NCBI RefSeq assembly: GCF_900104795.1 | Contig: NZ_FNTG01000001.1 | Coordinates: 1,426,001-1,490,000 of the forward strand | Direction of reading: 5' to 3' | Source of the DNA: Burkholderia sp. WP9 | GTDB lineage: Bacteria > Pseudomonadota > Gammaproteobacteria > Burkholderiales > Burkholderiaceae | DNA length: 64,000 nt | In this document: positions 1 through 64,000 of the stretch, in pieces | Layout of the letters: each line of letters starts with the position of its first letter | How positions within the stretch are numbered: the first letter of the stretch is position 1 | Program-made: the position numbers and the translations under genes | The notes under the pieces: model-generated | What the model saw: only the letters and a program-made list of their open reading frames with translations | What the model was told of the DNA's origin: nothing | Databases searched by the model: none

Positions 1-1437
1 CGCGTAGATATCCGGGCGCTTCCTGCGCAGAATGAGACCGATCACCACGCCGACGCACGCCACCGTGAACACGATCCACGGAAAGGATTTGACGATCGGA
101 CTATCGGAGCCGCTGAGCGCGTCGAGATTGCGCACCAGAATCACGCCGATATAGAGCAGACCCAAACCACCCACCAGCGGTGCGACTAACGAGTGCCATA
201 CGCGCGTGTCCTTACGCGTCTTGCGGAAGAACGCGATCACCGAAAAACTCGTCACCGCCTGCAACATCACAATGCCGATCGTGCCGAGCGCAGAGCTCCA
301 GCTGAACACGATGTTGAACGCATCGCTGCCCGCCGCGATGAAAAGCCCGAGCAGCACGCAAACGGACAGCGTTTGCAGATAGCTCGCCCTATACGGCGAA
401 CGGTACTTTTCGTGCACGCGGGTAAGCACTTGCGGCAGGATGCCCTCGAGACTCAGCGCGTGGATATAACGCACCAGCGTGTTATGAAACGACAACAGAC
501 TCGCGAAGATACTGCTGAGCAGCAGAAAGCTCATCACCGTCGTCACCGCTCCGCCCAGATATTTGCCGGACTGGATGAACCAGAAATCGCCGGGCTGTTT
601 GGTGGCGACCGTGACCACATCGGCAAGACCGTACGCGCAGACAATCGTCCACGTAACAAAGGCGAAGAACACGAGAATCAGCATGACCGATACGTACGTC
701 GCGCGAGGCACCGTCACTTTCGGATCGCGGCATTCCTTACCGTAAATCGCGGTGGCCTCGAAGCCGATGAACGACGCAAACGCGAACATCACCGCAATGC
801 CGAGGTGGCCGCTGAACACATGTTGCGGCGTGAACGGCGCCAGCGTTAGGCCGTTGGGTCCGCCACCATGCACGACGATCGCAATTGCGAGCAGCAGCAG
901 AATGCCCAGTTCAAGACACATCAGCACGCCGAGCAGGCGGCTATTCAGATCGATACCGCGTATTCCGGTGAATTGCACCACGGCTACGCAGATCAACGAA
1001 TAGCCGTACCAGGGTAAGCCGGTATGCAGCAGCGGCGAGAGAATCACAGTGCAGAAGAATCCGAACAGCCCGTATAGCGCGATCTGGATGAACGTGTACG
1101 ACATTAGTGCGACGAGCGCGCCGGCCATGCCCAACGGCCGTCCAAGTCCGGCGGTGATGTATGCATAGAACGCACCGGCACGCACCACGTGCCGGCTCAT
1201 CGAAGCAAAGCCGACGCTGAAGATCAGTAGCACCACGCCCGCAACCACGAACGCGCCCGGAATGCCCGCGCCGTTGCCCAGACTGATCGCGGGCGGCACC
1301 GCGCCGAGCATGCCGGTCAGCGGCGCGGCCGCCGAAATCACGAGGAAAACGATCTGCCACAGGCCCAGCGTATTGCCTTTCAATTCCACGGCGTTCTCCG
1401 CGTCGACCGCACGGGTCGGAGAATAAGGTTCACTCAT
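1..1437 (-). CDS. APC-superfamily amino acid/amine permease (partial, C-terminus outside window)
   Basis: Reads from an ATG at 1437 to the left edge without a stop, giving 479 residues of an incomplete protein. The translation is a chain of hydrophobic segments with the APC-family start (an AISLGNGAGIPG-type stretch near residues 50-60) and a conserved FIGFEATAIYGKE stretch in the middle. APC-family proteins are usually about 480-520 residues, so little should be missing. It is an inner-membrane importer of amino acids or amines driven by an ion gradient. An AGAGGC ribosome site precedes the start. It lies next to a copper amine oxidase and its regulator, which suggests uptake of the amine substrate (for example phenylethylamine or tyramine). 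That substrate is inferred from context only. Confidence 0.85.
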   Translation of the reverse strand, partial: MSEPYSPTRAVDAENAVELKGNTLGLWQIVFLVISAAAPLTGMLGAVPPAISLGNGAGIPGAFVVAGVVLLIFSVGFASMSRHVVRAGAFYAYITAGLGRPLGMAGALVALMSYTFIQIALYGLFGFFCTVILSPLLHTGLPWYGYSLICVAVVQFTGIRGIDLNSRLLGVLMCLELGILLLLAIAIVVHGGGPNGLTLAPFTPQHVFSGHLGIAVMFAFASFIGFEATAIYGKECRDPKVTVPRATYVSVMLILVFFAFVTWTIVCAYGLADVVTVATKQPGDFWFIQSGKYLGGAVTTVMSFLLLSSIFASLLSFHNTLVRYIHALSLEGILPQVLTRVHEKYRSPYRASYLQTLSVCVLLGLFIAAGSDAFNIVFSWSSALGTIGIVMLQAVTSFSVIAFFRKTRKDTRVWHSLVAPLVGGLGLLYIGVILVRNLDALSGSDSPIVKSFPWIVFTVACVGVVIGLILRRKRPDIYA

Positions 1438-1729
1438 CGCTGCCTCTGTTGTGTTGGCTAGTCTGGAACACGTCCTGAACCCCAGCACGGCTGATCCAGG
1501 CACCCGGTTGACCGACGTCCGAAGCTTCGGTGTGAGCGCATGGTAGGTAGCTAAAAAATAAAGCGACTTCGCGAACCGCGCCAAATTTTCGATAATGTGC
1601 GCCAATGCGCCGGGAAGCCAGAATTCAGCGGCTTGCCGTGAATATTTAGGAACCTGAACTATTTTCGCGCGGCAACATCTGGCCTGCACGATACTTTCAC
1701 AATGAAAGAAAATGCCATGAGGTCCGGCG

Positions 1730-2728
1730 CTATTGTTTTTTCCAGTTGCGCGTGGCGCGCCACAAGACGGTCGCATCGGCATAACCGACTGCGCGGGCGA
1801 TCGCCGCATTGGTGAGTTCTTCCCGTTCGAGCAGCCCCTCCACACTGCGCTGCCGCTCCTCGCGCAGGATCTGCCGCACGGACGTGCCCTGCTCCGCAAG
1901 GTGCCGCTGCAACGAGCGGTGCGAGAGACCGAGATCTTTCGCAATGTCGGCAACGATCAGCTTTTCGTGCGCGAGACGCCGCGTAACCAGATCGCGAACC
2001 TGCTCGACGATGCTGTGGGGCATCGCATCGCGTGCAATCAGGTCGGTCGCGTGGCGCTCCATCATGCGCGCCATTTGCGAATCGGCGCTCTTGAGCGGTG
2101 CGTCGAGATCCTGCGGACGCAGAATCATCCCGTTGAAAGGCTGCTGAAAGCGCACCGGCACACGAAAGATCCGCGCATACGGTTTGAGATCCGCGGGCGC
2201 TGCGTGCTCAAAATGGACTTCGACCGGATTCCACGCTGCTCCCCTCACCAGCCGGACCATATGGCACATGGTCGAGAGGCTGTATTCCGCATCCTGCCGG
2301 CGCGGCCAGATTTGCGGACTGGCGATCTGATAAGTCCACATCGGCCATTCGTCGTCGCGTAGCAATTCGCAGGTCGTGGTGTTCTGCCACGACGCGAGCG
2401 CGAGCGAAAACTTGCGCAACGCCGCGTTCAAGGTGGGGGACGAAAAGAACACCAGACCCGCCGGCCCGAGTTCCGTCACTTGTAATTCGCTGCCGAGGCG
2501 CAAGCCGAGTGCGGACTCGCCGAGCACTTCGGCGGCACGTTCGAACGCGGCCACATAACGCGTGAGCGGCAGAATTTCATACGGATTGGACAAGAGCCGC
2601 CGACTCATGCCGAACTCCTCCAGCAGCGCGTCGCATTGCGCGCCCGATGCGTCGAGAGCGCGCACAACCGGTCCCATGACCGCGGCGCGAATCATCGGGA
2701 AACTGCCGTTGAGCGTGACTTTTTTCAT
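1730..2728 (-). CDS. AraC-family transcriptional regulator (arabinose_bd-like N-terminal domain)
   Basis: 332 residues. The N-terminal two thirds resemble the sensor domain of OruR/ArgR-type AraC regulators (about residues 20-215). The C-terminal 95 residues hold the paired helix-turn-helix with the recognisable stretch VADIAKDLGLSHRSLQRHL. The last few residues (LWRATRNWKKQ) depart from the usual end of this domain, though the gene looks intact. A strong GGAGGAGA ribosome site precedes the ATG at 2728. The gene is divergent from the amine oxidase across a 199-base gap, so it is the obvious candidate regulator of the amine operon and perhaps of the permease downstream of it. The effector is unknown. 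Confidence 0.9.
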   Translation of the reverse strand: MKKVTLNGSFPMIRAAVMGPVVRALDASGAQCDALLEEFGMSRRLLSNPYEILPLTRYVAAFERAAEVLGESALGLRLGSELQVTELGPAGLVFFSSPTLNAALRKFSLALASWQNTTTCELLRDDEWPMWTYQIASPQIWPRRQDAEYSLSTMCHMVRLVRGAAWNPVEVHFEHAAPADLKPYARIFRVPVRFQQPFNGMILRPQDLDAPLKSADSQMARMMERHATDLIARDAMPHSIVEQVRDLVTRRLAHEKLIVADIAKDLGLSHRSLQRHLAEQGTSVRQILREERQRSVEGLLEREELTNAAIARAVGYADATVLWRATRNWKKQ

Positions 2729-2927
2729 GTTGAGCGTCTCCTCCTCAGTCTTCGCTGATGTGTTGCCCGAGTCATTCCTCTTGGCGCACTTTATCGTTCA
2801 TTTGGCGCGATAAGCAAGCGCGAAAATAATATTGGGTTCCTACGATTTGCCATCGACTCAGCGATTGCCGCGCGCCATTTGCCTCGCGAGCACGCTGTCC
2901 GGTCCAGCAACTCCTTACGGGAATCTT

Positions 2928-4913
2928 ATGAACACGAATGCCACGAAAGCCGCTCACGTCCCCGTTCATCCGCTCGATCCGCTGAGCGGCGCAGAAATGC
3001 AGCTAGCGTGCGATCTCGTGAAAGCCGCGGAAAAACTCGATTCGCACGCGCGTTTTCCGATGGTGGAACTGCGCGAGCCGCCGAAAGCCGAAGTCGTGGC
3101 GTTCAAGACCGGCGAGTATTTTTCGCGGACAGCCTTCGTGCTTGCAATCGATCGGACGAATGGCGCGACGATCGAATTCGAGGTGGACCTGAGAGAAAAG
3201 AAGATCGCCGCGCGCCGCGTCATGCCATTCGGCGAGGCGCCTTACGGCCAGCCGCCGATCATGATCGACGACTTCATGAACGCGGAACAGATCGTCAAGA
3301 GCGACGAAGCATGGCGCGTGGCCGTGATGAAACGCGGCCTCAGCGAAAAAGATCTGGAACGCGTTCAGGTCGATCCGTTCTCGGCGGGCTGTTTCGATCG
3401 CGAGAACGAGAACGGCCGGCGTCTCGTGCGCTGCGTGAGCTACTACCGCGAAACGCTGACCGATAACGGCTATGCGCATCCTATTGAAGGCGTGCTCGCC
3501 GTGGTCGATCTGCTCGAAAAGAAGGTGATCGAACTCGTGGACGACGGCCGCATCATTCCGATTCCGCGCGCCAAACACAACTACGACACGCCGAGCCTCG
3601 GCGAGCCGCGCAGCACGCTCAAACCGCTCTCGATCAACCAGCCCGACGGCCCGAGCTTTACGATCGACGGCTGGCACGTGAACTGGCAGAACTGGAACTT
3701 TCGCGTCGGCTTTACGCCGCGTGAAGGACTCGTCCTGCATCAACTTTCGTGGGACGACGGCAAGAGCGCGCGACCGATCATCTACCGTGCGAGCGTCACG
3801 GAAATGTGCGTGCCCTACTCCGACCCGAGCACCAACCATTACTGGAAAAGCGCCTTCGACGCCGGCGAATACGGTCTCGGCAAACTCGCGAACCAGCTCG
3901 AACTGGGTTGCGATTGCCTCGGCACGATTCGCTATTTCGACATTCCGTCCGCGGACGACTTCGGCAATGCATTCGTGATGAGGAACGCCGTCTGCATGCA
4001 CGAAGAAGACTACGGCACGCTGTGGAAGCACTATGAATTCCGCACCGGCGTGTTCGAAATGCGCCGCTCGCGTCGTCTCGTGATTTCCTTCTTCGCCACG
4101 GTCGGCAACTACGACTACGGCTTCTACTGGTATCTCTACCAGGACGGCACGATCCAGCTCGAATGCAAGCTGACCGGCATCGTGCAGACTTCGGCGGTCG
4201 CCGACGGCGATACCTATCCTTGGGGCGGCATGATCACGGAGAACCTCGGCGGCCCGACGCACCAGCACTTCTTCAATGCCCGCATGCATATGATGGTGGA
4301 CGGCGAGCACAACACCGTGACCGAACATGAATTCGTGCCTCGTCCAATGGGCGACACCAACCCGTACGGCAATGTGTTCGACACGACGAAGCGCGTGTTG
4401 AAAACCGAAAGCGAAGCGGCCCGTGTCGCGAGCGGCAACACCGGCCGTTACTGGAAGGTCTTCAACCCGAACGTGAAGAATGCCGTCGGCGCGAATCCAG
4501 GCTACAAGCTGGTCGTGAACGACTCGCCGCTGATGCTCGCCGATGAACGTTCCAAGGTGCGCCAGCGCGGCGGCTTTGCCACGCGTCACGTATGGGTCAC
4601 GCCGTTCGATCCGGCCGAGCGCTATGCCAGCGGCGATTACCCGAATCAGCATTCAGGCGGTGGCGGACTGCCGCGCTATATCGAAGCGAACCGCAACATC
4701 GAGAACGAAGACATCGTGCTGTGGCACAGCTTCGGCCACACACACGTGTGCAAGCCGGAGGACTTCCCGGTGATGCCGGTGGAATACGCGGGCTTCATGC
4801 TCAAGCCGAACAACTTCTTCCCGGCGAACCCGACCATGGACCTGCCCGCCGAGCGTGATCTGAACAGCGTTGAAGACGGAAAGTCCCCGGATCATGGTTG
4901 CTGCAAGCACTGA
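2928..4913 (+). CDS. tynA: Copper-containing primary-amine oxidase
   Basis: 661 residues. The enzyme oxidatively deaminates primary amines to the aldehyde, ammonia and hydrogen peroxide, using copper and topaquinone made from its own tyrosine. The cofactor motif NYDY is at residues 394-397, so Tyr395 would become topaquinone. The copper ligands are HQH (His445 and His447) and a downstream His606 in the GHTHVCKPEDFPVMP segment. The catalytic Asp is Asp311 in FDAGEYGLG. I chose ATG 2928 because GGGA lies just upstream and the translation before it is not family-like; an in-frame ATG at 2832 exists. No signal peptide is visible, so it resembles the cytosolic Arthrobacter-type enzymes rather than the periplasmic E. 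coli TynA. The downstream aldehyde dehydrogenase would oxidise its product. Confidence 0.96.
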   Translation: MNTNATKAAHVPVHPLDPLSGAEMQLACDLVKAAEKLDSHARFPMVELREPPKAEVVAFKTGEYFSRTAFVLAIDRTNGATIEFEVDLREKKIAARRVMPFGEAPYGQPPIMIDDFMNAEQIVKSDEAWRVAVMKRGLSEKDLERVQVDPFSAGCFDRENENGRRLVRCVSYYRETLTDNGYAHPIEGVLAVVDLLEKKVIELVDDGRIIPIPRAKHNYDTPSLGEPRSTLKPLSINQPDGPSFTIDGWHVNWQNWNFRVGFTPREGLVLHQLSWDDGKSARPIIYRASVTEMCVPYSDPSTNHYWKSAFDAGEYGLGKLANQLELGCDCLGTIRYFDIPSADDFGNAFVMRNAVCMHEEDYGTLWKHYEFRTGVFEMRRSRRLVISFFATVGNYDYGFYWYLYQDGTIQLECKLTGIVQTSAVADGDTYPWGGMITENLGGPTHQHFFNARMHMMVDGEHNTVTEHEFVPRPMGDTNPYGNVFDTTKRVLKTESEAARVASGNTGRYWKVFNPNVKNAVGANPGYKLVVNDSPLMLADERSKVRQRGGFATRHVWVTPFDPAERYASGDYPNQHSGGGGLPRYIEANRNIENEDIVLWHSFGHTHVCKPEDFPVMPVEYAGFMLKPNNFFPANPTMDLPAERDLNSVEDGKSPDHGCCKH

Positions 4914-5901
4914 TCCGACCGTGTCTCGTGCGCGGCACACCGCCCTCGCGCGCGTGCTGTGCGCGAGTTCGGCGTGCGTGGGCCTCGCGAGCGGCGGCGC
5001 TACGCTGCTGATGCAGGCCGGTATCGGTCCGCGCGCTACTTCGCTGTGGATGAGCGCGCTGATGCTGCTGGTCATGATGAGCGTGCCACTGCTGATGTCA
5101 CGCTCGTGCGCCCGCCACACCCTGCTGGCGAGCGCCACGACGTTGATCGCGACGCTTACCGCGATGAACCATGTGCCGGCGTATCTGAACAGTTCGGCGC
5201 ACGGCACTGTCATTGCAGTGCTGATGATGGCAATGGCCATCGGAATGTCGTTCTATAGACTGTGCGTGCTCGGCCCCTCCGTCAAACAGCGTCACGACCT
5301 GCATCGCCGCACGCACGAATCGGTCAACACGGCGCCACCTTCAGCCGCAACGGCTTTGCTCGCCCTGCTGGCGGGACTGTCGAGCGGCAGCCTTGCCCGC
5401 TTCCAGCTCTTTGCGATTTGCGGCGTAAGCGGCGCGCAGCCGCTCTGGCAAATCGCGCTATTGCTTGCCGCAGTCTGCGCGCTCGCATTCATCGCCGACC
5501 GTTCACACGGCAATCGCATGCTGATCGCGTTGTACGTCGCGCGGGCGGCGCTGATCGGCACGCTTGCGGCGAACGACAATCCCGCGCTCGCCCCGCTCGC
5601 GACGACTCTCTTTCTGGCTCTCGACTGCCTGACGATTCCAGCGCTCGTCAACTTGCGCGCACGCTCGAACAGCTTATCGAGCGCAAGCTGTCCCGGCCTC
5701 GCGCATCACGTCGGCATGGTGTTGGGCGCGGCGTTGTCGACCACTCCCTACTTTTTCGGCGATGGCTTTGTCGTGCTGTATGCGTTGGGCGCGGCAGCAA
5801 ACCTGATCTGCGCTGCGTCTTTAGCAGTGCGTTGGCGTGCAACGCACCTCTTCCATCCGCATTCGAACCCATACCGGCGTCAAACGAACCCTTCCGGCTA
5901 G
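4894..5901 (+). CDS. Unrecognised polytopic membrane protein of the amine operon
   Basis: 336 residues from ATG 4894, which overlaps the end of the amine oxidase by 20 bases; an in-frame ATG at 4870 is an alternative. Most of the chain is hydrophobic, about eight to ten membrane segments. The layout (two hydrophobic halves around a polar stretch near residues 125-145, ending in a positively charged tail) recalls a short, degenerate MFS transporter, but no MFS signature is clear. It sits between tynA and the aldehyde dehydrogenase, 35 bases before the latter, so it is probably co-transcribed and could move the amine or its product across the inner membrane. The reading frame has the same codon use as its neighbours. 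Function is not established. Confidence 0.7.
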   Translation: MVAASTDPTVSRARHTALARVLCASSACVGLASGGATLLMQAGIGPRATSLWMSALMLLVMMSVPLLMSRSCARHTLLASATTLIATLTAMNHVPAYLNSSAHGTVIAVLMMAMAIGMSFYRLCVLGPSVKQRHDLHRRTHESVNTAPPSAATALLALLAGLSSGSLARFQLFAICGVSGAQPLWQIALLLAAVCALAFIADRSHGNRMLIALYVARAALIGTLAANDNPALAPLATTLFLALDCLTIPALVNLRARSNSLSSASCPGLAHHVGMVLGAALSTTPYFFGDGFVVLYALGAAANLICAASLAVRWRATHLFHPHSNPYRRQTNPSG

Positions 5902-5936
5902 CGCAACGGCCACTACCCCAACGGAGACAAAACATC

Positions 5937-7415
5937 ATGACTGAACACAAGCCAGCGGTGACGCTGCCACATACCATGTTCATCAACGGCGAAAAGACCG
6001 GCAGCGCTGCGGGCAAAACCTTCCCGATCTTCAATCCGGCCACCGCGGAAGCAATCGCGCAGATCCCCGACGCGTCGGAAGCGGATATCGATCACGCCGC
6101 TAGAACCTCGAAAGCCGCCTTCGAATCCGACGCGTGGCGCAGAATGCCGCCGGCCATGCGCGAAGGATTGCTGCTCAAGCTCGCCGACCTCATGGAGCGG
6201 CATAGCGACGAACTCGCCACGCTGGAAACGCTGAATCAAGGCAAGCTCATCGGCTTCTCGAAGATGCTGGAAGTCGCGGGCAGCGTGCAATGGTTGCGCT
6301 ATATGGCCGGCTGGGCGACCAAGATCGAAGGCACGACGTTCGATCTGTCGATCCCCTTCCCGCCGGGCACGCGCTACAACGCGTCGACGAGGCGCGTGCC
6401 GGCCGGCGTGGTCGCAGCAATCGTTCCGTGGAATTTCCCGCTGCTGATGGCGGTATGGAAAATCGCCCCGGCGCTGGCCTGCGGTTGCACGGTAGTGCTC
6501 AAACCGGCAGAAGAAACGCCGTTGACCGCCATCCGGCTCGCTGAACTGGCGTATGAAGCGGGCTTCCCTGCCGGCGTATTCAACGTGGTCACCGGCCGAG
6601 GCGAAACCACCGGCGCGGCGCTCGTCCGGCATCCGCTGGTGAACAAGGTCACGTTCACCGGATCGACCGAGGTCGGGCGCATCATCGGCCGGCAATGCGC
6701 CGACGATCTGAAGCGCGCGTCGCTCGAATTGGGCGGCAAGAGCCCGGTAATCGTGCTCGACGACTGCGACCCGCGCAAGGCTATCGAAGGCGCGGCCAGC
6801 GCGATCTTTTTCAACCATGGGCAGGTTTGCACGGCAGGCTCGCGCCTGTACGTCGCACGTTCGATTTATGACGAAGTCGTGCAAGGCATCGCAGCCGTTG
6901 CCGACGGCATCACACTCGGCTCCGGTTTCGATGCCGCGACGCAGATGGGCCCAATGGTTTCCGCGCGGCACCGCGACAAGGTTGCCGGCATGATCGCGCA
7001 AGGCAAGGACGAAGGCGGAGAGATCGTGTCGCGCGATGCGCGCGTGGAGAGCGACGGCTACTTCGTGCGGCCGACGGTGATCGCCAATCGCACCCGCAAG
7101 CCGCTTTCCGTCGTCAAGGAAGAGGTGTTCGGACCGGTGCTGGTGGCCATGCCCTACGACGACATCGATGAAGTGCTGATTGAGGCGAACGCCTCCGAGT
7201 ACGGACTCGGCGCGAGCGTCTGGACCAACCAGCTCGACAAGGCGTTGCGGCTGGTGGATGGCATCGAGGCCGGAACCGTCTGGGTCAACACGCACAACAT
7301 GGTCGATCCGGCCATGCCGTTCGGCGGCTTCAAGGCGTCCGGCATCGGCCGCGAACACGGCAAGGCGATCATCGACACCTATACGGAGAGCAAGTCGGTC
7401 TGTATTGCTTATTGA
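5937..7415 (+). CDS. feaB: Phenylacetaldehyde dehydrogenase (FeaB-like)
   Basis: 492 residues, an NAD-dependent aldehyde dehydrogenase of usual length. The FTGSTEVG nucleotide-binding stretch, Glu264 in LELGGK and the catalytic Cys298 in NHGQVCTAG are all present. The segment FDLSIPFPPGTRY followed by an IVPWNFPL block is close to E. coli FeaB, which oxidises phenylacetaldehyde to phenylacetate after amine oxidase action. The start at ATG 5937 follows an ACGGAGAC ribosome site; translation further upstream belongs to the previous gene. Position downstream of the amine oxidase supports the assignment. A broader aldehyde dehydrogenase role cannot be excluded. Confidence 0.9.
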   Translation: MTEHKPAVTLPHTMFINGEKTGSAAGKTFPIFNPATAEAIAQIPDASEADIDHAARTSKAAFESDAWRRMPPAMREGLLLKLADLMERHSDELATLETLNQGKLIGFSKMLEVAGSVQWLRYMAGWATKIEGTTFDLSIPFPPGTRYNASTRRVPAGVVAAIVPWNFPLLMAVWKIAPALACGCTVVLKPAEETPLTAIRLAELAYEAGFPAGVFNVVTGRGETTGAALVRHPLVNKVTFTGSTEVGRIIGRQCADDLKRASLELGGKSPVIVLDDCDPRKAIEGAASAIFFNHGQVCTAGSRLYVARSIYDEVVQGIAAVADGITLGSGFDAATQMGPMVSARHRDKVAGMIAQGKDEGGEIVSRDARVESDGYFVRPTVIANRTRKPLSVVKEEVFGPVLVAMPYDDIDEVLIEANASEYGLGASVWTNQLDKALRLVDGIEAGTVWVNTHNMVDPAMPFGGFKASGIGREHGKAIIDTYTESKSVCIAY

Positions 7416-7424
7416 TGACGGGCC

Positions 7425-7461
7425 GCCTGCGCGCCGCTTGTCAGGCAGGCGCCGCGCAGGC
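7425..7461 (+). other. Inverted repeat after the amine operon
   Basis: The arms GCCTGCGCG (7425-7433) and CGCGCAGGC (7453-7461) can form a 9-base-pair hairpin ten bases after the feaB stop. No T-run follows, so it may protect the transcript end or weakly attenuate into the LysR gene rather than act as a full terminator. Confidence 0.35.
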
Positions 7462-7530
7462 AAACCAGTAAAATACCGGGACATCGCGCTACCGCGCCTC
7501 ACCTCCCGGTCGAACATCTTGAAACGCAAA

Positions 7531-8466
7531 ATGCCCGCGCTGAATGCGCTCAAAGCCTTCGAAGTGGCCGGCCGCACGGGCAGCTTTACCCGCGCCGCGG
7601 AACTGCTCAACGTCACGCAAAGCGCGGTCAGCCGCCAGGTCCGGCAACTCGAGGCACAACTGGGCGAGACGCTGTTGCAGCGTCATCACCATCATCTGGA
7701 ACTCTCCGCCGCCGGCCGGATTCTTCTGCAGGCGTTGCAGCAATCGTTCGACCGGATCGAACTCACGGTTCGCGGGCTGCAGGAGAAAACTCACCGCAAC
7801 CGTCTGCGTATCAATGCGCCGCCCACCTTCACGAGCCGCTGGCTGATGCCGCGTCTCGGCCGCTTGCGTGACGCGCATCCGCAGCTCGAACTGAGTCTGT
7901 CGACGCGCGTCGACGATAACCTCGCGGAATCCGGCGTGCTCGACTGCGCGATCCGCTTTGGCAATGGCGAGTGGGAAGGCGTGGATAGCCGGCTATTGAT
8001 GAACGAGCGGCATATCGCCGTCTGCTCGCCCGCCTTGCTCGCGCGAGCGGCGGGCCGTGCGGCGATCGACCTGAATCAGTTCACGCTGCTGCACGTGCTG
8101 GCGAGCGCCGATCAGCGCTACCTCACCTGGCAGCATTGGTTGAAAGCGGCGGGAATTGAAAACGTCGATACGCGCGGCGGTTACGAATTCGATCTGCTCG
8201 ACCACGCGATTCGCGCCGCGATCGACGGACTCGGCGTGACGATCGCCGACCGTCACATGATCGCGCGCGAACTCGCGGAAGGCCAACTCGTGCAGGTGCT
8301 GAACGTGCATGTGGACGGGCATCAGTCGTACTGGTTCGTCACCCGTAGCGAGCAGGACGATCTGCCACACGTCGCGCTGTTTCGCGACTGGCTGCAGCAG
8401 GAGATCTGGTTGAGCGGACGCGCGCTCGATGCGTCGGAATCGGCGCCTATGAGCGACGAGGATTGA
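7531..8466 (+). CDS. LysR-family transcriptional regulator (GcvA-like)
   Basis: 311 residues from ATG 7531. The N-terminal helix-turn-helix is clear (ALKAFEVAGRTGSFTRAAEL, then NVTQSAVSRQVRQLE), followed by a substrate-binding domain with the GcvA-type VLDCAIRFG and LGVTIADR stretches. A TTG at 7519 in the same frame would give the start MKRKMPALN, common in GcvA-like proteins, and may be the true start; neither has a good ribosome site. It lies 115 bases after feaB on the same strand. LysR proteins usually control adjacent genes, so the amine genes or the convergent GMC operon are candidate targets. The inducer is unknown. Confidence 0.9.
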   Translation: MPALNALKAFEVAGRTGSFTRAAELLNVTQSAVSRQVRQLEAQLGETLLQRHHHHLELSAAGRILLQALQQSFDRIELTVRGLQEKTHRNRLRINAPPTFTSRWLMPRLGRLRDAHPQLELSLSTRVDDNLAESGVLDCAIRFGNGEWEGVDSRLLMNERHIAVCSPALLARAAGRAAIDLNQFTLLHVLASADQRYLTWQHWLKAAGIENVDTRGGYEFDLLDHAIRAAIDGLGVTIADRHMIARELAEGQLVQVLNVHVDGHQSYWFVTRSEQDDLPHVALFRDWLQQEIWLSGRALDASESAPMSDED

Positions 8467-8529
8467 GGCGTGCGTTGCAGCACCGAGCGGCATTGCGACG
8501 CGTCACACACGCCACATCGTATGAAATAA

Positions 8530-8566
8530 AAACCGCGCCGATGGCATCGCATCGGCGCGGTTTCTT
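8530..8566. terminator. Bidirectional rho-independent terminator
   Basis: A perfect 14-base-pair stem (8530-8543 with 8550-8563) with a six-base loop, flanked by A-rich sequence on the left and TTTCTT on the right. It lies between two convergent genes, the LysR regulator and the GMC oxidoreductase, and can end both transcripts. Confidence 0.85.
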
Positions 8567-8610
8567 ACTGTGCGGTGGCCTGCCCGACAACCGCCGGGCC
8601 CATCACGCCG

Positions 8611-10272
8611 TCAAGCCGCGGCAGCCAGCTCGGCCACGTCGGGACGGTACGCGGCCTGACTCGCCGCGTCCGCGAGAATCATGTCGGCGCCCTTTTCCGC
8701 GACCATCATGGTGGGCGCATTGATATTGCCCGACGTGATATTCGGAAAGATCGATGCATCGACCACGCGCAGGCCGGCAAGGCCATGCACGCGCAACCGC
8801 GCATCGACCACCGAGGTGCGCGGATCGTCGCCCATCGCGCACGAACCGCACAGGTGGTAGATCGACCCCGATTGCTCGCGGAAGTACTGCAGAAAACCTT
8901 CCCGCGTGTTCACCTGCGGTCCCGGCGAAATCTCCTCGACCGTAATCGCCTTCAGTGCCGGCGAAGCCATCACCTTGCGCACCAGTTCGCAACCCTGGAT
9001 CACTTCGCTGATGTCTTTCTCCGTGCTCAGCGCATTGATACGGATCTTCGCGGCGTCCTCGGCGCGATTCGATGCGATCTCGATCGAACCACGGCTTGTC
9101 GGCCGGCACGGATTGAATGCCAGCAGAAAGCCCGAATACGGTTCAGGTTCGAGATTCGCCTTATTGCTCTTCGGAATCCGGTACGACAGCGGATTGAAGT
9201 ACAACTGCAGGTTCGGCTGCGCCTCGCGTTCGCTGCCCTTGAAGAAGCCGCCCGACTGGTTCACGCTCATCGCGAGCGGTCCCTTGCGCGTCAGCAGATA
9301 CTGCAGACCGAGCTTGAGCTTGCCGAGCAACGGCCGCATCTCGTCGTTCAGCGTCTTCATGTTCGAGCGGTAGTAGAAGCTCACGCACAGATGATCTTGC
9401 AGGTTCTGGCCCACGGCGGGCAGATCCTTGACCATTGCGATGCGATGCTTCGCCAGTAACGCGCTGTCACCCACGCCGGAGAGTTGCAGCAGCTTCGGCG
9501 AATCGACCGCGCCCGCGGACAGGATCACTTCGCGCGTCGCCATGAATTGCCGTGCGACACCGTTCTGCGTGACGCTCACGCCGATCGCGCGTTGGTTGCC
9601 GTCGAATAGAACGCGGCTTACCAGCACGTCGCGCTCGACCCGCAGGTTCTTGCGTGAGAGCACCGGATGCAGATACTCGAAACTGCTCGACGAACGCTGC
9701 CCGTTGCGCGTATTCACGTCGTAAATACCAGCGCCTTCGAATTGCGCGCCGTTGAAGTCGTCGCTGCGCTGGTAGCCCGCCTGATCACAGCCCTTGAGGA
9801 ACACATGGCAGATCGGATGCACCGCGTCTTTCATCGGCGAGATGCGGATCGGGCCGTCGGCACCGTGATATTCCGTGTTGCCGAGCGGATGCGATTCGAG
9901 CTTGCGGAAATACGGCAGCACGTCGCGAAACGCCCAGCCCCTGTTGCCGGCAGCGGCCCAATCGTCGAAATCGTGCGGCTGGCCGCGCACGAAGATCATC
10001 GCGTTGATCGAGCCCGAGCCGCCTTGCACCTTGCCGCGAGGACAATAAATCGGCCGGTTGTCGAGTTCCTTTTCCGGCTCGCTGTAGTACATCCAGTTGT
10101 AGGTTTCGTTGTAGTACGTCTTGGTGAAACCCACTGGAATCTTGAACCAGAACGAGCTGTCCTTGCCGCCTGCTTCGAGCAGCAGCACCGAGTATTGGCC
10201 CGACGCCGACAGGCGATTGGCGAGAATGCAGCCCGCCGAACCCGCGCCGACGATAATGTAATCGTAGTTCAT
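8611..10272 (-). CDS. GMC-family FAD-dependent oxidoreductase
   Basis: 553 residues. The N-terminal FAD dinucleotide fold is plain (YIIVGAGSAGCILANRL, glycines at 9, 11 and 14), and the C-terminal GMC region carries the YHLCGSCAMG segment with the expected active-site histidine and the SGNINAPTMMVAEKGA stretch. Length is normal for choline/alcohol dehydrogenase-type enzymes. Such proteins oxidise alcohol groups, passing electrons from FAD to the respiratory chain or oxygen. A BetA (choline dehydrogenase) name would be a guess: there is no betaine aldehyde dehydrogenase or betI nearby. It is the last gene of a four-gene minus-strand set with a dehydratase, a transporter and AldA, so a sugar-acid or polyol substrate is more likely. 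Confidence 0.9.
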   Translation of the reverse strand: MNYDYIIVGAGSAGCILANRLSASGQYSVLLLEAGGKDSSFWFKIPVGFTKTYYNETYNWMYYSEPEKELDNRPIYCPRGKVQGGSGSINAMIFVRGQPHDFDDWAAAGNRGWAFRDVLPYFRKLESHPLGNTEYHGADGPIRISPMKDAVHPICHVFLKGCDQAGYQRSDDFNGAQFEGAGIYDVNTRNGQRSSSSFEYLHPVLSRKNLRVERDVLVSRVLFDGNQRAIGVSVTQNGVARQFMATREVILSAGAVDSPKLLQLSGVGDSALLAKHRIAMVKDLPAVGQNLQDHLCVSFYYRSNMKTLNDEMRPLLGKLKLGLQYLLTRKGPLAMSVNQSGGFFKGSEREAQPNLQLYFNPLSYRIPKSNKANLEPEPYSGFLLAFNPCRPTSRGSIEIASNRAEDAAKIRINALSTEKDISEVIQGCELVRKVMASPALKAITVEEISPGPQVNTREGFLQYFREQSGSIYHLCGSCAMGDDPRTSVVDARLRVHGLAGLRVVDASIFPNITSGNINAPTMMVAEKGADMILADAASQAAYRPDVAELAAAA

Positions 10273-10342
10273 GCTCTATATCGCCAGACGGCGCTCAATC
10301 CATTGAAAGCGTATTGGTGAAACTCGCCAGATCAAACCACGC

Positions 10343-11560
10343 TCAACCCTTTGCCGGCGCGAGATCCTTCACGTCGGCCGGCTGCGCCGCCATCTGCAGA
10401 TGCAGGCGCTCGCCGGTGTAAGGCGTGTGCTGCCTGACGACCTCCATATTCAGCTCGACGCCGAGACCCGGCTCCTGCGAAGGAATGATGTAGCCGTCTT
10501 CCCATTGAATCGGCTTCTTCAGCACGGCCGCATGAAAACCGTCCCACGTGCCGATGCTTTCCTGAATCAGGAAGTTCGGTGTGCAGGTGGCGAGCTGGAT
10601 GCTGGCCGCCGCGCCAATCGGCCCGTTGTACAGATGTGGGGCGATCTGCGCGTAGTACACCTCGGCCAGCGTCGCGACTTTCTTCGCTTCGAGCAGGCCG
10701 CCCACACGAGCCACATTCAACTGCAGAATCGACGCGGCGCCCGCTTCCAGCAACTTGAAGAATTCGTACTTGGTGGTAAGGCGTTCACCGGCGGCAATCG
10801 GAATGCTGGTGTGTTGCGCGACCTGCGCCATGGCGCCTTCCTGGCCCGGCGGCACCGGCTCCTCGAACCACAGCGGATCGTATTTTTCGAGGCGTTTCGC
10901 GAGCCGGATCGCCGACGAAGGCACCATCTGCCCGTGCGTGCCGAACAGCAGGTCGGCCTTGCTGCCCACCGCTTCGCGCACGCGCCGGCAGAAGGTTTCG
11001 CAACGATCCAGCACTTCCATCGACAACTGATGACCCGAGTACGCCGTGTACGGCCCGGCCGGATCGAACTTCACCGCTGTGAACCCGCGTTTGACGTTTT
11101 CAGCCGCGCATTCGGCCGCCAGATCCGGATCGTCGTAGTCGTATTCGCCGCGGCTGTTCTTCGGATACAGGTACGTGTATGAACGCAGCCGCTGATTCAC
11201 CATGCCGCCGAGCAACTCGTACACCGGCTTGCCGGCCGCCTTGCCGATAATGTCCCAGCACGCCATTTCCAGGCCGCTGACCACGCCCATCATCGTCAGA
11301 TCGGGGCGTTGCGTGAAACCGCTCGAATACGCCTCGCGCCAGAGCCGCTCGATATGGTGCGGGTCCTTGTCGAGCAGATAGCGGCCGAAAACGTCGTCGA
11401 TGATATGAGTCATCGCTTTCGGGTGGAACGTCGCCGAATAGATTTCGCCGACGCCTTCAATCCCGCAATCGGTCTTGAGCTTGACAAAGATCCAGTACAT
11501 GCCGCCCACGTGCGGCGGCGGTACGGCGACGATATGCGTTTCGAGCGAGACAACTTTCAT
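10343..11560 (-). CDS. Mandelate racemase/muconate lactonizing enzyme family protein (sugar-acid dehydratase-like)
   Basis: 405 residues with the enolase-superfamily capping domain (about 1-125) and barrel domain. It has VKFDP on the barrel where catalytic Lys residues sit, LWFEEPVPP and AAGERLTTKYEF for two metal-binding Glu residues, and a late HLYNGP histidine. These features place it near galactonate-dehydratase-type members, which dehydrate sugar acids. The site that normally gives the first metal ligand (D-x-H-G) reads G207-T-H-G here, so either this subgroup binds metal differently or the ligand is displaced. The start codon directly follows the stop of the MFS gene, and an AGAGG ribosome site lies inside that gene's end, so the two are translated together. 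The substrate is unknown. Confidence 0.88.
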   Translation of the reverse strand: MKVVSLETHIVAVPPPHVGGMYWIFVKLKTDCGIEGVGEIYSATFHPKAMTHIIDDVFGRYLLDKDPHHIERLWREAYSSGFTQRPDLTMMGVVSGLEMACWDIIGKAAGKPVYELLGGMVNQRLRSYTYLYPKNSRGEYDYDDPDLAAECAAENVKRGFTAVKFDPAGPYTAYSGHQLSMEVLDRCETFCRRVREAVGSKADLLFGTHGQMVPSSAIRLAKRLEKYDPLWFEEPVPPGQEGAMAQVAQHTSIPIAAGERLTTKYEFFKLLEAGAASILQLNVARVGGLLEAKKVATLAEVYYAQIAPHLYNGPIGAAASIQLATCTPNFLIQESIGTWDGFHAAVLKKPIQWEDGYIIPSQEPGLGVELNMEVVRQHTPYTGERLHLQMAAQPADVKDLAPAKG

Positions 11561-12883
11561 TTACGCAACCTCTTTTCTATTGAGCATGTTTCTCAGCGCG
11601 AGCCCGGCAAAGCCGCCGAGCGCCGCCATGGCGGCGACATAGCCGAAGTAGAGCTGGTAGCCGAAGACGCCCGGGAACGTCTGCGTCAGATAACCGTTGA
11701 TGAGCGGCAGGAACACGTCCGGCGAATAACCGAGCACGGAGATCAGGCCGATCGCAAGACCCATCGTGGCGACCGGAATATTGCAGCGGTCCAGCAGCGA
11801 CCAGTACAGGCCGCGAATCGCGTAAGTCAGAATACCGATGAACAACACCAGGAAAACCAGCAGCACGTGGCTCGAAATACGCGGCGCCGCCATCAGTCCC
11901 ACGAGCGACAGCGCGGCGAGAAAGAGCGCGATCACGAGCACCGACACCTTCGAATAGCGGTCGCCCAGAAAGCCGCCACCAATGCCGCCGATCGGCCGCA
12001 TCCACAGCTTGAGCGTGGTGATCGTGCCGGCCATCACGACCGTCAGGCCGATCTCACCTTCATGCAGATACGCAGAGAAACTGTAAGTGGCCCAGAACAC
12101 CTGATAGCCGCAGAACACAATGGCGGCAACCAGCCACAGTTCGGGAATCTTCGCGAGCGTCTTCAGGTCGACCAGCACGTTGTTGCGTTGACGCGCGGCG
12201 CGATTGGCGGCTGCGTCTTCGGTGCCTTGCGGGTCTTTGACAAGCGCGAGCACGACGCCGAGCGCAATGCACAGAAACGCGTACATGTACACCACCAGCT
12301 TAAAACCGGCCGCGACCGGTGCACCTTTGGTTTGCGTCATCCATGCGAACAGCGTGATCGCGATTGTCGCGAGCATGGCTTCGATCAGGCCGCGTCCGCC
12401 GTCGAGCAAGCCGAAGAAACGACCCTGCTCATGCGTGCCGGCGATCATCGTCACGCGTTTGATGACGGCGGCCCAGAACGTCAGGCCGGTCGACAAACCC
12501 CAGCCGCCGAAGATCATCATCAGCATGGGAAACGACGGCGCGGTCGAATACCACAGCCCGAGCGCGCCGGTGGCGATCAGCGAAAAACAGATCAGCAGAC
12601 GCGTCGCGATGCGGTCCGCGAGCCAGCCGCTCGGCAGATAACTCACCAGAAAAATCGTGCCCAGCGACGAATACAGATATCCGAGTTGGCTATCGGTGAT
12701 GTGGAACACTTCGAGCATGGTCGGCTGATACACCTGCCGCAGATACAGAATCGGGTAGATCGCGCCGGCTGCGATCACCAGCAACATCAGCTGGATATAG
12801 CGCTGCGTCTTGCTGTCTTGCAGTGCGGCCTGCTCGTCGCCTAAAGCGAGCGATGCGTTGGTTCGAACGGGTTGGGATGACAC
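11561..12883 (-). CDS. MFS transporter
   Basis: 440 residues with about twelve membrane segments and typical MFS loops (GWLADRIATR after the second segment, GGFLGDRYSK in the second half). I chose a GTG start at 12883 because a strong GAGGAG ribosome site lies seven bases upstream; an in-frame GTG at 12904 would add seven residues and has no such site. The protein is an inner-membrane symporter, presumably importing the compound processed by the dehydratase and GMC oxidoreductase encoded just downstream. Its stop abuts the dehydratase start. Upstream, about 150 bases separate it from aldA, so it may share that transcript. Confidence 0.9.
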   Translation of the reverse strand: MSSQPVRTNASLALGDEQAALQDSKTQRYIQLMLLVIAAGAIYPILYLRQVYQPTMLEVFHITDSQLGYLYSSLGTIFLVSYLPSGWLADRIATRLLICFSLIATGALGLWYSTAPSFPMLMMIFGGWGLSTGLTFWAAVIKRVTMIAGTHEQGRFFGLLDGGRGLIEAMLATIAITLFAWMTQTKGAPVAAGFKLVVYMYAFLCIALGVVLALVKDPQGTEDAAANRAARQRNNVLVDLKTLAKIPELWLVAAIVFCGYQVFWATYSFSAYLHEGEIGLTVVMAGTITTLKLWMRPIGGIGGGFLGDRYSKVSVLVIALFLAALSLVGLMAAPRISSHVLLVFLVLFIGILTYAIRGLYWSLLDRCNIPVATMGLAIGLISVLGYSPDVFLPLINGYLTQTFPGVFGYQLYFGYVAAMAALGGFAGLALRNMLNRKEVA

Positions 12884-13035
12884 GTGAGCGCTCCTCAGAG
12901 ACACAGCACCGGCCCACCGGCCCGCCGGGTCTCCAATATGTTTTGTTATGGACTGGCAGCGGTTTGCTGCGCTTCTTTGGGTTGCAAGGCAGACACGCGC
13001 CGTGGGTTCGACGTGCGGTGCGTGCCGGTTCAGCT

Positions 13036-14472
13036 TCAGTACTTCATGACCACGAGACGGGTTTGGGTGAATTCGAGCATGCCGTGCTTGCCGTCGTCGC
13101 CGCCGAGGCCCGAACGTTTCCAGCCGGCGTGAAAGCCCTGATACGGATCGGCCGGCGTACGGTTCACATACAGCTCGCCTGCCTCGATGCCGTTGGCGAT
13201 CTTCATCGCACCGCGATAGTTCTCCGTATACAGCACCGACGACAAACCGAATTGATGGTCGTTGGCCATCTCAAGCGCTTCGTCCAGCGTGCGGTATTTG
13301 ACGACCGGCATGATCGGACCGAACGTTTCTTCCTGGATGATTTCCATGTCCTGGCGGCAGTTCGACAGTAACGTGGCCGGGTAGAAGAAGCCTTTTCCTT
13401 GCGGCAGCTTGCCGCCGGTTTCGAGCTTCGCGCCTGCCGCGACCGCACGTTCCACCATCGCGTGAATCGACTGGCGTGACGCTTCGTTGACGAGCGGCCC
13501 CATCAGCGAGGGCTGTTCGCTGCGATCGCCGCTTTCCACCGCGCTCATATGCTTTTTCAGCAGCGCGACGAACCGGTCATGCACGCTTTCCTGCACGTAG
13601 ACCCGTTCGATCGCCGTGCACAACTGACCGCAGTGCGTGGTCTTGGAAGCGACCAGGTCGCGCGCGGCTTTCTCCAGATCGGCATCGGCCTCGATAATCG
13701 CGGGCGTCTTGCCGCCCAGTTCCAGCGATGGCTTGGCGATATTCGCCTTGCAGTAGTCGAGTACCTTGCGGCCCGCGCCGACGCTGCCCGTCAGCGTGAT
13801 CATGCCGACCTTGGGATGCGTGCAGAGCGCTTCTGCGGTCGCATGATTCATCGCGAGAATGTTCACCACGCCCGCGGGCATACCGGCCTTCTCGACCGCT
13901 TTGGCGATTTCGAATGCGGAAGTCGGCGTGTTGTTGCTCGGGCGCACTACGACCGTGTTGCCGGCGATCAGCGCCGGCGCCACTTTGCGCATGAACGTGT
14001 AGACGGGATAGTTGAACGGAATCAGACACGCCACCACGCCGATCGGCTCGCGATGCAGCACGAGGTTTTCGTCGGGCGCATCGCTCGGAATCACTTCTCC
14101 TTCGATGCGGCGCGCCCACTCCGCGTGATAGCGGGTGATCTGGCCGGCGTAGATCGCCTCGTTGGTGGCGTCGGCCACGCTCTTGCCCGACTCCAGCGCG
14201 AGCGCCGCGCCGATGGCCGGCGCGCATTCGGTCAGCGCATCGGCGAGTTTGTGCAGGTAAGCCGCGCGCTCGGTCGAAGGCAGCTTGCGCCAGCCTTTTT
14301 GCGCGACCGCGGCGGCCTCGACAGCGGCGATGGCTTCAGCTTCGGTGGCGCCCGTCACGTGGGCAATGACGGCCTCCGTGGCCGGATTGTAGACGGCGAT
14401 GAGCTCGCTGCCAGCGGTTCCTGTCGCGGGTTCGTTGAACCGGCCGTTAGCAAAATTCCGATCGAGTCGCAT
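13036..14472 (-). CDS. aldA: Lactaldehyde/glycolaldehyde dehydrogenase (AldA-like)
   Basis: 478 residues, the same size as E. coli AldA. The shared stretches include NPATEAVI near the N-terminus, LELGGKTPAI, the catalytic Cys285 in HCGQLCTAIER, and a closely matching C-terminus (GFHAGWKRSGLGG, DGKHG). AldA oxidises L-lactaldehyde or glycolaldehyde to the acid with NAD. The ATG at 14472 follows GGAGACGACC, a clear ribosome site; translation can be extended further upstream but is not family-like there. It leads a minus-strand set with a transporter, an enolase-family dehydratase and a GMC oxidoreductase, and would remove the aldehyde fragment produced when the sugar acid is cleaved. No aldolase is visible in the set. 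Confidence 0.9.
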   Translation of the reverse strand: MRLDRNFANGRFNEPATGTAGSELIAVYNPATEAVIAHVTGATEAEAIAAVEAAAVAQKGWRKLPSTERAAYLHKLADALTECAPAIGAALALESGKSVADATNEAIYAGQITRYHAEWARRIEGEVIPSDAPDENLVLHREPIGVVACLIPFNYPVYTFMRKVAPALIAGNTVVVRPSNNTPTSAFEIAKAVEKAGMPAGVVNILAMNHATAEALCTHPKVGMITLTGSVGAGRKVLDYCKANIAKPSLELGGKTPAIIEADADLEKAARDLVASKTTHCGQLCTAIERVYVQESVHDRFVALLKKHMSAVESGDRSEQPSLMGPLVNEASRQSIHAMVERAVAAGAKLETGGKLPQGKGFFYPATLLSNCRQDMEIIQEETFGPIMPVVKYRTLDEALEMANDHQFGLSSVLYTENYRGAMKIANGIEAGELYVNRTPADPYQGFHAGWKRSGLGGDDGKHGMLEFTQTRLVVMKY

Positions 14473-14739
14473 GGTCGTCTCCTGAAAAGCATTGGTGCGA
14501 AAAACGCATCGCCCTCGGCTATGGCTTGTCTGCCAAAGGTGCATGGACGGAATTTTTCTCTGCGTCACCGCTGGCCACAAGCGAATAATTTGCGGGACAA
14601 ACATTCTAAAAAATCACGTTTATCCAGGGATGTGCCTCATTCGCGATCGGCCTCCCAACTTGCAGAATCCGGGCTTTGCCAAAAAGCAGCGGGCGTCGAA
14701 GGCATTCGGCCCGCTCACTACCAACGTCTGGAGCTCAAG

Positions 14740-15906
14740 ATGAAAAAGAACCGCATCGCGACCGCCGCATTCATGGCGCTCACGTCACTCACCTCACTGG
14801 CCGCGTCCTCGGCCTTCGCCCAAAGCAGCGTGACGCTGTACGGCGTACTCGACGAAGGCATCGACTACACCAACAACGCCGGACACGGCGCGGTTTGGGA
14901 AATGGCGAGCGGCTACGCGCAAGGCAGCCGCTGGGGCATGAAGGGTGCGGAAGATCTGGGCGGCGGCATGAAGGCCGTGTTTCAACTGGAAAATGGCTTC
15001 GACGTAAGCTCCGGGCGGCTCGGCCAGGGTGGCCGCATGTTTGGCCGGCAGGCCTACGTGGGGTTGAGCGACAGCCGCTTCGGCACGGTCACGCTGGGGC
15101 GCCAGTACGATTCCGTGGTCGATTACCTCGCTCAGACCACCGCCAACGGCAACTGGGCCGGCTACCTCTTCGCGCATCCCTACGACAACGACAACACGGA
15201 CAACTCGTTCCGTCTCGGCAATAGCGTGAAGTATGCGAGCCCGGAGATCGCGGGCTTCCAGTTCGGCGGCGTGTACAGCTTCAGCAATGACACCAGCTTT
15301 GCGAACAACCGCGCGTACAGCTTCGGCGGCCAGTACGCGAACGGCGGCCTGCTGGTGGCCGCTGCCTACATGCAGGCGGACAATCCGGGCGTGGGCTCCA
15401 CCGGCGCGATCACCGCCAACGACGCGAGCTTTATCGCCGGACGCATGCGGGTGTTCGGCGGCGGCATCAACTACACGTTCGGCTCGGCGACGGCAGGTTT
15501 TGCGTACACCAACTCGAACTACAAGAATCCGACCGGCAACGGCTATATCGGCATTCCGCTGGCCGCGCCGGGCGTGACGTTGAATACGCTGAAGTATCAG
15601 AACTTCGAGGTGAACGGCAAATACCAGTTCACGCCGGCGTTCTTTGTCGGCGCCCAGTATGTGTACACGATGGAGAACTACGACGCGTCGTCAGGCAGTG
15701 TGAAGCCGAAGATCCACTCGGTGGGGTTGATGGCGGATTACAACCTGTCGACGCGCACCGACGTTTATGTGCAGGGCGAGTACCAGAAGGTGGCGGGCGA
15801 TTCGACTCACTCGATTCTCGACAACGCGTTCATTCCTGGCGTGCAGGCGCCTTCGTCGACGAGTACGCAGGTCGCTGTTCGGGTCGCGCTGCGGCATAAG
15901 TTTTAA
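14740..15906 (+). CDS. Gram-negative porin (Burkholderia OmpC-like)
   Basis: 388 residues. The signal peptide ends at ALA-like SSAFA before QSSVTLYG, the classic mature N-terminus of burkholderial porins. The body has the alternating beta-strand pattern, the conserved GSRWGMKGAEDLGGGMKA and GRQAYVGL segments, and ends in the aromatic C-terminal residue (ALRHKF) required for outer-membrane assembly. It forms a trimeric outer-membrane channel for small solutes. It is divergent from aldA across 267 bases and may be co-regulated with that catabolic set, letting its substrate into the periplasm. Confidence 0.95.
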   Translation: MKKNRIATAAFMALTSLTSLAASSAFAQSSVTLYGVLDEGIDYTNNAGHGAVWEMASGYAQGSRWGMKGAEDLGGGMKAVFQLENGFDVSSGRLGQGGRMFGRQAYVGLSDSRFGTVTLGRQYDSVVDYLAQTTANGNWAGYLFAHPYDNDNTDNSFRLGNSVKYASPEIAGFQFGGVYSFSNDTSFANNRAYSFGGQYANGGLLVAAAYMQADNPGVGSTGAITANDASFIAGRMRVFGGGINYTFGSATAGFAYTNSNYKNPTGNGYIGIPLAAPGVTLNTLKYQNFEVNGKYQFTPAFFVGAQYVYTMENYDASSGSVKPKIHSVGLMADYNLSTRTDVYVQGEYQKVAGDSTHSILDNAFIPGVQAPSSTSTQVAVRVALRHKF

Positions 15907-15960
15907 AGCAGTGGGGGCTTCGCGTCCGCATCGTCGTAGGATCGCCCCCCCCTCTCAGAT

Positions 15961-16449
15961 CTACTTCTCCTCCTGCTCGCGGCCCTTGAACAGCCGCGCA
16001 CTCGACAGAATGGCGAGCGCGATGGCCACGCTGAGAATCGCCGTGGCTTCGCGCCCGAGCCCAGACGCCACGCCAACACCCGCGCTCAGCCACAGGCTCG
16101 CCGCCGTCGTCAGGCCGCGCACTTCGCGCTCGGCGCTGAGCTTGATGATGGCGCCCGCGCCCAGAAAGCCGATACCCGACACGAGTCCTTGCAACACCCG
16201 GCTCATGTTGTCCTGCGAAAATCCGGCCTGCAACGGCACGACCACGAACAAGGCCGCGCCCACCGCCACCATCATATGCGTACGCATGCCGGCATCGCGC
16301 CGCGACAACTCACGCTCGAAACCCAATATGCCGCCGAGTATCAATGCGAGCCCGAGGCGCATCAGCACCTGGGTGACGTCGGCCACGCTGCCGAGATCGG
16401 AAAATTCTGCCTGGGCGGTCGCCCACACCACGTGCCACCCGTTACTCAT
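15961..16449 (-). CDS. MgtC/SapB family membrane protein
   Basis: 162 residues, about four to five membrane segments. The MgtC family core is easy to see: LGGILGFERELSRRDAG-type stretch near residues 37-53, then MRTHMMVAVGAALF and GIGFLGAGAII. MgtC proteins act at the inner membrane in adaptation to low magnesium and in control of ATP synthase or phosphate metabolism in some species. I chose ATG 16449, preceded by CAGGTAAATGTA; an in-frame start ten residues earlier exists. It stands alone, convergent with the porin, and no magnesium riboswitch-like leader was noticed. Confidence 0.88.
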   Translation of the reverse strand: MSNGWHVVWATAQAEFSDLGSVADVTQVLMRLGLALILGGILGFERELSRRDAGMRTHMMVAVGAALFVVVPLQAGFSQDNMSRVLQGLVSGIGFLGAGAIIKLSAEREVRGLTTAASLWLSAGVGVASGLGREATAILSVAIALAILSSARLFKGREQEEK

Positions 16450-16509
16450 TACATTTACCTGACGCAAAGAAAACGCCAAGCATACGGCAATACCGCCGCT
16501 TTGCGTACC

Positions 16510-17184
16510 TCACCCCGTCGACGTCTTCTTCACGAATGCGTTCACCACGGCTTCCAGCTCTTTTGTGATCGTCGTCATTACGCCGGCCACCACGGCGAAC
16601 TCGCGGCCGGTCACTTGTGCACGGCTCGCCACGATCTGTCCGTTGAACGACACGATGTGCGCTTCTTTCGCGATCCCCTTGATCCGCTCGATCAGTTGCT
16701 GCTGCTCCTTCTTCTGCAAGCGCGCTATGCGCCGGCTTTCCTGCTCGTAGACGGCGGTGACACCGTGCAGTTGTGTCAGCAACGGATCCACGGAGTCGAC
16801 CAACGCCTTCAGCGCATCGTCAGCGCGCGGTGACGCGCGCCCGATCGCCTCTAACGCAGCCGAAGCCAGCGCGATAAAGTCCGCGATCTTCGCGGCCACT
16901 TTCCCGCTGCCGTGAAACGCTTCGCGCAGCGCCGGAGAAAACAGGCCGGGCAAGCCATCGCGGCCTTGCGTCAGCACCGTATGACTGTCGGCAAAGGTGT
17001 TTAACGTGTCGCGCGCGATCGCCAGCGCGCCGTCGAACTGCTGGAACGCCAGCATCGCTTTCAACACGATGCGCTGCGAGAGCATCCGTTGACGTCCCGC
17101 AAGATTGATCAACGAGCTCAACACCTCGCTGGAGACGTCCGTGTCGGACGTGTGTGCGTGAACCCGTTCTGTCGTGATGCTCAT
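16510..17184 (-). CDS. Soluble PilJ-domain protein with chemoreceptor-tip-like C-terminus
   Basis: 224 residues with no membrane segment or signal peptide. Residues about 20-125 fit the type IV pili methyl-accepting chemotaxis transducer N-terminal (PilJ) domain, with INLAGRQRMLSQRIV at its start; this motif also occurs in nitrate/nitrite sensors such as NarX. The rest is mostly helical, and residues about 175-205 (SFNGQIVASR, then GREFAVVAGVM) look like a worn form of the chemoreceptor hairpin tip (ALNAAIEAARAGE, GRGFAVVA). It follows the nitrate transporter gene by 99 bases on the same strand and is probably co-transcribed with it. A role in sensing nitrate or nitrite is inferred from context and from the PilJ motif only. 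Confidence 0.8.
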   Translation of the reverse strand: MSITTERVHAHTSDTDVSSEVLSSLINLAGRQRMLSQRIVLKAMLAFQQFDGALAIARDTLNTFADSHTVLTQGRDGLPGLFSPALREAFHGSGKVAAKIADFIALASAALEAIGRASPRADDALKALVDSVDPLLTQLHGVTAVYEQESRRIARLQKKEQQQLIERIKGIAKEAHIVSFNGQIVASRAQVTGREFAVVAGVMTTITKELEAVVNAFVKKTSTG

Positions 17185-17236
17185 GTCAACTTCTTATGAT
17201 TGTGATCGGCCCCGTCGCGCGACACGGTCCCCGGCC

Positions 17237-17266
17237 CCCGGCCTGTGCGTCGATGCGCAGGCCGGG
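17237..17266 (-). other. Intercistronic hairpin
   Basis: Arms CCCGGCCTG (17237-17245) and CAGGCCGGG (17258-17266) form a 9-base-pair stem between the nitrate transporter and the PilJ-domain gene. No T-run follows in the direction of transcription, so it may lower downstream expression or shield the upstream message rather than terminate fully. Confidence 0.4.
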
Positions 17267-17283
17267 TTGAGCGCATGACCCGG

Positions 17284-18651
17284 TTACTCCGTTGCGTGCG
17301 CGTGCATCACACCGGAGTGCATCGACCACGCCATCCACGGACGGCGCAGCGCGACGATCGCAAGGAACGCGCATGCCGCCAGCGCGCCGAACGTCGCAAA
17401 GCCCATCTGATAGCTGCCCGTGCTTTCCTTGGCGATACCCATGACGACCGGCAGATAGAATCCGCCGATGCCGCCTGCCGCGCCGACAATGCCCGACATC
17501 AGACCCGTACGGCCGGCCCAGCGATGCGGCACCAGCTGGAAGGTCGCACCGTTGCCGAGGCCAAAGGCCACATACAGGCACAACAGCAGTGTGATGCCGC
17601 CCGCCATCGAAGGCATGGCAGCGGCGAACACGAAGTCGCACAACGAGATGATAGCGAGCAGGAAGGTCAGCGCGCGCACGCCGGACACCTTGTCGGCGAT
17701 CAGGCCGCCGAGCGGTCGCACCATTGCGCCGGTCGCGGCGAGCAATGCCATGAAGAGACCCGCGTCGATCTTCGAGAGCTGATAGAGGTTGGTCAACAGC
17801 AGCGAAACATATGAGGACATGCCGACGAAACCGCCGAACGTAATGCTGTACACCAGCATGATCGCCCACGTGTCACGCTCGGCCAGCACCGCGCGATAGC
17901 GCTTGGGCAGCACCGCGATGGCCAGCAATGCGCCGATCACCGGCAACAGCAGCACACCGGTCTTGCCGGAGCCGAACATGCCGGCTTCGACCAGCAGCAC
18001 CAGCACGATCAATCCGGCGAGCGTCACCGCGAAGCTGCCGAATGCGCGCAGCACGCTACCCGATTTCACGCCCGAATCATTGGCCCAGAAATAGAGCGTG
18101 ATCGCCGCGATCGCGAGCAACGGAAGTGCGCCGCCGGCGGCCATCTGCCAGCCGTAATGCGTGGCCAGCTGCGGGAACAGGAAGCCGTCGAGCACCGCGC
18201 CGATATTGCCGGCCGCGGCGAGGCCGAGCACGAGACCTTGCACCTTCGGCGGATAGTTGCTGCCGGCCATCGGCAGCGCCACAGCGAAACTTGCGCCGCC
18301 GACGCCGAGGAACACGCCGAGCACCAGCAGGACCGTGTATGACGGCACGGAAGGCATCAACGGCAATACGATGGTCGGCACCGCCGACAACAGCACGCCC
18401 ATCAATGCAATGCGCTTGCCGTGAGCGGATTGATACAGATTACCCAGCGTAACCCGTAGAATCGCGGCCGACAGCACCGGCACCGCGACCAGCAGTCCCT
18501 GTTGCGCGGGCGTCATCGCTATGCTCTTGCTGATGAACGGCGCGAGCGGTCCATACAGGACCCAGACGGTAAAGCCGGTGTCGAAATAGAGGAAACACGC
18601 CACCAGCGCGCGCCAGTCCCCACTCTTTAGGGAGCTCATCACGTTTTTCAT
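17284..18651 (-). CDS. Nitrate/nitrite transporter (NNP family, NarK/NasA type)
   Basis: 455 residues, twelve predicted membrane segments. The NNP signature region is present around residues 105-150 (GVGGASFAVALPMAG, then YPPKVQGLVLGLAAAGNIGA), and a second glycine-rich signature occurs late (SGIVGAAGGIGGFYLP). These families move nitrate by proton symport or nitrate/nitrite exchange. The ATG at 18651 follows GAGGA with good spacing. It lies about 200 bases after the nitrate reductase gene and has its own sigma-54-type promoter, so it can be expressed under nitrogen limitation separately from the nirBD-nasA transcript. Confidence 0.92.
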   Translation of the reverse strand: MKNVMSSLKSGDWRALVACFLYFDTGFTVWVLYGPLAPFISKSIAMTPAQQGLLVAVPVLSAAILRVTLGNLYQSAHGKRIALMGVLLSAVPTIVLPLMPSVPSYTVLLVLGVFLGVGGASFAVALPMAGSNYPPKVQGLVLGLAAAGNIGAVLDGFLFPQLATHYGWQMAAGGALPLLAIAAITLYFWANDSGVKSGSVLRAFGSFAVTLAGLIVLVLLVEAGMFGSGKTGVLLLPVIGALLAIAVLPKRYRAVLAERDTWAIMLVYSITFGGFVGMSSYVSLLLTNLYQLSKIDAGLFMALLAATGAMVRPLGGLIADKVSGVRALTFLLAIISLCDFVFAAAMPSMAGGITLLLCLYVAFGLGNGATFQLVPHRWAGRTGLMSGIVGAAGGIGGFYLPVVMGIAKESTGSYQMGFATFGALAACAFLAIVALRRPWMAWSMHSGVMHAHATE

Positions 18652-18747
18652 CAGACATCCTCACAAAACTGATTTTTCGACTATCCGGCAGATTGCGCCA
18701 CGCGCTACGCACCGGAATGATCACGATGTTGAAAACCGGCATGAACA

Positions 18748-18763
18748 TGCAACCTCCATGCCA
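18748..18763 (-). promoter_or_regulatory. Sigma-54 (-24/-12) promoter for the nitrate transporter
   Basis: On the minus strand this reads TGGCATGGAGGTTGCA, matching TGGCACG-N4-TTGCA with correct GG-GC spacing. The expected start of transcription is near 18738, giving a leader of about 87 bases before ATG 18651. No terminator or paired hexaloop hairpins are visible in that leader. Confidence 0.6.
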
Positions 18764-18851
18764 TCCGGCTCCGTCTTTTGAAGCTTCACTGCGTACTCGT
18801 TGAAACCTTGAAACGGTGAACGCACTCGTCGCTCTGAAAAGCGTGCGGCTA

Positions 18852-21800
18852 TCAATAAACGTCGCGTGCGTAGCGTTTTTCCTGCGCGAGGCGGCTCACG
18901 TAGTCGAGCGCTTTCTCATCGCTCATGCCGCCGTGCCGGGCGACCACTTCCTTGAGCGCCGCATCGACGTCTTTCGCCATCCGGTTCGCGTCGCCGCACA
19001 CGTAGAAATGCGCACCGTCTTCGAGCCATGCCCACAATTGCGCACCCTGCTCGCGCATGCGGTCCTGCACGTAGACCTTGTCCGCCTGATCGCGCGAGAA
19101 CGCGACGTCGAGACGGGTCAGCACGCCGCTGTCGCGCATCGATTCAAGTTCGTCGCGGTAGTAGAAATCGGAGGCGGCATGCTGCTCGCCAAAGAACAGC
19201 CAGTTGCGTCCCGTGTCGCCACGTGCACGCCGCTCGTGCAAGAAGCCGCGAAACGGTGCAACGCCAGTACCGGGCCCGACCATGATCATCGGAGTTTCCG
19301 AACCATGAGGAGGACGAAAGTGTGCGGACTTCTGCACGAACACGGGAACGTTGACATCGCCCGCGCGATCCGCGAGAAAAGTAGACGACACGCCTTTGCG
19401 ATGACGGCGCCCGTTGCTGTAGCGCACGGCGGCAACCGTCAGATGAACTTCGCCGGCATGGGCCTTCGGGCTCGAGGCGATCGAGTAAAGACGCGGTTGC
19501 AGACGCTTGAGCATGCCGGTCAATTCGGTTGCCGTGAGGCGCACCGGAAATTCGTGCAGCACGTCGGCGATCTGCTGGCCCCACAACCACTGTTTGAGGT
19601 CGGCCTTGCGCTCGGGCGCCAGCAGATCGCGTAGCGCGCCGTTATTGCTGCGTGCGGCGACAAACGCGAGCAGATCCGAATTCGGTCGCGCGATCTCGTA
19701 GTGCCTGGCGAGTGCATCGGCGAGACGCATTTCGCCCGCGCCCGCCACATTCACGGCGGCATCCGCGCTCAAACCGCTCAGCCCGATCAATTCGTCGACC
19801 AGTTCGGGACAGTTGCTTGGCCACACGCCAAGCGCATCTCCTGCTTCGTATTCGAGTCCCGAGTCGCCCGTGTGCAGCGAGAAGTAACGCGTGTCTTTCG
19901 CCGCGCCCTGCTTGTTCAGGCGCAGATTGCTCACGAGCCGCGATGCGGCGGGCCGCGTCTTGCTCGGCACCGTGCCCGGCACCACCGCGTTGACCATGCC
20001 GCCGGGCGGCACCGCGTACAGCGCGGCGTCCTCTTCCTTGATGCGCACGATGATGCGATCGAGCCACGCATCCGCGCTCTCCTGATACTCGCTGTCGCAA
20101 TCGACGCGGTCCATCAGCCGCAGCGCGCCTTGCTCGGCGAGCCGCTGGTCGAGCCGACGGCCATGTCCGCAAAACTGGTCGTAGTTGCGGTCACCGAGCG
20201 CGAGCACCGCGAAGCGCACGCCGTCGAGCCGAGGCGCGCCCTCGCCGTTCAATTGCGTCCAGAAACTTTGCGCGTTGTCGGGCGGATCGCCGTCGCCGAA
20301 AGTGCTTGTCATCAGCAGCACGTATTGCGCCTTGGCAAGCATTGAGGCCGGATAGTCCGCCATACACGACGTGCGGATTTCGAAGCCCGACTCCATCAAA
20401 CGAGTCGCATAGCCTTCGGTCAGCGACTCGGTGTTGCCGGTTTGCGAGGCCCACAGCAAGGTGACCTTGGGACGCGCGCGCACAATGCGCACGCCCGATA
20501 CTTGCGATGCTTGCGATGCCTGCGCATGCGAGGCCGCAAGCGGAGCGGCGGCAATCGTCGCACTGCGGCTATAAAGACCGGCTAGCAAGCCGTCCACATA
20601 CAGGCGGCTAGTGGTATCGAACGGAGCGTTGCCGGGCAGAACCGGCACGCTGTCGACGCCCTGCGCTTCCGCTGAACGCAGGCCGCCAACGAAGCCGGCC
20701 AGATAGACCCGCTGCTGATCGTTGAACGAAGGTGCGAGCGTCGGCGGCAACTGCAACAGGCCGGTGAGTGCATTGATACGGGGCATATCCAGATCCTCGG
20801 CGCTTGCCGATACGGTGTTCTCCTGCGCCGCGCTCACGGCTACGGCAACGGATGCCTCGGCGAGCACCGTATCGTCGTCATTCAGAAGCGGCTCCGTGCT
20901 GTCGGCCACAACGGGACTCAACGCGACCGCACAAAACTTGAGTTCGGGCTGCTGCGAGACCGGGTCGATCGCATCGCTCGTTACGGCGTTGATGCACAGG
21001 TCGTCGCCGAATACATCGTTCCAGTGCATCGGCGCAAAGCAGTTGCCCGCGCTCACGCGCTCGGTCACGACAGCCGGCAACACCGCGCGGCCGCGGCGCG
21101 AGCGAATCTCCACCGGGTCTTTTGCCTTGATGCCGAGCGTGGCGGCATCTTCCGGATGAATCTCGACAAACGGACCGGGGTTCAGCTTGTTGAGCATCGC
21201 GACCTTGCCGGTCTTGGTCATCGTGTGCCATTGATGCTGCAAGCGGCCGGTATTCAGCACGATCGGAAACTCACGATCCGGCAATTCGGCCGGCGCCGCG
21301 TAAGCACGCGCGAAAAACATTGCCTTGCCGCTCGCGGTCGGAAAGACGAGCCGCGGACGGCTGCCGTCCGGCAGTTCCTTGAGTGTCTGGCTCACTCCGT
21401 TGTTGAGGTAGCGAACCGGATTGCGCTCGGCGCAATCGTCCGATGCAAGCGGCCATTGCAACGGCGTTTCTTTCAGACGACGATGGCTCGCGCCGCGCAG
21501 GTCATAGCCGGTTTTGGGATTCGACGCGCGGGTGATTTCCGCGAAAACTTCCTCGGCGCTCGCGTAAGTGAAAGCCTCCGCGTAACCCATTTCGCAGGCA
21601 ATGCGCGCGATGATCTGCCAGTCCGGCAGCGCAGCGCCCGGCGGCTCAATCCCTTTTTGCATCAGCGTGACGTTGCGCTCGGAGTTGATCATCACGCCTT
21701 CGGCTTCGGCCCACAGCGCCCCGGGCAATAGCACGTCGGCGTATCGGTTGGTCTCCGTGTCGAGGAAAGCGTCTTGCGCGATCACGAGTTGCGCCGCGCG

Positions 21801-23057
21801 CAAGCCGTCGATCGCGTTCTGACGATTCGCCACGCTCGCCACCGGGTTCGTGCAGATGATCCAGCACGCCTTGATCTCGCCCGCCGCCATGCGTGTGAAC
21901 ATGTCGATCGTGCCGTTGCCCACTTCCGGTTTGAGCGTGCCCTTCCGAATGCGCCACAGGTCTTCGATAAACGCGCGGTCTTCTTCGACTAGCACCGAAC
22001 GCTGGCCCGGCAATCCCGGTCCCATGTAGCCCATTTCGCGGCCGCCCATCGCATTGGGCTGGCCAGTCAACGAAAACGGTCCGCTGCCGCGGCGGCAAAT
22101 CTTGCCCGTTGCCAGATGCAGATTGCAGATCGCGTTGGTGTGCCACGTGCCGTGCGTACTCTGATTCAGGCCCATGGTCCAGCAGCTGATCCACTCGCTC
22201 GCGGTGCCGATCATCTGCGCGGCCGCACGCAGATCGTCGAGTGCGATGCCGGTGATCTGCGCGACCTTCTCCGGCGTGTAGTCGGCGAGAAACGCAGGCA
22301 TCGCGTCCCACCCCTCGGTAGCGTCGGCGATGAAAGCGGCATCCGTATGGCCGTTTTCGTGCAGCAGATGCAGCAAGCCGTTGAGCAACGCCAGATCGGT
22401 GCCCGGCTTGATCTGCATAAAAAGATCGGCCTTCTCCGCCGTCGTGTTGCGGCGCGGATCGACGACGATCAGTTTGGCGCCGGCCTTCACGCGATCCAGC
22501 ATGCGCAGGAACAGAATCGGGTGACAGTCGGCCATATTCGCGCCGATCACGAAGAACAGGTCGGCATGATCGATGTCTTCGTACGATCCCGGCGGGCCGT
22601 CCGCACCGAGCGACAGTTTGTAGCCGCTGCCCGCGCTCGCCATGCACAGGCGCGAATTCGATTCGATGTTGTTGGTGCCGACGAAGCCTTTGGCGAGCTT
22701 GTTGACGAGGTACTGCGCCTCGATCGACATCTGACCGGACACGTAAAACGACAGCGCATCCGGTCCATGTTCGTCGAGCAGGCCGCGCAAACGCCCCGCT
22801 GTGGTGCTGATCGCCTGCGCCATGGGCAGCGGCGCCGGGTCCTGGCCACGCGCATGGCGCACGAACGCATCTTCAAGACGCCCGGACTTGCGCAACGCAA
22901 CGTGCGCCGATTGCCCCTTCGTGCACAGCCGGCCGAAGTTGGCCGGATGCTCCTTGTCGCCGGAGATCTTCACGACCTGCCCGTCCTCGACATGCAGCAC
23001 CATGCCGCAGCCAACGCCACAGTAAGGGCACACGGTTTTCACGTTAGTGGAGGACAT
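18852..23057 (-). CDS. nasA: Assimilatory nitrate reductase fused to a CysJ-like flavoprotein (NasA-CysJ)
   Basis: 1401 residues. Residues 1 to about 720 form a molybdopterin nitrate reductase: the [4Fe-4S] cysteines are Cys10, Cys13, Cys17 and Cys45, and Cys138 in SRLCMASAG is the likely molybdenum ligand. After a linker, residues from about 862 form a flavodoxin domain (LLWASQTGNTES), then an FAD-binding domain (RLYSIASS at 1189-1196) and an NADPH-binding domain (PMIMVGPGTGVAP near 1255). The chain therefore carries NADPH-FAD-FMN electron supply and nitrate reduction together in the cytoplasm. This fusion is known in related bacteria. I start at ATG 23057; a GTG at 23072 is possible. It follows nirD by 42 bases and is probably in the nirB transcript. 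Confidence 0.95.
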   Translation of the reverse strand: MSSTNVKTVCPYCGVGCGMVLHVEDGQVVKISGDKEHPANFGRLCTKGQSAHVALRKSGRLEDAFVRHARGQDPAPLPMAQAISTTAGRLRGLLDEHGPDALSFYVSGQMSIEAQYLVNKLAKGFVGTNNIESNSRLCMASAGSGYKLSLGADGPPGSYEDIDHADLFFVIGANMADCHPILFLRMLDRVKAGAKLIVVDPRRNTTAEKADLFMQIKPGTDLALLNGLLHLLHENGHTDAAFIADATEGWDAMPAFLADYTPEKVAQITGIALDDLRAAAQMIGTASEWISCWTMGLNQSTHGTWHTNAICNLHLATGKICRRGSGPFSLTGQPNAMGGREMGYMGPGLPGQRSVLVEEDRAFIEDLWRIRKGTLKPEVGNGTIDMFTRMAAGEIKACWIICTNPVASVANRQNAIDGLRAAQLVIAQDAFLDTETNRYADVLLPGALWAEAEGVMINSERNVTLMQKGIEPPGAALPDWQIIARIACEMGYAEAFTYASAEEVFAEITRASNPKTGYDLRGASHRRLKETPLQWPLASDDCAERNPVRYLNNGVSQTLKELPDGSRPRLVFPTASGKAMFFARAYAAPAELPDREFPIVLNTGRLQHQWHTMTKTGKVAMLNKLNPGPFVEIHPEDAATLGIKAKDPVEIRSRRGRAVLPAVVTERVSAGNCFAPMHWNDVFGDDLCINAVTSDAIDPVSQQPELKFCAVALSPVVADSTEPLLNDDDTVLAEASVAVAVSAAQENTVSASAEDLDMPRINALTGLLQLPPTLAPSFNDQQRVYLAGFVGGLRSAEAQGVDSVPVLPGNAPFDTTSRLYVDGLLAGLYSRSATIAAAPLAASHAQASQASQVSGVRIVRARPKVTLLWASQTGNTESLTEGYATRLMESGFEIRTSCMADYPASMLAKAQYVLLMTSTFGDGDPPDNAQSFWTQLNGEGAPRLDGVRFAVLALGDRNYDQFCGHGRRLDQRLAEQGALRLMDRVDCDSEYQESADAWLDRIIVRIKEEDAALYAVPPGGMVNAVVPGTVPSKTRPAASRLVSNLRLNKQGAAKDTRYFSLHTGDSGLEYEAGDALGVWPSNCPELVDELIGLSGLSADAAVNVAGAGEMRLADALARHYEIARPNSDLLAFVAARSNNGALRDLLAPERKADLKQWLWGQQIADVLHEFPVRLTATELTGMLKRLQPRLYSIASSPKAHAGEVHLTVAAVRYSNGRRHRKGVSSTFLADRAGDVNVPVFVQKSAHFRPPHGSETPMIMVGPGTGVAPFRGFLHERRARGDTGRNWLFFGEQHAASDFYYRDELESMRDSGVLTRLDVAFSRDQADKVYVQDRMREQGAQLWAWLEDGAHFYVCGDANRMAKDVDAALKEVVARHGGMSDEKALDYVSRLAQEKRYARDVY

Positions 23058-23099
23058 GGCGGGCAAGATCACTCGAAAAGGTTGCAGACAATCCGTGGC

Positions 23100-23453
23100 T
23101 CAAACGGCGACCCACACCTGGCCGTTTTCGACTCGCGCGGCGAACGCGCCGACGGAATACGCCGGTGTTTCCAGGCACTCGCCGGTCCGCAGGTCGAAGT
23201 GATGCTTGTAGATCGGCGAAGCGACCACGATGCGCTCGCCGAGGCTGCCGATCAGCCCGCGCGACAGCACCGCCGCCTGCGAGCCGGGGTCGAAGTTGTC
23301 GATGGCGAACACGGTGGCGTCGGCGTCACCGTTGTCAACGTGAAAAACCGCGACCTGCTCGCCGTTGACAAGCGCGCAAACGCCCGTGTTGGGCACGATG
23401 TCGTCGAGCGGGCAAACCGGTGTCCAGGCGCGTGGCAGGCGATCGTTGTTCAT
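23100..23453 (-). CDS. nirD: Nitrite reductase (NADH) small subunit
   Basis: 117 residues with a Rieske-like fold. The region matching the Rieske ligand loops (SPIYKHHFDLRTGECLETP) lacks the cysteine-histidine pairs of a true [2Fe-2S] site, as is normal for NirD. It partners NirB in the cytoplasmic NADH-dependent reduction of nitrite to ammonium. Its ATG overlaps the nirB stop as ATGA, a sign of translational coupling. The preceding sequence is open in this frame but does not look like NirD. Confidence 0.95.
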   Translation of the reverse strand: MNNDRLPRAWTPVCPLDDIVPNTGVCALVNGEQVAVFHVDNGDADATVFAIDNFDPGSQAAVLSRGLIGSLGERIVVASPIYKHHFDLRTGECLETPAYSVGAFAARVENGQVWVAV

Positions 23454-26026
23454 GACGGAAGTCCTCGGTGAAGGGTGCAAATCAATCGGACGGTTTCGAC
23501 GACGACGGGAATCGCGGCGAGCTTCGCGTGGCGCTCCGCGGGCGTGGCCGGCCGGATCTGGCCGCGTTCCTCGACGAAAGCGACGTTGCTGTCGGATTCG
23601 CCGCTGTTGACGAAATGACGGAAGCGCTTGCGCGTTTCGGGATCGGTGACAGCCTTCTTCCATTCGCACTCGTAGGTGTCGACCACGTGCTGCATCTCCG
23701 ACTCGAGTTCGTCCGCCACGCCGAGGCGATCGTTGACAACTACGTCGATCAGATACTCAAGGCCGCCTTCGAGGTTGTCGCGCCACACGCTGGTGCGTTG
23801 CAGACGATCGGCGGTGCGCACGTAAAACATCAGGAAGCGGTCGATGTAGCGCACCAGCGTTTCTTTATCGAGGTCCGAAGCGAGCAGCTCGGCATGGCGC
23901 GGTTTCATGCCGCCGTTGCCGCACACGTAGAGATTCCAGCCCTTCTCGGTCGCGATGATGCCGACATCCTTGCCCTGTGCTTCCGCGCACTCGCGCGTGC
24001 AGCCCGACACGCCGAACTTGATCTTGTGCGGCGTGCGCAGGCCCTTGTAGCGGTTCTCGATCTCGACCGCGAGGCCCACCGAATCGCCTACGCCATAACG
24101 GCACCACGTCGAGCCGACGCACGACTTCACGGTGCGCAGCGACTTGCCGTAGGCGTGGCCCGATTCGAAACCGGCGGCGATCAGCTCTTCCCAGATGAGC
24201 GGCAATTGTTCGACGCGCGCGCCGAACAGATCGACGCGCTGACCGCCGGTGATCTTCGTATAGAGGCCGTATTTCTTCGCCACCTGCCCGACCGCGATCA
24301 AACCGTCGGGGGTCACTTCACCGCCGGCCATGCGCGGCACGACCGAATAGGTGCCGTCGCGTTGAATGTTGGCGAGGTAGTAGTCGTTGGTGTCCTGCAA
24401 CGACGCGTGCTCCTTCTTCAGCACGAACTCGTTCCAGCACGACGCGAGAACGCTCGCCACCACTGGCTTGCAGATATCGCAGCCTAGACCATGACCGTGC
24501 TTCGCGAGCAGTTCGCCGAAGCTGCGCACGCCTTCCACCCGCACGATGTGATACAGCTCCTGGCGCGAATACGGAAAGTGTTCGCAGACGTGATTGTTGA
24601 CCGCGAGACCCTGCTTCTTCATCTCGGCTTTCATCACCTGCGTGACGAGCGGCACGCAGCCACCGCACGAAGTGCCGGCGCTGGTGGCGCATTTGAGTGC
24701 GCCGATGTCCGTCGCGCCCGCGCAGACCGCGGCGCATAGCTCGCCCTTCGAGACGTTGTTGCACGAGCAGATCTGCGCGCCCGCGGGCAACGCCTCCACG
24801 CCGAGCGCGGGCTTCGCGTTGCCGTCCGCCTGCGGCAGGATCAGGAATTCGGGCGACGCCGGCAGCTCGATGCGGTTCAACATCATCTGCAGCAGCGTGC
24901 CGTATTCGCCGGCGTCGCCCACCATCACGCCGCCCAGCAGGTATTTGCCGCACTCCGACACCACCAGCTTCTTGTAGACCTGCTTGCGTTCGTCGCTGAA
25001 CTGGTAGGCGCGGCTGCCCGGCGTATTGCCGTGCGCGTCGCCGATGCTCGCTACGTCCACGCCCATCAGCTTGAGCTTGGTGCTCATGTCGGCGCCGACG
25101 AATTCGGCCGTGCCACCGTGCAATTGCTTCGCCACCGCGCGGGCCATTTCATAACCCGGCGCCACGAGGCCGAACAACTGGCCGTTCCATAGCGCGCATT
25201 CGCCGATCGCATAGATGTGCGGATCGCTCGTGCGGCAGGCGTCATCGATCACGATACCGCCGCGCGGGCCGAGTGTCAGACCGCTCTCGCGCGCCAGATC
25301 GTCACGCGGACGAATGCCCGCCGAGAACACGATCATGTCGGTGTCGAGGTGGCTGCCGTCCGCGAATTGCATGCGGTGCGTGCCGGCCTCGCCGTCCACG
25401 ATCGCCGTGGTGTTCTTTTGCGTGTGCACCGTCACGCCCAGTTCCTCGATCTTGGTGCGCAGCACGCGGCCGCCGCCGTCGTCCACCTGCACGGCCATCA
25501 GACGCGGCGCGAATTCGACCACGTGCGTTTGCAGGCCCATGTCGCGCAGCGCCTTTGCGCATTCGAGACCGAGCAGTCCGCCGCCGACCACCGTGCCCGT
25601 CTTCGAGCGCGCACCGCATTCGCGCATCGCTTCGAGGTCGTCGATAGTTCGGTACACGAAGCAATCCGCGCGTTCACGGCCCTGCACGGGCGGCACGAAC
25701 GGATAGGAACCGGTGGCGAACACGAGCTTGTCATAAGGCAGCGTTTCGCCCGTCGATACCTTCACGGTGCGCGCGTCACGATCGATCGCCACGGCCTTTG
25801 CGTTTAACTTGAGCAACACGTTTTGCCGCTCGAAGAAACCCGGCTCGACCAGCGACAGGTCGTCCGCCGACTTGCCCGAGAAGAACTCGGACATGTGCAC
25901 GCGGTCGTAGGCCGGCCGCGATTCTTCGCTCAGCACCGTGATGTCGAGGCCATGCGCGGCGTCTTGTGCAAGGCACTCGACCAGTTTGTGGCCGACCATC
26001 CCGTGACCGATAACGATGATTTTCAT
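23450..26026 (-). CDS. nirB: Nitrite reductase (NADH) large subunit
   Basis: 858 residues, normal length. In order: an FAD/NAD(P)H module starting at KIIVIGHGMVGHKLVE; a BFD-like [2Fe-2S] region with CSCNNVSKGELC and CGGC; ferredoxin-like half domain; and the siroheme/[4Fe-4S] site with Cys636-x5-Cys642 (CVGSTWC) and Cys676-x3-Cys680 (CTREC). It carries electrons from NADH to siroheme and reduces nitrite to ammonium in the cytoplasm. ATG 26026 begins the family-like sequence. Upstream is a long leader with an ANTAR-type antitermination structure and a sigma-54 promoter, so expression probably needs both nitrogen limitation and nitrate or nitrite. nirD and nasA follow in the same transcript. 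Confidence 0.97.
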   Translation of the reverse strand: MKIIVIGHGMVGHKLVECLAQDAAHGLDITVLSEESRPAYDRVHMSEFFSGKSADDLSLVEPGFFERQNVLLKLNAKAVAIDRDARTVKVSTGETLPYDKLVFATGSYPFVPPVQGRERADCFVYRTIDDLEAMRECGARSKTGTVVGGGLLGLECAKALRDMGLQTHVVEFAPRLMAVQVDDGGGRVLRTKIEELGVTVHTQKNTTAIVDGEAGTHRMQFADGSHLDTDMIVFSAGIRPRDDLARESGLTLGPRGGIVIDDACRTSDPHIYAIGECALWNGQLFGLVAPGYEMARAVAKQLHGGTAEFVGADMSTKLKLMGVDVASIGDAHGNTPGSRAYQFSDERKQVYKKLVVSECGKYLLGGVMVGDAGEYGTLLQMMLNRIELPASPEFLILPQADGNAKPALGVEALPAGAQICSCNNVSKGELCAAVCAGATDIGALKCATSAGTSCGGCVPLVTQVMKAEMKKQGLAVNNHVCEHFPYSRQELYHIVRVEGVRSFGELLAKHGHGLGCDICKPVVASVLASCWNEFVLKKEHASLQDTNDYYLANIQRDGTYSVVPRMAGGEVTPDGLIAVGQVAKKYGLYTKITGGQRVDLFGARVEQLPLIWEELIAAGFESGHAYGKSLRTVKSCVGSTWCRYGVGDSVGLAVEIENRYKGLRTPHKIKFGVSGCTRECAEAQGKDVGIIATEKGWNLYVCGNGGMKPRHAELLASDLDKETLVRYIDRFLMFYVRTADRLQRTSVWRDNLEGGLEYLIDVVVNDRLGVADELESEMQHVVDTYECEWKKAVTDPETRKRFRHFVNSGESDSNVAFVEERGQIRPATPAERHAKLAAIPVVVETVRLICTLHRGLPS

Positions 26027-26093
26027 GACCGCGGTTTCCTCAATGTGCTGGTTGCGAGCGCCGTCGGGCGGCAGGTGGCGAAAGCGATTCCGG

Positions 26094-26150
26094 AAATAAA
26101 AACGGCGTCCCGCGAACCCAGTCGATGACTGAGTTCGGGGGACGCCGTTG
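26094..26150 (-). terminator. Leader terminator (attenuator) of the nirB operon
   Basis: On the minus strand the arms AACGGCGTCC (26149-26140) and GGACGCCGTT (26110-26101) form a long stem, extended inside by CGAAC/GTTCG, and are followed by a T-rich run (TTTTTATTT). It ends 68 bases before the nirB start. Its 5' arm is shared with the P2 hairpin upstream, so the two structures exclude each other. Confidence 0.8.
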
Positions 26151-26210
26151 TCCTGACCTGTGCTGCGGCGAGTACTTTGTGTTGCACTCGCAACGGATCC
26201 ACGTTGATCC
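26140..26210 (-). ncRNA. ANTAR-type antiterminator leader RNA of nirB (P1 and P2 hairpins)
   Basis: On the minus strand P1 is GGATC[AACGTG]GATCC (26210-26195) and P2 is GGAC[AACGGC]GTCC (26153-26140). Both have six-base loops with A at position 1 and G at position 4, the known recognition rule for ANTAR-domain antiterminators such as NasR and NasT. The loop and 3' arm of P2 are the 5' arm of the terminator, so stabilising P2 would prevent termination. P1 begins about six bases after the predicted transcription start. About 41 bases separate P1 and P2, longer than usual, and this spacer can fold a small GTTGC/GCAAC hairpin. Confidence 0.75.
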
Positions 26211-26225
26211 GATGGCAAGCCTTGA

Positions 26226-26241
26226 TGCAAGGCCTGTGCCA
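26226..26241 (-). promoter_or_regulatory. Sigma-54 (-24/-12) promoter for nirB-nirD-nasA
   Basis: On the minus strand this reads TGGCACAGGCCTTGCA, which fits TGGCACG-N4-TTGCA with exact GG-GC spacing. The predicted transcription start is near 26216, directly upstream of hairpin P1 of the leader. Confidence 0.75.
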
Positions 26242-26342
26242 ATTGCACCGAACCGCCTGAAAGACGCCGTGGCTCGGGGCTTCGAGGCAAATGGCACGCG
26301 CGTGCGGCGAACCCGGCGCGCGACACGTTTCGATGCAGCGAA

Positions 26343-26357
26343 GCACACGCATGGTGC
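26343..26357. promoter_or_regulatory. NtrC-type binding site 1
   Basis: GCAC-N7-GTGC (GCAC at 26343-26346, GTGC at 26354-26357), the core of the NtrC consensus TGCAC-N7-GTGCA. It lies between two divergent sigma-54 promoters, about 134 bases from the predicted nirB start. Confidence 0.55.
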
Positions 26358-26387
26358 GACGCAGCACTGTCTACGTGCGCAATCGGG

Positions 26388-26402
26388 GCACGCATGCGGT
26401 GC
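26388..26402. promoter_or_regulatory. NtrC-type binding site 2
   Basis: A second GCAC-N7-GTGC (26388-26391 and 26399-26402), 45 bases centre-to-centre from site 1 and about 100 bases upstream of the predicted cobA transcription start. A tandem pair at this distance is typical of an NtrC enhancer. Confidence 0.55.
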
Positions 26403-26469
26403 GTCACCGTCGGTTTTTTTGGGGGGAAGGCGAGACACGGCAAGGCATTGAACGCACCGTCGCGACGTA

Positions 26470-26485
26470 TGGCGTGATCTTTGCG
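26470..26485 (+). promoter_or_regulatory. Sigma-54 (-24/-12) promoter for the siroheme methyltransferase gene
   Basis: TGGCGTGATCTTTGCG matches TGGCACG-N4-TTGCW in the key GG and GC positions. The predicted transcription start is near 26495, giving a leader of about 220 bases before the start codon at 26714. Confidence 0.65.
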
Positions 26486-26546
26486 TAAGAGTGAACAGGT
26501 CGACGTGGCAACGCAGCCACCATGACCTGCAGTACGAACGAATACC

Positions 26547-26624
26547 GGACGGGCACAACGCTGTGATTCGTCCCACTCGAAGTCGAATACCGATACACCA
26601 GGCAGCAAACGGACAACGGCGTCC
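26547..26624 (+). ncRNA. ANTAR-type antiterminator leader RNA of the siroheme methyltransferase gene
   Basis: P1 is CAC[AACGCT]GTG (26554-26565) closed by an outer GGACG/CGTCC stem (26547-26551 with 26569-26573). P2 is GGAC[AACGGC]GTCC (26611-26624). Both hexaloops have A1 and G4, as ANTAR proteins require. P2 is identical, stem and loop, to P2 of the nirB leader on the opposite strand. Its loop and 3' arm form the 5' arm of the terminator that follows, so P2 and the terminator cannot coexist. Confidence 0.75.
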
Positions 26625-26660
26625 CCTCGTGACCAACACGAGCGGACGCCGTTTTTTATT
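26615..26660 (+). terminator. Leader terminator (attenuator) upstream of the siroheme methyltransferase gene
   Basis: Arms AACGGCGTCC (26615-26624) and GGACGCCGTT (26644-26653) with an inner CTCGTG/CACGAG stem, followed by TTTTATT. It ends 54 bases before ATG 26714, which makes it an attenuator rather than the end of an upstream gene, since no plus-strand gene precedes it. Confidence 0.85.
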
Positions 26661-26713
26661 TGGCTCCGGCAATTCAACTGCCGTTAGCCGACCCACAAGC
26701 GAAGGACACCGCG

Positions 26714-27529
26714 ATGAACACGAACACCGGCAAGGTCACCTTATTGAGCGCAGGCCCGGGCGACCTCGATCTGCTCACGCTGAAAGCCGCAAAAGCGTTG
26801 GCGGCGGCCGACGTCGTGTTGCTGGACGACCTCGCGAATCCGGAGATCGTGACGCTGGCGCCGCAGGCGCGGGTGATTCGCGTCGGCAAGCGCGGCGGCT
26901 GCCGCTCCACGCCGCAAGCGTTTATCGAACGCCTGATGCGGCGCTACGCGCTCAAGGGCTTGCATGTGGTGCGGGTCAAGGGCGGCGAAGCGCTGCTATT
27001 CGGCCGGGCCGGTGAAGAACTCGCGGCACTGCGCGACGCCGACATTTCGGTCGAGATCGTCAACGGCATTTCGTCGGGATTCGCGGCCGCCGCGGGACTG
27101 GGCATTTCGCTCACGCATCGCCGCCACTGCCACGGCGTTACTTTTGTCACCGCACATACGGAGGATCACGGCGAGCCCGACTGGGCCGCATTGGCGGCGA
27201 CCCACACCACGTTGGCAATCTATATGGGGATGCGGCGCATCGAGAGCATCGCGACCGCGTTGCTCGCGAGCCTGCCGGCCGACACCCCGGCAGCCGTCGT
27301 TCAGTGGGCGGGGGGCAGCAACGAGCGGCGCCTCTTGAGCCGTCTCGATCGCATCTCCGTCGATGCGACGAGCGCGAGTTTCGGTAGTCCGGCGGTGATT
27401 CTGGTGGGCAGCGCGATCGGCGAGAGCGTCGAGTGCGCGCGGGCTGCGGACCAGGCACGGCGCGATGAAACAGTGGCCATGCAGATCGACAAGCTGATCG
27501 GGCGAGAGTTCGTTGCACAGGCGGCGTAA
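26714..27529 (+). CDS. cobA: Uroporphyrinogen-III C-methyltransferase (siroheme synthesis)
   Basis: 271 residues, usual for the SUMT family. The S-adenosylmethionine-binding loops are present: SAGPGDLDLLTLKA near residues 12-25, VVRVKGGEALLFGRAGEE, and GISSGFAAAAGLGISLTHR. It methylates uroporphyrinogen III twice to make precorrin-2, the precursor of siroheme, which the neighbouring NirB needs. ATG 26714 was chosen because the family-like sequence begins there and a purine-rich AAGGACACC site precedes it; an in-frame start at 26660 lies inside the leader terminator. Control by a sigma-54 promoter and an ANTAR-type leader matches that of nirB, so cofactor and enzyme would be made together. Confidence 0.95.
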   Translation: MNTNTGKVTLLSAGPGDLDLLTLKAAKALAAADVVLLDDLANPEIVTLAPQARVIRVGKRGGCRSTPQAFIERLMRRYALKGLHVVRVKGGEALLFGRAGEELAALRDADISVEIVNGISSGFAAAAGLGISLTHRRHCHGVTFVTAHTEDHGEPDWAALAATHTTLAIYMGMRRIESIATALLASLPADTPAAVVQWAGGSNERRLLSRLDRISVDATSASFGSPAVILVGSAIGESVECARAADQARRDETVAMQIDKLIGREFVAQAA

Positions 27530-27784
27530 AAGCGCTCAGGCGCAGACATTACCGAAATAACTGCGGTCGGAAAGAATGCTCAGTACGGCAATATGGCTGC
27601 GCAGGTTGTAGATTCGCGCCGGGCGACCTTCGCTATAAAACGCGGTTCTGTGAAAACTGTCTCTATGCGGCCTGAAAACAGACTCTCCTGAAGATGAATT
27701 CTCTCAGGACTTCAAATTGCTCACTAACAAGAATGGACGGAAAGGAATAGACGGACACACAGAACACACACTGGGGAAAATCGG

Positions 27785-28165
27785 ATGGGCCATCAACGAG
27801 CCACACGCCTTCTGATCGCAGACGACGACGCAAATCTGCTGGCCGCTTACGTACTCTTTTTCAGCGCACATGGTTTCGAGATCAGGACCGCGCGCAACGG
27901 CCTCGACGCGCTGGCGCAATACTGCGCCTGGCATCCGGAGGCCGCGTTGCTGGACGTCGAAATGCCGCGCCTGGACGGGCGCGCGGTCGCGCGGCGAATC
28001 CGCTACGTGGGCGACGTGCCCGCGCCCATGCTGGTGGCGGTTACCGGGCTCGAGCGCGACGAGGAAAAGAGCGAGTCGCTGCGTTCGGGCTTCAATCATC
28101 ACTTCGTCAAACCGGTGCCCATGCCGGTCATTCTTGCCGCGTTGAACGGGCGGATCCGCCATTAA
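27785..28165 (+). CDS. Single-domain response regulator receiver protein
   Basis: 126 residues, only a CheY-like receiver. The acidic pocket is IADDD (residues 11-15), the phosphoacceptor is Asp57 in LLDVEMP, and the conserved Thr and Lys follow in VAVTGLE and FVKPV. There is no output domain, so it must act by protein contact or as a phosphate carrier. No histidine kinase lies nearby. A GGGGAAAA ribosome site precedes the ATG. It is separated from cobA by 255 bases with no clear promoter. It lacks an ANTAR domain, so it is not the missing antiterminator for the nitrate leaders. Confidence 0.9.
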   Translation: MGHQRATRLLIADDDANLLAAYVLFFSAHGFEIRTARNGLDALAQYCAWHPEAALLDVEMPRLDGRAVARRIRYVGDVPAPMLVAVTGLERDEEKSESLRSGFNHHFVKPVPMPVILAALNGRIRH

Positions 28166-28286
28166 GACCGAGACCGGCGGCTTGCGCCTCGTTGCGCCGG
28201 CAACGTTGCGCTGGACATTTTGACCGGCCTCTTCCCGCGTTTGCCGATGTTGCCGACCTGGCCGACGTACTGGCCGCCCACCGCCG

Positions 28287-29162
28287 TCAGTCGCCGAAAC
28301 CCAGTTCCGCCTCCACCGACTGCCCCACGCGCAGCCACTGCCCAGCCCCGCGTGCGACAAGCGCGTTGTTGCCGAACGTGATCGCCCCGTTTCGCTGCGG
28401 ATTCGCGCGATAGACACTCATCGTGTCGGTCGGCTCGTTCGGCCAGTCCGGATCGGGCGCGCCTTTGGCCTGGTCGATGGTGGGCATCGGACAGCGCGAG
28501 CACGGCTTCACCAGTTGCAATTGCACGTTCTCACCCGCCTCCCCGTCGATGCTCAGCGTCTCCACGTAATCCTCTTCGTACGCGTCGAGCCCCGTCAGCA
28601 CGACATTGGGGCGGAACCGGTTGATCGGAATCGCTGGTGCGCCCTTGCCGCTCAGGCGCGTGTTCAGATCGTCGAGCGACGCCTGACCGATCACCAGCAG
28701 CGGAAAACCATCGGCGAAATGCGTGGTCGCGCCGCCCACGCTATCCGTATAGTCCGGATCGACAATGCGCTCCCGCTCGGGATCGAAGCGCAGCAGGCGC
28801 GCGGGCACGCCGAGAACCGCCGAGAACCATGCCGCGCTTGCCGCGCCGGTGTCGAGTCCATAAGCTGCATCGCGCCAGACCTGCGTTTGCACCGCGCTCG
28901 GCGCTTCGAGCCGCGCGCTGTCCAGCGGCGTGCGCAATTCGCTCATGCCCGGCGCGCGAATCACGAGATCTTCGGCGCCGATTTCGACCTGAATCAGCGC
29001 CATGCGCGGATACGCGCGCTGCGTGAGCATGGCGCCGGCCGGGTCGGTGACCATCCAGCAGCGGTCGTATTCGAGGCCGGTGGCGAACAGACGCGCCTCA
29101 TGCAACGCAATGCCCGCGCAGGATTTGATCGGATAGACAAAAAGCTCGCTGATGGTCGCCAT
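28287..29162 (-). CDS. MOSC domain protein with N-terminal beta-barrel domain
   Basis: 291 residues. The N-terminal MOSC_N region begins ISELFVYPIKSCAGI, and the C-terminal MOSC region carries INRFRPNVVL and the cysteine-bearing segment KPCSRCPMPTID. Proteins of this build (YcbX-like, without a ferredoxin tail here) bind the molybdenum cofactor and act on N-hydroxylated compounds or in sulfur transfer. A molybdenum-linked role fits the nearby nitrate reductase, but that is only proximity. The gene is convergent with the receiver protein gene, and the debris of glcF begins about 100 bases upstream of its start. Confidence 0.9.
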   Translation of the reverse strand: MATISELFVYPIKSCAGIALHEARLFATGLEYDRCWMVTDPAGAMLTQRAYPRMALIQVEIGAEDLVIRAPGMSELRTPLDSARLEAPSAVQTQVWRDAAYGLDTGAASAAWFSAVLGVPARLLRFDPERERIVDPDYTDSVGGATTHFADGFPLLVIGQASLDDLNTRLSGKGAPAIPINRFRPNVVLTGLDAYEEDYVETLSIDGEAGENVQLQLVKPCSRCPMPTIDQAKGAPDPDWPNEPTDTMSVYRANPQRNGAITFGNNALVARGAGQWLRVGQSVEAELGFGD

Positions 29163-29264
29163 GGAGTGGGGGGCACGTGGGGAGCGTGCGAATTGTTGTG
29201 TTTAAGTCGCGATTGTAAAGCCCTCTACTCCCATCCTTCCAGCCGTAATGTCGCCCGCACGAGC

Positions 29265-30111
29265 CGCTGCTCTTCCTGTTCGATCTATCAACTGCTCGGC
29301 AACGAACTCGACGGCCCGCGCGGGCGCATCTATCTGATCGAGCAGATGCTGGAGGAAGATCCTGTCACGCAGAAAACCCAATTGCACCTCGACCGGTGCC
29401 TGAGCTGCCGCAATTGTGAAACCACCTGCCCGTCCGGCGTCACCTATCACGCGCTGCTCGATATCGGCCGTGCCGAGTTGGAGCGGCGCATCGAGCGGCC
29501 CTTGTCGGAACGCTTGCTGCGCGAGGGTTTGCGCCGCGCGATCCCGCATTCGGCGGTATTCGGCGCGCTGCTGAAGACCGGCCGCGCGATGCGGCCGTTT
29601 CTTCCGGCCGCGCTTGGACGTAAAATCGCGAGGCAAAGCGTTCGGCCAAATGCTGGGACAAACCCAAGGCCGGCGCCGCCGCATCCGCGCACAATGCTGA
29701 TGCTGGAGGGCTGCGTGCAACCCGCGCTGTCACCGAACACCAACGCGGCCGCTCGGTCAGCTGCAAGCAAGCTTGCCAGGGCAGACTCAGCAAAGAAACG
29801 CGTTTCACTGCCCCTGCACGTTGCAGCATGCGCAGAAGCCGGGCGGCGCGGTCGAGTCGATCCTGCAACAACTCGGCTTCGATCTCACCGCCGTGCCCGA
29901 CGCCTATCTGTGTTGCGGCTCGACAGGCACATATTCGATTACCCAGCCCGAGCTTGCGCAAAGGTTAGGCAAAAACCGGCTCGACGCGCTGGAAAGCGGC
30001 AAGCCGGAGATGATCGTCACGGCCAATATAGGCTGCCAGATGCATCTGGACGGCGCCGGGCGCACTCCGGTGCGCCACTGGATAGAACTTGTAGAAGCAT
30101 CCTTACCATAA
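29265..30111 (+). pseudogene. glcF: Glycolate oxidase iron-sulfur subunit, truncated and frameshifted
   Basis: Two pieces of GlcF remain in different frames. Piece 1 (about 29265-29750) starts at SCSIYQLLGNELDGPRGR, so about 35 N-terminal residues including most of the first [4Fe-4S] motif are gone; it continues through RCLSCRNCETTCPSG to LEGCVQPALSPNTNAA. Piece 2 (about 29800-30111) is the C-terminus, from AFHCPCTLQHAQK through YLCCGSTGTY to VRHWIELVEASLP. Against E. coli GlcF, about 125 residues between them are missing and the frame changes. glcD and glcE are not present upstream. The intact glcG and glcB follow closely, so this is a decayed glc operon. No insertion sequence remains at the break points. 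Confidence 0.88.
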
Positions 30112-30130
30112 ACGAACCAGGAAATTCATT

Positions 30131-30535
30131 ATGCTGAGCAAACCTGTGCTGACCCTTGCCGAAACGACCCGCATTCTCGAAGCCGCCCGCGCGGAAGCCG
30201 AGCAGAACAAGTGGGCCGTCGCCATCGTGGTGGTCGACGACGGCGGCCATCCGCTCGGAATGCTGCGCCTCGACGGCAGCGCGCCGGCCAGCTCGTATAT
30301 CGCGACCGAAAAGGCCCGCACTTCGGCGATCGGACGGCGTGAAACCAAGGTATATGAAGACATGATCAACAACGGCCGCACCGCATTCCTGAGCGCGCCG
30401 CTGCAAGGCACGCTGGAAGGCGGCGTGCCGGTGATCGTCGACGGCCAGGTGGTCGGCGCGGTCGGCGTGTCCGGCGTCAAGTCGGATCAGGACGCGCAGA
30501 TCGCCAAGGCCGGGATTCAGGCTATCGCCGCTTAA
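30131..30535 (+). CDS. glcG: GlcG/HbpS family heme-binding protein
   Basis: 134 residues, a compact DUF336 protein. The family pattern is clear: KPVLTLAETTRILEAA at the start, VVVDDGGHPLGMLRLDG, YIATEKARTSA, and the glycine-rich GGVPVIVDGQVVGAVGVSG. In E. coli glcG lies in the glycolate operon; relatives bind heme in redox sensing, but the role of GlcG is not settled. AGGAAA precedes ATG 30131. Its own partner genes (glcDEF) are lost or broken here, while glcB follows after 107 bases. Confidence 0.92.
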   Translation: MLSKPVLTLAETTRILEAARAEAEQNKWAVAIVVVDDGGHPLGMLRLDGSAPASSYIATEKARTSAIGRRETKVYEDMINNGRTAFLSAPLQGTLEGGVPVIVDGQVVGAVGVSGVKSDQDAQIAKAGIQAIAA

Positions 30536-30642
30536 ATTCGCGTGCCGCTCGAAGCGGCGGCGATCATCAAAAGAAGCTAAACCGTTGCACAACGCGGGCC
30601 GATGCCCCCTCATCGGCCCCATTCAGATAGATGGAGCAGTCG

Positions 30643-32817
30643 ATGACTCAGATGAACCCGCGCGGCGGACTGCAAGTCGCCGCCAACCTCGACCAGTTCG
30701 TCGAAACCGAAGCCCTGCCCGGCACCGGAATCGACAGCGCTGAATTCTGGTCGGGCTTCGACGCCCTCGTGCATGAGCTGGCGCCCAAGAACCGTGCGTT
30801 GCTCGCCGAGCGCGACCGCCTGCAAATCGAGCTGGACAACTGGCATCGCGCCAATCCGGGTCCGGTGCGCGATCTGCGTGCGTACCGCGCGTTTCTGGAG
30901 GGCATTGGCTATATCGTGCCCGTGCCTGCCAGCGTCAAAGCCACGACCGACCACGTGGACACCGAAATCGCCGAACAGGCCGGCCCGCAACTGGTGGTGC
31001 CGCTGTCGAACCAGCGCTATGCGCTGAACGCGGCGAACGCGCGCTGGGGCAGCCTGTACGACGCGCTGTACGGCACCGACGCGATCCCCGAGAGCAACGG
31101 CGCCGACAAGCAGAAGGCCTTCAACCCGGTGCGCGGCGCCGCGGTGATCGCCTATGCGCGCAAGTTTCTCGATCAGGCCGCACCGCTCGCGAACGGCTCG
31201 CATGCCGACGCGACCCACTATGGCGTGGAAGGCGGCAAGCTGATCGTCACGCTGAAGAACGGCAAGAGTGAGCTGAAGACGCCGGCGCAATTCATCGGCT
31301 ATCAAGGTGAAGAAAGCGCGCCGTCCGCGGTGCTGCTCAAGCACAACGGCCTGCACTTCGAAATCCAGATCGATGCGAACGACTCGATCGGCAAGACCGA
31401 TTCGGCGCATGTGAAAGACGTGGTGGTCGAAGCGGCGGTGAGCACGATCATCGACTGTGAAGACTCGGTCGCGGCCGTGGATGCGGACGACAAGGTCCAG
31501 CTCTACCGCAACTGGCTCGGCCTGATGAACGGCGATCTCGCCGAAGAGGTCACGAAAAACGGCAAGACCTTCACGCGCCGGCTGAACGCCGACCGCGTCT
31601 ACACCGCCGCGAATGGCACGGCGCCGGTCGTGCTGCATGGCCGCTCGCTGCTGTTCATCCGCAACGTCGGTCATTTGATGACCAATCTGGCGGTGCTGAC
31701 GAAAGACGGCCACGAGATTCCGGAAGGCATTCTCGACGCCGTGATCACCTCACTGTGCGCGTTGCACGACCGCAAGCACAAGCTGAATTCGCGCACCGGC
31801 TCGATCTATATCGTCAAGCCGAAGATGCACGGCCCGGCCGAAGTCGCCTTCGCGAGCGAGTTGTTCGCGCGCGTGGAAGACCTGCTGAAGCTGCCGCGCA
31901 ATACGATCAAGATGGGCATCATGGACGAGGAGCGCCGCACCAGCGTGAACCTGCTCGCCTGTATCGCCGAAGCGTCGGAGCGTGTCGCGTTCATCAACAC
32001 GGGTTTCCTCGACCGTACCGGCGACGAGATGCACACGGCCATGGAAGCCGGTCCGATGCTGCGCAAGGGCGACATGAAGTCGAGCGCCTGGATTGCCGCT
32101 TACGAGCGCAGCAACGTGCTAGTCGGTTTGAGCGCGGGCCTGCGCGGCCGCTCGCAGATCGGCAAGGGCATGTGGGCGATGCCTGATCTGATGCACGCCA
32201 TGCTCGAACAGAAAATTGCGCATCCGAAGGCCGGCGCGAACACCGCATGGGTGCCCTCGCCGACCGCCGCGACACTGCACGCGTTGCATTACCACCAGAT
32301 CGACGTGCAGGCGGTGCAGCAGGAACTGGAACGCACGGATTACGCGAAGGTGCGCGACGAACTGCTCGACGGCTTGCTGACGATTCCAGTCGTGGCCGAG
32401 GCAAAGTGGAGCGACGAGGAAATCCGCAGCGAGATCGACAACAACGCACAGGGCATTCTCGGCTACGTGGTGCGCTGGATCGATCAGGGCGTGGGCTGCT
32501 CGAAGGTGCCGGACATTCACAACGTCGGCCTGATGGAAGACCGTGCCACGCTGCGTATTTCCAGCCAGCATATCGCCAACTGGCTGTATCACGGCGTGGT
32601 GAAACGCGAGCTGGTTGAGGAGACGTTCAAGCGCATGGCGAAAGTGGTCGACGAGCAGAACGCGGGCGACCCGCACTACAAGCCGATGGCGCCGGGCTTC
32701 GACACGATCGCTTTCAAGGCCGCGCAAGCGCTGGTGTTCGAAGGACGCCAGCAGCCGAGCGGCTACACGGAACCGTTGCTGCACAAGTTCCGGCTGGAAG
32801 TGAAGAAAGAAGCCTGA
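30643..32817 (+). CDS. glcB: Malate synthase G
   Basis: 724 residues, matching the 723-residue E. coli enzyme. It condenses glyoxylate with acetyl-CoA to malate. Visible landmarks are the [18 protein letters not shown] stretch that holds magnesium ligands, [36 protein letters not shown] and [14 protein letters not shown] chose ATG 30643 because GGAG lies six bases upstream; the in-frame ATG at 30631 overlaps that site. The gene follows glcG and a terminator follows it. With glycolate oxidase broken, it would serve glyoxylate from other sources such as purine breakdown or isocitrate lyase. Confidence 0.97.
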
Positions 32818-32866
32818 GGACTGGCTTGCCGGGCCGCGCGTGAAGCGTGGGCCGGCTGAAAGAAAG

Positions 32867-32898
32867 ACGGGCGCCGCGTGGTTAGCGGCGCCCGTTTT
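32867..32898 (+). terminator. Rho-independent terminator after glcB
   Basis: An 11-base-pair stem ACGGGCGCCGC/GCGGCGCCCGT (32867-32877 with 32885-32895) with a seven-base loop, followed by TTT. It lies 50 bases after the glcB stop. Confidence 0.85.
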
Positions 32899-33030
32899 AA
32901 TGTGCGCGATACTGCTGCGCGTTGCTTCTGCGTGATGAGTTTCGCGGGAGTTTCGCGAGCACATGGCGCTCTCGAACGAGCGCGGCGCGCATCAGCCGCC
33001 TGCGCTAGCCACGGCGGCCTTCAAAGTGGA

Positions 33031-33948
33031 TCAAGCCGCTTCCGCCGTATATTGCGCCGGCACGCCGTCCTGCATATTGGTCTGCATATACGCCTGCAAA
33101 TAAGCCTCGAATTCCGCCTTCACTTCCGGATGACGCAGCGCGAATTCCACCGTCGCTTTCAGATACCCAAGCTTGCTGCCGCAATCAAAACGCGTGCCGA
33201 AATAGCGATAAGCCAGCACCTGCTCTTCGGTCAGCAGCGATTGCACTGCATCGGTCAATTGCAGCTCACCGCCCGCACCCGGCTTCAACGCGCGAATATG
33301 TTTGAAGATGGTGGGCATCAGCACATAACGGCCCACCACGCCGAGATTCGACGGCGCCTTGTCCGGCGCCGGCTTCTCGACGATGCCCGACAGCTTGATC
33401 ACGTTGTCTTCCCACTCGCGGCCATCCACCACGCCGTACGAGCGGCTGTCTTCACGCGCGATGGTTTCGACGCCGATCACCGAGCTGTGGTAGTGATTGA
33501 AGGTATCGACCAGCTGGCTCATCACCGGCTTCGAGCTGTGCAGCAGGTCGTCGGCCAGAATCACCGCGAACGGGCTGTCGCCCACCAGTTTTTCGGCGCA
33601 CAGCACCGCGTGGCCAAGACCGAGCGCTTCGGCCTGACGCACATAGAAACAGTCGACATTAGCCGGCTTGATGCTGCGCACCAGGTCGAGCAGTTTCTGC
33701 TTGTTACGCGCCTCGAGTTCTGCCTCGATCTCGTAGGACTTGTCGAAATGATCTTCGATAGCGCGCTTGCTGCGGCCCGTCACGAAGATCATCTCGGTGA
33801 TGCCGGCGGCAATCGCTTCTTCGACCGCGTATTGAATCAGCGGCTTGTCGACGATCGGCAGCATTTCCTTAGGACTTGCCTTGGTAGCCGGCAGGAATCG
33901 TGTCCCGAGGCCCGCTACGGGAAACACGGCTTTGGTGACTTTCAGCAT
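33031..33948 (-). CDS. galU: UTP-glucose-1-phosphate uridylyltransferase
   Basis: 305 residues. The nucleotidyltransferase signature is at the N-terminus (FPVAGLGTRFLPATKASPKEM), followed by VDKPLIQYAVEEAI, the substrate segment IVEKPAP and the lysine-bearing GSKLGYLKATVEFAL. It makes UDP-glucose. I start at ATG 33948, where the protein begins MLKVTKAVFPVAG and GGGA is suitably placed; an in-frame ATG at 33963 is possible. At the edge of a cepacian-like cluster it corresponds to bceT, feeding UDP-glucose to BceC (UDP-glucuronate) and the lipid-carrier transferase BceB. Confidence 0.95.
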   Translation of the reverse strand: MLKVTKAVFPVAGLGTRFLPATKASPKEMLPIVDKPLIQYAVEEAIAAGITEMIFVTGRSKRAIEDHFDKSYEIEAELEARNKQKLLDLVRSIKPANVDCFYVRQAEALGLGHAVLCAEKLVGDSPFAVILADDLLHSSKPVMSQLVDTFNHYHSSVIGVETIAREDSRSYGVVDGREWEDNVIKLSGIVEKPAPDKAPSNLGVVGRYVLMPTIFKHIRALKPGAGGELQLTDAVQSLLTEEQVLAYRYFGTRFDCGSKLGYLKATVEFALRHPEVKAEFEAYLQAYMQTNMQDGVPAQYTAEAA

Positions 33949-34086
33949 GGTAGGCATTCCCACATCGGTTAGAAATTAGTGTGTTCGCGGGCCAGGCGGC
34001 CAATCGATTTCGCCGGAAAGGCTAGCAAAAAATGACGTCAGTGCCCACGTGAAATTTCCTCAATCAGAATAAATAAAACCATTCAA

Positions 34087-34130
34087 TTTCGATATGCAAC
34101 ATGGCGATAAGCAACAATTACATATCGAAA
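34087..34130. repeat. Inverted repeat upstream of galU
   Basis: Arms TTTCGATATG (34087-34096) and CATATCGAAA (34121-34130), perfect over ten bases with a 24-base spacer. It lies 139 bases upstream of the galU start within AT-rich sequence and has no T-run on either side, so an operator for a dimeric regulator is more plausible than a terminator. Confidence 0.5.
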
Positions 34131-34248
34131 ATGGATTTATTTTTCGCAGATTCAGAAATTTCTACATATCCTGACAACTGGCCTACGGATGCACGAGGCG
34201 CGCCGGCATACGGGCCGATCGCGCCCGCCAGACGTCTCGCGAGCCGCG

Positions 34249-34392
34249 TTATTCGTTGTCGTCGAGCTGGGGCAGCTTGCCCGGATTCATGCGAAAACGG
34301 CGGATCGGTTCGTTGCGCAGCGCCTCCCGATAGGCGGAGGCGGCGACAAGGATCAGCAGCACGGCAATGCCGGCGAGTAAATGCAGGTTCAT
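34249..34392 (-). CDS. Small single-span membrane peptide, 47 residues
   Basis: Starts MNLHLLAGIAVLLILVAASA, one membrane segment of about 17 residues, then a charged cytoplasmic-type tail with two arginine-rich stretches (YREALRNEPIRRFR) ending LPQLDDNE. An excellent ribosome site, GAGGTGA, lies six bases before ATG 34392. Codon choice is GC-rich at third positions, unlike the AT-rich flanks, which supports real coding. It lies between galU (same strand, 300 bases downstream) and a divergent acyltransferase gene. I do not recognise the family. By position it may belong to the exopolysaccharide locus. Confidence 0.6.
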   Translation of the reverse strand: MNLHLLAGIAVLLILVAASAYREALRNEPIRRFRMNPGKLPQLDDNE

Positions 34393-34635
34393 GACTTCAC
34401 CTCGGGTCAAGAGAATCCGTCACTCAAATTAGCACGACAAAAGCGGTAAATAATTCGCCGCTACATCCGGATATATGCAATTACAATTCGTCACAAAATT
34501 GCCGTCTAATTCAATTCAGCGCGCAATTTTTTTATCGATTTTTTGCCTGCGCCGTGCACTAGCATGTCATGCACCGTGGACGCGTACGGCGTCCGCGCGA
34601 ACCCGCTTTTTCCTCCGTCAGAATAAGGACCGCGC

Positions 34636-35847
34636 ATGAGCGACTCTGCACTGGATGCCGCCGGCTCATCCCTGCCCCTCTCCCCGCCCCGCACGACCGC
34701 CGCGTCGCGCGCCCACAGCGAAGCACGCGCGAACAGCGCGGGCAAGGAGCATGTCATCGACGCCATGCGGGGCTTCGCCGCCTTGCTGGTGGCCTATTTT
34801 CATTGCCGCCAGGTCGAATGGGTGGGCATGCAGGCGTTTCACCAGAGCGTGGGCCACGCCTTCAGCCTGAATGCGATCGCCGCGTATCTGACCTTCCCGA
34901 TCGCGTGGGGCTCGGCGGGGGTGCCGATTTTCTTCGTGATCAGCGGCTATTGCATTCACCGCGGCGGCGCGCTGCGGCTCGCCGGCAATCCCGACTACCG
35001 GCTCGATACGGGCAATTTCTGGGTGCGCCGCTTTGCGCGCATTTATCCCGTGCTGCTCGCGGCGCTCGTGCTGACCTTCGCGCTCGACTGGTTCAGCCTG
35101 CAATTGCCGCCCGTCAATCACAAGATCCGCGAGATCGGCCTGCAGGCCTTCCTCGTCAACCTGTTCTCGCTGCAGGGCGTGGCCGGTCACACATTCGGCT
35201 CGAACGGCGCGCTCTGGACGCTATCGCTCGAAGTGCAGTTCTACGCGATCTATCCGCTGCTGTTCGCGCTGCGCCGGCGCATCGGCATGACCTCCGTGCT
35301 GGCGATCGTCGCGGTGATCAACGTGGTGTCCGCCTACATGCTGGAGCGTCACGACATTCAGTTCTTCACGTCCTATTGGTTTTCATGGACGCTCGGCGCG
35401 TGGATCGCCGACACCCGCGCGTGCAGCGCGCCGCACGCCCGCTCGCCGGTGTGGCTCTACGCGCTCGCCGCCGGTTTCGTCGCGCTCGGTTGCGCGGCGT
35501 TCCATTTCGGTCAGTACGGTGCATTCCAGTTGTGGGCGATCGGCTTCGCGTTCTACCTGTACAAGGCGCTCGACCGCGGCAACGCGGACCGCAGCCCCGG
35601 AGCCGGCGTGCGCCTGCTATCGCGGTTCGGCGATTTCAGCTTCTCGCTGTATCTGATCCATCTGCCGATCTTCGTACTGCTGTCGTCGCTGCTGTTCCGC
35701 TCGTCGCTGCAAATGTCGATCTGGCCGTCGTTCGCCTACATGCTGGTGGCTGTGCCCGCCGCATACATGTTCTACCGGCTGGTCGAGCTGCCGGCCATGA
35801 AGTGGTCGGCCAGTTTCAAGCCGAAAGCGGCGCGAAAACAGGGCTGA
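34636..35847 (+). CDS. Acyltransferase 3 family membrane protein (exopolysaccharide decoration)
   Basis: 403 residues, about ten membrane segments. The acyltransferase-3 signature appears early (VIDAMRGFAALLVAYFHCR) with the later WTLSLEVQFYAIYPLLF and the family-typical SFSLYLIHLPIFVLLS. Such proteins transfer acetyl or other acyl groups to sugars during polysaccharide assembly at the inner membrane. AAGGACC precedes the ATG. It stands alone on the plus strand, ending at a bidirectional terminator shared with the fused glycosyltransferase gene. In cepacian loci several acyltransferases (bceO, bceS, bceU) occur; by its place between galU and bceR this one most resembles bceS, but I have not assigned the symbol. 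Confidence 0.9.
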   Translation: MSDSALDAAGSSLPLSPPRTTAASRAHSEARANSAGKEHVIDAMRGFAALLVAYFHCRQVEWVGMQAFHQSVGHAFSLNAIAAYLTFPIAWGSAGVPIFFVISGYCIHRGGALRLAGNPDYRLDTGNFWVRRFARIYPVLLAALVLTFALDWFSLQLPPVNHKIREIGLQAFLVNLFSLQGVAGHTFGSNGALWTLSLEVQFYAIYPLLFALRRRIGMTSVLAIVAVINVVSAYMLERHDIQFFTSYWFSWTLGAWIADTRACSAPHARSPVWLYALAAGFVALGCAAFHFGQYGAFQLWAIGFAFYLYKALDRGNADRSPGAGVRLLSRFGDFSFSLYLIHLPIFVLLSSLLFRSSLQMSIWPSFAYMLVAVPAAYMFYRLVELPAMKWSASFKPKAARKQG

Positions 35848-35871
35848 ACGAGAGCAACCAGCCCGCGCGAT

Positions 35872-35910
35872 AAAAAAACGGAGCGAACGTCCTTGGACTT
35901 TCGCTCCGCT
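35872..35910. terminator. Bidirectional rho-independent terminator
   Basis: Stem CGGAGCGAA/TTCGCTCCG (35879-35887 with 35900-35908) with an inner GTCC/GGAC pair, preceded by an A-run on the plus strand, which becomes the T-run for the minus-strand transcript. It separates the convergent acyltransferase and bceR-like genes. Confidence 0.75.
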
Positions 35911-35962
35911 GCGCAAACGGCAGGGACTGGCCGAGCCCCTGCCTACCCCGCGTTGAACTTGC

Positions 35963-38419
35963 TTAAGCCGTTCTGGAGGCCGCCACGCGCTTCAGGATCT
36001 GCTCGACGCCTTCCACATAGGTTGCGGTGCCGAACCGGCCCAGCGCCGTCTGATATCCGTTCCGAACCAGCCTGTTACGCAGTTCGTCGTTCGAGCGCAA
36101 TTCGGCGAGCGTGTCGGCGAGGCCGTGCGCATCCCCCGGCGTGCACAGCACGCCGTTCTCGTAGTCGTCGATGATCTCCAGCACGCCGCCCGCGCGCGCG
36201 GCCACCACCGGCCGCTGCGCCAGCATCCCTTCGACGATCACGCGGCCGAACGGCTCCGGCGTGATCGACGTGTGGACCACCGCGTCGACCGCGCACATGC
36301 AAGCCGCGATGTCGTGCTGGAAGCCGAGAAAATGCACGCGCTCGCCGAGGTTGTGCGCGGCGACGAATGCGTGCAATTCAATCTCGTACTGATCCTCGCC
36401 GAACAACGGCGCCCCCACCAGCACCGCATGCATCTGCGGATTGAGGACCATCGCTTCGAGCAGCACGTGCTGTCCTTTCCAGCGCGCGAGACGGCTGAAC
36501 GAGCCGACCAGAAACGCGTCCTGCGGCAGGCCGAGGCGCTGGCGCAGCGCCGCTTGCGGCACCGTGCGCAACGCGTCGAACGGCGCGGCGGAAATGCCGT
36601 TGAACACCACGTCGATGCGTTTTTCGTCGAACTGCGTGAGCTCGGCGAACGCGCGCGCCGAGGCGGCCGAATTGGCGATCACATGGGTGAGGCCAAGACG
36701 CGCGCACCATTTGATGATCGCCAGTTGCTTGCCGCCGAAATGCTCGGGGCTCACGATATCGCGCAGATGCCAGACTACCGGGCGCCGCGCCAGTTTGCCG
36801 GCGAGCGCGCCGATCACCATGGCGCGCTGGGTGTTCGCGTAGATCACGTCGGACTTGCGCGCGCGTTTGGCCGTGGCGCGCACGAGCGACATCAGGCCCT
36901 TGAGCGCTTGCCCCTTCGGCAATGAACCGCCCTGCTTGCGCACATGGCGCAGCGCGCCCGCATCGAGCACCTCGACCGCTACGCCGGCTTTGGCCAGCGC
37001 GGTGCGGAACGGGCCGTCGTCGAACAGCACGACTTCGATGCGCGAGCGCAATGCCTTGACGATCTCCAGCAACGACAACTCGGCGCCGCCGAGCACGCCG
37101 CTTTGATCGACGGCCAGAATGCGCGGCCCGTTGGCTGCGGTATCAGCCTTATACGGCACGTAGGACGGGAGTGTCGCCGTGCGCAGCGCCGGCACCGACG
37201 CGCGCACATGCGCGAAGAAACGCTCGCGGAAATGCGCGGCCGAAAACTGCTCGGCGTTCGCGCGGCAATCCAGTGGCGAAAAACGCTTCACGTGGTCGTC
37301 GAAACGTTCGACCGCGGCGATGATCGACTCGGCATTCTGTTCGTCGAAAAACATGCCGGTGGGCCGTGACTCGGACAGATCGCGCACGGTTTCGAGCGCA
37401 CCGCCCTTGCCGTAAGCGATCACCGGCGTGCCGCAAGCTTGCGCCTCGACCACCGAAATGCCGAAGTCTTCTTCCGCGGCGAACACGAAAGCCTTCGCGC
37501 GGCTCATCCGGTCCTTGAGGACCTTGAACGGCTGGTAGCCCATGATCTCGACGTTGGGCCCCGCTTTCGCGCGGATCTTCTGCATGTCGGGACCGTCGCC
37601 GATCACGACGAGCTTGCGCTGCGGCATGCGCGCGAACGCTTCGACGATCAGATCGATCTTCTTGTACGGCACCATCCGCGAAGCGGTCAGATAAAAGTCG
37701 TCCTTGTCCGCGCACAGCGTGAATGCTTCGACATCGACCGGCGGAAAAATCACTCGCGCGTCACGCTGATAGACCTTCTTGATACGCCGCGCGATGAAGT
37801 CGGAATTGGCCACGAAGCCATCCACCGAATTCGAAGTGCGGATATCCCAGTTGCGGATGTAATGCAGAATCAGCCGCGCCATGGCCGACTTCAGGCCGGC
37901 GGTGAGCCTCGACTGCTTGAGGTACTGATGCTGCAAATCCCACGCGTAGCGGATCGGCGAATGCACGTAGCTGATATGCACCTGATCGGGTCCGGTCAGA
38001 ATGCCCTTGGCGACCGCGTGGCTGCTCGAAATCACCACGTCGTAGGCGGACACGTCGAGTTGCTCGATCGCGAGCGGCATCAGCGGCAGATACGAGCGGT
38101 ACTTGGTGCGCGCGAGCGGCAGCTTCTGGATGAACGACGTGGTGACGGTTTTGCCGCGCAGAAAGCTGCGGTCGTCGAGAAAATCGACGAGGCTGAACAG
38201 GTCCGCGTCCGGAAAGCACGCAACGATCTGTTCGAGCACCTTCTCGGCCCCCGCATACGTGACGAGCCAGTCATGCACGATCGCAACGCGCACCGTTTTA
38301 TCGCCACGGAATGCGGCGCGGCGCGGCGGCGCCTGAACACCGGGAACGGTGGTGAGTTCGGCCAGTGCGCTGCGCGTCGCGGGTTGCAGCACGGCTTCTT
38401 CAAGGACTTCGTGGTTCAT
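35963..38419 (-). CDS. bceR: Fused double glycosyltransferase (two GT4 modules, BceR-like)
   Basis: 818 residues made of two glycosyltransferases in tandem. Module 1 (about 40-440) starts RVAIVHDWLVTYAGAEKVLE and has the E-x7-E motif in EEDFGISVVEAQACG. Module 2 (about 455-815) starts ILAVDQSGVLGGAELSLLEI and has PEPFGRVIVEGMLAQRP. Both would be retaining GT-B enzymes adding sugars to the lipid-linked repeat at the inner face of the membrane. ATG 38419 overlaps the flippase stop as ATGA; the long open frame before it is antisense-free but lies inside the flippase gene. A bifunctional glycosyltransferase beside the flippase is a hallmark of the cepacian bce-II cluster, hence the symbol. Confidence 0.9.
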   Translation of the reverse strand: MNHEVLEEAVLQPATRSALAELTTVPGVQAPPRRAAFRGDKTVRVAIVHDWLVTYAGAEKVLEQIVACFPDADLFSLVDFLDDRSFLRGKTVTTSFIQKLPLARTKYRSYLPLMPLAIEQLDVSAYDVVISSSHAVAKGILTGPDQVHISYVHSPIRYAWDLQHQYLKQSRLTAGLKSAMARLILHYIRNWDIRTSNSVDGFVANSDFIARRIKKVYQRDARVIFPPVDVEAFTLCADKDDFYLTASRMVPYKKIDLIVEAFARMPQRKLVVIGDGPDMQKIRAKAGPNVEIMGYQPFKVLKDRMSRAKAFVFAAEEDFGISVVEAQACGTPVIAYGKGGALETVRDLSESRPTGMFFDEQNAESIIAAVERFDDHVKRFSPLDCRANAEQFSAAHFRERFFAHVRASVPALRTATLPSYVPYKADTAANGPRILAVDQSGVLGGAELSLLEIVKALRSRIEVVLFDDGPFRTALAKAGVAVEVLDAGALRHVRKQGGSLPKGQALKGLMSLVRATAKRARKSDVIYANTQRAMVIGALAGKLARRPVVWHLRDIVSPEHFGGKQLAIIKWCARLGLTHVIANSAASARAFAELTQFDEKRIDVVFNGISAAPFDALRTVPQAALRQRLGLPQDAFLVGSFSRLARWKGQHVLLEAMVLNPQMHAVLVGAPLFGEDQYEIELHAFVAAHNLGERVHFLGFQHDIAACMCAVDAVVHTSITPEPFGRVIVEGMLAQRPVVAARAGGVLEIIDDYENGVLCTPGDAHGLADTLAELRSNDELRNRLVRNGYQTALGRFGTATYVEGVEQILKRVAASRTA

Positions 38420-39882
38420 GCGCTTTTCCTCGGATTCAGTCGCAACAGCAGTGAACGCGCAAGATCGCGCAAGGCAGGGGTCATCGTGATCGACCAGGCG
38501 ACATTCGCGCCGACCATCAATACGCCGGCGACAATCGCCGCCGCGAGACCCGGCAGGAAGCTGGCAAGCCACAGGCTCGCCAGCAGGAAAGCAAGGTGGG
38601 CGAGCATGTCGAGCGCGATCTGCCGCGCGTGAATCGCCGACAGGCGCAGCAGCACCGCGTAGTCGAACAGCGCCCGGCCGGCCACGGCCACTGCCGCGCC
38701 CGTCAGACCGAAATGGGTGATGCCGAACCACAACGCGCCTGCAAACAGGGGCAATTCGAACAGACCGACGCGCGCGGCGGTGGCCGGATTGACCTGTGAC
38801 TGGATCAGAATCCGCGTCACATTGGCCTGCCCGACGAGCCACACGGCAACGATCATGATGCGGCCCACGGGCGCCGCCACGGTGGCGATTTCATTGCCCA
38901 CCCACAGATGCAGGAAAGGTTCGAGCACCAGCATCGCGACCAGCGCGACGGGCGTGAACACACCGTTGAGAAACTCCAGCGACTGCCGGGTGATGGTGTC
39001 GGCGTCGGCGCGGCCGACTGCGGAGAGCCGCGGAAACAGCGTGCGCACCAGCGCCGTCGGCACGATGTTCAGACGCGTGACGAGGTTTTGCGGCACCGTG
39101 TAATACGTAACGAAACGCGCGCCGAGGCTCGTGCCGAGCATCACCCGGTCGAGCGAGTCGGCGATCATGGTGGTGACGCTCGCAATCAGCATCCAGCCGC
39201 CGAAATTGAACAGCCCTTTCGCCACGCCGAATTGCGGCGGCAGAACGCGGCGAATCTCCAGCACTTTCAGCGCGGAACGGCCCAGCAGAAGCGCGGCCAG
39301 GATCCGCGCGAACACCGCGGCGGCGAGCACGTTCTGCAAGGTCGCGCCCATCCACAGTGCGGCGCCGAGCGGCAGCAACTGGAACAGGAACGTGCCGATG
39401 GTCTGATTGGTGTTGTAGACGCCGAAGCGTTCCGCGCCGTTGATCGCACCCGCGAACACCCACGACACGTTGGCAATCGGAATCGCCACCGCGAGCCACG
39501 GCAGCGCCATATACACCTCGTGCTGCAACTCGGGCGATACCTTGGTGAAATACGCGGTGTAGAGAAACGCGCCGAAGTAGATGATCAATCCACCTATCAC
39601 GCCGGTCGCGAGATTGAGCCATGTCGCGCTCCAGAACACGCGTGCGCTCTCTTCCTTGTCGCCGGATGCGCGTGCCTTCGAGATGTGATTCTGCGCGGCC
39701 ATGCTCATGCCGAGATCGAGAATCCCGAAGTAGCCGATCAGCGTCCACACGAGACTGATCACGCCGTAGCGCTCGACGCCGAGCAGCTTGATATACGACG
39801 GCACGGTCACGAGCGAGACGAAAGTCGGCAGCACCAATCCGAAGAAATTGATCGCTACGTTCTTGAGAATGCCTTTGTCCAT
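38416..39882 (-). CDS. bceQ: Polysaccharide flippase (Wzx-like, BceQ)
   Basis: 488 residues with about twelve to fourteen membrane segments, starting KNVAINFFGLVLPTFVSLVTVPSY-type sequence as in O-antigen/exopolysaccharide flippases of the MATE-like superfamily. It would move the undecaprenyl-linked repeat from the inner to the outer face of the plasma membrane. AAGG precedes ATG 39882. The stop overlaps the start of the fused glycosyltransferase. The beta-propeller gene ends 96 bases upstream on the same strand, so the three form one transcript. Confidence 0.92.
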   Translation of the reverse strand: MDKGILKNVAINFFGLVLPTFVSLVTVPSYIKLLGVERYGVISLVWTLIGYFGILDLGMSMAAQNHISKARASGDKEESARVFWSATWLNLATGVIGGLIIYFGAFLYTAYFTKVSPELQHEVYMALPWLAVAIPIANVSWVFAGAINGAERFGVYNTNQTIGTFLFQLLPLGAALWMGATLQNVLAAAVFARILAALLLGRSALKVLEIRRVLPPQFGVAKGLFNFGGWMLIASVTTMIADSLDRVMLGTSLGARFVTYYTVPQNLVTRLNIVPTALVRTLFPRLSAVGRADADTITRQSLEFLNGVFTPVALVAMLVLEPFLHLWVGNEIATVAAPVGRIMIVAVWLVGQANVTRILIQSQVNPATAARVGLFELPLFAGALWFGITHFGLTGAAVAVAGRALFDYAVLLRLSAIHARQIALDMLAHLAFLLASLWLASFLPGLAAAIVAGVLMVGANVAWSITMTPALRDLARSLLLRLNPRKSA

Positions 39883-39978
39883 CGGATGCCTTGGGGTTGA
39901 CTACGTTTGCCTGCGTGCTGCCTGGGTCTTTCCTGGGTGTTGCCTCGCTATGCGAATGAAGCGTTCACGCCTCGCTCA

Positions 39979-42180
39979 TCAAGGTTTCCAGCGGTACATC
40001 ATCACTTTGCCGCGCGCGTCTTCCTCGACGAACACGAGGTATTCGCCATTGGCGCGCCTGGAAGCGCTGATGCCGTTCGGCACATCGACCCAGCCCGACG
40101 CGCGGCCCACTTCCGGGCCCGGCCGGATCACGCCGAGCTCCTTGCCGCTGTCCTTGTCCCACACGTGCACCGCGCCGACCGGCTCGACGCCGAAGATGTA
40201 TTGCCCCTCGACCGTCAGGCCGATGATGGTGGCGATGGGTTTGCTCTGCGTCTGCCACGGCAGCGTGATTGCATAGCGCTGCACCGGATTGCCGCTCGAC
40301 CATTTGTCGTAGCGCACCAGCACGCGGCCCACTTCTTTCCAGAAGCCGCGATCGATCGGCGTGTCGGCCGTGTAGCCCGTCACATACATGGCGTCGGTGT
40401 CCGGGTCGTAGATCGCGCGATGCAGTTCCGTGAACGGTTGCGGCACCGGGTACTGCGTCATGTTCGAGTACGCGTAGACCGGATTACCCTTTGCATCCAG
40501 CCCGCCGAAACGGAAGCGATAAATGCCCTTGGTATCGCGCGTGCGCCAGATGTCGCCGGCGGTATCGACCCACCAGCCCCAGCCGCCCGCGAGCTTCATA
40601 CCGGACGTATTGAGCGTGAATTCGTCGGTGTTGAACTTGCCGTCGCCATTCGCATCGCGCCAGATCCAGTCGCCGCCGGGCGGCGCATTCGGCACCTTGG
40701 CCACGGCGCGCTCACGTCCCGCGATGAAGCCCGAGGGAATCGCCGTTTCGCCGTCATGCTGCGGATCGAAGCGATAGATCTTCAGATGGTCGGCATACAT
40801 GTCCGTGAGATACAGAAACGTGCGGCCCTTCAATTTGCGGGCGATCGGCAGGCCCGGGTACTGATCGGTGTGAAACACCGGGTCGTCCGGATACTTGAAG
40901 CGGTTCGACAGAAAACCCGCGTATTTCCAGTCCTGTCCGGCCGGCTTCGACAGATCGAGTTCGAAGCGTTTGTTGCCGGTATAGACGCTGTCCGGACGCG
41001 ACGGATCGATCCATGCGCCGTCGACGAACAGCAGCCCCTGCACCTGCCAGTTCTGCTTTCCGTCCGGCGCATAGCTTTCGAGCGTGGCGCCGAGTCCCGC
41101 GCCGATCGGGGCATAGCGCGGACCAATGCCGTTGGTCGACACATACACGTTGCCGCGCGCATCCACGCCCACGCCGGTCAGTCCGTTGAAACGCTGCGAG
41201 CCCGGCTTGCCGGCAACGCCGCTAAAAATGCCGCCGTGCTCGCCGAGCGAGCCCGACTCCGCATAGCGGCCGTTATTCCTGCTGAAATACAGCACCTGTT
41301 GACGCGGACCGTTGTCCGCGATCAGGATGCGGCCTTGCGCATCGACCGCGATATCCACCGCAATCGTGCCGGCAGGCAGCGTGAAATTTTCGTCGATGCG
41401 TTTGCCCGCCGCCGTGTAGTGCTCGACGTGCGGCGCAGCGTCGTTACGCGTGCCGCTCAAGAGCCACAGCGTGCCGTCCGGCGCCAGCGCGAGTCGACCC
41501 GGCTCGTGCACGCTCCAGGTGGTTTTCTGCTGCATCGATTCCGCGTCGTACACCTCGATACGATCGCGCGCCGTGTTGGCCGCGTACAGCGTGGTTTCGT
41601 TCGCCGCGAGGCCGCCGATTTCGGCGCTCGTGTCGGTCGGCACTTCGTTCATCATCAGGAAACCGGCCGCCAGTTGCGCATGCGGGTCGGCGCTTTTCGC
41701 TGCGGGCTGGAACGGGGCGGCGCGTTTCGGATCGGCGATCTGCCGGCGCGAAATGCCGAACCATTGCTTGCCCTTCTCCGGCCACACGCCCTGCTCGACC
41801 AGCCGGCCCTTCTCGTTGCCGACCGCGATCGCGACGAACGCATATTTGCGATTCACCGCAACCGCACTGCCGCCGCTGTTGCCCCAGCCATGCGTGCCCC
41901 CTGCGAAGCCGAGCATCTTGCCGTTCTGATAGACGCTCGCCTCAGCGCCGCTTTCGTCCCAGGGCGCGTTCGTATAGACCTTGCCGTCCGGCGTCACCGC
42001 GATGGCGGTGATGTTGATCTGCGCCCAGGTGCCATCGCCGAAACCAAATGTGTTGCCAATCCATGACGTCTTCGCGTTCAACGCGGTTTCCGCATGAACC
42101 GCGAAACTGACCGATTGCGCAGTCAGTCCGGCGGCGCATGCGAACACGGCGAGCCAGCTTTTGAACGTGAAACGGGGCAA
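39979..42180 (-). CDS. Secreted beta-propeller (NHL/SMP-30-like) protein of the exopolysaccharide locus
   Basis: 733 residues from a TTG start at 42180, chosen because a near-perfect GGAGGAAA ribosome site lies five bases upstream and a signal peptide begins at once (FKSWLAVFACAAGLTA, cleavage likely after VHA). The body is a run of beta-propeller blades (TAIAVTPDGKVYTNAP, GRLALAPDGTLWLLSG, AVDIAVDAQGRILIADNG, GVGVDARGNVYVSTNG). One loop, DANGDGKFNTDE, fits an EF-hand calcium site. It is exported to the periplasm or beyond. It precedes the flippase and fused glycosyltransferase on the same strand, in the place of the unassigned bceP gene of cepacian clusters. A carbohydrate-binding, lyase or scaffold role is possible; none is shown. 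Confidence 0.85.
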   Translation of the reverse strand: MPRFTFKSWLAVFACAAGLTAQSVSFAVHAETALNAKTSWIGNTFGFGDGTWAQINITAIAVTPDGKVYTNAPWDESGAEASVYQNGKMLGFAGGTHGWGNSGGSAVAVNRKYAFVAIAVGNEKGRLVEQGVWPEKGKQWFGISRRQIADPKRAAPFQPAAKSADPHAQLAAGFLMMNEVPTDTSAEIGGLAANETTLYAANTARDRIEVYDAESMQQKTTWSVHEPGRLALAPDGTLWLLSGTRNDAAPHVEHYTAAGKRIDENFTLPAGTIAVDIAVDAQGRILIADNGPRQQVLYFSRNNGRYAESGSLGEHGGIFSGVAGKPGSQRFNGLTGVGVDARGNVYVSTNGIGPRYAPIGAGLGATLESYAPDGKQNWQVQGLLFVDGAWIDPSRPDSVYTGNKRFELDLSKPAGQDWKYAGFLSNRFKYPDDPVFHTDQYPGLPIARKLKGRTFLYLTDMYADHLKIYRFDPQHDGETAIPSGFIAGRERAVAKVPNAPPGGDWIWRDANGDGKFNTDEFTLNTSGMKLAGGWGWWVDTAGDIWRTRDTKGIYRFRFGGLDAKGNPVYAYSNMTQYPVPQPFTELHRAIYDPDTDAMYVTGYTADTPIDRGFWKEVGRVLVRYDKWSSGNPVQRYAITLPWQTQSKPIATIIGLTVEGQYIFGVEPVGAVHVWDKDSGKELGVIRPGPEVGRASGWVDVPNGISASRRANGEYLVFVEEDARGKVMMYRWKP

Positions 42181-42864
42181 GGTATTTCCTCCAATCAACG
42201 CTGCGCCGCGCGCGCCGCAACTTGGCTCGCGCGCAGATCGCGGGTGCACAACCCAGTGAAATGACGGTACGAATCGCGGTCGATCTCGTGATGCAAGTCG
42301 CCAGAAGCCATGCAAGGACATGAGACAGATTCGTGCGCGGACAGGACTCAGGCAGGGCATCGACAAGACCAGTTGCCGCGTGCCTGATGCGCCGGCAAAG
42401 AGGCAAAGCGCGAAGCCCACGCGCCGTCCTTGGCCGCCCAATCCGCACGGCTCACATTACGCGGAAAAAACACCGCGACGAAAATCGAAAATAATTCAAA
42501 AATATTCGGCGCTTTAAGCGTTGTGAAAGAATTCAATTTAAAAATCGATTAAAAACAGATCGACTGCGGCGCGTATCGCCGTACGCGCCTTTGCGCCATC
42601 CTTACCGATCTTCCGCGCGGCGATCCGCATTTATTACACGGCTGCTCATCCATTCGATACAAGCATAAAAATCCATTGCGAATGGACAACGAAACACCCT
42701 GTTGCAATCTGATTCATTTATCCAATTCATTCCCGTTTTTTCACGATTTTCTTTTCCCTAGAATCAATTGCACTTCCGTTGCGACGCGAAGCGAGCGCGC
42801 CTGTTCTCCGCAACCCTCGCGCGATCCTTCGCCCGGCCCATCTGCTTCACACCATGGACGGTTC
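42181..42864. other. Divergent promoter region between the beta-propeller and acyltransferase genes
   Basis: 684 bases with no supported gene. The part nearest the beta-propeller gene is GC-rich; 42470-42760 is markedly AT-rich. It contains AATTCAATT (42530-42538) and ATCGATT (42544-42550), also found upstream of the other acyltransferase gene, and a hairpin with 8-base arms GGCGCGTA/TACGCGCC (42568-42575 with 42582-42589). No sigma-54 or clear sigma-70 promoter was identified by eye. Confidence 0.6.
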
Positions 42865-43995
42865 ATGACTGCCAGCGCACTGCCCTTAGCGCCTTCCCAC
42901 TCCCGCCGCATCGTGCAGCTCGACGGCTTGCGCGCCATCGCCGTGCTCGCCGTGTTCGCGCAGCACGCATTGAAGGCGCCGCTGTGGATGGGTGTCGATC
43001 TGTTCTTTGTTCTGAGCGGGTTTCTGATTACCGGCATCCTGCTCGAACGCAAGGCGCGTGGGCAGTCGTATTTCGGCTATTTCTACGCGCGCCGGGCGCG
43101 CCGCATCCTGCCTCCCTACGTGCTGCTGATGGTGGTGTCGTCGATTCTGTTCGGCTTCGGCTGGGCGCAGCACTGGCAGTGGTACGCATTCTTCGCGACC
43201 AATATCGGCGACGCGCTCAACCAGAGCGGTCACGACAGCCTGAATGTGCTGTGGTCGCTCGCTGTCGAAGAGCAGTTCTATATTTTCTGGCCATTCGTGA
43301 TCCTGCTCGTGCCCGAGCGCGTGCTCGGCTACGTGGCGGCCGCGTTGATCCTGCTCGTGCCCGTGCTGCGCGCGGTGGCCACGCCCTGGTTCGATTCGTT
43401 CTGGCCGATCTACTACCTCACGCCGTTCCGGATGGATCTGCTCGCGGCCGGCGCGTTGCTGGCGGTCGCCGTACGGCGTGACCGCAATGCGCTCGAGCCG
43501 TTCAAGGGGCTCGCAGTGCTGGGAATGATCGCGGCGCTCGCGGTGCTGGCGTGGCTGCACCTGCACTTTCCGCGTTTTCGCGCGGCTAACACGCCGCTCT
43601 CGAATGCAGGGCTCTATAGCGTTTCGTTGGTGCTTTGTACTTCCGTCGTGGTCATCGCCCTGCAAAGCAAGGGCATCGTCAAACGGCTGCTGTGCAATCC
43701 CGTGCTCGTCTATATCGGCACCATCAGCTACACGATCTATCTGATTCACCTGAGCGTGCTGTACGCGCTGTGGCCGCTGCATCTGAACCGCTATGTGACC
43801 GCCGCGCTCGCGCTAGCGATCACGCTCGTCTACGCCACCTTCACCTGGTTCGCATTCGAGAAGCGCCTGATTTTCGGCTCGGCGGGCAACGCGCATGCCC
43901 CGCTAAAAACGCAGACGCATCCCCAACCGCAAACGCAGCCCGCAGCGGGCGGCGGCGTCAGCACGGCGCCGCAAGCGCCGCAAAGCCGCGCATGA
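42865..43995 (+). CDS. bceO: Acyltransferase 3 family membrane protein (BceO-like)
   Basis: 376 residues, about ten membrane segments. The family core is clear: IVQLDGLRAIAVLAVFAQHA, then GVDLFFVLSGFLITGILLER, YARRARRILPPY and SLAVEEQFYIFWPF. It would acylate the exopolysaccharide repeat. I chose ATG 42865, where family-like sequence begins; the frame is open to 42676 but that part is unlike the family. A proline/glutamine-rich tail of about 40 residues follows the last membrane segment. It overlaps the SGNH hydrolase start (ATGA), and gmd follows, which matches bceO next to bceN in cepacian clusters. The symbol rests on that order. Confidence 0.85.
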   Translation: MTASALPLAPSHSRRIVQLDGLRAIAVLAVFAQHALKAPLWMGVDLFFVLSGFLITGILLERKARGQSYFGYFYARRARRILPPYVLLMVVSSILFGFGWAQHWQWYAFFATNIGDALNQSGHDSLNVLWSLAVEEQFYIFWPFVILLVPERVLGYVAAALILLVPVLRAVATPWFDSFWPIYYLTPFRMDLLAAGALLAVAVRRDRNALEPFKGLAVLGMIAALAVLAWLHLHFPRFRAANTPLSNAGLYSVSLVLCTSVVVIALQSKGIVKRLLCNPVLVYIGTISYTIYLIHLSVLYALWPLHLNRYVTAALALAITLVYATFTWFAFEKRLIFGSAGNAHAPLKTQTHPQPQTQPAAGGGVSTAPQAPQSRA

Positions 43996-44720
43996 AGCGC
44001 CGCGCATGGCTCGTTGCAAGCGTATGGGCGAGCGCGGCGATGCTCGGGTCGACCGCGCTCGCCGCGACGCCGGGCCCGCGAACGCAAGTGCTGATCGAGG
44101 CCTACGGCGATTCGACCACGCTCGGCATTACCTGCAGCGACGGCCATTGCGGCCCGCAAGCGCAAAACGCGGTGACGTATCTACAGGACGAATTGCAGGC
44201 GCATCACGGCGGCCAGGTGCGCGTCACGAACTACGGTGTGGGCAACACGATGGCAATGCAACTGCGCGACGGCACGGGCAATCGCCGTGCCGGGCCGACG
44301 GCCGGCCTGCCGTGGCAGGAGCGGCTCGCCGCTTCGCCCGCGCAGATCGTACTGATCAACTACGGCATCAACGAAGTCATGCAGAACCAGACGCCCGAGC
44401 AGTTCTACACGGCCGAGACGGCGCTGGTAACGACCGCTCGCGCGCTCGGCAAACAGCCGGTTCTGCAGACCGCGAACCCGATGCCGGACAACCGGCTCAA
44501 CGCGCGGCTCGCCACGATGGTCGCGATGACGCGCCGGGTGGCCACCGAGCAGCAGGTGCCGCTCGTCGATCAGTTCGCCTACATCAGCAGTTTGCCGGAC
44601 TGGAAGACGTTGATGTCCGACGGCGCGCATCCCAGGCCGGGGTTGTACCGGCTGAAGGCCGAACAGGATTTTCAGGTCGTCGAACCGTTGGTGCGGCGGC
44701 TGCTGGACGGCACGCCGTGA
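43992..44720 (+). CDS. Secreted SGNH/GDSL-type hydrolase
   Basis: 242 residues with a signal peptide (WLVASVWASAAMLGSTALAA). SGNH blocks are visible: Ser41 in AYGDSTTLG (block I), NYGVGNT (block II, Gly), NYGINEV (block III, where Asn is usual and the motif reads GINE), and Asp210/His213 in DGAHPRPG (block V). These enzymes cleave or move ester-linked acyl groups. Its ATG overlaps the stop of the acyltransferase gene, so the two are translationally coupled, pointing to a periplasmic esterase or acyl transfer partner that edits the decoration put on by the membrane acyltransferase. Confidence 0.82.
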   Translation: MKRRAWLVASVWASAAMLGSTALAATPGPRTQVLIEAYGDSTTLGITCSDGHCGPQAQNAVTYLQDELQAHHGGQVRVTNYGVGNTMAMQLRDGTGNRRAGPTAGLPWQERLAASPAQIVLINYGINEVMQNQTPEQFYTAETALVTTARALGKQPVLQTANPMPDNRLNARLATMVAMTRRVATEQQVPLVDQFAYISSLPDWKTLMSDGAHPRPGLYRLKAEQDFQVVEPLVRRLLDGTP

Positions 44721-44851
44721 AGCGCTTTTTCAAGTGCGTTTCGCCTCTTCGGCATCTTTGCCGCGGGCGAAAACGTGCTTCTGAGATGTGCTTTCCGAGT
44801 GCCGATGAAATGCGCCTTAACCGGCGCGACTGCTTTTTCTTTTTCTTTTAA

Positions 44852-45913
<1,062 letters not shown>

Positions 45914-45964
45914 TTCGCGGTGACGAGGCGCCGCCGTGCCGGCGGTCGCGCATCTTCAATGCAA

Positions 45965-46012
45965 AAAAAGACGCGGCGCCCGATCGCAATGATCGAGGCC
46001 CCGCGTCTTTTT
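45965..46012. terminator. Bidirectional rho-independent terminator
   Basis: Stem AAAAAGACGCGG/CCGCGTCTTTTT (45965-45976 with 46001-46012) with an inner CGATC/GATCG pair. It separates convergent gmd and bceK and carries an A-run and T-run on its two sides, so it can end both transcripts. Confidence 0.9.
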
Positions 46013-46037
46013 CATTTCACCGCGCCGCAGGCTTGAT

Positions 46038-47204
46038 TCAGTGCACCCCACCCGCCGCAATCGCCTCGCTATACACCGAGGCCACCCGTTTCGCGATCAC
46101 CGCGTTATCGAAGTTCTCGCGCGCATAACGGCGGCATGCCTGGGCATCCGGCAATTTCAGCGTACCGTTGAGCGCGCCCGCCAGTCCGTCCGCGATTGCC
46201 TTCGCACCTGTTTCCGGCAGCACCAGATCCGGCGACAAACCCGCCACCGCTTCCGGCAAGCCGCCCACCGGCGTGACCAGCACCGGCGTGCCCGAGGCCA
46301 GCGATTCGACCGTGATCAGGCCGAACCCTTCCAGCGCGACCGTCGGCACGACACTGATATTCGCCGCGCGATAGAGCGCCGCCAGATGCTGATCGGGCAC
46401 GAAACCCAGCAGCTTGACGTTATCTTCCAGACCCGCTTCATTGATGCGCGCCTGCAGTTCGCCCTCCAGCCGCCCCTTGCCAGCGATCAGCAGCAGCACG
46501 TCCGGCGCACTGCGCTTGAGCAGCTTGATCGCATCGATCAGATCTTCGAGGCCCATGCGGCGCACCAGACGCCGCACCGCCAGCACGATCGGCCGGTCTT
46601 GCGGCATTTGCAGTTTGAGTCGCGCCTCGGCCGGAGATATCGGCAGATTGAACTGCTCGACATCGACGCAACCGGGCACGACGCGCACGCGGTCCGGCGC
46701 GATGCGATAGCGCGACGTCAGAATCTTGCCGAACGCTTCGGACAACACGATCAGCCGCGACGAGCGCGCATAGACCGATTGCTCCAGATAGCGCTTGGCG
46801 CGCTGGCCAAGCGAATCGGCGCCTTCCACGTGACTCTCGTCGGCCCATGGTCCCTGAAAATGCGAGACCTGCGGAATGCCGCGCGTCACGTCGAGGCCCG
46901 GAAACGTGTAGAGCGCGAAGTGCGACGAAATCACGTCCGGGCGTGACGTGCTGAGTTCCTGGCGCAGCGCGCGGCGCGCGGCCATCAGCCGCAACGGCAG
47001 CGATTGCGCGGCGGAGCCGAAGCCGTTGATCGCGCCACCGGTGTCGGCGGCTACCTTCGGCGAGCCGGCCACCACGCCGCGCACCGCGACGCCCGCGCCC
47101 GGCAGCGCGCCGACCAGCGAGTAGTACATGCGGTCGAGGCCGCCCGCGCGCTCGGGGAACCAATGCATCCCGATCTGCAGCGATTTGATAGAGCTCGTCG
47201 TCAT
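46038..47204 (-). CDS. bceK: Glycosyltransferase family 4 (BceK)
   Basis: 388 residues, a GT-B fold enzyme. The N-terminal half begins SLQIGMHWFPERAGGLDRMY; the C-terminal half has the nucleotide-sugar site with E-x7-E in EGFGLITVESLASGTPV. It would add a sugar to the repeat unit on the cytoplasmic side. It is the last gene of the minus-strand bce-I-type operon, directly before the terminator at 45965-46012. AGGGG precedes ATG 47204. The symbol is by order from bceB. Confidence 0.88.
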   Translation of the reverse strand: MTTSSIKSLQIGMHWFPERAGGLDRMYYSLVGALPGAGVAVRGVVAGSPKVAADTGGAINGFGSAAQSLPLRLMAARRALRQELSTSRPDVISSHFALYTFPGLDVTRGIPQVSHFQGPWADESHVEGADSLGQRAKRYLEQSVYARSSRLIVLSEAFGKILTSRYRIAPDRVRVVPGCVDVEQFNLPISPAEARLKLQMPQDRPIVLAVRRLVRRMGLEDLIDAIKLLKRSAPDVLLLIAGKGRLEGELQARINEAGLEDNVKLLGFVPDQHLAALYRAANISVVPTVALEGFGLITVESLASGTPVLVTPVGGLPEAVAGLSPDLVLPETGAKAIADGLAGALNGTLKLPDAQACRRYARENFDNAVIAKRVASVYSEAIAAGGVH

Positions 47205-47283
47205 GGTTGTGACCCCTGTGCGTTTTGAGAGTTGTGATGGTTAAGCGATGAAACCGCCGGCGGGCCGATACGAACCCGCCACG

Positions 47284-48513
47284 TCATTCCGCGCTCTTCT
47301 GGCCGGCCAGCGTGTTCAGCGTCAGCGCGTCGGTCTTGGCGACCGCCGCCGCTTCCACCTCGCTGCGCCGGCGATCCTTCTGCTGCCCCGCCAACTGGCG
47401 ATACAGCGCGATGTATTGCGCGGCCATGCGCGCCCAGCCGAAGCCGGTTGCGAGTTCGTTGGCGGCCACGCCCATCGCACGGCGCGCCACGTGGTTCTCG
47501 GCGAGGCGTGCGACCGCGTGGGCCAGCGCCTTGGGATCGTCCGGATCGTCGAGCACGATGCCGCATTCCGGCGTGATGATTTCAGCGCCGCCTGCCGTGC
47601 GCGCCGTGACCACGGGCAAGCCCGCCGCCATCGCTTCGAGCAGCGACAGGCTCATCGCCTCATAGCGCGACGGGAACACGAAGGCGTCGACCGAATGCAT
47701 CAGCACCGGCATCTCTTTCACGAGACCGAGAAAATGCACGCGATGCGCGATGCCGAGCGTCTTCGCCTCTTCCGGGTAAGGACTGCCCGGCAGGAAGCCG
47801 GCCACCGCGATCTGCACGTGCTCGGGCAAAAACTTGAGCGCGGCGAGTACGGTGCCGAGATTCTTGCGCGGCGTGCGCAGGTCGCCGACGAACAACAGCA
47901 GGAACGCGTCCTTCGGCAAACCGAATTTCTCGCGGTCGCCGGAGGCCGCGGCAAAGCCTTGCGTATCGACGCCGTTGTAGATCACATCGACACGGTTGCC
48001 GGGCGTGAGGCCGATCGCGCGGATCTCATCGGCGACCTTTTGCGACACTGCGGTGATGACCTTCGAGCGCCGGTAAGCCCAGCGCTCCAGCAGCGCATTG
48101 CAGCGCGTATAGACCGACTGATACGCGGACCACACGCCCTTGGTGAGCCCGAATGGGTAGTACTTGCTGCCGAACCAGCCGCTATGCACGAAGTGCGAGG
48201 TGTTGACGTCGGCGGGCATCCACGTAATGAAGCCGTTCACGTGCAGCACGTCGTACTCGCGGCGATGCGCGCGCAGCCACATCGCGCTCTTGAATGCGAA
48301 CACCTGCTGGCGCAGCAGATTGGTCGGCCACCAGCGGCCGATTTTTACCGGCACCCAGCGGACGTTCGGATGCGCGAGCAGATCCGGCGCGACGTGCGAG
48401 GCGACCAGCGTGACGCCGATGTTCTCGTCGAGCGCCGCGCGGGCGATCTCGTGGTTGACGCGCCCCTGGCCGTCGTTATGGCGCACAACGTGCGTGACAA
48501 TGGCGACTCTCAA
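47284..48513 (-). CDS. bceJ: Glycosyltransferase family 4 (BceJ)
   Basis: 409 residues, GT-B fold, starting RVAIVTHVVRHNDGQGRVNHEI. The donor-binding region holds FVGDLRTPRKNLGTVLAAL and the E-x7-E pair in RYEAMSLSLLEAMAAGLPVV. The start is a TTG at 48513, supported by GGAGGC eight bases upstream and by overlap with the bceI stop (TTGA). The last 30 residues are polar and unlike the family core. Acceptor and donor are unknown. Confidence 0.88.
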   Translation of the reverse strand: MRVAIVTHVVRHNDGQGRVNHEIARAALDENIGVTLVASHVAPDLLAHPNVRWVPVKIGRWWPTNLLRQQVFAFKSAMWLRAHRREYDVLHVNGFITWMPADVNTSHFVHSGWFGSKYYPFGLTKGVWSAYQSVYTRCNALLERWAYRRSKVITAVSQKVADEIRAIGLTPGNRVDVIYNGVDTQGFAAASGDREKFGLPKDAFLLLFVGDLRTPRKNLGTVLAALKFLPEHVQIAVAGFLPGSPYPEEAKTLGIAHRVHFLGLVKEMPVLMHSVDAFVFPSRYEAMSLSLLEAMAAGLPVVTARTAGGAEIITPECGIVLDDPDDPKALAHAVARLAENHVARRAMGVAANELATGFGWARMAAQYIALYRQLAGQQKDRRRSEVEAAAVAKTDALTLNTLAGQKSAE

Positions 48514-49991
48514 TCAGTGCCTCCGTGGATAGATAGCGTGCGGTATGACGCATTGGCGCGGTTGATTTTTTCGTAATGCACCGCGGAAAGAATCGAGAAA
48601 ACACCCATGAAAAGCAGCAGGCCGCCGGTGCCGACCAGCGAATTGGTGAACACCAGCATCGCGAAGGTGGCGAGACTCAGGCTCATGCAGGCAGACACGA
48701 ATTTATCGTTGCGCAGCTTGAACGACGCGAGCACCGCGCGCGTCACCAGCCAGATGATTCCGGACATGTAGAGCAGCGTGCCGGGCCAGCCGAGCACGAA
48801 CGGAATGTTCATCACGCCGCTGTCGAAGTTGCCGTACTGGCCGAGCTGGCCGCCGTCGTTCGAGAGCTTGGTGGAGGTGCCGGTGGCGCCCATGCCTTCG
48901 CCCGATACATCGGTAAAGGCCGTTTTGGCGAAGGTCGCGTAGAACTCGTTACGCGCGGCGTAGCTCTGGTCGTCGTTCAGGTTGACGATGGTGGTCAGGC
49001 GCGCCTGCATCCGCTCGGCCACCGGGCCGACCGCCAGCAGCGGCACGCATAGCCCCGCCAGCAACACCGCGCTGGCCACGATACGCACGCGCACCTTGTT
49101 GTTCGACTTGACGAGCTGGATCAGCAACGCGATGACCCACCCGCCCCACGTCGAGCGCACGAGGCTCAGCGCGAACGAGAAAAAGCCCAGCGCCGCGGCA
49201 ACCCAGCGCACCCGGTGCGTGGCCGCCATCACGAAGACCATCGCGCCCATCATCGCGAACGCGAACGGTCCCGACGAATTCATCGTGCTGAACACGCGCA
49301 CGCCCATCGGCACCGGATCGCCTTGCGAGTTCATCTGCGAGCCGAGCATCCACAGCGCGTCCCACTGCGGCATGATGAAAAACTGCACGAGGCCGTAGCC
49401 GCCCATCACCAGCATGCCCCAGATGAACGTATTGACGATGGTGTCGCGGTACTGCGGATACTGGCGCGTGTTCGCCATGATGTGAAAGCCGATCAGGATC
49501 GGATAGAGCCAGTTCGCGAGGTCGTAGGTGGCCGCGAGCGGCCCGCTCGACATCACGCCCACGAGGAACGCATAGATCAGCCCGAGCAGGACCAGCAGCA
49601 CCGGCAGGCCGCGCCGTTGCGCGAGCAGCTTGTAGTAGCGCAGCAGCGACAGCGCGCTGATCATCGTCACCGCGAGCGGTGCGACCTGAATCAGGCTGGT
49701 CGGTGTGAACGATCCCTTGGACCAGTCGGCCAGACGCCGCACCTCCGGACTCAGGAACCACAGCCACCACATGAAGCCGATATAGCGCGCCGGGCTCTTG
49801 AAGTAGAGCCACAGGCCAGTCAGGATCGCGAGCACCGGAAACGCGAGCGTGAGCACCGTGCCCTGATGCGCGCCGATCAGCAGCGTCGTGACGAACCACA
49901 GCAAAGCCTCCGGCAGCCATTCCTTGCGGGCGCGGGACTTGGCCCGTCCCGTGCCGTTCGCGCCTGCGGCGCTTCGCGCAATCGTCGACAT
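48510..49991 (-). CDS. bceI: Polysaccharide polymerase (Wzy-like, BceI)
   Basis: 493 residues with about twelve membrane segments and a large polar loop near residues 330-400, the layout of Wzy/O-antigen ligase proteins. It would join repeat units on the periplasmic face into the polymer. Sequence in this family is poorly conserved, so the call rests on topology and position between glycosyltransferase genes. ATG 49991 follows the bceH stop by three bases, and its own stop overlaps the bceJ start. Confidence 0.82.
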   Translation of the reverse strand: MSTIARSAAGANGTGRAKSRARKEWLPEALLWFVTTLLIGAHQGTVLTLAFPVLAILTGLWLYFKSPARYIGFMWWLWFLSPEVRRLADWSKGSFTPTSLIQVAPLAVTMISALSLLRYYKLLAQRRGLPVLLVLLGLIYAFLVGVMSSGPLAATYDLANWLYPILIGFHIMANTRQYPQYRDTIVNTFIWGMLVMGGYGLVQFFIMPQWDALWMLGSQMNSQGDPVPMGVRVFSTMNSSGPFAFAMMGAMVFVMAATHRVRWVAAALGFFSFALSLVRSTWGGWVIALLIQLVKSNNKVRVRIVASAVLLAGLCVPLLAVGPVAERMQARLTTIVNLNDDQSYAARNEFYATFAKTAFTDVSGEGMGATGTSTKLSNDGGQLGQYGNFDSGVMNIPFVLGWPGTLLYMSGIIWLVTRAVLASFKLRNDKFVSACMSLSLATFAMLVFTNSLVGTGGLLLFMGVFSILSAVHYEKINRANASYRTLSIHGGTD

Positions 49992-49994
49992 CGT

Positions 49995-51173
49995 TCAGAG
50001 ACCCCCGCGCGACTGCCGCGCCGGCCGCTCGGACTCGGACACGCCTGCAGCCGCTGTCGTCATGCCGGCCGCCGAGCGCGCGCGCGTCGCGGCGCGCGAG
50101 CGCAGCATCTCCTGCGTGATCCGCACATGCTGCATGGCGTAGTGCTGCGTGGTTAGATCGCGGGCGAGCAGGCCGGCCGCGGCCGCCTGCGCCTGGCGCA
50201 ATGCGTGCATGGGCTCGGCGGCGAGCTGGTCCACGGCCTCGCGCAACGCCTGCGGGTTGAACGGCGGGATATAAGACGCCTCGCCGGCCGGAAAATAATC
50301 CTGCAACGCGCCGACATTCGTGACCACCATCGGCTTGCCGACCGCGGCGGCTTCGAGCATGACCGTAATGCCGGAGGCGTGTGAATTCGGCCGCAACGGC
50401 ACGACGATCACATCGGCCCAGTCGTACAGTTCGTGTTGTTTCTTGATGCCGGAGAACAGCGCGATCTCGACGTTGGGCACCCGCAGCGAAGCGGGAATGC
50501 GCCGCCGCGTCGCGAGCTTCACTGTGTAGCGCCCGTCGTTGCCGAATGCCTTGATGAGCGTTTCCCAATCGCGGTCACGGTCGTTGCCAATCGCGGCGAT
50601 GCGGATCGGTGTGTGCGGCGTCCATTCGGTGGGCGTCTTGACCGGGAAATCGCGCGTGTTCAGACCGTACAGCAGCGCCTTGGCGTCGCGATCGAAGTAA
50701 CGCTGGCACAGCCCGGCGTTTTCGCTCGCGAGCGTGGTGAGCTGATCGGCGCGCGTCATCAGCTTGCGATACAGCCAACTGCGCAGCATGCCGTAAGAAG
50801 GCCATTTATCGAGCAGCCACACGCTTTGCGCGAGCAGCAAGGGGCCGTGATCGGCGCCGGCCTTGCGGCCGCTCAGCAGCAGCATGAGCGCCGCGGAGAG
50901 CCATTCCTGTTCGGTGTGCGTCCAGATCACGTCCGAGCGCAGCATCTCGGCGCGGTTGCGCCACGTATGAATGAAGTCGAAGCCGAGCGCTGCCTTCAGC
51001 GCACGGCGCAACAGGCGCACCGGTTTGCCTTCGCGGGCGTCCTGCGAATAGGTGAGTTTGAACGTGTCGGATTCCGCGTGGTGATAGCCGTACAGACAAC
51101 CAATGTCGTCGCCCTGTCGGTAAAAGCGCGGGTCGGCGCCGTAAAACAGATGAACGTGAACTTTCGTACTCAT
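49995..51173 (-). CDS. bceH: Glycosyltransferase (GT4-like, BceH)
   Basis: 392 residues. The N-terminal part opens VHVHLFYGADPRFYRQGDDIG; the C-terminal part has the nucleotide-binding features SHASGITVMLEAAAVGKPMV, an altered E-x7-E region in which the first Glu is Ser or Gly. The divergence suggests a GT-B enzyme of a less common branch, probably still active since the surrounding fold elements are intact. GGAG precedes ATG 51173. A serine/arginine-rich tail of about 35 residues ends the protein. The symbol is by order in the operon. Confidence 0.82.
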   Translation of the reverse strand: MSTKVHVHLFYGADPRFYRQGDDIGCLYGYHHAESDTFKLTYSQDAREGKPVRLLRRALKAALGFDFIHTWRNRAEMLRSDVIWTHTEQEWLSAALMLLLSGRKAGADHGPLLLAQSVWLLDKWPSYGMLRSWLYRKLMTRADQLTTLASENAGLCQRYFDRDAKALLYGLNTRDFPVKTPTEWTPHTPIRIAAIGNDRDRDWETLIKAFGNDGRYTVKLATRRRIPASLRVPNVEIALFSGIKKQHELYDWADVIVVPLRPNSHASGITVMLEAAAVGKPMVVTNVGALQDYFPAGEASYIPPFNPQALREAVDQLAAEPMHALRQAQAAAAGLLARDLTTQHYAMQHVRITQEMLRSRAATRARSAAGMTTAAAGVSESERPARQSRGGL

Positions 51174-51273
51174 GCAGACACTCCGCTCTGCCGGTGGAAA
51201 GGGGCATCGGCGGCCCTGATGCGGGCCGTGCGCCGATGCGCGAACGTGCGGGACGTGCGGCGCGGTGTCGTGC

Positions 51274-52206
51274 TCACGCGGCGCGGGACAGCGCGCGGCG
51301 CGCTTCGTGCGCGCCGGTGCGCACGGCGCGCCAGCGCGTGAGCTTCAGGCCCGCCTGCTTCGAGAGCAGCGCGAGCGCCGCGTGCGTGAGCCCCGGATAA
51401 ACTCGCGTGCCGACCAGCGTCCACCACCACCACGCGGTCTCGCGGTGCAGCGGCGGCAACTGGTCGCGCAGGATCAGATGGAAGTTGAACGCGGCGTTGC
51501 GCAAGGCCGCCATGGTTTGCGCGTCGCGCCGGTCGTCGTCGAAACGCTCGGCGGGAAAGTGATCGACCGCCACGCGCGGGTCGTACATCAGCTTCCAGCC
51601 GGCGTTCCTCACCGCCAGGCTGAACGCCATGTCGTTGTGAACCTGTGCGCCCGCGCCGCGCAGGCGCGCGTCGAAGCGGATGGTGCGCACCGCCTCGCGG
51701 CGGTAGCTCATGTTCGCGCCCTTCAGAATGTCCACTTCGCGCGCACCGCCCACGCCGAGATGATGATTGCCGATAATCTTGCCGTGCGCCGTGACCTTGC
51801 CCACCAGCGGCCGCTCGCCGTCGAGCACGCGACCTTTCTCGTGCACCCAGTCGCGCCCGCCGAGTGCGCCGAGGCGCGCATCGCTCGCGAACGCGGCCGC
51901 AATGCGTTCGACCCAGTCGGCGTGCGGCGCGGCGTCGTCGTCGGTGATCGCGATCACGTCGCCTTTGGCCGCGTCCAGCCCGCGATTCAGCGCCGCGACC
52001 TGGCCGGGCACCTCGACCAGCGCCACCGAGAGCGGCAACGCGCCCGGCACGGCCGGATCGCGCAGGCAGGCGTGGGTCGCTTCGTCGTCGGCGCGCGCCA
52101 CCACCACTACTTCGTCCGGCAGACGCGACTGCCGTTGCAGCGCGGCGAGGCAGCGCGCCAGATCGGCCGGGCGTCGATAAGTCGGAACCAGTACCGTCAC
52201 TTTCAT
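51274..52206 (-). CDS. bceG: Glycosyltransferase family 2 (BceG)
   Basis: 310 residues, GT-A fold, starting MKVTVLVPTYRRPADLARCL. The acidic metal-binding motif is AITDDDAAPH near residue 90, and a later GGRDWVHEKGRV and HNDMAFSLAVRNAGW provide the acceptor-site region. An inverting enzyme using a nucleotide sugar and divalent metal. AAAGGAC lies before ATG 52206. The region upstream in the same frame overlaps bceF and is not part of this gene. Confidence 0.9.
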   Translation of the reverse strand: MKVTVLVPTYRRPADLARCLAALQRQSRLPDEVVVVARADDEATHACLRDPAVPGALPLSVALVEVPGQVAALNRGLDAAKGDVIAITDDDAAPHADWVERIAAAFASDARLGALGGRDWVHEKGRVLDGERPLVGKVTAHGKIIGNHHLGVGGAREVDILKGANMSYRREAVRTIRFDARLRGAGAQVHNDMAFSLAVRNAGWKLMYDPRVAVDHFPAERFDDDRRDAQTMAALRNAAFNFHLILRDQLPPLHRETAWWWWTLVGTRVYPGLTHAALALLSKQAGLKLTRWRAVRTGAHEARRALSRAA

Positions 52207-52268
52207 CGTGATGTCCTTTTTTAACGTCGTTGCGCGAGGTTCGAGTTGCATCCCTAAACGCATCCGGC

Positions 52269-54491
52269 TCAAGTGCTCAGGTATTCCTGAACCGCCGCGT
52301 AGCCCCGGTCGTAGCCGCCGCGCGAGCGGGCCGGCATGCCGTTGAAAATGCCGCCCTGCACGTGCACGCCGGCCGCGCGCAGACGCTTCAACGCGTCCGC
52401 GATCTCGCCTTCGCTGTGTACGCCCGAGCGCATCACGAAGAAGGTCGAACCGGCATACGCGCCGATAATCGACGCATCGGTCACGGCCAGCACCGGCGGC
52501 GTGTCGATGATGATCACGTCGTAGCGTTTGGCGAGACCGTCGAGGTATTGCGGCAGGCGCGGCGACATCAGCAGTTCCGACGGATTGGGCGGACGGCGGC
52601 CGCACGAGATGAAGCTCAGGCCGTCGACGTTCGAGCTGCGGATCGCTTCTTCCAGCGAGATCTGCCCGCTCAGCAATTCGGACAGACCGTTATCCGGCAC
52701 GCCGCCCAGATAGCGCTCGAGCACGCCGCGGCGCATGTCGCCATCGATCATCAGCACGCGCTTGCCCGAATTCGCGAGCAGCACGGCGAGGTTGACCGTC
52801 AGGAAGCTCTTGCCGACTCCGGCCATCGGACCCGTCAGCATGACGATGCGGTTCTTCGCGTCCATCATGGTGAACTGCATGGAGGTGCGCAGGCTGCGCA
52901 AGCTTTCCACCGTGACGTCCTTGGGCCGCGCATTCGCGAGCACAGAGCGCAGGCGTTCGCCGCCGCGCTGGAAGCTGGTCTCGAGCACGGCCTGTTCGGC
53001 GCTCTGCGGCACGAGGCCGAACACCGGCAGATGGAATGCGCGCTCGATGTGATCCGGGTCGTCGATGCCCTTGAACATATTGCGGCGCAGGAACACGAAA
53101 CCCGTGCCCGCGATCAGCCCGAGAATCACCGCCGCCGACAGGATCAGCGCCTTTTTCGGCTTGACCGGCACACCCGGACGCAGCGCGACGTCGACGATAT
53201 GCACGTTGCCGCCGGTGCCGGCCTTCTGCACCGACAGTTCCTGCACGCGGTTGAGCAGCAGCACGTAGATGTCTTCGGCCACCTTCGCGTCGCGCTGCAA
53301 TTGCACGGCCTTCACTTCGGTGGCCGGCAGATCGCGGAAGCGGTCGGCGTATTTGGTGCGTTGCGCCTGCAATTCGGCCATCTGCGCACGCGCGGCGACG
53401 AGCATCGGGTGATCGTCCCCGTAACGCTCGGTGAGCTGCGCCATCTGCAGGCGCAAGCCGGCGATCTGCTGCTCGTACTGCACGCTGCCTTCGAGGTAGA
53501 CCTTGGCCTCGTCGCTCGCGTTGATCGAGCCGGACTGACGTTGATACGCGGTCAAGGCGGCCTCAGCGCGTTCGAGATCGGACTTCAGGCGCGGCTCTTC
53601 ACTCTTCAGGAAGTCGAGCATCTTGCTCGCGTCGGCCTGCTTGTTCAGCACGTGCTGGCGCACATACGACTCGGCCAGCGCATTGGCGACGAGCGCGGCA
53701 TGTTCGGGGCTCTTGTCTTCCAGCGAGATCTGGATCACGCCTGTCTGCTTGCCCTGCTCCTGCACCGTGATGGCCGACTGGAACGCGGAGATCGCGTCGA
53801 GGTCGTTGGCGCGCATCACCGTGAATTCCTCGCCCGGGCGCGCCACCAGTTTGTTGACCATCATGGTCACGCCGCCGCCCTGCTCCTGCTGGCCGACGAG
53901 GCCGCGCAGCAACAGCGCGCCGTTTTCCGCATACAGTTCGTAGTGCTGGTCGTCGATCACCTTCATGGTGAGCTTCTGGCCTTCCAGCGCGGGCACCACG
54001 TCGATCGAATCGACGTCGGCCTCTTCACCGCCCCATGCGTACGACGACAGACCCAGCCACGGACGCGCCGGCTGACCCGGCGTCGCCATGCGCGCGGCGA
54101 TGCTGCCGAGGAGCGGCAGCGTCTTCGGCGTGACGCTGAAGTTCAGCTTCAGTTGCTGCACGACCGGGCCGACCACGCCGCGGCTCTTGATGATTTCGAT
54201 TTCCGCGTCGGTGGGCAGCGAGGTCGAGCCGGTGGTGATCGCGGCGCCCGTTTGCGTCTGCGTGAGCGCCTGCGACGTGTTGTCGGACTGCTCGACCCGC
54301 ACATGCGCATCGGCGGAATAGATCGGCTTGGCGAGAAAACAGTACGCGCCCGCGATCGCGACGATCACGGCGGCAATGGCGATGAGCCACCAGATGTCGT
54401 CGAGGATCACCTGGACCAGTTGTCCGAGGACGACGTCCTCTTCTTCGGTCTTGATCGGACCGGCCATGTGTGGAGAGATTTGGTTGCTCAC
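52269..54491 (-). CDS. bceF: Exopolysaccharide tyrosine autokinase/copolymerase (Wzc-like, BceF)
   Basis: 740 residues from a GTG start (GGGAAGCG upstream). Residues about 20-100 and 420-450 hold the Wzz/PCP-2 domain with two membrane segments around a coiled-coil periplasmic part. The BY-kinase domain follows: Walker A GPMAGVGKS (Lys561), Walker A' MIDGDMRRG and Walker B DVIIIDTPP. Only three tyrosines occur in the C-terminal cluster (Tyr727, Tyr731, Tyr737), fewer than in E. coli Wzc. It controls chain length and export with BceE and is dephosphorylated by BceD. Next genes upstream are bceE and bceD. Confidence 0.95.
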   Translation of the reverse strand: MSNQISPHMAGPIKTEEEDVVLGQLVQVILDDIWWLIAIAAVIVAIAGAYCFLAKPIYSADAHVRVEQSDNTSQALTQTQTGAAITTGSTSLPTDAEIEIIKSRGVVGPVVQQLKLNFSVTPKTLPLLGSIAARMATPGQPARPWLGLSSYAWGGEEADVDSIDVVPALEGQKLTMKVIDDQHYELYAENGALLLRGLVGQQEQGGGVTMMVNKLVARPGEEFTVMRANDLDAISAFQSAITVQEQGKQTGVIQISLEDKSPEHAALVANALAESYVRQHVLNKQADASKMLDFLKSEEPRLKSDLERAEAALTAYQRQSGSINASDEAKVYLEGSVQYEQQIAGLRLQMAQLTERYGDDHPMLVAARAQMAELQAQRTKYADRFRDLPATEVKAVQLQRDAKVAEDIYVLLLNRVQELSVQKAGTGGNVHIVDVALRPGVPVKPKKALILSAAVILGLIAGTGFVFLRRNMFKGIDDPDHIERAFHLPVFGLVPQSAEQAVLETSFQRGGERLRSVLANARPKDVTVESLRSLRTSMQFTMMDAKNRIVMLTGPMAGVGKSFLTVNLAVLLANSGKRVLMIDGDMRRGVLERYLGGVPDNGLSELLSGQISLEEAIRSSNVDGLSFISCGRRPPNPSELLMSPRLPQYLDGLAKRYDVIIIDTPPVLAVTDASIIGAYAGSTFFVMRSGVHSEGEIADALKRLRAAGVHVQGGIFNGMPARSRGGYDRGYAAVQEYLST

Positions 54492-54588
54492 AGTTCGCTT
54501 CCCGTATCGGTTACATCGGCATTTGCTTCGGTCCCGCGCCGCGTCCCTGAAGGACGGCGCGGCGCGGGCCTGACGACGGCTCAGACGA

Positions 54589-55818
54589 TTAGCGCGTCAG
54601 CTGTTTCAGGTAGAACAACGTCTGCACACTCGGCAACACCTGCTGCAACACACGGTTGAAGGTGGTCGACGCAGCGGTGCCCACGTACACGACATCCAGC
54701 GGCTGCAACTGGAACTGCGAGGACAGCATGATGGCGTCCGGTTGCGTCATGTCGAGGCGGTAGACATCCGGCGTGGTCGGATGGTCTTTCATGCCGCGCA
54801 TCACGAAGATCTGGCGCGGATTGGCGTCCGTGTCGAGAATGCCGCCGCCTTGCGTGAGCGCATCGGCGATCGTCATGCGACCTTTGATGATCGGCAACTG
54901 GATCGGCGTCTTCACCTCACCCATCACGAACACGCGGCTGTCGGTGCGGTCAGGCACGTTGATCACGTCGCCGTTCTGCAGCATCACGTTCTGCGTGGTG
55001 TCGCCGCGATCGAGCATGCGGTCGGCGTCGAGCACATACAGTTTGTTATTGCGCGTAAGACGTACGCGCTGAATGTCGGCGTCCGCATTCGTGCCGCCCG
55101 AACGCGTGATCGCGTCGACCAGCGTGAGCGGCACGTCGCTCATGGCGAGCGGGCCCGGCGTCTTCACTTCGCCGGTCACCTGCACCTTCTGGCCGCGGTA
55201 CGACAGCACGCGCACGTCGACTTGCGGATTGCGGATATAGCGCACGAGGCCGGCGCTCAACTGATCGCGCACCTCGCCGACGGTTTTGCCGGCGGCCCGA
55301 ATGCGGCCGACGAACGGGAAGAAGATCGTGCCGTCGGCGGCGATGGTCTGGCCGTACGGGTCGGCCTGGCCCGGCAGCGCGGCCGTATACGGCTGCTGCA
55401 AGGCGCCCCCGACCGACTGCGTGGTGTTGCCGCCCGCCGACAGCGTGCTGCCCTGCGGCGTGGTCAGTTCAGGGTGGTCCCACACGGTGATGCCGAGAAT
55501 GTCCTGCGGCGACAGGCGGTACACGTACTGCGACGGGTCGCTCAGCGTCGAGGGCGGCAGCACCTGCGTCTTCGCGGCGGCGGCTTGCGCCTGCGCGGTC
55601 ACGACGGCGGCGTCGATCACATGGACCGGATAGGTCTCGGCGGGTTGACTGTCGTGCTGGCCATCGTCTTTCAGACGGGAGGTGTCGAGGTAATTGCCAG
55701 GTGCGGTGGCGCAGGCCGACAGAAAGGACGTCAGCAAAAGCGTGGCGGCAAGGTTCGACTTGAAATTCGTATACTTGCCGTTCGCGAACGAGTGTGCAGC
55801 GAGTTTTTTCATCAGCAT
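54589..55818 (-). CDS. bceE: Outer-membrane polysaccharide export lipoprotein (Wza-like, BceE)
   Basis: 409 residues from ATG 55818. A lipoprotein signal with lipobox LSAC (Cys36) is followed by the Poly_export domain (YVYRLSPQDILGITVWDHPE) and SLBB-type repeats (KVQVTGEVKTPGPLAM, RVFVMGEVKTPIQLPI). It would form the octameric channel through the outer membrane. In-frame starts at 55833 and 55812 exist; all overlap the end of bceD, so translation is coupled. Length is close to other Wza proteins. Confidence 0.94.
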   Translation of the reverse strand: MLMKKLAAHSFANGKYTNFKSNLAATLLLTSFLSACATAPGNYLDTSRLKDDGQHDSQPAETYPVHVIDAAVVTAQAQAAAAKTQVLPPSTLSDPSQYVYRLSPQDILGITVWDHPELTTPQGSTLSAGGNTTQSVGGALQQPYTAALPGQADPYGQTIAADGTIFFPFVGRIRAAGKTVGEVRDQLSAGLVRYIRNPQVDVRVLSYRGQKVQVTGEVKTPGPLAMSDVPLTLVDAITRSGGTNADADIQRVRLTRNNKLYVLDADRMLDRGDTTQNVMLQNGDVINVPDRTDSRVFVMGEVKTPIQLPIIKGRMTIADALTQGGGILDTDANPRQIFVMRGMKDHPTTPDVYRLDMTQPDAIMLSSQFQLQPLDVVYVGTAASTTFNRVLQQVLPSVQTLFYLKQLTR

Positions 55819-56267
55819 ATTTTTTTCAGCCATCCCATGACCAGATGTTCGATGAGCACGAGACTCTCCCTATAAGCGGTTTCCGCACCGCCATGCGGAT
55901 CGGCGACGTCGGAATCCGCTTCCCACTTGCCGAGCGGATAGACCTTGCCGCGCGAGGCCGGATCGAGCGCTTCGACGTCGCTCACCTGCGCGCGCTCGGT
56001 GACCAGCACCAGATCGGCGTTGCGCACGAGTTGCCGGTTCAGACGCCGTGAGTAGTGGATGCCCGAGGCGACGCCCTGCTCGTCGAGCAGGCGCCGCATC
56101 ACAGGGTCCATGCCGTGGCCGTTCACCGCGCGCAGGCCCGCCGAATGAAACGCGATCGGCGCCGAATGCGAACGCGACGCCGCGCGTTGCCGGGCCTTGA
56201 ACAGCATTTCCGCGGCAGGCGAACGGCACACGTTGGCGTGGCAAACGATCAGAACGTTGGCAAACAT
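55812..56267 (-). CDS. bceD: Low-molecular-weight protein tyrosine phosphatase (Wzb-like, BceD)
   Basis: 151 residues. The C-x5-R active site is CHANVCR (Cys9 to Arg15) followed by Ser, and the catalytic acid is Asp in VADPHGG near residue 124. It dephosphorylates the tyrosine autokinase BceF. GGAG precedes ATG 56267. Its stop overlaps the possible bceE starts. Confidence 0.94.
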   Translation of the reverse strand: MFANVLIVCHANVCRSPAAEMLFKARQRAASRSHSAPIAFHSAGLRAVNGHGMDPVMRRLLDEQGVASGIHYSRRLNRQLVRNADLVLVTERAQVSDVEALDPASRGKVYPLGKWEADSDVADPHGGAETAYRESLVLIEHLVMGWLKKIC

Positions 56268-56322
56268 GGCAGGCTCCGTGATGAGGCGCGTGGTGACGGC
56301 GTATCCGTGCGTCGGAACCGGA

Positions 56323-57780
56323 TCAGCGGCCGGCTTCGGCCGTATCCGGCGTTTCCGCCGCTTCCGATCGCGCGAGCGGCAAGCCGTTTGCGCCGACCTT
56401 CGCCGGTGCGTTGCGCAGCGCGTGCTGACGGCCGATCGCCTGATACTCGATGCCGAGTTCGAGCAGCGCGTCCGGTTCGTACAGGTTGCGGCCGTCGAAA
56501 ATCAGCGGCGTCTTGAGAATCCGTTTGAGCGAATCGAAATCCGGGCTCTTGAACACCTTCCACTCGGTGAGGATCACCAGCGCGTCGGCGCCAACGGCCG
56601 CATCCATCTCTTCCTTCACGAATTCGAGGCGCGCGTGCTGCTGCGGCACGTCCTTCAGATCGAGCGCGAACACACGCTTCGATTCGTCGATCGCGACCGG
56701 GTCATACGCCTTCACGCGAGCGCCGCGGCGCAGCAGTTCGGCGATCAGCGGACGGCTCGGCGCTTCGCGCATGTCGTCGGTATTCGGCTTGAAGGCGAGG
56801 CCCCATACGCCGAAGGTGCGGTCCGACAGATCTTCGCCCAGACGCGAGACGATCTTGTGCGCGAGCACTTTCTTCTGCGTGTCGTTGACCGCTTCGACCG
56901 CTTCGAGAATGCGCAGATTCGCCTTGTGGTCCGCGGCCGTGCGGATCAGCGCCTGCACGTCTTTCGGAAAGCACGAACCGCCGTAGCCGCAACCGGCATA
57001 CAGGAAGTCGTAGCCGATGCGCGGATCGGAGCCGATGCCGCGGCGCACCGCCTCGATATCCGCGCCGACGCGGTCGGCCAGATTCGCCAGCTCGTTCATG
57101 TACGAAATACGCGTGGCCAGCATGGCGTTGGCCGCGTATTTGGTGAATTCGGCCGAGCGCACGTCCATGTACAGCGTGCGTTCACGATTGCGGTTGAACG
57201 GCGCGTAGAGGCGCTTCATCAGTTCGCGCGCTTTCTCGCCGGGCACGTCTTCGTCGCAACCCAGCACGATGCGATCGGGCCGCGTGAAGTCTTCCACCGC
57301 CGCGCCCTCTTTCAGGAACTCGGGATTCGACACCACCGAGAACATATGCGCGGCATTGCGTTCGGCCAGCTCGGCGGCGATCACCTCGCGCACGCGCGAG
57401 GCCGTGCCGACCGGCACCGTCGATTTGTCGACGATCACCTTGAAGCCCGTCATATATCGGCCGATATTGCGCGCGGCGGCCAGCACGTATTGCAGGTCGG
57501 CGGAACCGTCCTCGTCGGAGGGCGTGCCGACCGCGATGAACTGGATATCGCCGTGCGCGACGGCCGCTTCGACGTCGGTCGAGAACTTCAGACGGCCGGC
57601 CTTGCGATTGCGCGCGATGATCTCCTGCAGACCCGGTTCATGGATCGGCACACCGCCGTTGTTGAGCACGTCGATCTTGCGCTGATCGACGTCGAGACAG
57701 AACACATCGTGGCCGATGTCGGCCAGACACGCGCCCGTCACGAGGCCCACGTAGCCACTACCGATGATCGTCAGGTTCAT
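56323..57780 (-). CDS. bceC: UDP-glucose 6-dehydrogenase (BceC)
   Basis: 485 residues. The NAD-binding motif is [11 protein letters not shown] (residues 5-15), the catalytic cysteine is Cys270 in [11 protein letters not shown], and [14 protein letters not shown] is typical of the family. It oxidises UDP-glucose twice to UDP-glucuronate, a component of cepacian. GAGGTG precedes ATG 57780. It carries about 25 extra polar residues at the C-terminus. It follows bceB by 100 bases. Confidence 0.96.
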
Positions 57781-57880
57781 GTATTACACCTCGAAAATGG
57801 AGTTGATTCAGGAATGCGCTCGCGCGATGCATTGCGCGGCTAAGGCTCAATAAGCGTGCAATAAGCGGGTAATCAGCGGG

Positions 57881-59278
57881 TCAATATGCGTTGCTGCCCA
57901 CGAAGCCCTTCCACAGCGTCAGCACGACGATCTTGATGTCGAGCCAGAAGGTCCAGTGCTGCATGTAGTACAGATCGAGCTTGACGCGGCCCATCATCTT
58001 TTCGATGCGATCGGTTTCGCCGCGATAGCCGTTGATCTGTGCCCAACCGGTAATGCCCGGCTTGATCCGGTAGCGGTGCATGTAGCCCTTCACCAGATCC
58101 TTGTAGATGTCGTCGTGTTCGAGCGCATGCGGACGCGGGCCGACCACCGACATCTCGCCGCGCAGCACGTTGATGAACTGCGGCAGCTCGTCGAGGCTCG
58201 TGCGCCGCAAGAACGCGCCGACCGCGGTGATGCGCGGATCGCGCCGCGTAGCCTGGGTGATCTTGCCAACCTCTTCCTTGTGCACGCGCATCGAGCGGAA
58301 CTTGTAGATCTCGAACTGATTGCCGTCGATACCTTTGCGCTTCTGCCGGAAGAACACGGGACCGGGCGAGTTCAGCTTCACCGCGGCGGCGATCACCAGC
58401 ATGACCGGCGCGAGCGCGGTCAACGCGGCGAGCGCGAACAGACGGTCGAACACGCGCTTGGGCAGCACGCGCAGATCGGTGATCGGCGAGGCGGCCAGGT
58501 TGATCGCCGGCACGCCGAGCAGATCGACCATCGGCTGATTGAAGAGCGTGAGGCTGCGCACGTCCGGAATGAAGCGGATGTTCACGAAGTCGTTGCGCAG
58601 GTCCATCACGAAGCGATGGATCGCTTTCTCCTTCGAGATCGGCAGCGCGAGCCACAGTTCGCGGATCGCGCGCTGGCGCACGAGGTGCAGCATGCGTTGA
58701 TAGTCGCGCTCGACCGGCACGCCTTCGATCGCCTCGCCCGCATCCGGGTCCTCATACGGATTGATCGTGCCGTCCTCGTCGAACACCACGACTGGGCTGA
58801 ACCCAGCCTCCGGACGGCTGCGCATCTGCTGGATCAGAAAGCGCCCATACGGCGCGCCACCGACAATCGCCACCGCGCGCTGATTGAAGCCCTCGCGGCG
58901 CAGTCCGCGCAGAATCGAATAGACGATCACCTTGGTGACGATCAGGAGCACGATGGTCGCCACGGCCCAATAAACGAGCCACAGCCGCGACAGGCTGTCC
59001 GAGCGGTGCAGGCTGAAGCTGATCAGCACGCCGGTGATTTCCACCAGCAGCCAGCCGCCCGCCACGCGGCTCAGCATGTCATACAGCGGCTTGCCGCGCC
59101 ATGACTGATAGATCCCGAGCGCGGGGAAAAACACCACCACCAGCAGACAGTCGAACGCGAGCGAGACGCTTTGCATATCGTCCAGCCACACCACTTTCCC
59201 GCTGTGCACGGCCGCCGCGATGGCGGCGCCGAGCGCGACCATGGCGATGTCGATGATTCTCGATAGAACGCTCAGCAT
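57881..59278 (-). CDS. bceB: Undecaprenyl-phosphate glucose phosphotransferase (BceB)
   Basis: 465 residues. Five N-terminal membrane segments and a CoA-binding-like domain precede the C-terminal bacterial sugar transferase domain with [27 protein letters not shown], the conserved [17 protein letters not shown] and VGPRPHA. It starts repeat assembly by moving glucose-1-phosphate from UDP-glucose to undecaprenyl phosphate at the inner membrane. It is the first gene of the minus-strand bce-I-type operon (bceB to bceK). The long upstream gap shared with bceA must hold its promoter. Confidence 0.95.
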
Positions 59279-59912
59279 GCGCTGCCCCTCAGTTCGTCAG
59301 TCAAGTGCCATCCGTTGGTTGATTGAAATCCGGTCCGGCGACGGGACGCACAACGCCGGTATGCGCGTCATGCAAATTCATGCGCGACGCGAAACTATTT
59401 GAAGCCGTGCTAATTGCCCTTCTGTTTCCCGTTCGAAAAACCGTCTACACGGCCGGATTGGGAAACGCGTGTCGGAATGAGTGAATACCCTTGTACAGGT
59501 ATAGATAAAGCGATATTAAAATTCCCGCCGCAAGACCGCAAAATATCTCAAATTGTATCGGTCAAAATTCCAGCATTTTTTCTCAATTTTGTTCGGCAAT
59601 TCTTACCGGATTTGGCGTTTGACTGATGCCCGGCAAGCGTTCATACGAGCCAATTTCGTGCTTTCTGAGCGTTTTCCTACGAAGCTTACGCAGCGCCTTC
59701 TGTCGTCATTCTGCGGCATGAATGACGATAAAAAAATGGTGCGGGATTTTTTTCGGGTAATTTTTCTTTTTAAAAAATTATCCGGACATTTTTTCTTCAC
59801 GAAATGGATAAATTTATTGGGCGCTTTATATAGTTTCTATTTAACGCGCTTTTATTGATTCCTGAGTTCGTGATAAAACTCGACGCATTCACCCAGCCTC
59901 GAGGAGTCCATC
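59279..59912. other. AT-rich divergent promoter region between bceB and bceA
   Basis: 634 bases with no supported gene. Base composition falls sharply from about 59480 to 59880, with T-runs and A/T tracts (for example TTTTTAAAAAATTATCC near 59770). The open frame at 59553-59858 has AT-driven composition unlike any gene nearby and is not called. The region must carry the promoters of both EPS transcripts; AT-richness suggests silencing by an H-NS-like protein. I found no sigma-54 match. Confidence 0.6.
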
Positions 59913-61466
59913 ATGACAGCTCCGGTTACGGCCACGCCCGCCGACACCCGGTCTACGCAAGTCAAGTCCCTGAACGTCAAGCTCAAGGTTCATCCCGTGA
60001 TTCTGGCAGGCGGCTCCGGCACGCGGTTGTGGCCGATGTCGCGCGAACAGCACCCAAAGCAGCTCATCGGCCTGCTCGGCGAAGATTCGCTGCTGCAATC
60101 CACCACGCGCCGTCTCGACGGACTTGAAGCCGGCTATCCGCTTACCGAGCAACTCGTCGTGGTGGCTAATGAAGACCAGCGCTTCACGACCGCCGAGCAA
60201 CTGCGCACGAGCGGCAAGCCGACCCGGCTGATTCTCGAGCCCGCCGGACGCGATACGGCGCCGGCGCTCACGGTGGCCGCCCTCTCCGTCGCCGCGCAGG
60301 ACGAAGACGGCATCATGGTGGTCATGCCCGCCGATCACGCGGTCACGGATATTGACGGATTTCATGCGGCAGTGGCGACCGGCGTGCAGCACGCGGCAGC
60401 CGGTCATATCGTCACGATGGGTATCGTGCCGACGCGCGCGGAAACGGGCTATGGCTACATTCGTATCGGCGCGGCGCTTGGCACGACTAATGATGCACAG
60501 GAAGCCGGTGTCGAAACCATCGGTAAGATCGGTGCACACAAGCTCGATCGCTTCGTCGAGAAGCCGCATCTGGAGTTGGCGCAGCGTTATATCGAATCGC
60601 AGGAGTACTGGTGGAATAGCGGCATCTTCATCATGCGCGCGTCCACCTGGCTGAAGGCGATCCGCCATTTCCAGCCGGCCATTTACGAAGCCTGCGACGC
60701 GGCCTTCGCGGGCGGCAAAGCGGACGGCGACTTCTTCCGTCTGCAACGCGACGCGTTCAGCGCGTCACCGTCGAATTCGATCGACTACGCGGTGATGGAA
60801 CAGCTCGGCAACGATCAGAGCGCGGCCTCGGGCATCGTCGTGCCTTTGCAGGCGGGCTGGTCCGACGTGGGTTCGTGGGACGCGATCTGGGACATCTCGG
60901 ACAAGGACGCCGATCAGAACGTAGGGCGTGGACGCGTGATGTTCGAAGGCGCCGCCTCGACCTTCGCGCATTCGGAAGGACGCCTGATTGCCTGCGTGGG
61001 CACGCAGGATCTCGTGGTGGTTGAAACGGCCGACGCCATTCTGGTAGCCGACAAGTCGCGCGTGCAGGACGTCAAGAAGATCGTGGGACGGATTCGCAAC
61101 GACGGCGGACTGGAGGCGGCCAATCATCGCAAGGTGCACCGCCCGTGGGGCAACTACGATTCGGTCGACACCGGCGAGCGCTTCCAGGTCAAACGGATCG
61201 TGGTGAAACCGGGCGCGCGGCTCTCGCTGCAAATGCATCATCACCGCGCCGAACATTGGATCGTCGTGCGCGGCACGGCGCTCGTCACGCGCGGTGAAGA
61301 GCGCTTTATCGTCTCCGAAAACGAATCGGCCTATATTCCGCTGGGCGTCACCCACCGCCTGGAAAACCCCGGCAAGATGCCGCTCGAAATGATCGAGGTC
61401 CAGTCCGGTTCATATCTCGGCGAAGACGATATCGTGCGCTTCGACGACACCTACGGACGCCAGTAA
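59913..61466 (+). CDS. bceA: Mannose-1-phosphate guanylyltransferase/mannose-6-phosphate isomerase (BceA)
   Basis: 517 residues, bifunctional. The N-terminal pyrophosphorylase part has ILAGGSGTRLWPMSREQHPK (about residues 31-50) and the substrate motif FVEKP; the C-terminal cupin part has the isomerase residues QMHHHRAEHWIVVRGTA. It turns fructose-6-phosphate-derived mannose phosphates into GDP-mannose, feeding Gmd and mannosyl transfer. A GAGGAG ribosome site precedes ATG 59913. The first 25 residues are a variable extension. It is divergent from bceB. Confidence 0.97.
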   Translation: MTAPVTATPADTRSTQVKSLNVKLKVHPVILAGGSGTRLWPMSREQHPKQLIGLLGEDSLLQSTTRRLDGLEAGYPLTEQLVVVANEDQRFTTAEQLRTSGKPTRLILEPAGRDTAPALTVAALSVAAQDEDGIMVVMPADHAVTDIDGFHAAVATGVQHAAAGHIVTMGIVPTRAETGYGYIRIGAALGTTNDAQEAGVETIGKIGAHKLDRFVEKPHLELAQRYIESQEYWWNSGIFIMRASTWLKAIRHFQPAIYEACDAAFAGGKADGDFFRLQRDAFSASPSNSIDYAVMEQLGNDQSAASGIVVPLQAGWSDVGSWDAIWDISDKDADQNVGRGRVMFEGAASTFAHSEGRLIACVGTQDLVVVETADAILVADKSRVQDVKKIVGRIRNDGGLEAANHRKVHRPWGNYDSVDTGERFQVKRIVVKPGARLSLQMHHHRAEHWIVVRGTALVTRGEERFIVSENESAYIPLGVTHRLENPGKMPLEMIEVQSGSYLGEDDIVRFDDTYGRQ

Positions 61467-61594
61467 CGCACGTCAACCCAGGGCGTCAGGAATGGCGTCC
61501 TGCTGACATCACCAGTGAATCACAACGAATGAAGCGGGAACCTGCGGCGGTTGCTCCTACCGGCCGCGGGGAAATGCCGTGCTAGCCGCCGCGC

Positions 61595-62830
61595 TCATCC
61601 CGCGTGGGAGATGAGTTCTGTGTACGACGGAAAACGGTCTGATGCACTGCTCTCGGTTGCTGCGTTGACAGCCGCCGGTTCGCCGGGATAACGGCGCAAC
61701 GGGCCACGGAACGCGTTCAGCGGTCCATGCAAAGGCGCGCCGTGATTGACCGCGACCGGCTCCGGCACATGGCGCAAGGCTGGCAACGGACGAGCCGCGG
61801 CGTGCGCCGGGTTCGCTGACGCATGCGCCGATGCTGCTGATTCAGCTGCCGCTGCCAGCGTGAGACATTCACGGTCGATCCACTGGCGCGCCCAGTCCAG
61901 CGCGTAGTGCTCTGCCGCTTCCGCATCCTCAAAGCGCGGGCCGACGAGGCCGGAACGCTCGACGCGTTTGCCGTCCTTCATAATTTCCGCCCATGCGCGA
62001 TACATGGCGTTCGGCACCCGCTCAGCCGAGACATAGATCACATAGCCGCGGTCGGCGATTTCCGTGCCGCGAGGCGCGAGACTCATCGACAGCGGACTGC
62101 GCCGATCATCGGGCGCGGGCGTGCCGCGCGCCGACGCGATGGCGGAGTTCAAACCGTGCATGGCCGCATTCACCGCGCCCGCTTCGTCCGAGCGAGGCAG
62201 TTCTGCGCGCGCGACATACCGCGCAGGCGCTGCACCGTGCGACGCCGGTGCGCGCGACACTGGCGAGACGTTCGTCATGCCGTTCGCCACACCGCTTGAA
62301 AGTCCGCTTGAAACCGCGCCTGAAACTCCGTTTGAAGTTCCATTAGCAACCCCGGACAACTGCCGCGTGATGTCGGCAATCGGATCGGCCGAACGCCAGT
62401 TGGCGAGGCTGCTCGACATACCGGGCGCCTGCCACGACTCGGGACTTCTCCACGACACGCCACGCAGATTCTCGTCGCGCGTGCGGGGGCTTTCCGCTAC
62501 CGGTGCGGCGGGTTTGGCCGCGACGGGCGGCGCCGGTTGAGGGACGTACGCAAAAGTGCGACCGGTTTGCGACAACAGCCGAACCATCTCCAGCAGCGTG
62601 CCGTTCAATTGCCACTCTTCAAAGCGGCGCCGGCAAGTGGGACCCGACGGGTAACGGCCGGGCAGTTTCGACCAGGGTTCACCGGTTGTGAGAATCCACA
62701 GGACGGCGTTCGCCACGATGCGCGGTTCGGCGCGAGGCCGGCCACGCCGGTTTAAACGGACGGCCGGCTCGTCTGAGACAAGCGCTGCCAGCAGCGCCCA
62801 TTCGTCATTGCTTAGCTCATCGAAAAACAT
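61595..62830 (-). CDS. Transposase-derived protein: IS5-type N-terminal domain, long linker, unrelated C-terminal domain
   Basis: 411 residues. Residues about 4-87 match the N-terminal DUF4096-type domain of IS5-family transposases (LSNDEWALLAALV, RRGRPRAEPRIVANAVLWIL, GEPWSKLPGRYPSGPTCRRR). No DDE catalytic domain follows. Instead there is a low-complexity linker (about 90-270) rich in Ala, Pro and Ser with degenerate repeats of the type SSGLSSGVANG, then a compact domain near 275-345 (DRGYVIYVSAERVP, FEDAEAAEHYALDWARQWID). GTGGAGA precedes ATG 62830, supporting that start. No terminal inverted repeats or target duplications are evident, so this is not a mobile element. A domesticated DNA-binding protein is inferred; it lies convergent with bceA. 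Confidence 0.75.
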   Translation of the reverse strand: MFFDELSNDEWALLAALVSDEPAVRLNRRGRPRAEPRIVANAVLWILTTGEPWSKLPGRYPSGPTCRRRFEEWQLNGTLLEMVRLLSQTGRTFAYVPQPAPPVAAKPAAPVAESPRTRDENLRGVSWRSPESWQAPGMSSSLANWRSADPIADITRQLSGVANGTSNGVSGAVSSGLSSGVANGMTNVSPVSRAPASHGAAPARYVARAELPRSDEAGAVNAAMHGLNSAIASARGTPAPDDRRSPLSMSLAPRGTEIADRGYVIYVSAERVPNAMYRAWAEIMKDGKRVERSGLVGPRFEDAEAAEHYALDWARQWIDRECLTLAAAAESAASAHASANPAHAAARPLPALRHVPEPVAVNHGAPLHGPLNAFRGPLRRYPGEPAAVNAATESSASDRFPSYTELISHAG

Positions 62831-63426
62831 TGGGTTTTCTCCACGCAGCCTGGCCGGGCCGCGGCTTTGGGACGCCACGAATTCAACTTTCACGATTCGT
62901 GTGCAGCCCGCGGTTGCACAAATATGTTTTGTACGTTCTGTCAGCTGGTCAAACCCGCCCTTTCTTAGTGCGGCTTATCCCTATTGCGAAGCACAAAACG
63001 TGGTCTCACTCGTGCATGGGAGAATTTGTGCACGAAGCATACCATCCCCAGGGTTTCCGTGAATATGAGTGAGACAAGTGTTACGGATAGAAACAATCTT
63101 GTCCTTTTTGCTGCGTCTTTTCTCGCATTACCGTCACAGAACTCCTGTTGCTTCCGGGCACAAAACGACGCTATTGCAGCGCACAACATTTAGGCATCAC
63201 GCGTGAATAGGCTTTAATGAATCGGCGATCTCTTCGACTCGATATTTCGATGCATTTCGCTTGCGGCTTTGTGAGGAACAGGCGTGGGGAAGCCGCGCCC
63301 GGAAAGACTATGCGCGGTACATGAGCGCGTGGACATCGGCCTGTGCGACGCGGCGAACGCAGCGCGCCACCCGCCGACTGACTGCGCGGCTCAGCGCTTC
63401 TCCGATACGACCCGCTCGATTAGGTT
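62831..63426. other. Intergenic region, no gene supported
   Basis: 596 bases between the transposase-derived gene and the YCII-family gene. Open frames here lack ribosome sites and natural codon use. The left part must hold the promoter of the transposase-derived gene. I see no repeats, terminators or RNA genes. Confidence 0.5.
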
Positions 63427-63723
63427 TCAACGTACCGGCTTTGCCGCGCCCTCGCCGACCACCGTCGTCCATTCACGCACGCGCCAGCGCGTCACGAGAC
63501 CGGAGAGCACATAGGGATCGGCTTGGGCAAAGGCTTCGGCGACTGCGGGAGAGTCACTTTGAAAAAGCAGAACGGCGGTGTCGGTGGGCTCGCTTAACGC
63601 CCCGCCCAGCAACAGCTCGCCGCGCTCCGCGGCGGCCCACGCGAGCTTCAGATGCTCGTCGCGGTATGCGGCGCGTCGTTCGAGGTAGTCGGACACCAGG
63701 TCATACATCAACAGATAGTGCAT
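63427..63723 (-). CDS. YCII-family protein
   Basis: 98 residues, a small alpha/beta protein. The YCII pattern is present: HYLLMYDLVSDYLERRAAYRDEHLKLA, then GELLLGGALSEP and AFAQADPYVLSGLV with the conserved Asp-Pro. Relatives are small enzymes or binding proteins with an active-site His/Asp pair (His24 and Asp in ADPY), often of unknown role. A perfect AAGGAGG site lies eight bases before ATG 63723. It stands alone. Confidence 0.88.
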   Translation of the reverse strand: MHYLLMYDLVSDYLERRAAYRDEHLKLAWAAAERGELLLGGALSEPTDTAVLLFQSDSPAVAEAFAQADPYVLSGLVTRWRVREWTTVVGEGAAKPVR

Positions 63724-64000
63724 GGAGAGCCTCCTTGGGACGGTGCGGGGAATTGGACCAGCGACGCAACCGCGGCATGCATCGCGGTCAATATTACCCA
63801 TATATCGGGATACAGAATTTCATGCCGATTTACTATTCAATTGCACCTGCAGCAATGCACAAAGCATGTTTGAATTTCCAGATTCATTCTGTCGAATGAT
63901 GCCGTGCTGATTCGTTTGAATTCGCCTTATGCAATTAATCTGGAATGCATAACATAATTCGACATGGCCGCCATTGCCCTTTCATTCTCCAATCCGGCGC
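63724..64000. other. Right-edge intergenic sequence, no gene supported
   Basis: 277 bases to the end of the window. AT content rises from about 63780. No ribosome site, repeat or hairpin of note was seen. Confidence 0.5.

Follow-up and report, generated by a model that had tools for sequence, protein, structure and literature searches.

What controls transcription of nirB in this window (the whole 64,000-nt stretch of DNA analysed here), and which protein would read the RNA that precedes the gene? The first-pass annotation had interpreted the minus-strand leader of nirB as an ANTAR antitermination switch, and our analysis supports that interpretation. We are confident, from comparison of sequences, in a more specific reading: a NalA-type transcription-attenuation leader of the gene run nirB, nirD, nitrate reductase and narK, which NasT would bind in response to nitrate to prevent termination.

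The genes downstream of the leader on the minus strand are, in order, nirB, nirD, a nitrate reductase-flavoprotein fusion, a NarK-like transporter and a PilJ-domain protein, and the run from nirB to narK is probably transcribed as a single mRNA (Table 1). The name nirD is presumed from the position of the gene. Among the 25 matches listed for the nitrate reductase frame, only NF004859 exceeds its cut-off. The nirB open frame extends upstream across the leader (ORF 23450-26677); a longer NirB was ruled out by family models that align from residue 1-3 at the ATG at 26026. The PilJ-domain protein, downstream of the narK-like gene, is encoded at 16510-17184 (-), and a stand-alone response-regulator receiver domain lies at 27785-28165 (+), downstream of cobA.

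Table 1. Features of the nirB and cobA leaders and of the neighbouring genes in the window.
Feature	Position	Strand	Evidence
Sigma-54 -24/-12 promoter TTGGCACAGGCCTTGCA	26226..26242	-	boxes TTGGCAC-N5-TTGCA in sequence
NtrC-like dyad GCACCA-N4-TGTGC, candidate enhancer	26343..26357	-	3 mismatches to 17-base consensus
P1 hairpin CGGATC[AACGTG]GATCCG	26194..26211	-	sequence, folding, covariation
Spacer hairpin GCGAGUGC/GUACUCGC	26168..26191	-	folding; spacers of relatives also structured
P2 hairpin (antiterminator) GGAC[AACGGC]GTCC	26140..26153	-	sequence, folding, covariance-model match
Intrinsic terminator, 5' arm = P2 loop + P2 3' arm	26094..26149	-	folding; exclusive pairing
nirB, nitrite reductase large subunit, ATG at 26026	23450..26026	-	TIGR02374, 1136 bits (cut-off 578)
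nirD, small subunit	23100..23453	-	open frame and position
Assimilatory nitrate reductase fused to CysJ-like flavoprotein domain	18852..23072	-	NF047855, TIGR01931, others
NarK-like MFS transporter	17284..18651	-	PF07690; TIGR00886 261 bits, under cut-off of 312
Second leader, sigma-54-like box TGGCGTGATCTTTGC, imperfect	26470..26484	+	
Second leader, P1 GTGGC[AACGCA]GCCAC	26505..26520	+	-8.2 kcal/mol, z -2.97
Second leader, P2 GGAC[AACGGC]GTCC	26611..26624	+	covariance-model match
Second leader, terminator	26615..26661	+	26609-26660 folds at -28.8 kcal/mol, z -7.0
cobA, uroporphyrinogen-III C-methyltransferase (siroheme)	26714..27529	+	TIGR01469, 246 bits (cut-off 185)

Reading of the sequence confirmed that P1, P2 and the terminator are present where the first-pass annotation had placed them. 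Both stems are short, both hexaloops (AACGTG and AACGGC) obey the A1/G4 rule that had been claimed for them, and P2 overlaps an intrinsic terminator, as expected of an ANTAR dual-hairpin target. The sigma-54 promoter was also found, with a different distance to P1: the transcript start had been placed about six bases before the hairpin, and we take it to be near 26215, 4-5 bases ahead, assuming the usual sigma-54 geometry. The spacer between P1 and P2 is 41 bases, as had been estimated, if P1 is counted as the five base pairs of the first-pass annotation. A third small hairpin suspected in this spacer is there; it has 8 bp (26168-26191) and folds at -12.8 kcal/mol (z -2.16).

Folded alone, P1 reached -8.3 kcal/mol (z -2.31), a value that 4 of 200 shuffled sequences equalled or bettered. 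P2 alone (-4.8 kcal/mol, z -0.96) is not exceptional, because 35 of 200 shuffles folded at least as well. The terminator, from 26149 to 26094, folds at -40.3 kcal/mol (z -8.96), and none of 200 shuffles matched it. As had been proposed, its 5' arm consists of P2's loop and 3' arm; P2 and the terminator are therefore mutually exclusive. Given only -4.8 kcal/mol for P2 versus -40.3 kcal/mol for its competitor, the terminator should win when P2 is unaided. An ANTAR leader at rest is expected to be in just this terminator-folded state.

This overlap is a constant feature of related leaders. In 88/88 distinct terminator cores the 3' side of P2 still pairs with the 3' arm of the terminator, and 84 of these cores have a T4 tract; by site, the tract is found in 92 of 103 distinct sites and lacking in 11. 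We asked which of our probe genes comes first within 400 nt of 104 sites in the fetched loci, some of which are one place present in two loci. The first gene was cobA at 32 sites, nirB at 16, a narK-like gene at 5 and a nasS-like gene at 4; the other 47 had no probe gene at this distance. At 22 of these 47, nirB lies 1.41-1.47 kb downstream, as would be expected with a transporter gene in between. Half of the 32 cobA sites (16, in loci L046-L067) have nasT behind cobA, 0.77-1.31 kb from P2; the leader there thus also leads into the regulator, and the order leader-cobA-nasT suggests feedback on the regulator.

Within the window, no Rfam family reached its gathering score. The two best weak matches of the leader were RF00625 P11 (29.6 bits, E 1e-4, against a gathering score of 70) and RF03032 narK RNA (17.6 bits against 43.2); with scores below gathering, the leader falls outside both families as Rfam defines them. 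Both models nevertheless include promoter boxes and an ANTAR-like P2 hairpin resembling GACAAAGGCGUC, as here. Among 16 loci with a P11-like pattern, the P11 model passed gathering in 14 (not in L114 and L169) and the narK RNA model in 7; neither did so in four loci of this order. RF00625 matched in 1 of 100 family genomes, under gathering, and a covariance-model scan of genomes of the order gave matches in at least 10 of 250, with 14 candidates scored per genome. In Pseudomonas we counted at least 80 P11-like pattern loci, and among the matches listed the nearest downstream of four probe genes was nirB in 75, cobA in 1 and none in 4; these listed matches included no P. aeruginosa locus. Where distances were available (14 P11-like loci), nirB lay 89-127 nt from P2 in 12; it was 3.2 kb away in L114, and in L113 cobA was 229 nt away. 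From position and motif we infer that P11 and NalA are the same RNA, and the likeness suggests that the Rfam entries for P11 and narK RNA belong with the ANTAR leaders. Our literature search found nothing joining P11, antitermination and nirB.

The match to P11 also raises a different explanation, in which the stretch chiefly encodes a small RNA that acts in trans and ends at a terminator of its own, and another promoter drives nirB. RF00625 is of Rfam type 'Gene', and PMC12080996 treats P11 as a small RNA regulator of the same operon. We consider this explanation improbable. A small RNA would not need the P2 loop and 3' side to serve as the terminator 5' arm, as they do in all 88 distinct cores; the P11-like loci listed mostly have nirB next downstream; and the same design stands elsewhere ahead of cobA and narK-like genes. 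Attenuator and small RNA are in any case mutually compatible roles.

Which protein would read the leader? The first-pass annotation had named an ANTAR-domain gene in this genome as something the switch would require, and there are two, neither of which has a NIT domain. One is NasT (REC-ANTAR), followed directly by the gene of NasS, an NMT1-like (NMT1_2) binding protein; the other is AmiR-like and also stands beside a binding protein (L002, about 55-58 kb). Both pairs are on contig C2 and the window is on C1; with nasTS on another contig, NasT is the presumed reader of this leader.

We compared the presence of the RNA with that of its candidate readers in 200 genomes of the family. A P2-terminator pattern, which requires no P1 and whose hits were inspected in part, was found in 106/200 genomes in its GGAC form and in 42/200 in its GGGC form, 125/200 in union; a backward-read control gave 1/200 in each form's scan. 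NasT was found in at least 134 of the genomes and NasR in at least 10. Each of the 125 pattern genomes has at least one of the two: NasT alone in 117, NasR alone in 6 and both in 2. Among the candidates scored, a regulator without the pattern occurred in 17/200 genomes and neither in 58/200 (Fisher p 2e-35). Restricting the comparison to the 144 genomes with a size of 4 Mb or more, 20 of which are without the pattern, gave 124 with pattern and regulator, 0 with the pattern alone, 15 with a regulator alone and 5 with neither (p 3e-5). Both p values take no account of relatedness or of possession of nirB.

The six NasR-only pattern genomes (G002, G015, G052, G069, G089 and G433) each encode a NIT-ANTAR protein, and none gave a REC-ANTAR match with all ANTAR candidates scored; G002 has an AmiR-like protein besides. 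Two differently built nitrate sensors therefore accompany the same pattern, and these genomes provide a comparison set up by nature that could show whether one RNA is recognised by NasT and NasR alike. A stop breaks the NasR match in two of the ten cases, G023 and G410, and both genomes are without the pattern. In the window's genus 13/22 genomes have the pattern, and 11 of these have it more than once. Of the nine congeners without it, seven (G040, G075, G379, G386, G400, G414 and G426) have NasT with neither pattern form, which a reading based on NasT and this leader leaves unexplained.

The AmiR-like protein, with its neighbouring binding protein, invites the alternative that the leader is an ANTAR target read by this protein and answering to an amide or urea-like ligand. 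This is very unlikely: the downstream genes serve nitrate and nitrite assimilation, nasT stands behind cobA at 16 of the 32 cobA sites in relatives, and every one of the 125 pattern genomes has NasT or NasR.

Single hairpins with an A1/G4 hexaloop are common; the window has 64, against a mean of 75 in random sequence. The whole arrangement, defined as P1, P2, a terminator arm that can pair with P2's loop and 3' arm, and then T4, occurs at 2 places in the window versus 0 in 200 first-order Markov windows. This rule was shaped on the nirB site, and a version with a longer arm missed both window sites.

The first-pass annotation had proposed covariance in related species as a test, and P1 provides it. 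We anchored P1 by the promoter boxes and the AAnG loop alone, without demanding pairing, at sites of the same order with a recognised box and a T4 tract. Of 33 distinct stems, 31, 29, 29 and 32 form pairs 2, 3, 4 and 5 (counted from the loop), and each of these positions shows four to five kinds of pair; the shuffle means were 18, 21, 16 and 19, and none of 2000 shuffles, which ignore relatedness of the stems, reached any of the observed counts. The first pair is C-G in 31/33 stems, and the sixth is weak (21/33 stems, a count attained by 95 of 2000 shuffles). Two wrongly anchored rows, L037 and L038, are counted among the 33. In the Pseudomonas set the anchor caught wrong AAnG sites (14-30 of 54 distinct stems paired per position), and we draw no inference from it. 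Covariation of P2 is little informative because P2 was searched only as GGAC and GGGC. That the site is a plain terminator of an upstream transcript, its hairpins arising by chance, is hardly credible: frequent as single A1/G4 hairpins are and unremarkable as P2 is alone, P1 covariation, the rarity of the arrangement and exclusive pairing in 88/88 cores all speak against it.

Spacers of relatives, drawn from the same kind of site, range from 16 nt (L037 and L038) to 136 (L040). They are structured on average: in 59 distinct spacers of at least 15 nt, with L037 and L038 set aside, the mean z was -1.68 and 20 were below -2. The minimum-energy fold includes an A1/G4 hexaloop hairpin of the spacer's own in 4/59 (L040, L042, L094 and L095). 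A further hairpin of this kind could form in L039, L041, L043 and L045, and one is possible in 15 of 18 listed loci of the Pseudomonas set.

The second place in the window that matched the arrangement rule had escaped the first-pass annotation. It lies on the plus strand (26505-26661), divergent from the nirB leader and ahead of cobA. A covariance model scored it at 26.1 bits (E 2e-4) in an unfiltered search of the window and at 20.9 bits (E 0.45) in the whole genome; the fold of its entire P1-to-P2 stretch is not outstanding (z -1.27). Three other model matches in this genome (18.6-19.7 bits) had no GGAC/GTCC P2 with a terminator and were taken as chance.

The genome has two genes with a sigma-54 DNA-binding domain, and in relatives sigma-54 boxes lie at a comparable distance from P1. 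A canonical box was found within 200 nt in 57 of the 88 sites with enough upstream sequence, and most of the 31 sites without one are cobA-side. Sigma-54 is thus well supported for leaders of the nirB type and only likely for the cobA side. Upstream of the nirB promoter is an NtrC-like dyad, scored against a 17-base consensus. A scan of the window with this consensus gave 43 matches versus 42.3 expected, a chance-level result. The distance from the dyad to the -24 box downstream is 115-117 bases in the window and 10 congeneric loci, together 11 of the 12 regions compared (L084 has none); several regions contain other matches too, and in L004 the second half is AGTGC. NtrC is a candidate activator.

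The closest known counterpart is NalA of Pseudomonas, described in PMC12830290 and PMC3973561 (which cite Romeo 2012 and Nie 2024 for work on NalA and NasS-NasT) as a sigma-54-dependent nirBD leader whose termination is relieved by NasT; these papers also state that c-di-GMP inhibits NasT. Here as there, a sigma-54 promoter lies just upstream (in our case of P1), the leader has a terminator, nirB is the first gene and the genome encodes NasT and NasS; in the Pseudomonas system nitrate or nitrite releases NasT from NasS, and NasT allows read-through. The Pseudomonas cobA is in the nirBD operon, whereas here it is divergent with a leader of its own, and nasTS are on another contig.

Other ANTAR systems are more distant. 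The Klebsiella NasR/nasF leader shares nitrate-responsive ANTAR antitermination, but NasR is a single NIT-ANTAR sensor, unlike both ANTAR proteins here. EutV dual-hairpin targets share two hairpins, A1/G4 hexaloops and a P2 that excludes the terminator, and differ in signal and in the 41-nt spacer with its own hairpin found here (PMC3369931). In Paracoccus denitrificans, NasT bound nasA leader RNA with nitrate in gel shifts (PMC3795266); that operon is a different one, and the likeness lies in the NasT reader. A curation rule for actinobacterial ANTAR RNAs sets the linker at 2-25 nt (PMC8164766), which the 41-nt spacer exceeds; the rule is not generally defining, and PMC3369931 calls linker length variable. 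That paper already counts Burkholderia among the bacteria that have ANTAR targets, and it includes genes of nitrite reductase and of nitrate/nitrite transporters in its list of targets. Our additions are the twin leader of cobA, the exchange of NasT and NasR, the dyad at a fixed distance, the structured spacer and the tie to P11 and narK RNA.

We propose the following mechanism. Under nitrogen shortage, NtrC and sigma-54 would start transcription near 26215. When nitrate and nitrite are lacking, NasS would hold NasT, the terminator would form in the nascent RNA, and transcription would end with release of a leader of about 115-120 nt. When either is present, NasT would be freed and its ANTAR dimer would grip the P1 and P2 loops, which the spacer hairpin probably draws together; the P2 loop and 3' arm would then be kept from the terminator, and polymerase would continue into nirB. 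The divergent leader of like design would place the siroheme gene cobA under NasT as well. Nitrite reduction and siroheme supply would then answer to a single design of nitrate-sensing RNA, and at least nirB would additionally require nitrogen shortage.

A broader reading, less likely than not, is that these leaders, P11 and narK RNA included, form a portable nitrate switch read interchangeably by NasS-NasT or NasR within one family. The divergent pair in the window's genus would then switch enzyme and siroheme cofactor together, the cobA-side leader that runs into nasT in relatives would be feedback, and a third A1/G4 hairpin, where a lineage has one, would allow binding of more than one ANTAR dimer. 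The released leader might act as a P11-like small RNA, in which case P11 abundance in Pseudomonas would report nitrogen shortage in the absence of nitrate. This reading is weakened because many cobA-side leaders have no canonical sigma-54 box. If P11 is simply what termination in such a leader releases, nitrate should lower its abundance; PMC12080996 stresses that P11 expression depends on growth conditions.

The divergent arrangement of cobA and nirB, each with its leader, recurs beyond the window. We found it in nine genomes of the window's genus, the window's own included (loci L003, L004, L011, L031, L076, L077, L078, L080 and L083), and also in L023 and L024. The genome that has the pair in L078 carries two more leaders in L079 (G371, contig C10), the first ahead of a distant narK-like gene, the second ahead of another nirB.
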